IMG/VR virus record: IMGVR_UViG_3300009163_000202
Coordinates: 1-22,563 of that record
Reading direction: 5' to 3' (one strand)
From: a virus
Length of the DNA: 22,563 nt
Of the stretch, positions 1 to 22,563 are shown piece after piece. Each line of letters starts with the position of its first letter. Position 1 is the first letter of the stretch. A program made the position numbers and the translations under genes. The notes under the pieces were generated by a model that was not told the DNA's origin, made no database searches, and worked only from the letters and a program-made list of their open reading frames with translations.

Positions 1-2164
1 CTACATAGTTATCATCAGGTTTCACTACATTACTTCCAAATGGTGGGCGATTTCCTCCTACTGGTCTGGGTGTTGCTACTAAATCGGGAAACATAATATC
101 TGCCGCTCCTATCGGTTTTGTTTGTCTTTCAAAAGCATTGCCTGTTTTTATTTTAATAAACTCGCATTTTGTCATTTGAGATATAACAGGATTATAGTCA
201 AATATTTTATTTAATCTTAACATGTGTCCAGCTACATAAAACTGATTCCTAAAATCCAATTTAAGCACATCAACAGGGGTTAATGCAAACCACCCAGTCA
301 CTATTTTAGAATCCTTATCAGTTATTTCTTCTATAAATTGTTTGTAGTATTTATTGTAAAGATTGTTGTTTGTGTAATATGTCGTATTATAATAAAGTTC
401 CGATGGTACACCAAAATCTAATGTCATGTCGGGTAACTCAGGTACATCTATCATCCCACAATAAGGATATGTTGTTTCGGTTGTGTTGCCTTCGATAACT
501 GATGTGTATGTGTATGAATTAGCGGTTGACTTAACTCCCCCGTAATAGAGAATGCGAATATTAAAATCTTTTGTTGCAACGATTGCATCTTGGTCAAGTG
601 ATAATATTTGTGGAATCGCTCGGTCTGAACTTGCTGGGAATTGCACGTTTGGTGTTGGGCTAAATATTATTTCTGTTTTCGTTGTGCTGTTTATAAAATC
701 GTTATTCACATATAAATTCTGTTCTGAATATACCTCCCGGTGTGCGTCTTTATATTTTTTGTTCCAATAATCCGAATCTTCTTTATATGAATACTGATAA
801 CGGATTGAATCCAGTTGTCCCATTGGCTCCAATAGTAAATCTCTTGATATGTCTAACTTATTAGTCCAGTCAACCACTTCACCGTTTGCATAAAATTCAC
901 TACGCGGTTCTATGTTTAATTGATTATAAATTTCTTTATCCGTGTCAATATATAAGTTGAACATTTTAATGAGTGAAGTAATAAAGTCCTTTTGCTTTAT
1001 TTTTTTCGGAACAAACTTATTCATGTGCAAAAAAGAACCTTCTGATGCCGCCCATACAGGAATTGCACGAAAAACAGTCTGGCTGTGGTTTACCGTTACC
1101 ACCGAATTGACTGATGATGCAATGAAATAACCTACGCTTATTCTGTCACCTGCTTGTAAACTTACTCCGTTTATTCCCGTAAATGCAAACGGGTTTCCAA
1201 CGTAATTATTAATACATAACTGCGTAAATACCCCCGAACTCTCTCTTTGTATTGATACCCAAACCTGCGGGCTACCTGCTGAAAAACTAAACGTAGAAAA
1301 AGAGTAATATAAATCGTAGACTCCGTTATATTGAACTGTCCACTTTTCTGTTGCAAGGTCAAATTGCCCGCCTGCGTTTATTACGTTCGTATCAAACTTC
1401 GCCAATGTTGTATGTGGGTCAGTAAAAACATTTGCTGTAACATTAATTGTATAATCAATAGATTGTGTAACATCTACAGATAGCGCCTGTGTATCTGCAT
1501 AACTAAATTTGTCGCCACTTAGTGAGTTGGTAGGAATAATTAATCTCTTAAAGAAATCAGAAACAAAGAACGTAGAACTATATGTATATCCGGCATCTGC
1601 AAAGATTCTGTCAATATACTCTTTTACATAAATAGCAGGATACCAGTAATTAACAAGGTACGTTGTCCCGTTCCCTCTGCCTAAATCAATTAAGGGATAA
1701 ACATAATTCTCTCCTATTGGCGTTGTCCATGATGCCTTCTGAACACTCTTTAAATAGTAGTGATTCAAGTCGCTAAAATCAATATCCGTTAATTCTAATT
1801 CTCCTATGTCGGTAAATATATTTCCAACCTGTCCTCTAATAGTTACTTCATACTCTAATTTTCCTCCATCGTTTTTTATTACTTTTAATAATTGCAAAAA
1901 ACCTTTCAACTGCTCAAGACCATCTATGCTTATTATACATTGGGCTTTTATATTAGGGTTGAAACTACAATCTATATCAATGTTCCAAATGTGTTTAAAT
2001 ATTCCATCATTTACTTTACTTCCAGGTATTCGAATTGTTTTCGAGTAGCTGGAATCACGTTTATCAGGTGTCCGAATATCTGCAATAGCATAGTTAAGTG
2101 AATAAGGTATATCATCCATTAAATCAATCACGCCACTACTCAATAGGTCTATCTTTGTCCTCAT
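1..2164 (-). CDS. Large tail/baseplate-type structural protein, C-terminus cut by window edge
   Basis: The frame is open from an ATG at 2164 to the window edge, giving about 721 residues with no stop, so the 3' end is missing. The ATG lies directly after the stop of the upstream gene (2165-2167), which fixes the start and implies translational coupling. The N-terminus reads MRTKIDLLSSGVIDLMDD and is followed by a segment containing RTPDKR and SKTIRIPG. I associate this pattern with large, poorly characterised virion proteins encoded in the tail region of Bacteroidota phages; that link is from memory. The protein is rich in Asn, Thr, Tyr and Ile with no obvious signal peptide or membrane segment, as expected for a beta-rich structural protein. 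It is the last gene of the leftward late operon in view. Baseplate, tail tip and adsorption roles are all possible. Confidence 0.72.
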   Translation of the reverse strand, partial: MRTKIDLLSSGVIDLMDDIPYSLNYAIADIRTPDKRDSSYSKTIRIPGSKVNDGIFKHIWNIDIDCSFNPNIKAQCIISIDGLEQLKGFLQLLKVIKNDGGKLEYEVTIRGQVGNIFTDIGELELTDIDFSDLNHYYLKSVQKASWTTPIGENYVYPLIDLGRGNGTTYLVNYWYPAIYVKEYIDRIFADAGYTYSSTFFVSDFFKRLIIPTNSLSGDKFSYADTQALSVDVTQSIDYTINVTANVFTDPHTTLAKFDTNVINAGGQFDLATEKWTVQYNGVYDLYYSFSTFSFSAGSPQVWVSIQRESSGVFTQLCINNYVGNPFAFTGINGVSLQAGDRISVGYFIASSVNSVVTVNHSQTVFRAIPVWAASEGSFLHMNKFVPKKIKQKDFITSLIKMFNLYIDTDKEIYNQLNIEPRSEFYANGEVVDWTNKLDISRDLLLEPMGQLDSIRYQYSYKEDSDYWNKKYKDAHREVYSEQNLYVNNDFINSTTKTEIIFSPTPNVQFPASSDRAIPQILSLDQDAIVATKDFNIRILYYGGVKSTANSYTYTSVIEGNTTETTYPYCGMIDVPELPDMTLDFGVPSELYYNTTYYTNNNLYNKYYKQFIEEITDKDSKIVTGWFALTPVDVLKLDFRNQFYVAGHMLRLNKIFDYNPVISQMTKCEFIKIKTGNAFERQTKPIGAADIMFPDLVATPRPVGGNRPPFGSNVVKPDDNYV

Positions 2165-3436
2165 TTATTGCCGCTGAGAATATCTATTAAAACAAAATTC
2201 TAACTTAATATCTAAATTAAAAACCTTATTATTTAGTTGTGTTTTTGATGTAAATTTATTATCGACACAGGTAACAGGCACATTATCATACTGTATTGAA
2301 TCGATTAGTATAGATTCAATATATATCTCAGGGCTTTCTATTAACCCCTGCAATAAAATATACTCATAATCATCTAACCAATCTGATTTCAAATATAAAG
2401 TGTCTTTATTTTCTGTATTAAATATTCTGTCCCCTCTATCTGTTATTGCATATCCGTAAGTTGTTGCAGATGTCATTGAGCCTATTGTCTTTTTATATTT
2501 ACTTTTTATAATATTAGTTTCCGTAAAACTCTTTTTTGTAAATGTAAAACTTTCATAAGCACCTAATTTATTCAACCAATGTAAGCGATATGGCGTATAT
2601 TTACAATCATCATCCTCTATTTTAAATTGGATATTAAGACCACTCCCTTGATTGTATCCATCAAATGGGTCAAAATCTATAGTATATCTTTTAGCTATCG
2701 CTGAATCTATTATATTACCTATTCCTACTATATCTCCTATATACGTTCCGCTAATATTATTTAAATTTTTAGGACCAACTCCAAATCTTAAAAAATGGTT
2801 GCCTATTGTACCGCTTGAATTAAATGGGTTTTGAATGGTAACATGCCGAATTAAAACATCTGCTGAGTTATAAACTTTTACTATACCACTAGAAAATAAA
2901 TCAACATCTGATTGGATAAAAAATAACCATGCTTTATTGGTTTGATTGTTAATTTTTCTTATTAAATTTTCATTCGTATTATTAAGAAGTTTTGCATTAG
3001 AACTAGTATAACTATTTTGGTCATATTGCGAAAATGGTAAATGGTCTACTAACCCATTCCAAACATATCTATTAATAGTGTTGGTAATATTAGGATACGT
3101 TATAACACCCGAAGAAGGACCGAACTCTTCCCCAAAATGCACATTATAAGTAGTAAACGAGTTTGAGTTAATTTCAAAACCACTATTCGTATCAACCGAA
3201 CCAAGATCACTACCTACATTGTTTACATACGTTTCTACAATTCGACCAATGTTGAAAAATGCACTACCATAAGTGGGGTGAGGAAATGATTTTAATCGAA
3301 TAGTCTCACCACCAACATTTACATCAGCGATGTATTTGAAGTTGGTTTCTGCTTTATTATCGCTTTGAACAACAAAAATAACATCATTATATGCTGGTTG
3401 GAATAATAAAGGTTCTTGATATATCTGATATGCCAT
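2165..3436 (-). CDS. Virion structural protein, tail-type, unknown family
   Basis: This gene encodes 423 residues starting MAYQIYQEPLLFQPAYND. I do not recognise a named domain. The composition (many Asn, Thr, Ile, Tyr, no membrane helix, two late Cys) suits a beta-rich virion component. Its start overlaps the stop of the gp10-like gene by one base (TAATG on the coding strand), and its own stop is directly followed by the ATG of the large protein ending at position 1. The two are therefore probably co-translated and may be partners in the tail tip or baseplate. The N-terminal stretch with QPAYND and the phrase SFPHPTYGSAFFNIGR resemble proteins I have seen beside tail genes in Bacteroidota phages. 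The structural call rests mostly on position; receptor binding is an alternative. Confidence 0.6.
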   Translation of the reverse strand: MAYQIYQEPLLFQPAYNDVIFVVQSDNKAETNFKYIADVNVGGETIRLKSFPHPTYGSAFFNIGRIVETYVNNVGSDLGSVDTNSGFEINSNSFTTYNVHFGEEFGPSSGVITYPNITNTINRYVWNGLVDHLPFSQYDQNSYTSSNAKLLNNTNENLIRKINNQTNKAWLFFIQSDVDLFSSGIVKVYNSADVLIRHVTIQNPFNSSGTIGNHFLRFGVGPKNLNNISGTYIGDIVGIGNIIDSAIAKRYTIDFDPFDGYNQGSGLNIQFKIEDDDCKYTPYRLHWLNKLGAYESFTFTKKSFTETNIIKSKYKKTIGSMTSATTYGYAITDRGDRIFNTENKDTLYLKSDWLDDYEYILLQGLIESPEIYIESILIDSIQYDNVPVTCVDNKFTSKTQLNNKVFNLDIKLEFCFNRYSQRQ

Positions 3437-4020
3437 TAATTAAAAGTTTTAAAATCTATTTCTATATCTTTGCCTAATGCCTCTGCTATATCTTTTCTTA
3501 TGTTGGTATATAGTTCCTCATTTATAACATCACTAAAAAAGTAAGTTGGTTTAACCCCTCGTTTCTTTATTACCGAACCGATTGCCCACGCTGCGCTATC
3601 TAAGTCCTTTTGTTTGTTTATTTTATTTACAACCTTTTTTATCTTCTTATTCTTTAAAGTAGATAACTGTTTGCCCCGTTTTATATTATGAGATGGACTT
3701 ATTCCCCTTGCACCTATGAACTTTTTAATAGCATCTAATGGTATTCTCTTCCCTCCTTTCTTAAACTTATACTGACTTGTTATAGCACCTGAATCAGTAC
3801 CTTGTACACCTTCGTCTACAAACTTCCAATAATCCTCCATGCTCAAAGCAAATGATATAGCTAAACCATTTACCTCTATATTAACATCTATTGATTGAAT
3901 AAGTTTACCCGGTTGGTCCTTATCTGCATCTCTTAAATTTTGCGTTAATGCTTTAATTATATGAATCCGATATTTTAAAAATACATCTGTAACGCTCTTT
4001 ATAACCGAACTATCTGCCAT
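3436..4020 (-). CDS. HK97 gp10-like head-tail joining / tail completion protein (putative)
   Basis: This gene encodes 194 residues. The size, the position after terminase and chaperone-like genes, and motifs resembling the HK97-gp10/neck group support the call. These are an early amphipathic region followed by WKFVDEGVQGT (about residue 65-76), then a basic middle segment rich in Lys and Arg, then a late segment GVKPTYFFSDVIN (about 155-167) that resembles the family's C-terminal arm. Proteins of this group act at the head-tail joint or terminate the tail tube. The start overlaps the chaperone extension (ends 4010) by 11 bases, and the stop overlaps the next start by one base. The central Lys-rich stretch is unusually basic and may reflect a DNA or portal contact. 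Similarity is weak by eye, so a generic late structural protein remains possible. Confidence 0.5.
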   Translation of the reverse strand: MADSSVIKSVTDVFLKYRIHIIKALTQNLRDADKDQPGKLIQSIDVNIEVNGLAISFALSMEDYWKFVDEGVQGTDSGAITSQYKFKKGGKRIPLDAIKKFIGARGISPSHNIKRGKQLSTLKNKKIKKVVNKINKQKDLDSAAWAIGSVIKKRGVKPTYFFSDVINEELYTNIRKDIAEALGKDIEIDFKTFN

Positions 4021-4276
4021 ACTTAAACCTTATTAATTCTTGTTGTTCATGCTCCCATGTTTGTTTATCTTTATAAAAACATATCGTGTTTAAAAACTCC
4101 ACAACATTCATATCCAAAAAGTAATCCCATAACTCCCTTCTGTTATTAGTTAGATTATCTAATGTTAGATACCATCCCCAATACTCAATGAATCCAGTTC
4201 CTTTGCTATCCTCTTGTTCAACTTGTTCACTTTCTCTATCGAATAATCCGCTGTAGTTTTTATTAAAGCGTCCCAT
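4010..4276 (-). CDS. Downstream part of tail assembly chaperone, reached by -1 frameshift (gpGT-like T domain)
   Basis: This 88-codon frame overlaps the 3' end of the 215-residue gene by 112 bases and lies in the -1 frame relative to it. The frame stays open upstream of its ATG (4274-4276) through a run of nine T on the coding strand (4291-4283). A -1 slip there would fuse it to the upstream protein, giving a product of about 267 residues through the junction SGFF-F-EIMGRF. The segment is rich in aromatic and acidic residues (for example YWGWYLTLDNLTNN and NVVEFLNTICFYKDKQ). That fits the T part of lambda gpGT-type chaperones, which recruits tail tube and tape-measure proteins. It could also start independently at its own ATG. 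No tape-measure gene follows, which is unusual for this family. Confidence 0.6.
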   Translation of the reverse strand: MGRFNKNYSGLFDRESEQVEQEDSKGTGFIEYWGWYLTLDNLTNNRRELWDYFLDMNVVEFLNTICFYKDKQTWEHEQQELIRFKYGR

Positions 4277-4812
4277 AATTTCAAAAAAAAACCACTCAAT
4301 GCAAACACATCACTCATCAGCATACTATCCCTTATCTCTTTTGCTGTATCATTTCTGCTCTCTAACTTCTGGCACCATTCACCCTTTCCATTCTTATCAT
4401 AATACTTCCTTTTCTTTTGCCCAAACATATTAACGGGGTGTAAGAATATGGATATAATAAATGGTAGGTTGTTTGTAACCGTTTCTTTGTCCTTAGTGTA
4501 ATTACTCAAATCAATAAACTCCCCTCCACTTAATTTATTCATGTAATGGTTAACTGAATACTTTTTACCATTTATCTTTATTAATTGTTTTATTGCGCCC
4601 GATAATGGTGGTGTGTAAATAAATTGCGTAACCTTTGCTAGTTCCTTTATCTGAGTTAATGTAAGGTCCAATATCTTATCCTCACTCTCTTTTGATAGGA
4701 TGGCTATTATCTTTACTTGCTTGTCTATCTCGTCCATATCAACAGAAGATACTTCAACTACCTCTATGTATTGATGCAATGTTATCTCACTCCATTTTGT
4801 TGCTACTTTCAT
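4165..4812 (-). CDS. Tail assembly chaperone-like protein (gpG-like, unshifted product)
   Basis: This gene encodes 215 residues, starting MKVATKWSEITLHQYIEVVE. The opening W-x-EITLxQYIE pattern and the helical, charged composition resemble the small tail-assembly chaperone-like proteins that follow late genes in Bacteroidota phages; that recognition is from memory. In lambda-like phages such a protein is made in two forms, the short gpG and a longer frameshifted gpGT. Here the zero-frame product ends at 4165 after a basic tail. A T9 slippery run at codons 174-177 (GGT TTT TTT TTG) would divert some ribosomes into the 88-codon frame. The gene begins 41 bases after the terminase large subunit stop, and I see no promoter in that gap. 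Confidence 0.6.
   Translation of the reverse strand: MKVATKWSEITLHQYIEVVEVSSVDMDEIDKQVKIIAILSKESEDKILDLTLTQIKELAKVTQFIYTPPLSGAIKQLIKINGKKYSVNHYMNKLSGGEFIDLSNYTKDKETVTNNLPFIISIFLHPVNMFGQKKRKYYDKNGKGEWCQKLESRNDTAKEIRDSMLMSDVFALSGFFLKLWDALIKTTADYSIEKVNKLNKRIAKELDSLSIGDGI
4283..4291 (-). promoter_or_regulatory. T9 slippery run, candidate -1 programmed ribosomal frameshift site
   Basis: On the coding strand nine consecutive T follow GG. In the upstream gene this reads GGT TTT TTT TTG, which contains the canonical X XXY YYZ heptamers T TTT TTT and T TTT TTG. A -1 shift places the ribosome in the open frame that continues to 4010. No strong downstream stem was evident by eye, so stimulation by structure is unproven. 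Transcriptional slippage on the T run could give the same fusion. Confidence 0.6.
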
Positions 4813-4853
4813 ATCTTAATATAGTTTAATTAGTTAATAGTGTTTAGTTTATA

Positions 4854-6071
4854 TTATCCAACTGAATAAATACCTGAATTATTATTAGATAACTTATTTA
4901 GTGCAACGTAACGAATAGCATCTATTAAGTGATTGTTATAGTCCACAGGAGTATTGATTGGATTACCTGCCTTATCTGTTGCCCATTTATAAGTCTTTAA
5001 TTCTTTTAATAGATTAACTGATTGCGATGTTATGTTTAATCTATATCTCTTTAATATATCAATGCTATTAACAATACTATCAGGACCTTTGTTTGCCCCG
5101 TGAATATTAAAGTGGTGGTTGTATATTTCTGCGATGCTTTTAGGCTCACTACTATCAGCAACTATATAATCGGTTGCTTGTATCCCTAACTGTTTTAATC
5201 TAATAGCTATATCGTCATTCGTCATCCCTCGCTTATATTCAAGTTCAGATACATATAACTCACCATTTGAGATACGAACTTCAACTATTGCACAAGGGTC
5301 ATTAGTAAATCCAAAGTCAATACCATACCCTATTAGTTTACCTATGTCCTTACCATCTACATCTACTGGCATTGATGCAACTATATTGTATACAGGAAAT
5401 ATAACTCCGTATATCTTACCATACTCACCTAATCCATATATCTTCCAAAATTCAGGATCAGTTTTTTCAAGGTATTCAATCTCTTTTATTAGAGATGTTG
5501 GTAAGAACGTGTTATCTTTATATGTAGAAACTATCACCTCCACATCACCCATCTCTATCGCCCTCTTTTGTTCTAGCTCTGTATTTATCCAAACATTTTC
5601 ATCATCAGGATTAAAATCTATAAATATAAAATCTTCGGTTCTGATTTGTAATTGAAAGAATTGTGTTTTAAATTCTAATTCATTTGCTTCGTTACAGTAA
5701 AGAATAGAACGCTTTGCCCCTCGTAGCTTCTTTTCATCGTCTGCTCCAAAGAATTCTACCATCCTTTTGCCATAAGTATAGGTCCGTTTGGTTTTGTTAT
5801 GGGTTACTGCTGAATAAAGCTCTTGTTTATCTAACTCTTCTTCAAAATCCCTTATTACTGTTGCATCTAATGTAGTGGAATATTTACGGACAGTTGACCA
5901 TACGCCTGTTGGTATGTTTCTATTTCGAGTTATTTGTCCTGTGAATAACCAAAGAACCGATATTTGTGCAATGCTTCTAGTCTTACTACTTCGGGTCCCT
6001 CCTCTATTTACTTTTATTTTCTTTTCGGATGCGTAGTTTTTTGTGAATACAGGGGTAACATCCAAATCCAT
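4854..6071 (-). CDS. terL: Terminase large subunit (ATPase-nuclease packaging motor)
   Basis: This 405-residue protein is the DNA-packaging motor that translocates phage DNA into the prohead and cuts it. Residues 24-31 (GGTRSSKT) form the Walker A motif. SILYCNEAN at 122-130 is Walker B, with catalytic Glu128, and FIDFNP at 150-155 is the likely coupling motif. The C-terminal RNase H-like nuclease is shown by GIDFG (Asp252), VADSSEP (Asp306) and NHLIDAIRYV (Asp384). The order and length fit the Terminase_3 / PBSX XtmB-type family. Its start overlaps the small subunit stop by one base, so the two subunits are coupled. All key residues are present and the gene looks intact. The next gene downstream is chaperone-like rather than portal, which is not the common order. 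Confidence 0.93.
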   Translation of the reverse strand: MDLDVTPVFTKNYASEKKIKVNRGGTRSSKTRSIAQISVLWLFTGQITRNRNIPTGVWSTVRKYSTTLDATVIRDFEEELDKQELYSAVTHNKTKRTYTYGKRMVEFFGADDEKKLRGAKRSILYCNEANELEFKTQFFQLQIRTEDFIFIDFNPDDENVWINTELEQKRAIEMGDVEVIVSTYKDNTFLPTSLIKEIEYLEKTDPEFWKIYGLGEYGKIYGVIFPVYNIVASMPVDVDGKDIGKLIGYGIDFGFTNDPCAIVEVRISNGELYVSELEYKRGMTNDDIAIRLKQLGIQATDYIVADSSEPKSIAEIYNHHFNIHGANKGPDSIVNSIDILKRYRLNITSQSVNLLKELKTYKWATDKAGNPINTPVDYNNHLIDAIRYVALNKLSNNNSGIYSVG

Positions 6072-6487
6072 TATTTATCTTCCCTAGTTTTTTCTGTGAT
6101 GTTAACCTGAGTAACTTGTTGGTTTTGGTTTTGAGTTACTTCATCTTTCCAATCCGATTTAGCTAAGTTCTTTAAAGCAAATGATGAACCAGCCCATGCG
6201 AAGCCATATAGTTGTTGTTCATAACATGACTGAATAAATAATCGTAATCTTCTTACAGTATAAGTAAATGCTTCTTTTTCCTCATAATCATAAAAAGATT
6301 GCAGGCTTTCAAACCCTAAATGAAAACATAATCCTGTTAATGTAGGTTTATATGAACCTGCCGGATTCTTAGTTGTTTCTAAATACTCTTCAGCTATTTG
6401 TTTGAACTCTTCAGGTGTTGAATATAAAGCAGGTCTCCCTGAATTTTTATTACCTAAACCATATCTATTTCCTTTAGGGGCAGACAT
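6071..6487 (-). CDS. terS: Terminase small subunit (DNA recognition)
   Basis: This 138-residue protein sits directly upstream of the large subunit, with a one-base overlap at both ends. It begins MSAPKGNRYGLGNKNSGRP, a motif common at the N-terminus of small terminases and gp3-type packaging proteins in this phage group. A helical segment follows with YSTPEEFKQIAEEYLE (about 23-38), PTLTGLCFHLGFES (about 49-62, helix-turn-helix-like) and LKNLAKSDWKDE (about 107-118), then a Gln-rich tail. The protein would recognise the packaging start site and load the large subunit. The HNH gene immediately upstream carries a related N-terminal motif, suggesting duplication or capture of this gene's 5' end. 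Confidence 0.82.
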   Translation of the reverse strand: MSAPKGNRYGLGNKNSGRPALYSTPEEFKQIAEEYLETTKNPAGSYKPTLTGLCFHLGFESLQSFYDYEEKEAFTYTVRRLRLFIQSCYEQQLYGFAWAGSSFALKNLAKSDWKDEVTQNQNQQVTQVNITEKTREDK

Positions 6488-7020
6488 TATATTAATATTT
6501 TAAATTGAGGGTGTGTTAATTTATCTCTTTTGAAGTTATTTTCTTTTGCATCTAATGGTCTTGTATTTGTATAGTGGAAACATTGTTTTATTTGTTGTTC
6601 ATCTTTTAGATTAAATTTAGCTATCGGAATAATATGGTCTATATGCCAAAACTTACCATAATTATCCCAAGTCATTCCATTTATAAATCTATCACTAAGG
6701 TATTTTTTATAGTCATCTAAACTACACCCTAATAATTCAACTGTTTTAATTGATTTTTTAATTCCTTTACCTCTTTTAATAGATGCGTGTATTTTACTTC
6801 TCAAATTACAATGCATTCTACCTTCCTTAAAAAACCTACACTTATTACATATCCTTGATATTCCACTCGGGGTTTTATCACTTTTTGTAAAGTCTACATA
6901 ATTTTTTATCTCGTTACATTCCCTACAAGATATTGCCATCATCTCATTATCAAATATTACAGATTGTGGTCTTCCATTATGATGTCCTAAAGCGTATTTA
7001 TTACCTATTGGTGCGCCCAT
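6487..7020 (-). CDS. HNH endonuclease with a terminase-small-subunit-like N-terminal motif
   Basis: This gene encodes 177 residues. Residues 1-18 (MGAPIGNKYALGHHNGRP) match the opening of the neighbouring small terminase subunit at many positions. A zinc-binding set follows: Cys32, Cys35, Cys58 and Cys61. The HNH catalytic core is FWHIDHIIPIAKF (His126, Asp128, His129) followed by HYTNTRPLDAKENNFKRDKL (Asn152, Asn161, Lys164). Such proteins nick or cut DNA, either as homing endonucleases or as packaging partners; in HK97-like phages an HNH protein next to terminase is needed for packaging. The start overlaps the upstream lipoprotein gene by 20 bases, and the stop overlaps the small-subunit start by one base. 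All HNH residues are present. Free-standing homing enzyme and packaging cofactor are both plausible. Confidence 0.85.
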   Translation of the reverse strand: MGAPIGNKYALGHHNGRPQSVIFDNEMMAISCRECNEIKNYVDFTKSDKTPSGISRICNKCRFFKEGRMHCNLRSKIHASIKRGKGIKKSIKTVELLGCSLDDYKKYLSDRFINGMTWDNYGKFWHIDHIIPIAKFNLKDEQQIKQCFHYTNTRPLDAKENNFKRDKLTHPQFKILI

Positions 7021-7165
7021 TTTGTAAATCTATTAATGAATCTTTTATTGCTTCAATTTTTTGGTGTTGCATATATAGTTTTTTTTCTAGCTGTTTTGTT
7101 AAATCGGATTTAACAGGTTCACAACCTATAACTATTATGCTAAGTAATATTATTATCTTTTTCAT
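7001..7165 (-). CDS. Small predicted lipoprotein, 54 residues
   Basis: Translation of the minus strand gives a 54-residue frame starting MKKIIILLSIIVIGCEPV. The Lys-Lys start, hydrophobic stretch and IVIGC with Cys15 form a type II (lipobox) signal peptide. The mature part is about 40 residues, charged and probably helical. The ATG at 7165 lies inside the 3' end of the upstream broken gene (ends 7140), and the stop lies 20 bases inside the HNH gene, fitting the operon's overlapping style. A membrane-anchored phage lipoprotein could serve superinfection exclusion or form part of a spanin pair, but no partner is evident. Function unknown. Confidence 0.6.
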   Translation of the reverse strand: MKKIIILLSIIVIGCEPVKSDLTKQLEKKLYMQHQKIEAIKDSLIDLQNGRTNR

Positions 7166-7370
7166 ATCGTTTTAGTTCTGAAATTATAAACTTCAAAAAC
7201 CCAACTCTACATGGTGTACAACTTCTATCTATTTTTTGAGCGTTCTGATTATAAACATCATCTATTATATCCCATAACCCTGTTTAATCTGTTACCACTT
7301 CACCACTTCTTTCAAACAAGTCTATCTGGTCTCTATATGGCTTTACTCTAATATAGCAATTACTATCCAT
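7140..7370 (-). pseudogene. Small Cys-x-x-Cys protein gene broken by an in-frame TAA
   Basis: From an ATG at 7370 (overlapping the glycosyltransferase stop as ATGGATAG) the frame reads 28 codons, then TAA at 7286-7284. It continues open for 47 more codons to TAG at 7140-7142. The second half contains WDIIDDVYNQN and DRSCTPCR. That combination of a W-x-II-x-x-x-Y segment and a CxxC pair looks like the C-terminal half of a small conserved protein of Bacteroidota phages, and no frame change is needed to read across the stop. There is no ATG, GTG or TTG between the TAA and that segment. The simplest reading is a nonsense mutation of a Gln or Lys codon; a sequencing error is the alternative. Other genes here end with TAA, so general recoding is unlikely. 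Confidence 0.6.
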
Positions 7371-8004
7371 TGTGTTCTATTATTTCAATTGTTTGGGCAG
7401 TTCTTATATGGTGTGTTTCATTCCAATCATCGGGTAATACATTTATCCTTCTATCTTCATTTGACTTATCATTTAAGCAATAATGTTTAAACTCTATATC
7501 AATATCTAACATGGCTCCTGCATCAATATATATTTGATTAATCCATCTATCTTGAGCGTGATTTCCACAAAACATGTCAAAAATTTTACATGATTCTAAA
7601 GTTATTATAGGGAACACATCACTATTTTTACCGTTTTCTTTTGGACTTAAACAAACCATTTCATCGGGTTGGTTTGGCAATATCAAATCCCATTCTTTAG
7701 TAAGTATTTGTGCATCATCTGTTGAAAACATAATCCAACTACCTGTAGCTAATTTATACATGTAGTTGGCGTATGTATGCAACGAGTTATATCCTTCCAA
7801 TCTATCTGAAACAATAAACTTAATGTTAATATCTGTTCTAATCTCGTTAATCCTTGAATATGATTCTGTATCATCACAATCGAACTTAACAATAAATTCA
7901 ACATTGTTTTTATCAGATGCTAAATTAACAAATGAATCTATGCAAGATACAAGTCTATCGAATCTATACCTACTTGGTATTAATACTGTTAATATTGGTT
8001 TCAT
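7363..8004 (-). CDS. GT-A type glycosyltransferase-like protein
   Basis: This gene encodes 213 residues. The opening MKPILTVLIPSRYRFDRL is the first beta strand and nucleotide-binding loop of GT-A (family 2-like) enzymes. FDCDD (41-45) and STDDAQI (94-100, the DxD-like metal site) follow at the expected spacing. The late segment with CGNHAQDRWINQ and DDWNETHH may form the acceptor side. It would transfer a sugar from a nucleotide donor in the cytoplasm; the acceptor cannot be deduced. It is the last intact gene of the sugar cassette, followed with an 8-base overlap by the broken CxxC gene. The small size means a minimal catalytic domain without membrane helices. Confidence 0.65.
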   Translation of the reverse strand: MKPILTVLIPSRYRFDRLVSCIDSFVNLASDKNNVEFIVKFDCDDTESYSRINEIRTDINIKFIVSDRLEGYNSLHTYANYMYKLATGSWIMFSTDDAQILTKEWDLILPNQPDEMVCLSPKENGKNSDVFPIITLESCKIFDMFCGNHAQDRWINQIYIDAGAMLDIDIEFKHYCLNDKSNEDRRINVLPDDWNETHHIRTAQTIEIIEHNG

Positions 8005-8039
8005 TGAATTAGTTTTACCTCGTTTTTTCCATTGTAATT

Positions 8040-8561
8040 CTATCCTCCTACTATATATTTCCCGAATGCCTCCCCTTCAAATATTGATACATCAATTGTA
8101 TTACTTAGTGCTGTTGCCCACAAATTAGTACTTTTTATATCAATTCTATATTTAAACAAAGGGAATATATTATTATACCTATAATCACCTTGACCAAATG
8201 GTTCGGTGTCGTGAACAACAAAGATGTCGAAATTATCAACAAGTCTTTTTATATCAATATGCCTTTGCTCTCCCGGTGCGTGGTCAATAAGTATTACTGA
8301 ACCTTTAGGGTTTATTGATTCCCAATTATTATCGGGAACAAATGTAGATTTATGTAACTTTGCCCACTCCTCCCCATTGTCGTAGGTTTCAAATGACCTA
8401 CCCGATTGTTTGCAATATTCACGAAGATAGGAAGTTGAACCCCATCCACTACCAAACTCTACTACATTGCCATCAGTTACGTTTAATGCGCACCATAATA
8501 ATAGTCTATGATTATCATTACTATCTGCTTGTAGGTTCTCTAAAAATTCTGTTTTTGTCAT
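8040..8561 (-). CDS. SAM-dependent methyltransferase-like protein in the sugar cassette
   Basis: This gene encodes 173 residues. VVEFGSGWGSTSYL (33-46) is a class I methyltransferase motif I with the Gly-rich SAM loop. ETYDNGEEW (58-66) supplies the acidic residue after strand 2. VILIDHAPGEQRHID (89-103) and FVVHDTEP (114-121) resemble motifs of the Methyltransf_24-like group often found in sugar biosynthesis clusters. The likely role is O-methylation of a sugar or a small cytoplasmic substrate, but the acceptor is unknown. It lies 35 bases upstream of the next glycosyltransferase-like gene and 11 bases after the previous one, so it belongs to the same operon. It is shorter than most such enzymes but contains the whole visible core. 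Confidence 0.65.
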   Translation of the reverse strand: MTKTEFLENLQADSNDNHRLLLWCALNVTDGNVVEFGSGWGSTSYLREYCKQSGRSFETYDNGEEWAKLHKSTFVPDNNWESINPKGSVILIDHAPGEQRHIDIKRLVDNFDIFVVHDTEPFGQGDYRYNNIFPLFKYRIDIKSTNLWATALSNTIDVSIFEGEAFGKYIVGG

Positions 8562-8572
8562 ATTGTTTTGTT

Positions 8573-9328
8573 TTATAGTTTTCCATGTATTTTTTCATAA
8601 ACATCAATAAACTTTCCTAACTTATCGGGGTGCATTACATTATTGTTTTCGCAGTGTGCATCTACCCAGTTTGGCTGTTTCTGTGTTTCCTCCCAATTAT
8701 ATCTATCTACCCTTCCAAGTGCCAACGTAGCTCCTGCAATATTTATCTGCCCCCTGTTAATCATTGTGAGTTGGTCTTTGAATGGCATTAATCTTTTGGT
8801 TAATAGGTTCCAGTCAAAATTCCACCACTGTTCCCAATCATCGCTGAATGCTAATCCTGTTTCGTTTGCATCTCTTAACATATCCGATACTGTATCGAAG
8901 GTACAGTTTAGATATTGCTTCCAGTTTGCGCCTGTCATTGCTACATATCCCATCGGGAAGTAATTAAACCAAGTTAGGTCGTGTCCGTAAATTGTAACTT
9001 CGTGCGGTGATGGTTTCCAATAGTCTTGCAGTGGTATCAAATCCATGTCGCTTGTCATAATCAGAGCGTCCATTGGCAGGTAGTTCGCTGCATACAAACG
9101 TGAAGCCTGTGCGATTGTTTCATTCCTTAATCCTTCGATTACTGGCAGCTTTACTATGATAGTTTCCTTTCGGTTTACTTGCAATTTATTTACATCAACA
9201 TCGTTTGTTACCATTACACATAAATCCCATCCATAAATCGCCCAAGCCTTTTCTACATAAGGTAGGTAAAATAGATAGTCAGGATTGTTATTACTTGACA
9301 CTACTACATACTTCTTGTATTGTTCCAT
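8573..9328 (-). CDS. Glycosyltransferase-like protein with DMD metal motif
   Basis: This gene encodes 251 residues. After an N-terminal strand (KKYVVVSSNNN) the protein has ASRLYAANYLP (75-85) and ALIMTSDMDLIPL (88-100). The latter is the typical end of a GT-A nucleotide-binding half, with the DMD triad (94-96) as metal and sugar-nucleotide site. The later WEQWWNFDWNLL segment and INRGQINIAGATLALGRVDR may form the acceptor side. No membrane segment is visible. The start lies inside the 3' end of a 56-residue gene (38-base overlap), suggesting coupling. One 60-base line of this gene (9001-9060) has about 45% G+C, well above neighbours such as 11761-11820 (about 18%), so it may have a different origin. 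Confidence 0.65.
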   Translation of the reverse strand: MEQYKKYVVVSSNNNPDYLFYLPYVEKAWAIYGWDLCVMVTNDVDVNKLQVNRKETIIVKLPVIEGLRNETIAQASRLYAANYLPMDALIMTSDMDLIPLQDYWKPSPHEVTIYGHDLTWFNYFPMGYVAMTGANWKQYLNCTFDTVSDMLRDANETGLAFSDDWEQWWNFDWNLLTKRLMPFKDQLTMINRGQINIAGATLALGRVDRYNWEETQKQPNWVDAHCENNNVMHPDKLGKFIDVYEKIHGKL

Positions 9329-9461
9329 TGGTTATAATTATATTTATAGTTTGTTTTGTATCTTTAATAGTCAATAGATGTGATATATCGGTTGAATACT
9401 GCAACTCAATAGGTGTTACTGATACATCTATCCCTTGTATATCTACTACTGTTCCATTCAT
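9291..9461 (-). CDS. Small hypothetical protein, 56 residues
   Basis: The gene starts with an ATG at 9461 placed directly after the TAA of the upstream glycosyltransferase gene (9462-9464), and ends with TAA at 9291-9293, inside the next gene. The protein opens MNGTVVDIQGIDVSV and alternates hydrophobic and polar residues (strand-like), with no signal or membrane helix. The exact TAA-ATG junction and its filling of an otherwise empty gap support a real gene. I recognise no family. A small virion decoration-type or beta-sandwich fragment is only a guess. Confidence 0.45.
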   Translation of the reverse strand: MNGTVVDIQGIDVSVTPIELQYSTDISHLLTIKDTKQTINIIITNGTIQEVCSSVK

Positions 9462-10301
9462 TTAATAAATGTTTTCTTTAATCCAGTAAAAAATATCTTC
9501 AAAAGGTTTTTCTGCTGCCCTTATATCTTCAAACCTATCATAGTATTTATTTAAAAACTTATCCATTGTTGTATTGTAGTAACCACTACTTCCAATGTGT
9601 CCGCAGGTTTCGTTACTTGCTTTCATTTCAATTGGCACATTTGGTAGTTCTAAATCGGGTACCGTATTATGCCATTCAGATAAAAAGGTGTTAGGCATTC
9701 CAAGTAGATAGTGTTGGACAATACTATCGTTACCCTGTTGCGCAAATTTTTGATAAACAAACTGATTTAATAAATCTTGGTCTGTCCCTTTTCTACTATA
9801 GTCAGATACCATATTAACCAGTTCATCCCACGAACCAATCCCTAACCTTTCAGAAAAGTATTTAGGTCTTACTCCTATCATACCTCCCATCAACGGAATA
9901 TTATGGCTAACACTATCAGCAATTGCATGAAGTACCTTACCCTCTCTATGCAGCCAATACTGAACACATTGTGCCTCTTTATATGTTAAAGGGCTATCTA
10001 CATCTCTACATATTACTGCTTCAATATCTTTTTCAAATGCAGGTTTTATTCTCCAAAGCATCGCTTTACATAATGGAGTGTTATCAGGCTCTATTCTTAC
10101 CTGTATGTTTAATTTAGAAAATAGCTCTATAAAGCCATTGTAGGTAGAATGGTCAGTGTATAGTCTTATTGTCCAATCGGGGTAAATTAACCTCTGCAAT
10201 CTAATGTTTACCATTAACCCTCTTAAATAAGATAAGAAGTCAAAACAATTTTCTTGTCTTTCTTTTCCATAACCAAATAATGAATAAGTTATTAATTTCA
10301 T
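9462..10301 (-). CDS. Glycosyltransferase-like protein with DVD metal motif
   Basis: This gene encodes 279 residues, the largest of the GT-A-like members. It starts MKLITYSLFGYGKERQEN, a beginning common in phage and capsule-type sugar transferases. PDWTIRLYTDHST (41-53) is an early strand-loop. AVICRDVDSPLT (95-106) carries the DVD metal motif (100-102). HAIADSVSHNIPLMGGMIGVR (about 125-145) resembles the substrate-binding segment of this group. The likely role is sugar transfer onto a lipid, protein or DNA acceptor in the cytoplasm. The start overlaps the preceding gene's stop by four bases (ATGA). No transmembrane helix is seen. Confidence 0.68.
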   Translation of the reverse strand: MKLITYSLFGYGKERQENCFDFLSYLRGLMVNIRLQRLIYPDWTIRLYTDHSTYNGFIELFSKLNIQVRIEPDNTPLCKAMLWRIKPAFEKDIEAVICRDVDSPLTYKEAQCVQYWLHREGKVLHAIADSVSHNIPLMGGMIGVRPKYFSERLGIGSWDELVNMVSDYSRKGTDQDLLNQFVYQKFAQQGNDSIVQHYLLGMPNTFLSEWHNTVPDLELPNVPIEMKASNETCGHIGSSGYYNTTMDKFLNKYYDRFEDIRAAEKPFEDIFYWIKENIY

Positions 10302-10861
10302 TTTGTTGTTGTATAATGATAGTGATAGATAACTTCGTTTATCTTATATTCTGTTTTTATCAATCCACTATTCTTCACCTGTGTCGCCCAGTCAGTATCT
10401 TCTCCAAAGTTTATCTCAGGGAACTTAAATTGTTTTGCTATGCTTGTTTTTATGCAGTTTAGGTGGTTTGGGTATCGCTCATAAATAATCTGAGAACCTG
10501 TTGCATTTGTTTTATATTTATCATATTTAACAGAATGCTCAAACAACTCAGGATTACAGCCATCCCACGTTATAACACCAATTAATGAGCAACAATCTAC
10601 ATCCTCTTTTATCCCTTCAAATAGTTTTTCAATATAGTTTGCCCCAATACTATCATCATCGTCAATATAGCAGACATACTTACCAACAGCACATCTCATT
10701 AATTCATTTCTTTTAGCACCAATTGATAATTCACCATTATCTATACAACTAATTATTTCAACCTCACTTGTTTTTTGTTTTTCTAACTCTTTTATTAAAG
10801 CGAAATACATTTCAGTTCTCGAATGCAATGATGGGATAAGAATTGATAATTTACAAGTCAT
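10298..10861 (-). CDS. Family 2-type glycosyltransferase
   Basis: This gene encodes 187 residues. MTCKLSILIPSLHSR is the GT2 first strand and loop. GAKRNELMRCAVGKYVCYIDDDDSI (48-72) is the classic run-up to the DxD metal site (DDDD at 67-70), and NFGEDTDWATQVKNSG (151-166) matches the ED acceptor/base motif of this family. All core motifs are present in order, so this is one of the clearest glycosyltransferases in the cassette. It overlaps both neighbours: 11 bases upstream, and four bases (ATGA) downstream. It lacks a C-terminal membrane region, so it is likely soluble. Confidence 0.78.
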   Translation of the reverse strand: MTCKLSILIPSLHSRTEMYFALIKELEKQKTSEVEIISCIDNGELSIGAKRNELMRCAVGKYVCYIDDDDSIGANYIEKLFEGIKEDVDCCSLIGVITWDGCNPELFEHSVKYDKYKTNATGSQIIYERYPNHLNCIKTSIAKQFKFPEINFGEDTDWATQVKNSGLIKTEYKINEVIYHYHYTTTK

Positions 10862-11492
10862 AATTATTTATTTTCCTTTTAAAATATGTTTGTTGGTCTT
10901 CACTATTAAAAGATTCAGTGTAATTATATTGAGAATCAAAATTGGCTCTGCCATATGCAGGATGTAAATGTATAAATAAATTATCATTTATAAATTTATA
11001 TCTATTTAATATTTTAGCTACATCTGTCATTTCATTGTCGCAATATAGTGATTTGTATTCGGGATTATAAATGTAGCCGAACCTTTTATAATATTCCCTC
11101 CCCATTATTGCCATTGTAATAAGGTCTAAACGGTTGCCGTCAGGAAAATGAATACATTGGTCCAAATAGTTTTTATCACAAAAAGAATCTCTAATTATTT
11201 TATCAAAATCTTTTCTAGTAAACATCATGTCATCGCTCATATTTACCAATATATCCCAATCATAATAATAGTTTTGCAAGTCCCTATTAATTGCATCAAC
11301 TTTATTAAGAGATGTCCCTTTTTTTATTGTTGTATTTTTATAAATAGTTAAATAATTACTACTACTATCATCTTTGTCAACACTAACAAGTATATGAAAA
11401 TTGTCATTACTCATATTATTTATAATACTCTCAATCCCTCTATGGAATAATGATGGTCTACTTCTTGTTGCGTATTTAAATAGTATTTTCAT
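10851..11492 (-). CDS. Glycosyltransferase-like protein
   Basis: This gene encodes 213 residues. MKILFKYATRSRPSLFHRGI and HILVSVDKDDSS (33-44) fit the first half of a GT-A fold. DILVNMSDDMMF (80-91) is the metal-site strand with SDD in place of DxD. SLYCDNEMTDVAK is a later acidic motif often seen in this phage group. The gene overlaps its upstream neighbour by 17 bases and its downstream neighbour by 11, so it is embedded in the operon. The DNA is strongly AT-rich. The motif fit is looser than for the GT2 genes on either side, so donor and acceptor are unknown. Confidence 0.6.
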   Translation of the reverse strand: MKILFKYATRSRPSLFHRGIESIINNMSNDNFHILVSVDKDDSSSNYLTIYKNTTIKKGTSLNKVDAINRDLQNYYYDWDILVNMSDDMMFTRKDFDKIIRDSFCDKNYLDQCIHFPDGNRLDLITMAIMGREYYKRFGYIYNPEYKSLYCDNEMTDVAKILNRYKFINDNLFIHLHPAYGRANFDSQYNYTESFNSEDQQTYFKRKINNYDL

Positions 11493-12084
11493 TAAAATAT
11501 TTATTCCAATTTAATTTAACATATTTATTTTTTTCTTCATCTGATATACTTGATTTATGATTTACTGTAGAATAATCATGTGCAAATAAATATTCGCTAG
11601 TTCCTTCAATCATTCTGTATCTATTATTTTCGCCATATATTCTATTTGAAAAATCAGCATGTTCAAATCCGTAAATAGTATATTTTTCATCAAATAAACC
11701 TACTTTTTCTATTGCATTTTTTGTCAAAAACATAAACACTCCACCACAATCGTTATAATATTCTTTACCACTTATTTTTAAAATAAATCTATGTTTTTTT
11801 TTATTTAAAAACAGCACATGTTCTTCTTTTGAATAAACAAAAAATTCAATCCATTTATCTTTAATTGGAAAACAATCATCATCAAAAAGAAATACATATT
11901 CACAATCTTTTAAAGCTATTAAACATTCGTTTTTCCTAAACGCTACACCTCTTCTATCTTCATCTGAATCAACAGCTATATATAATTTCGTGTCATAGCC
12001 TGATGAATGCTTATTAATTTGGCTAACACACTGTTTTAAACAATCAGGGCGGTTAAAAGTTGTTATTCCTATTCCTACCTTCAT
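11476..12084 (-). CDS. Family 2-type glycosyltransferase
   Basis: This gene encodes 202 residues. MKVGIGITTFNRPDCLKQCV is a textbook GT2 opening. LYIAVDSDEDRRG (34-46) gives the uridine-binding Asp, and YVFLFDDDCFPI (63-74) the DDD metal site. GGVFMFLTKNAIEKVGLFDE followed by YGFEHADFSNRI (about 139-150) matches the ED-type catalytic segment. It overlaps the GT4-like gene by four bases upstream and the next glycosyltransferase gene by 17 bases downstream. The region is among the most AT-rich of the window. It is a soluble catalytic domain with no membrane segment; a role in building the same glycan as its neighbours is inferred. Confidence 0.78.
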   Translation of the reverse strand: MKVGIGITTFNRPDCLKQCVSQINKHSSGYDTKLYIAVDSDEDRRGVAFRKNECLIALKDCEYVFLFDDDCFPIKDKWIEFFVYSKEEHVLFLNKKKHRFILKISGKEYYNDCGGVFMFLTKNAIEKVGLFDEKYTIYGFEHADFSNRIYGENNRYRMIEGTSEYLFAHDYSTVNHKSSISDEEKNKYVKLNWNKYFNENTI

Positions 12085-13196
12085 ATTGATTGATAAAATT
12101 CATGCCTGTCTTTATTAACCACATCCATTATATATTTTTCCTTCACTAATTCGTGCAATTTTTCTTTTTGGTCATTTGCTTTATTTGGATTTAAAACCAA
12201 TGACTTCATAGCAACACCCCAACCTTCATTTCTTTTTGATGGATTTATTAACATTGAATTATTCTTTGTGCAATCAATCGAATATGGAGGCACATTACTT
12301 ACTATAACTGATTTTTTAAACCAACCCGCTTCTATTATTTTCAATTGCGATTTATATTGATTGAATCCATTTACATTTAAAGGAATTAATGCTATATCTA
12401 TTTCATTATATAACTTAGCATAATTCCAAACATCGCTACCCCACAACCTTTTATAAGGTTGAGTATCTCCTGCTTCATTCCCTTCTTGTTTGTTTAGTTT
12501 TAGATATTTTAAATATTTATTATCATTTAAATTTTTATAATTATCTGTAAATATTTTTTCAAGAAAATGATATTGGTAATTATCACTATAACCTCCTAAA
12601 CACAACTGAAATTTAGTATTATCTGTTTTCCACAATTCACAAATACCCTCATACATCAGTCTTACATCCTGAATGTGATACAAACCACCTACCCAACCAA
12701 ACCTCATTCTATCTGAATAATAATCTACCTGTTCAAATTGTGGCTCGGTCGTATCAATGGAATTAGGTAGTACAACAACATTTTTATTGATTTCTCTAAT
12801 TTTAGTTGCAAATATTTCGGTTGTTGTTGTTACATAATCGGCATTGCGAAGCCCATCCAACGCTTGTGCTGCGTAATTATGTTTTATATATTCATCTTTT
12901 AATTCATGGTCCTTGTGCAATATCCAATAATCATCAATGTCAATTATTACCTTACACCCTGCACGTTTACACCTATTTATTATTTCAACAGTATTTCCTT
13001 TGTAATCAACTATTCTAAGAAATGTCACTATTGAATAACTTGAAAGTTCCTGCTCTGAAAATGTGGTTATATTGTAAGTTATATCACATCTATATTCATT
13101 CGGATATTCTCTATCTAGGTGCGAATGTGGGATTAATTGTCTATGGTAATTTAACCCTGTATTTTGCTGGTGTGTTACAACTAAAATATTTATCAT
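12081..13196 (-). CDS. GT-B type (family 4-like) glycosyltransferase
   Basis: This gene encodes 371 residues, about the normal length for GT4 enzymes and the only GT-B-like protein here. The N-terminal half has MINILVVTHQQNTGLNYHRQL and, later, CKVIIDIDDYWILHKDH. The second half has RFGWVGGLYHIQDV (strand and loop at the start of the donor-binding domain), IDIALIPLN and KIIEAGWFKKSVIVSNVPPY, where the E of IIEAG is the usual donor-binding glutamate. The reaction is sugar transfer with retention in this family. It is the first gene of the cassette, and its ATG overlaps the stop of the sigma-like gene by four bases (ATGA). Confidence 0.75.
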   Translation of the reverse strand: MINILVVTHQQNTGLNYHRQLIPHSHLDREYPNEYRCDITYNITTFSEQELSSYSIVTFLRIVDYKGNTVEIINRCKRAGCKVIIDIDDYWILHKDHELKDEYIKHNYAAQALDGLRNADYVTTTTEIFATKIREINKNVVVLPNSIDTTEPQFEQVDYYSDRMRFGWVGGLYHIQDVRLMYEGICELWKTDNTKFQLCLGGYSDNYQYHFLEKIFTDNYKNLNDNKYLKYLKLNKQEGNEAGDTQPYKRLWGSDVWNYAKLYNEIDIALIPLNVNGFNQYKSQLKIIEAGWFKKSVIVSNVPPYSIDCTKNNSMLINPSKRNEGWGVAMKSLVLNPNKANDQKEKLHELVKEKYIMDVVNKDRHEFYQSI

Positions 13197-13711
13197 TTAC
13201 ATTTATTTTTTATTTTATTTTGAAAAGACTGTATATGTTTTCTAACTGTTAGATATGGGATTCCTGTAACTCTACTAACCTCTTTATAATTTCCACAATC
13301 AACATAAATTTCAAATAATTTAGCTTGTGCGGGATAGATATTTTTTTTTATACTTTTAGTTATTTCCTTATCAATTTCTGATTCTATTTTTTTAATCTGT
13401 TCTTCATCATTAAAATCATCATCATTAGTGTTTATGTTTTCAGGTAATTCCTCCGTTTTTAGTTTTCCGTATAATTGTTTCTTGAACTCCGACCTATTGC
13501 TGTGTATAGATATATAGATTATTCTAGCAACGTACATCCTCAACCCCCCTTCTTTATGCAATTTTATTAATTTATCATCATTTATTTCAAGCAAATATAA
13601 ACAAACATACTGAAACAAATCTTTATACAAATCACATCCAGCAACAGAATAACAATAATCAATGTATTTTTCATCATTACATATTTCATTCAATATTTCA
13701 TTTTTGTTCAC
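13193..13711 (-). CDS. Sigma factor-like regulator, likely late transcription activator
   Basis: I place the start at a GTG (13711-13709); an upstream TTG at 13726 is the other option, and no in-frame ATG exists here. The product is about 172 residues. The first part (DLYKDLFQYVCLYLLE, then GGLRMYVARIIYISIHSNR) resembles sigma-70 region 2. An acidic linker with NDDDFNDEE follows. The C-terminal KLFEIYVDCGNYKEVSRVTGIP and TVRKHIQSF form a region 4-type helix-turn-helix. Phages of Bacteroidota often carry such sigma-like genes ahead of late operons. It would direct host RNA polymerase to phage promoters or act as a transcription cofactor. It is the first gene of the leftward operon and abuts the divergent control region. 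Confidence 0.68.
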   Translation of the reverse strand: MNKNEILNEICNDEKYIDYCYSVAGCDLYKDLFQYVCLYLLEINDDKLIKLHKEGGLRMYVARIIYISIHSNRSEFKKQLYGKLKTEELPENINTNDDDFNDEEQIKKIESEIDKEITKSIKKNIYPAQAKLFEIYVDCGNYKEVSRVTGIPYLTVRKHIQSFQNKIKNKCK

Positions 13712-13741
13712 TTTACAAAAGTGCAAAATTTATATGATTCA

Positions 13742-13755
13742 AACAAACTTTTGTT
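13742..13755. promoter_or_regulatory. 14-base palindrome in divergent control region
   Basis: The sequence AACAAACTTTTGTT has perfect 6-base arms around a CT centre. It lies 11 bases upstream of the rightward -33 element and just upstream of the leftward sigma-like gene. This is a good position for an operator serving both directions. No binding protein is shown. Confidence 0.35.
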
Positions 13756-13766
13756 GAAAATTAGTT

Positions 13767-13797
13767 TTGATTATAAATGTATTTAATCATATTTTTG
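13767..13797 (+). promoter_or_regulatory. Bacteroidota-type promoter for the rightward operon
   Basis: TTG at 13767-13769 is followed after 20 bases by TATTTTTG at 13790-13797, a full match to the TAnnTTTG -7 element of Bacteroidota promoters. A start a few bases downstream would give a leader of about 90 bases before the ATG at 13894. This shows that the in-frame ATG at 13777 is not the gene start. Confidence 0.6.
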
Positions 13798-13893
13798 CGG
13801 AATAAACATATAAAAAGGCACTGCATTAATAAAATAGGGTTAGGGGTAGAAAGTTATAATAGAAATATTGAAAATATTAAATATCACAAAAAT

Positions 13894-14076
13894 ATGTACA
13901 AGAAAGTAAAAGTAAAAAAAAGTGGCGGTAAACGACACGGTGCTGGGGCAAAGAAGAAAACTGATAAGAAAATACAGGTAACTTTCTATATTGAACAATC
14001 AATTATAAATAAAGTTGGTGGGCTGAAAAATGCTAAACAAGGGTGTTACGAGCATTTGTTTTTCTGCACTACTTAA
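13894..14076 (+). CDS. Small basic protein, possible DNA-binding regulator
   Basis: This gene encodes 60 residues from the ATG at 13894, which is downstream of the promoter. The sequence MYKKVKVKKSGGKRHGAGAKKKTDKK is strongly basic and is followed by IQVTFYIEQSIINKVGG, a strand-then-helix pattern like the ribbon-helix-helix or Arc-type small regulators that begin with a GGxRxGAGRK-type segment. It is the first gene of the rightward operon, next to a palindrome, which fits a regulator of the divergent promoters. The weak fit and small size leave other roles open. Confidence 0.5.
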   Translation: MYKKVKVKKSGGKRHGAGAKKKTDKKIQVTFYIEQSIINKVGGLKNAKQGCYEHLFFCTT

Positions 14077-14108
14077 TTCTAGTACGAAAGCTAATTTATA
14101 TTGAATCT

Positions 14109-14133
14109 AAATAAGGGGCGAAATACCTTATTT
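14109..14133 (+). terminator. Weak hairpin after the first rightward gene
   Basis: AAATAAGG at 14109-14116 pairs with CCTTATTT at 14126-14133 around a 9-base loop, and the next bases are TATTG. The stem has only two G:C pairs and no long T run. It could be a weak terminator or attenuator separating the first gene from the second promoter at 14201. Confidence 0.3.
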
Positions 14134-14200
14134 TATTGCAATTTCAAAGGGTTTTTAAAAATCTCAAAAAAAACATTTTAAAAAATAATTGAAAATAAAA

Positions 14201-14230
14201 TTGTCAATTCAAATATTAAGCATAATTTTG
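14201..14230 (+). promoter_or_regulatory. Strong Bacteroidota-type promoter
   Basis: TTG at 14201-14203, a 19-base spacer and TAATTTTG at 14223-14230, followed by C, match the consensus closely. It would start transcription about 45-50 bases before the ATG at 14282 and drive the main rightward set of genes. It is the best promoter in the window. Confidence 0.68.
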
Positions 14231-14281
14231 CATCGTCAAAGAAAAACAACGAAGTTTTTTCGGGAACAAAATAAAAGAAAA

Positions 14282-14608
14282 ATGAAATATCAAATCAAAA
14301 TTTTTACAACAGACAACACTAACAGCGAATGGTCGTTCTCAACTATTGCTATGTTAATGAAAAGAAATGATAATGAAATTGTTTCTGACGAACATGAAAT
14401 AATTGAAACAGCAATTGTTGATGCAAAGAAAATTGCAAATAATATTGCTGGACAAACGCCTGAAGATTTAAAACAAGATGTTGATATTGTTGTTGAAATC
14501 AACAGTGTTGACGAAGAAAATGAAATTATTGAAACTGTTGAATGTTTCATAGCAACAGAAATTCGTTTTGAAAATGGCGAAATGAATGTAACCAAAATTC
14601 AAAACTAA
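14282..14608 (+). CDS. Hypothetical acidic protein, 108 residues
   Basis: I take the ATG at 14282, preceded by an A-rich stretch, because it lies just downstream of the promoter; longer readings would start before the transcript. The protein opens MKYQIKIFTTDNTNSEW and is rich in Glu, Asp and Ile, with alternating strands and one helix (ETAIVDAKKIANNIAG). No family is recognised. It is the first gene behind the strongest promoter, a position where phages often place host-takeover proteins, but this is inference only. Confidence 0.65.
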   Translation: MKYQIKIFTTDNTNSEWSFSTIAMLMKRNDNEIVSDEHEIIETAIVDAKKIANNIAGQTPEDLKQDVDIVVEINSVDEENEIIETVECFIATEIRFENGEMNVTKIQN

Positions 14609-14609
14609 A

Positions 14610-14693
14610 ATGGAAAAAAAAGCAACAGGTTTCAGGCTGGACCCAGATGTATTCGGAGTATCGGCTATACCACAAAGCAGGTCAATAGAATAG
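14610..14693 (+). CDS. Possible mini-protein, 27 residues
   Basis: The ATG starts one base after the stop of the previous gene and the frame ends with TAG at 14691. The protein starts MEKKATGFRLDPDVFG. It is soluble-looking and of unknown function. The close coupling is the only support, so it may be a chance frame. Confidence 0.3.
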   Translation: MEKKATGFRLDPDVFGVSAIPQSRSIE

Positions 14694-14695
14694 AT

Positions 14696-14794
14696 ATGCT
14701 ACTATTCTTATCAACAGAATTATTATTCCCGTTGTCTTTTATGGCTATTTTCGTAATATTGGCACTAATTTTTAACAAACCTAAAACTAAATAA
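14696..14794 (+). CDS. Possible single-pass membrane mini-protein, 32 residues
   Basis: The ATG at 14696 begins a 32-residue frame almost entirely hydrophobic (MLLFLSTELLFPLSF, then MAIFVILALIF) with a basic end, NKPKTK. The layout is one membrane helix with a positive C-terminus. It ends two bases before the next ATG (14797). Such membrane mini-proteins are common in phage early regions. The function is unknown. Confidence 0.4.
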   Translation: MLLFLSTELLFPLSFMAIFVILALIFNKPKTK

Positions 14795-14796
14795 TA

Positions 14797-15018
14797 ATGA
14801 CACAAGAAACGACAATTAACTACAAAGGTCATAAGTTGACCGTTGTAGGATGGGTAACAGAAGCCGAGCTAATGAGTTCAGATAGGCTAACACCACCATC
14901 CGAATCGGAGTTAGAAATCGAAACAATACATTTGGGTAAAATAGATGTAACAGCTTTGCTGATTGACTTAGGACACGGAGAGGAAATACTGGAACTTGCA
15001 AAAAAGAAATTATGGTAA
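14797..15018 (+). CDS. Hypothetical protein, 73 residues
   Basis: The protein starts MTQETTINYKGHKLTVVGWV and continues with an acidic stretch (PPSESELEIETIHLGKIDVT) and a C-terminal helix rich in Glu, Leu and Lys (EEILELAKKKLW). The ATG is two bases after the preceding frame and is preceded by AATA. Codon use and the amphipathic pattern support a real gene. No family recognised and no membrane segment. Confidence 0.65.
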   Translation: MTQETTINYKGHKLTVVGWVTEAELMSSDRLTPPSESELEIETIHLGKIDVTALLIDLGHGEEILELAKKKLW

Positions 15019-15055
15019 TGTGTAAAAATAAAAACAAATTAAAAAAACAATAAAA

Positions 15056-15331
15056 ATGAAAAGAATAATTAAAAAAATCGAAACAAAAGAAATTGAAACA
15101 GAAGTAGAAGTTACTCTACCGTATTATGCAACTTGGGCGAATAGTTTTTTTTATAAAATAGTTGGTGAAAATAGTACGGATGCTATTCGTGTATCAGATG
15201 ACACTATCACTCAAGTAAATCATGATGTTGTTTTCGATAGCAGTAACACACCCTGCACAGCTAAAGAATACAACGATGCCTTTGTAAATACAATGAAGCA
15301 TTTAAACGACATAAATAATATTGCGGTTTAG
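15056..15331 (+). CDS. Hypothetical protein, 91 residues
   Basis: The protein starts MKRIIKKIETKEIETEVEV, a strongly charged strand-like segment, followed by TLPYYATWANSFFYKIVG and a polar middle, and a helix EYNDAFVNTMKHLNDIN near the end. The ATG is preceded by an A-rich stretch typical of starts in this genome. No family is recognised. It is followed by a G-tract region at 15349-15413. Confidence 0.6.
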   Translation: MKRIIKKIETKEIETEVEVTLPYYATWANSFFYKIVGENSTDAIRVSDDTITQVNHDVVFDSSNTPCTAKEYNDAFVNTMKHLNDINNIAV

Positions 15332-15348
15332 TAATTGTTCCGCAAAAT

Positions 15349-15413
15349 AAAGGGGGGGGGCATTGTAATTAGTGCGAGGGGGTGTTGTTTCCTCCTAGTT
15401 ATCCCCCTTTTTT
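15349..15413 (+). terminator. G-tract hairpin region, candidate terminator or attenuator
   Basis: The gap between two genes holds a run of nine G (15352-15360), a second GGGGG (15378-15382), then CCCCC (15403-15407) followed by six T (15408-15413). AGGGGG at 15377 can pair with CCCCCT; AAAGGGGG at 15349 can pair with CCCCCTTT instead. The T run after the C tract is terminator-like. The two alternative stems are mutually exclusive, which could allow switching. The rest of the gap to 15464 shows only a short GGG/CCC possibility. Confidence 0.4.
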
Positions 15414-15464
15414 AAAATATAACGCAATGGGCTAAGCGAATAGACCCCGATAAATAAATAAATA

Positions 15465-15695
15465 ATGGAACAAAAATTAAACACAGGAGCAATCTTTAAA
15501 AATGATAAAAAGACCTCCGAAAATCATCCCGATTATAAGGGGAAAGTAAATGTAAATGGTGAAGAAATGGAGGTAGCGTTGTGGTTAAAGGAAAGTAAAT
15601 CAGGATTAAAATATTTTAGTTGTGCATTTTCTGAACCTTATGCAAAACCAACAGAAAACACAAAACAACCACCTATAAGTGATTTACCATTTTAA
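15465..15695 (+). CDS. Small SSB-like / DUF736-like DNA-binding protein
   Basis: This gene encodes 76 residues. NTGAIFKNDKK near the start, HPDYKGKVNVNGEE and VALWLKESKSGLKYFSCAF are typical of small proteins found beside phage recombination genes, and resemble an OB-like or DUF736-like beta fold. The C-terminus ends SDLPF, like the acidic tip of single-strand DNA-binding proteins that recruits partner proteins. It stands directly upstream of the annealing protein and the exonuclease, which supports a role in recombination or replication. Whether it binds single-stranded DNA is inferred. Confidence 0.6.
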   Translation: MEQKLNTGAIFKNDKKTSENHPDYKGKVNVNGEEMEVALWLKESKSGLKYFSCAFSEPYAKPTENTKQPPISDLPF

Positions 15696-15719
15696 AACCA
15701 AAACTAAAAAAATAAAACA

Positions 15720-16382
15720 ATGGAAAAATTACCAACTAAAATTACTTTACCTACAATTTCGGAGTTATTTTCGGACAATATAGAAGATGCTTTTAAGTCT
15801 GAAAAACTTAATTTCATCCTCAACAACGAGCCGAAAAAGGAATGGGTAAAACAACATCCTTACATAAAAGACTATAATTACATTCCTATTGATAAGATTG
15901 AGTTCTTATTAAGGAAAATATTTAAGCGTTATAGGATTGAAATAACAGGGCAAGGGACTTCATTCAATGGAGTATATGTAACGGTCAGAGTTCACTATTG
16001 GAACCCAGTTACAAATGATTTTGATTTCCATGATGGAATAGGAGCCTGCCAGCTTCAGACTTCCAAAGGTACAAGTCCTGCCGACCTGGTTAATATTAAT
16101 AATGGTGCTTTGTCAATGGCTTTTCCTATTGCCAAAACAGTAGCGATAAAAGATGCTTGCGACCACTTTGGTAAGTTATTTGGGTGCGACCTTAATCGTA
16201 AAGATGTTATTCCATTCAATATTGATACTAATATTGAAAAAGTTGTAATTGACCAAAAGACAAAACGTATTAAGATGTTATTGGATAACTGTAAAACCAT
16301 TGAAGAAATAAATGTAATTGCAGAGAAAAATCCCGAATTTAATGTTGAACTTTTTAACGAATACAAAAACAAAATAAAATGA
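15720..16382 (+). CDS. Rad52-like single-strand annealing protein (recombinase)
   Basis: This gene encodes 220 residues. YNYIPIDKIEFLLRKIFKRY (about 52-71) and ITGQGTSFNGVYVTVRVHYW (about 75-94) form the core beta and helix layout. GIGACQLQTSKGTSPADLVN followed by SMAFPIAKTVAIKDACDHFG and KLFGCDLNRK is the hallmark run of Rad52/DdrA-like phage annealing proteins. It would pair single-stranded DNA ends made by the exonuclease encoded immediately downstream, whose ATG overlaps this stop by four bases (ATGA). The short C-terminal extension is variable in the family. The nearby SSB-like protein completes a typical recombination set. Confidence 0.72.
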   Translation: MEKLPTKITLPTISELFSDNIEDAFKSEKLNFILNNEPKKEWVKQHPYIKDYNYIPIDKIEFLLRKIFKRYRIEITGQGTSFNGVYVTVRVHYWNPVTNDFDFHDGIGACQLQTSKGTSPADLVNINNGALSMAFPIAKTVAIKDACDHFGKLFGCDLNRKDVIPFNIDTNIEKVVIDQKTKRIKMLLDNCKTIEEINVIAEKNPEFNVELFNEYKNKIK

Positions 16383-17056
16383 AAGAATTTAAAGTAAGAG
16401 CATCGGCATCGGGGAAGTTAATGACAAACCCACGTTCGGGAACAGGATTAAGCGAAACCGCTAAATCATACCTTGACGAAATTTTTATTGAAGAAACATT
16501 TGGAATTAAAAAAGAAATTCATAGTAAGTACATTACTAAAGGATTGCAAGTAGAGGAAAGCTCGTTAGACCTTTACACTAAAGCAATGAAAACTGTATTT
16601 ATAAAGAATGATGAATTTTTTGAGAATGATTTTATTAAAGGTACTCCAGATATAATTCTTGAGAACACCATCATTGATATTAAAAGTTCTTGGTCCTTAT
16701 TTACATTTATGGATGCAAAAGAAAGCAACCTAAATAAACTATACTATTGGCAAATGCAGTCATATATGGCTTTAGCTGATAAAGATACAGCGAAGTTAGT
16801 ATATTGCTTAGTTGATACACCCGACCAACTTATTCAAGACGAAAAACGTAAGTTGATGTGGAAAATTGGAGTGTTTGATGAAAACGATTTAACAGCCGAA
16901 GCATTTGCGGAAATTGAAAATTCGCATTATTTTACTAATATTCCTATTGAAAAACGGTACTTTGAAAAGGTCATAGAACGAAATAATGATGATATTCAAC
17001 GGTTATATGATAAGGTTATTGAATCAAGATTATATTTATCAAAAAAAGAATTTTAA
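16379..17056 (+). CDS. PD-(D/E)XK phage exonuclease (YqaJ-like)
   Basis: This gene encodes 225 residues. The nuclease core is visible: Glu60 in LQVEESS, Asp91 in FIKGTPD, then IIDIKSSW with Asp100 and Lys102 giving the D-x-K catalytic pair, and LYYWQMQSYMAL (121-132) as the conserved Gln motif of YqaJ/lambda-exonuclease type enzymes. It would resect DNA ends to give the single-stranded tails used by the annealing protein next door. The start overlaps that gene by four bases. The opening RASASGKLMTNPRSG is also typical of this family. It looks intact. Confidence 0.8.
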   Translation: MKEFKVRASASGKLMTNPRSGTGLSETAKSYLDEIFIEETFGIKKEIHSKYITKGLQVEESSLDLYTKAMKTVFIKNDEFFENDFIKGTPDIILENTIIDIKSSWSLFTFMDAKESNLNKLYYWQMQSYMALADKDTAKLVYCLVDTPDQLIQDEKRKLMWKIGVFDENDLTAEAFAEIENSHYFTNIPIEKRYFEKVIERNNDDIQRLYDKVIESRLYLSKKEF

Positions 17057-17058
17057 CT

Positions 17059-17397
17059 ATGAAAAAAGAAATAAAAAAATTAATTAATGTTTTAGATATT
17101 GACCAATCGGTTAATGACATTTATAAATTATTCGTCAATAGTAAATTATGGACATCCTTTTATTTAGGGATTTTTATTTCAGCATTAATATTTATTGTTT
17201 GCGTTCAATCAAATGTTATATCTGATTTGGAAAATACGCAATGTAGAAATAATACCGATAGTCTGATTTCGGTTGGTGCTGATTTAGCTGTTGATAGTGT
17301 TACTCAATATTACGCATCTGATTATTGTATAGATTCTATGCACAACTACTGGGTAGCTCATAAGCATTTATTGAACCATATTAATTTACCGAAATAA
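17059..17397 (+). CDS. Hypothetical single-pass membrane protein, 112 residues
   Basis: The protein has a basic, helical N-terminus (MKKEIKKLINVL), one strong hydrophobic helix about residues 31-51 (around SFYLGIFISALIFIVCV) and a polar remainder with two Cys. The layout suggests an inner membrane anchor with a soluble domain outside or inside. The ATG is two bases after the exonuclease stop, and the stop overlaps the next ATG by one base. No family is recognised. Holin or spanin roles would not fit this early-operon position well. Confidence 0.6.
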   Translation: MKKEIKKLINVLDIDQSVNDIYKLFVNSKLWTSFYLGIFISALIFIVCVQSNVISDLENTQCRNNTDSLISVGADLAVDSVTQYYASDYCIDSMHNYWVAHKHLLNHINLPK

Positions 17398-17582
17398 TGC
17401 CACTAACAGAAGAACAACTATTCAGACCGCTGGACCCGTTATATAATCCATTCAGCGATAGATATGCTACAGACCCAATAGATGAAGATGTGATTTTTAA
17501 AAAGGAGTTGAATTATGATATTTATCTAGTTAAAAGAAAAAAAGAAAATAGAAGAAGAAATAAATTAAAAATGAAATTATGA
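17397..17582 (+). CDS. Hypothetical protein, 61 residues
   Basis: The protein starts MPLTEEQLFRPLDPLYNPF and ends in a very basic tail (KRKKENRRRNKLKMKL). The acidic-aromatic front and basic back suggest a small adaptor or nucleic acid-binding protein, but no family is recognised. It is coupled on both sides: TAATG at the start and ATGA with the DnaA-like gene at the end. Confidence 0.55.
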   Translation: MPLTEEQLFRPLDPLYNPFSDRYATDPIDEDVIFKKELNYDIYLVKRKKENRRRNKLKMKL

Positions 17583-17959
17583 AACACACACCATTTATAA
17601 GAATAGCTACAGTTCAACGTGTACCAGTTAGTCAAGTTATTTCGGAATTTTGTATTTTAACGCAAATGCAATATTCAGATTTAATTCGCAAAACTCGAAA
17701 AAAAAAAATTGTGAAATATCGACAGATGATTATTCACTATTTACAAGCTAATTCATCGGTTGTTGGTGATAGGTATTGGTCACATAATCAAACGGAATTA
17801 GGGTTGTTTTTTGGGGGATTGGACCATTCAACAATAAGTTATTCAGTTAAAATCGTTAGTGATTTAAGATATAGCTACAAGGGATTTAACGATGAATATC
17901 AGGCAATCGAAACTATTTTAAATAAAATAATAGATGAAAAGGAAACGAATAAAAACTAA
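17579..17959 (+). CDS. Stand-alone DnaA domain IV-like DNA-binding protein
   Basis: This gene encodes 126 residues. SDLIRKTRKKKIVKYRQMII (33-52), then TELGLFFGGLDHSTISYSVK (72-91), are the helices and signature loop of the DnaA C-terminal domain that reads DnaA boxes; the GG-x-DHSTI stretch at 79-86 is diagnostic. There is no AAA+ ATPase part, so the protein can bind DNA but not by itself melt an origin. It sits next to the replication initiator-like gene and directly before a structured non-coding stretch. A role in marking a phage origin, or in interfering with host DnaA, is an inference. Confidence 0.75.
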   Translation: MKHTPFIRIATVQRVPVSQVISEFCILTQMQYSDLIRKTRKKKIVKYRQMIIHYLQANSSVVGDRYWSHNQTELGLFFGGLDHSTISYSVKIVSDLRYSYKGFNDEYQAIETILNKIIDEKETNKN

Positions 17960-17964
17960 GTCAG

Positions 17965-17978
17965 TACCATTGATGGTA
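17965..17978. repeat. 14-base palindrome after the DnaA-like gene
   Basis: TACCATTGATGGTA has perfect 6-base arms around TG. It is the first element in the 235-base non-coding stretch 17960-18194 and starts six bases after the stop of the DnaA-like gene, so it may be a protein-binding site. No classical DnaA box (TTATnCACA) was seen in this stretch. Confidence 0.35.
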
Positions 17979-18068
17979 GCTTCGAACCAAGACCGAAAAA
18001 ATAATTGTAATAAAAAATTTCTCTATGTAAATAATTTGTTGTACTTTTACAGCCGAATTATTAATGTA

Positions 18069-18116
18069 ATGATTCATAAAGCCAAACGACCAATGAATAA
18101 GAAATACACAAAATAA
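18069..18116 (+). CDS. Possible leader peptide, 15 residues
   Basis: An ATG at 18069 opens a 15-codon frame (MIHKAKRPMNKKYTK) that ends with TAA at 18114. The left arm of a 12-base inverted repeat (18082-18093) lies inside it. This is the layout of a leader peptide whose translation could alter folding of the following RNA. A TACTTTTAC sequence just upstream is a one-base-off promoter element, without a clear -33 partner. It could be chance. Confidence 0.25.
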   Translation: MIHKAKRPMNKKYTK

Positions 18117-18180
18117 ACATACTGCACCGAAACAAATTGCTTTCCTCACTTGGTCGTTTGGTAGCGTTTGTGGAGGTGCA
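18082..18180 (+). repeat. Two interleaved inverted repeats (pseudoknot-like), followed by T-run
   Basis: CCAAACGACCAA at 18082-18093 is the perfect inverted repeat of TTGGTCGTTTGG at 18150-18161. TGCACC at 18123-18128 pairs with GGTGCA at 18175-18180. The two pairs are interleaved, as in an H-type pseudoknot, and the second is followed after two bases by a run of seven T (18183-18189) close to the ATG at 18195. CGTTTG also repeats at a 10-base interval (18155 and 18165). The stretch 17960-18194 otherwise holds no gene I can support. Candidate roles are attenuator, non-coding RNA or replication origin. Confidence 0.5.
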
Positions 18181-18194
18181 TCTTTTTTTATATT

Positions 18195-18887
18195 ATGGCG
18201 AAAGACCCTGCATTTTTGTTTTATACTGGAGATTTTCAGGTAGGGACACAGTTCTTTACTAACGAACAGGTTGGTATATACTTGCGATTATTAATGGCTC
18301 AACATCAACACGGACACTTATGTGAAGATGAAGTGATTTTCATATGTGGAAAATTAGACCCTAAAATAATGAGTAAATTTCTACAAGATGAAGACGGAAA
18401 ATATTACAATTTTAGACTTGAATCGGAGGTAAATAAGAGAAAAAGCTATTCAGAGAGCAGGAGTAATAATAAGGCTGGTAAAGGAAAAGAACATAAGAAA
18501 AAGACACGAAAATCATATGTAAAACATATGGAAGATGAAAATAAAGATAAAGATGTAATTAAAATAAAAGAAAATGACATTGAAAAATTTGAAAAATTCA
18601 GAAAGAAATATGGTGGTACCAAAAATGGCACCGAGACAGAGTTCAAAAACTTTCAGCGACATAAAGATTGGGAGGCAATTTTACCTACTCTCGAAATTGC
18701 AGTTGATAATCAAACGTTAGAACGAAAACAGAAAACAGAACGAAAGGAGTTTGTGCCCGAATGGAAGAATTTACAAACATGGATTAATCAGAGGTGTTGG
18801 GAGCAAGAGGTTAAGTTGGTTGAAGAAAAACCGAAAGAAGAATACAAGAAACCGAATTACAGAGAAATTTTTGGTACTAATCGGTAA
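18195..18887 (+). CDS. Phage replication initiator / helicase loader-like protein
   Basis: I place the start at 18195 because the family motif begins there: MAKDPAFLFYTGDFQVGT, then FFTNEQVGIYLRLLMAQHQHG and EDEVIFICGKL. This winged-helix opening is like DUF1376/YdaU or Lin1244-type replisome organisers. The middle is a Lys-rich linker. The C-terminus has FEKFRKKYGGTKNGTETEFK, then KDWEAILPTLEIAV and a WK-x-LQTWINQRCWE end, as in phage loader proteins. The 230-residue protein would bind the origin and recruit the helicase encoded downstream. Its 5' side is the inverted-repeat element. Confidence 0.68.
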   Translation: MAKDPAFLFYTGDFQVGTQFFTNEQVGIYLRLLMAQHQHGHLCEDEVIFICGKLDPKIMSKFLQDEDGKYYNFRLESEVNKRKSYSESRSNNKAGKGKEHKKKTRKSYVKHMEDENKDKDVIKIKENDIEKFEKFRKKYGGTKNGTETEFKNFQRHKDWEAILPTLEIAVDNQTLERKQKTERKEFVPEWKNLQTWINQRCWEQEVKLVEEKPKEEYKKPNYREIFGTNR

Positions 18888-18940
18888 TGAAAGGGATACA
18901 TCAAAAGTGGTATGATTTGATAATGAAAAAGATTTTATGA
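18887..18940 (+). CDS. Possible coupling mini-ORF, 17 residues
   Basis: ATG at 18887 overlaps the loader stop by one base, and its TGA (18938-18940) overlaps the helicase ATG (18937) as ATGA. The peptide reads MKGIHQKWYDLIMKKIL. The exact fit at both junctions suggests translational coupling of the flanking genes; the peptide itself may have no function. Confidence 0.3.
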   Translation: MKGIHQKWYDLIMKKIL

Positions 18941-20805
18941 TTACGGTATTCAATAATTTTGCAAACACAACAAAGCCAAAGTATTTTGAAATAGATACCG
19001 TACTTGATAGTATTCGTAATTGCAATGTTCAAAAACAGGTAAATGCAATCAGGGAGGAAAAGGATGAAAAAAAGAAAAAGGAACTAAAAAAAATGTTGCC
19101 TTGTATTTTATTTTCAGGAAAGTTCACCACAAGAGCAGATAAGGCAATTACCGAACATTCAGGATTTGTTGTTTTGGATTGGGATAAAATAACAGAGTTA
19201 GAAAAAAAGAAAAAGGAAATTTCAGAATACCCATTTGTTTATACTTGCTTTGTTTCTCCAAGTGGCGATGGAATAAAGGCAGTTGTTAGAATACCTGCCG
19301 ACATAAAAAAACACAGAGGTTATTACAAGGGGTTAATTAAACTGTTCCCTGAACTTGATACCACAAGCCAAAACGAAAGCAGGATATGTTATGCGAGTTG
19401 CGACAAAGATATTTACATAAATAAAATTGCAACGGAGTTTACTGAATACATTGAAGTTTTAGATGCTAAGGTTAATAATTCGGTTGTTGCTAAAGAAGCA
19501 ATACACAATGATTACGCAAGGGCGCAAAGGGCTTGTAAAATTATTAGAGATAGTATTGATGGAGAGAAACACATTGCGCTACTAAAAGCGTCAAAGTTGA
19601 TGGGGGGGTACATTTCGGGAGGTTTGATAATGGAGGACGAAGCAGTACGGCTACTTGAAAATGAAATACAATTAAAAAATATTGATAACTTTGACGATGC
19701 AAAAGTTACAATAAAAAAGGGAATTGAGTACGGTAAATCAAATCCAATAATAGAGGAAACAACTCTTGTTTACCAAGTAAGTAAAGAAATACACCAACCA
19801 AAAGTAGAAGTTGAAACGGCTGAATTTTTAGCCAATCAAAAGGATATTGATGCTTACTTAAAGTTGTGGAGAGAGGATAAGTTTCAGTTGGGATTAACAA
19901 CAGGGATGCCAAGTTTTGATGAATATTTTGTTTATAAAAGAGGAAATTTTAATGTTGTTAATGGTTTTGATAACGTTGGTAAATCAACAGCATTATGGTA
20001 TATTTGCTTGTTGTCCGAAATATTGCACGGTTGGAAGTGGATAATTTATAGCAATGAAAATAAAGCTGGTACGGTTGTAAAGAAAATGATTGAGTTTTAT
20101 TGGGGAAAGAATATAAAATATCTTTCTGAAACGCAATACCAACAGGCTTATAAGTTTGTTATGAAACACAATAAGTTTATTAGTAATGATTTTTTATTTA
20201 CATACAAACATCTACTTAAAATATCTGATACGATTTTACAGGAGGAAAAGTTTGATGGTATGTTGGTTGACCCTTATAATTCTTTAAGTTTTGATTATTC
20301 AAAGTTGGGTAAAATAAGTACACATGAGTTCCATTATGAGGCAGCGAGTGAGATGCAGAAGTACACAAAGAAAAACGATTTTTGCATTTACCTTAATTGC
20401 CACGTTATTTCAAGTGCGCTAAGATTAGATTTACCACCCAAGAAAGCAGATACAGAGGGCGGTGGGAAGTTTAGTAACAAGGCTGATGATTTTATGACGT
20501 TTCATAGGGACTTGACCGCACCTGACGATGGATGGATGGAAATGCAGATATTTGTACGAAAAATAAAAGAACTTGAAACAGGAGGTGGTTATACAGAGAA
20601 AGATAAACCATATATTTTGAAGTTAAATAAAAACACTTGTGGTTATTCCGATGATAAAGGTTTCGACCCTATTGCAAATTACTGGTCCCAACACGGTCAA
20701 CAACTACCCTTATTACCTGAAACCAAAAGCGCGATAACACCAAACAACGAATTTAATACCGAACATCGAGTAGGTTCATCAAAAGAAAAAAGCCTTACGA
20801 AATAA
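18937..20805 (+). CDS. Primase-helicase: BT4734/VirE-like N-domain fused to RecA-like helicase
   Basis: This gene encodes 622 residues. Residues about 55-165 (CILFSGKFTTRADKAIT, VVLDWDKI, VYTCFVSPSGDGIKAVVRIP, then TTSQNESRICYAS) match the BT4734-like/VirE N-terminal domain related to primase-polymerases. A helical linker follows. The RecA-like helicase half has Walker A GFDNVGKST at 343-351, Walker B FDGMLVDPYNSL from 439 (Asp445), and LNCHVIS as a later motif. It would prime and unwind phage DNA at the replication fork. It lies between the loader and a nuclease gene and is probably co-translated with the loader through the mini-ORF. Its Lys- and Gly-rich C-terminus is typical. Catalytic primase residues were not checked individually. 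Confidence 0.78.
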   Translation: MITVFNNFANTTKPKYFEIDTVLDSIRNCNVQKQVNAIREEKDEKKKKELKKMLPCILFSGKFTTRADKAITEHSGFVVLDWDKITELEKKKKEISEYPFVYTCFVSPSGDGIKAVVRIPADIKKHRGYYKGLIKLFPELDTTSQNESRICYASCDKDIYINKIATEFTEYIEVLDAKVNNSVVAKEAIHNDYARAQRACKIIRDSIDGEKHIALLKASKLMGGYISGGLIMEDEAVRLLENEIQLKNIDNFDDAKVTIKKGIEYGKSNPIIEETTLVYQVSKEIHQPKVEVETAEFLANQKDIDAYLKLWREDKFQLGLTTGMPSFDEYFVYKRGNFNVVNGFDNVGKSTALWYICLLSEILHGWKWIIYSNENKAGTVVKKMIEFYWGKNIKYLSETQYQQAYKFVMKHNKFISNDFLFTYKHLLKISDTILQEEKFDGMLVDPYNSLSFDYSKLGKISTHEFHYEAASEMQKYTKKNDFCIYLNCHVISSALRLDLPPKKADTEGGGKFSNKADDFMTFHRDLTAPDDGWMEMQIFVRKIKELETGGGYTEKDKPYILKLNKNTCGYSDDKGFDPIANYWSQHGQQLPLLPETKSAITPNNEFNTEHRVGSSKEKSLTK

Positions 20806-20836
20806 TAGACGAAGCTAATAACCAATACAAATAAAA

Positions 20837-21061
20837 ATGCTTGACCCGAAATTCCACTATTTGAATCACGAAAACGGCAACGTACAGGAATCGTATTTTA
20901 CCGAAGCCTATTTTAACGCTGTGGTTGTAAAAAGACTGCTTTGTGAGGTAATCGTTGTAAAAGAGAAAATAATCGCTCCACGTCAAAGGAAAGTGGTTAA
21001 TTTTGCCGAATTAGGCAGGTACTTAAAACCAGTTATAACAATAAAACAATTTTTGAAATGA
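20837..21061 (+). CDS. Hypothetical protein, 74 residues
   Basis: The protein starts MLDPKFHYLNHENGNVQESY and its second half is basic and strand/helix mixed (VVVKRLLCEVIVVKEKIIAP, then FAELGRYLKP). The stop overlaps the VRR-NUC start by four bases (ATGA), so it is in the operon. No family is recognised. Confidence 0.55.
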   Translation: MLDPKFHYLNHENGNVQESYFTEAYFNAVVVKRLLCEVIVVKEKIIAPRQRKVVNFAELGRYLKPVITIKQFLK

Positions 21062-21468
21062 AAATACCAAAAATGACAAGTCAAAAAATGGCAAAAAGTA
21101 CCGAAGCGCAAGAACATAAACAATTAGTTCAATGGCTAAAAGCACAATACCCGAACATAATCTTTAATACTGATATGAGTGGAATTAAACTACCAATGGG
21201 GTTAGCGATTAAATGTGCTTCGTTGCGTTCTCACAGGGCAATGCCTGACCTTGTAATATATGAACCGAGAAATGATTTTAGTGGTTTATTTATTGAATTA
21301 AAACGTACAGGAGAAAAACTGTATAACAAAAAAGGTCAACACAAAACACCGCACCTTGAAGAACAATTTAGAGTATTATCAGCATTGCGAGATAGGGGGT
21401 ATTACGCTGAATTTGCAGTAGGAATAGACCATGCAAAATTAATAATTGACAGGTATTTGAAGTTATAA
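21058..21468 (+). CDS. VRR-NUC domain nuclease
   Basis: This gene encodes 136 residues; a shorter start at the second or third Met is possible. Residues 15-29 (TEAQEHKQLVQWLKA) form the opening helix with Glu16. RAMPDLVIY (60-68) carries Asp64, and GLFIELKRTG (76-85) carries the E-x-K pair Glu80 and Lys82. HLEEQFRVLSALRDRGYYAEFA (from 99) gives the Gln and C-terminal helix, ending with GIDHAKLIID. This is the complete VRR-NUC (PD-(D/E)XK type) set common in phage replication blocks. It probably resolves branched DNA intermediates. It overlaps the preceding gene by four bases. Confidence 0.85.
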   Translation: MKIPKMTSQKMAKSTEAQEHKQLVQWLKAQYPNIIFNTDMSGIKLPMGLAIKCASLRSHRAMPDLVIYEPRNDFSGLFIELKRTGEKLYNKKGQHKTPHLEEQFRVLSALRDRGYYAEFAVGIDHAKLIIDRYLKL

Positions 21469-21565
21469 CATCGGGATATATGACGTTTTAATGGCGCAAA
21501 GCACGTGTTACAGGTCTGGTTTTAAATAAATATTTTTTTGAGAGGGGTGCGTTGGACTTTTAATT

Positions 21566-22540
21566 ATGAAACACTTAGGATTATTTGAAGGAATAGGAGG
21601 ATTTAGTTTAGCAGCCCGATGGATGAATTGGGAAACTATTGCTTGGTGCGAATGGAATGAATTTGGACAAAAAGTTTTACGACACCATTTCCCGGAAGCA
21701 GAAGGATATGGAGATATTAAACAAACTGACTTTAAAAAATACAATGGAAAAATCGACATTATTACAGGAGGATTTCCCTGCCAACCTTACTCCCTTGCAG
21801 GTAAACGAAAGGGCAAAGAAGATGACCGCCACCTCTGGCCAGAAATGCTTAGAGTTATTAGGGAGGTTCAGCCGTCCTTCGTTGTGGGCGAAAACGTTTT
21901 CGGGCTTATTAATTGGAACGGGGGATTGGTATTCGATGAAGTGCAAGCTGACTTGGAAGCTGAGGGGTTTGAAGTGTGGGCGTATGTACTTCCAGCTTGT
22001 GCCATCAACGCCCCCCACAGACGGGACAGAGTTTGGTTTGTGGCCTACTCCCGACACAATACAGAGAGGAAGGCCGGAAATAGCAGTAATGATGAAGGAA
22101 GCGAACTTACCACTATACACACGGAGGGACAAAGGAGGGAATGCAAGGCAGTTTTCAATAGTGGACTTTGCGATTTACAAGGGAATGTTACCGACACCCG
22201 ATTGCTCGGACAGGAGGAGTGCGAAAAGCAAACAGCAGGGATTGAGCAATGTAATAAAGGGGATGCTATGCACACCAACGGCACAAGCGAGCAGGGGGAA
22301 CACATCGGACAAAAGAGGGAAGGGGAATTTAACGGACCAGATAGTAGAGATGGATTTAACAACTTCCAAAACTTCCCAACTCAATCCCCGATTTGTAGCG
22401 GAGATGATGGGCTTCCCCGTGAATTGGACGGAATTACCTTTCCAAAGTGGAGAGCAGAAAGTATAAAGGCTTACGGAAATGCTATTGTGCCGGGAGTTGC
22501 TTATGAGATATTCAAGGCTATTAACCTTTTAAAAATTTGA
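21566..22540 (+). CDS. DNA (cytosine-5) methyltransferase
   Basis: This gene encodes 324 residues. GLFEGIGGFSLAA (5-17) is motif I binding SAM. GGFPCQPYS (68-76) is motif IV with catalytic Cys72. SFVVGENVFGL (about 104-114) is motif VI with the catalytic Glu. INAPHRRDRVWFVA (147-160) is motif VIII, and KWRAESIKAYGNAIVP (from 294) is motif IX/X. The region 160-293 between them is the variable target recognition part. It would protect phage DNA from host restriction. The gap 21469-21565 upstream shows no clear promoter. Local base composition is less AT-rich than most of the window, so recent transfer is possible. A second long frame overlaps it. Confidence 0.9.
   Translation: MKHLGLFEGIGGFSLAARWMNWETIAWCEWNEFGQKVLRHHFPEAEGYGDIKQTDFKKYNGKIDIITGGFPCQPYSLAGKRKGKEDDRHLWPEMLRVIREVQPSFVVGENVFGLINWNGGLVFDEVQADLEAEGFEVWAYVLPACAINAPHRRDRVWFVAYSRHNTERKAGNSSNDEGSELTTIHTEGQRRECKAVFNSGLCDLQGNVTDTRLLGQEECEKQTAGIEQCNKGDAMHTNGTSEQGEHIGQKREGEFNGPDSRDGFNNFQNFPTQSPICSGDDGLPRELDGITFPKWRAESIKAYGNAIVPGVAYEIFKAINLLKI
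21744..22466 (+). CDS. Long overlapping frame inside the methyltransferase gene (+1 frame)
   Basis: An open frame of at least 240 codons starts with ATG at 21744 (open back to 21639) and ends at 22466, wholly inside the cytosine methyltransferase in the +1 frame. The product starts MEKSTLLQEDFPANLTPLQV and ends near LNPRFVAEMMGFPVNWTELP. This resembles hypothetical proteins I have seen beside phage methyltransferases. Part of the resemblance may only reflect conserved methyltransferase motifs read out of frame: DFPANLTPLQ lies over motif IV. The minus strand is also open for long stretches here, so low stop density is partly compositional. It may be a dual-coded gene or a shadow. Confidence 0.4.
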   Translation: MEKSTLLQEDFPANLTPLQVNERAKKMTATSGQKCLELLGRFSRPSLWAKTFSGLLIGTGDWYSMKCKLTWKLRGLKCGRMYFQLVPSTPPTDGTEFGLWPTPDTIQRGRPEIAVMMKEANLPLYTRRDKGGNARQFSIVDFAIYKGMLPTPDCSDRRSAKSKQQGLSNVIKGMLCTPTAQASRGNTSDKRGKGNLTDQIVEMDLTTSKTSQLNPRFVAEMMGFPVNWTELPFQSGEQKV

Positions 22541-22563
22541 AAAATTTTATGGGAGCGTGGGCA

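Follow-up and report, generated by a model that had tools for sequence, protein, structure and literature searches.

Interleaved pairings in a predicted attenuator leader RNA ahead of the replication genes of Bacteroidota phages

Results

The window analysed here (22,563 nucleotides in full) is a virus record of 22.6 kb whose proteins match those of Bacteroidota phages. Its rightward operon contains a 235-nt gap (17960-18194), lying between the gene for a DnaA-domain-IV protein and those for a DUF1376-like replisome organiser and a BT4734-like primase (Table 1); relatives annotated as DNA primase/helicase suggest that the C-terminal part of the primase protein is helicase-like. The preliminary description held that such a gap would be notable if conserved, and it is the widest of the operon, the remaining gaps ranging from -4 to 188 nt.

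Elsewhere in the window, the intergenic stretch at 15331-15464, 5' of an SSB-like gene, can form a strong hairpin from a G-run and a C-run (AAAGGGGGG at 15349, TCCCCCTTT at 15410) with Ts behind it, likely a second terminator or attenuator, here without a promoter box. On the minus strand, 13193-13726 encodes a small protein whose C-terminal helix-turn-helix resembles that of a sigma factor (weak match to Pfam DUF2089-HTH), possibly a phage sigma factor, and adjoins the point at which transcription diverges and GC skew switches. A leftward run of ORFs (7363-13196, minus strand) resembles, judged by eye only, glycosyltransferases or sugar-modifying enzymes amid structural genes, which is unusual for a small phage.

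Table 1. Leader features and flanking genes of the replication operon in the window.
Feature	Positions	Strand	Basis
Upstream gene, DnaA domain IV (Bac_DnaA_C) protein	17579..17959	+	Pfam
Candidate Bacteroidota-type promoter: TTTG (18035-18038), 20 nt spacer, TATTAATG (18059-18066)	18035..18066	+	Sequence
5' arm of hairpin P1, ATTCAT, pairing with ATGAAT (18093-18098)	18072..18077	+	Sequence; potential 6-bp P1
Arm A, GCCAAACGACCAA, complement of A' (18150-18162)	18081..18093	+	Sequence
Leader ORF, MNKKYTK-stop (stop 18114-18116), beginning at the final base of arm A	18093..18116	+	Sequence
Arm B, 5' side of terminator hairpin: TGCACC (18123-18128), internal loop, ACAAA (18132-18136)	18123..18136	+	Sequence
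Arm A', TTGGTCGTTTGGT, inside the B/B' hairpin loop	18150..18162	+	Sequence
Arm B', 3' side of terminator hairpin: TTTGT (18167-18171), GGTGCA (18175-18180)	18167..18180	+	Sequence
T7 run, predicted intrinsic termination site, 5 nt 5' of the gene ATG (18195)	18183..18189	+	Sequence
First gene 3' of the leader, DUF1376-like replisome organiser/loader	18195..18887	+	Pfam DUF1376, E=2.3e-5, below curated cut-off; relatives
BT4734-like primase domain protein, same operon	18937..20805	+	Pfam PF08800, E=1.7e-18

A sequence check found every coordinate stated in the preliminary description, and the place of the T-run, to be exact. The perfect 12-base pairing (CCAAACGACCAA 18082-18093 with TTGGTCGTTTGG 18150-18161) is extended by one G-U pair (18081/18162) to give arms A and A', and is interleaved with the TGCACC/GGTGCA repeat of arms B and B'. 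The potential P1 loop (18078-18092) contains most of arm A. The B stem is short, comprising 6 bp, a 3x3 internal loop and 5 bp (ACAAA/TTTGT), and with the T7 run it places a GC-containing hairpin and a U-run between promoter and first gene, as expected of an attenuator built on an intrinsic terminator and as found in most relatives. A simple terminator scan allowing loops of up to 8 nt detected none, as would be the case for a hairpin whose loop is long. None of 2000 dinucleotide shuffles of the gap reached the window's combined interleaved score of -37.2 (best -33.5). A 12-nt perfect repeat stands out less, 2 of 150 shuffles having one; it is therefore the interleaved pair with its T-run, and not the long repeat by itself, that is unusual.

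The 15-codon leader frame described previously does exist from the ATG at 18069, but the in-frame ATG at 18093 is the more likely start and would yield an ORF of 7 codons ending 78 nt 5' of the first gene. At 17965-17978, where a 14-base palindrome had been reported, the inverted repeat amounts only to a 6+2+6 hairpin (TACCAT-TG-ATGGTA) without a T-run; no counterpart was noticed in relatives, and it looks incidental.

The arrangement recurs in other phages. The nearest relative found (L022), whose primase is 59-60% identical to that of the window, has a leader of unrelated sequence in the same order: a 9-bp A pairing (CAACCGTAG/CTACGGTTG), a 19-bp B stem with A' in its loop, a T-run and the gene. 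Common to relatives is the succession of a TAnnTTTG promoter, A within 0-25 nt, B, A' in the B loop, B' and a T-run, and at most curated sites the first gene starts 7-45 nt 3' of B'. TAnnTTTG is the sigma-A -7 consensus of Flavobacterium (PMC9723704); relatives carry TATATTTG/TATCTTTG at the equivalent place, and the TATTAATG box of the window is a weak match, fitting at 6 of 8 positions with both free ones counted. The spacing in the window (29 nt from A to B, a B span of 58 nt) fits that of relatives.

Scans used a descriptor anchored on TAnnTTTG, with A within 30 nt, a B hairpin plus T-run and A' in the B loop, and dinucleotide shuffles as background. Across all loci it returned 10 sites at a combined energy of <= -34 against 0 in shuffles, and 24 at <= -28 against 3.2; with the same descriptor, later-added loci gave 6 sites against 0.5, and in entire phage genomes there were 9 at <= -30 where shuffles had 0.25, some rows of this last set being re-finds or duplicates. 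About 26 curated metagenomic phage sites bear the leader architecture, picked partly by eye (position before a gene, strand) and with a few chance matches expected among them; the listed sites L005 and L087 and the reverse-strand matches in L105 and L107 are probably chance. Cultured carriers are the elemo phages (64 records) and Olleya phage Harreka_1 (one leader), while six cultured phage loci (229 kb) held no convincing copy. Maribacter phage Panino (L103, 11758-11853) has a weak look-alike without a TAnnTTTG box, with A AGTGCTTA/TAAGCGTT and B AAACCCTAT/...TAGGGTTTT, two genes 5' of the primase. A DNA search of phage records using the window gave no match, the DnaA-domain protein as search bait retrieved no relatives, and neither alignment A1 against genome contigs nor A3 against viral contigs provided new useful loci.

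The genes directly behind the leaders serve replication, replisome organisers among them, or in many cases encode endonucleases of the HNH, NUMOD4-HNH or GIY-YIG type. Homing-type endonucleases (HNH, NUMOD4, GIY-YIG/MUG113) are repeatedly the first gene behind the leader (L022, L120, L035, L144, L200, L124, L199 and L280), as if the leader-gene junction were an endonuclease landing site or the leader travelled with endonucleases; a link to homing endonucleases only was ruled out, as organiser genes follow many of the copies. Two or three leaders, differing in their A/A' pairs, are present in some phages. The longest A helix seen, at 17 bp (GTTCAAACTTTCATCGT), lies at 9603 on the minus strand of L292, 5' of a 208-aa gene, in a 78-kb phage with two more candidate leaders. 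A tyrosine integrase match is absent from 18 of 20 leader-bearing records, several of these 58-78 kb, although fragments can miss genes; most of these phages are therefore probably virulent. Of 395 genomes sampled from a single Bacteroidota class, the organiser domain was present in 1, the centre genome itself.

Leader copies take two forms. In the predicted kissing-loop form (L144, L124, L119, L200, L127, L142, L029, elemoF and elemoA, with the P1 arrangement as in the window), a hairpin at the 5' end has A in its loop and the terminator hairpin has A' in its own, such that the A loop could kiss the terminator loop. A scan demanding a separate 5' hairpin P1 brought no clear gain over shuffles, and P1 is therefore claimed for orthologous sets only and considered possible in the window. 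In the leader-ORF form (L006, L008, L011, L042, L051, L052, L120, L121 and L128), an ATG stands at or directly 3' of A and the frame is open through B, A' and B', up to or through the T-run. An ATG adjoins A in 12 of 26 sites (3.8 expected), and the frame is open through the terminator in 9 of the 12 ATG-bearing sites (2.7 expected), as against 1/24 for other frames. The ORF stops near the start of the first gene, overlapping or adjoining it in L042 and L006 (both ATGA), L052, L011 and L051. Short leader ORFs occur in the window (7 codons) and in L015 (12 codons), and end right before arm B or close enough for a ribosome to reach it. About half of the copies have no leader ORF, so a role for the ribosome is not universal. 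No codon run is common to the translated leader ORFs, such as an amino-acid-responsive leader peptide would carry. A type I toxin was rejected as a candidate, the leader peptides not being conserved and many copies having no ORF.

Covariation in related phages, proposed in the preliminary description as the check for an RNA, was found in P1 and A, both of which have changed on both sides (alignment A7). In four orthologous leaders (L144, L124, L119 and L200), the 11 pairs of P1 and A are 100% paired and 5 have changed on both sides; these counts leave out B (indel) and come from the 4-sequence A7 only, as a 10-sequence MAFFT alignment (A6) misaligned the arms. The covariation score of A7 was 0.545 against 0.161 in shuffles, 0 of 500 reaching 0.545; 0 of 500 was the figure for four of the five measures. 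This covariation belongs to the relatives and not to the window's own lineage, whose nearest relative has an unrelated leader sequence.

The most telling case, and one that answers the check proposed at the outset, is the matched replacement seen in the cultured Flavobacterium phages elemoE/F and elemoA-D, which infect the same strain, Flavobacterium sp. BAL314. The 45-nt promoter regions of elemoF and elemoA are identical, yet P1, A and B all differ, each matching its own partner. Cognate A duplexes reach -11.3 and -10.1 kcal/mol against -3.9 and -4.9 when crossed, and cognate B duplexes -12.1 and -9.3 kcal/mol against -2.4 and -6.3. The fetched parts of the two genomes contain one leader each, 5' of the replication operon. 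The additional A:A' pairing is thus one kept by compensatory change and predicted to reach into the terminator loop, and the pattern indicates that pairings, not sequences, are under selection in relatives. Because relatives rewrite the sequence yet keep every pairing, the leader is very probably a real on/off switch for the replication genes.

Discussion

The recurrence of the layout behind Bacteroidota promoters, the compensatory stem changes and the ORF that abuts A in many copies appear to fit two functions suggested at the outset, a leader-controlled attenuator and a small structured RNA. We favour, with moderate confidence, the reading that the gap encodes a structured 5' leader RNA of ~110-120 nt which attenuates, in cis, transcription of the replication operon, and for which we infer the direction of control and the trigger. 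For the leader copies in general, a cis-acting attenuator of early or replication operons would likewise be the best reading.

The sequence supports a predicted transcription start just 5' of arm A, and it places the complement of A in the loop (A') of a hairpin that resembles an intrinsic terminator (B/B' and U-run) and stands directly 5' of the first gene. RNA polymerase would then either halt at the U-run, freeing a short leader RNA, or read on into the operon, the choice being set by A:A' pairing and by the presence of a ribosome on the leader. In leader-ORF copies, where A abuts the ORF start, A:A' pairing would bar ribosome entry; a translating ribosome would run through B and B', prevent the terminator and pass to the first gene, whose start would receive it by overlapping or adjoining the leader-ORF stop. 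In the window, a ribosome at the stop of the 7-codon ORF would achieve the same by covering arm B. In kissing-loop copies without an ORF, the switch itself would be the contact between the loop of the 5' hairpin and that of the terminator. Sterically, A:A' and B:B' seem able to coexist, so that the sequence does not prescribe the direction of control; we infer that B/B' terminates transcription, that A:A' alters the outcome and that a leader ORF occupied by ribosomes promotes read-through.

Because the A/A' pairs are so address-like, the main rival is that the terminated leader is a trans-acting regulatory RNA in the style of P4 CI, P1 c4 or IsrK. A' of a finished leader would pair with A of a nascent one and set termination or leader-ORF translation, resulting in self-specific negative feedback or exclusion of related phages. 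The pairs are orthogonal, cognate pairing being best at 21 of 26 sites; copies within one phage carry different pairs; and in elemoE/F and elemoA-D, phages of one host, diverged matched pairs follow an unchanged promoter. Precedents exist in P4, whose replication genes are controlled by an RNA causing premature termination, and in IsrK, whose target in trans is a leader ORF with an AUGA overlap to the gene that follows (PMC4825925). Nevertheless, A and A' lie in one RNA, which favours cis pairing, and the missing integrase matches together with the single organiser-domain genome make a role in lysogenic immunity unlikely for most of these phages; overall we regard action in trans as unlikely. 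Control of translation only, in which A:A' would be a 5'-UTR lock hiding the leader or first-gene start and B/B' a transcript-end or stability hairpin without regulated read-through, is less probable still: it would suit the abutment of A on the leader-ORF ATG and the mainly translational regulation of IsrK/orf45 (PMC4825925), but not the copies, about half, devoid of a leader ORF, nor the T-run that follows B' directly in nearly all copies, an intrinsic-terminator signature between promoter and gene. More broadly, and tentatively, these leaders may form a hitherto undescribed phage RNA family in which the nascent 5' end kisses its own terminator loop, a private self-addressed switch for each operon; phages of the same host would diversify the address and keep the architecture, and the terminated leader might in addition regulate early transcription in trans in a phage-specific manner.

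A replication origin, as also suggested initially, would make the repeats DNA sites for the DnaA-like or organiser protein, and the position between the genes for these two proteins speaks for it. However, GC skew, named as the check for an origin, switches at ~13-14 kb, where transcription diverges, and not at 18 kb; the arms of different phages have no sequence consensus, which a protein-binding site would need; copies precede HNH/GIY-YIG and other genes, with several per genome in some phages; and the arms keep an order and a spacing set relative to promoter and T-run. With no repeated consensus and the skew switch elsewhere, an origin of iterons or DnaA sites was rejected, and we consider this explanation very improbable. 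We give equally little credence to chance repeats beside an ordinary terminator of the upstream operon. Upstream operons do end in terminators, and inverted repeats are abundant in AT-rich phage DNA (14 pairs within 600 nt), the palindrome at 17965 being of this kind; against this stand the window score that no shuffle matches, the excess over shuffles in relatives, the matched replacement of elemoF and elemoA arms, and the promoter that relatives have 5' of the terminator with no gene in between.

The proposed cis attenuator sits at the entry to the replication module, and transcriptional control of Bacteroidota phages is little known. The leader is unannotated in cultured phages and absent from Rfam; that it is found by pairing rather than by sequence may explain its having been missed. 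It offers a well-delimited RNA part (A, A', B, B') that can be swapped and is testable in Flavobacterium phages, for which elemoE/F and elemoA-D provide a natural experiment in one host, elemoF and elemoA having different self-matched leaders behind the same promoter region.

The literature searched, with poor coverage of subscription papers, contained no description of this architecture, and Rfam covariance-model searches found neither c4 (RF01695) nor any other family at the leaders, and only tRNAs elsewhere in the loci. In P1/P7, the c4 antisense RNA (RF01695) pairs at the start of a short ORF (icd) overlapping the next gene; the present leaders differ in having no match to the c4 model. 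Ribosome-dependent attenuators of the trp/pyrBI type and vmlR likewise combine a leader ORF, alternative pairings and an intrinsic terminator before the first gene, but the present leaders show no regulatory codon run, their peptides are not conserved, and the pairing that sets them apart runs from the 5' end to the loop of the terminator. The repY/repZ system of ColIb-P9 also places a replication gene behind a leader peptide and a long-range loop pairing (pseudoknot); its control is translational, through a counter-transcribed RNA and with no terminator in the pseudoknot, whereas a terminator is predicted in the present leader.

The Gifsy-1 IsrK/orf45/anrP locus comprises a phage leader with its own terminator and a read-through mRNA, a leader ORF of variable peptide sequence (orf45) whose stop overlaps the next start (AUGA) and which is translationally coupled to the next gene, and a long-range pairing of the ORF start region with downstream sequence (PMC4825925). 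The likeness would extend to the phage leader with its terminator and read-through, to the varying leader peptide and, in copies with an ORF, to the ORF/start overlap, the long-range pairing at the ORF start and coupling to the next gene; an ORF overlapping the next start with its start region paired is found in L042, L006 and L052, but not in kissing-loop copies. In IsrK, however, the terminator precedes the ORF, whereas in the present leaders A' and the terminator come within or behind it; there is no sequence relation, the hosts are others, termination is here the predicted control point, and about half of the copies do without an ORF. In satellite phage P4, RNA-RNA pairing in an untranslated leader (CI RNA, seqA-seqC) leads to premature termination before the replication genes (PMC4825925). 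P4 thus resembles the present leaders in pairing of the leader RNA and, as predicted here, in termination ahead of replication genes, and differs in its processed trans RNA and its lysogeny, since here the complement and terminator lie in one leader and most of the phages have no integrase match. IsrK/orf45 and P4 CI RNA are the nearest functional relatives; in kind, the leader would belong with attenuator leaders, while in architecture it appears to be new.
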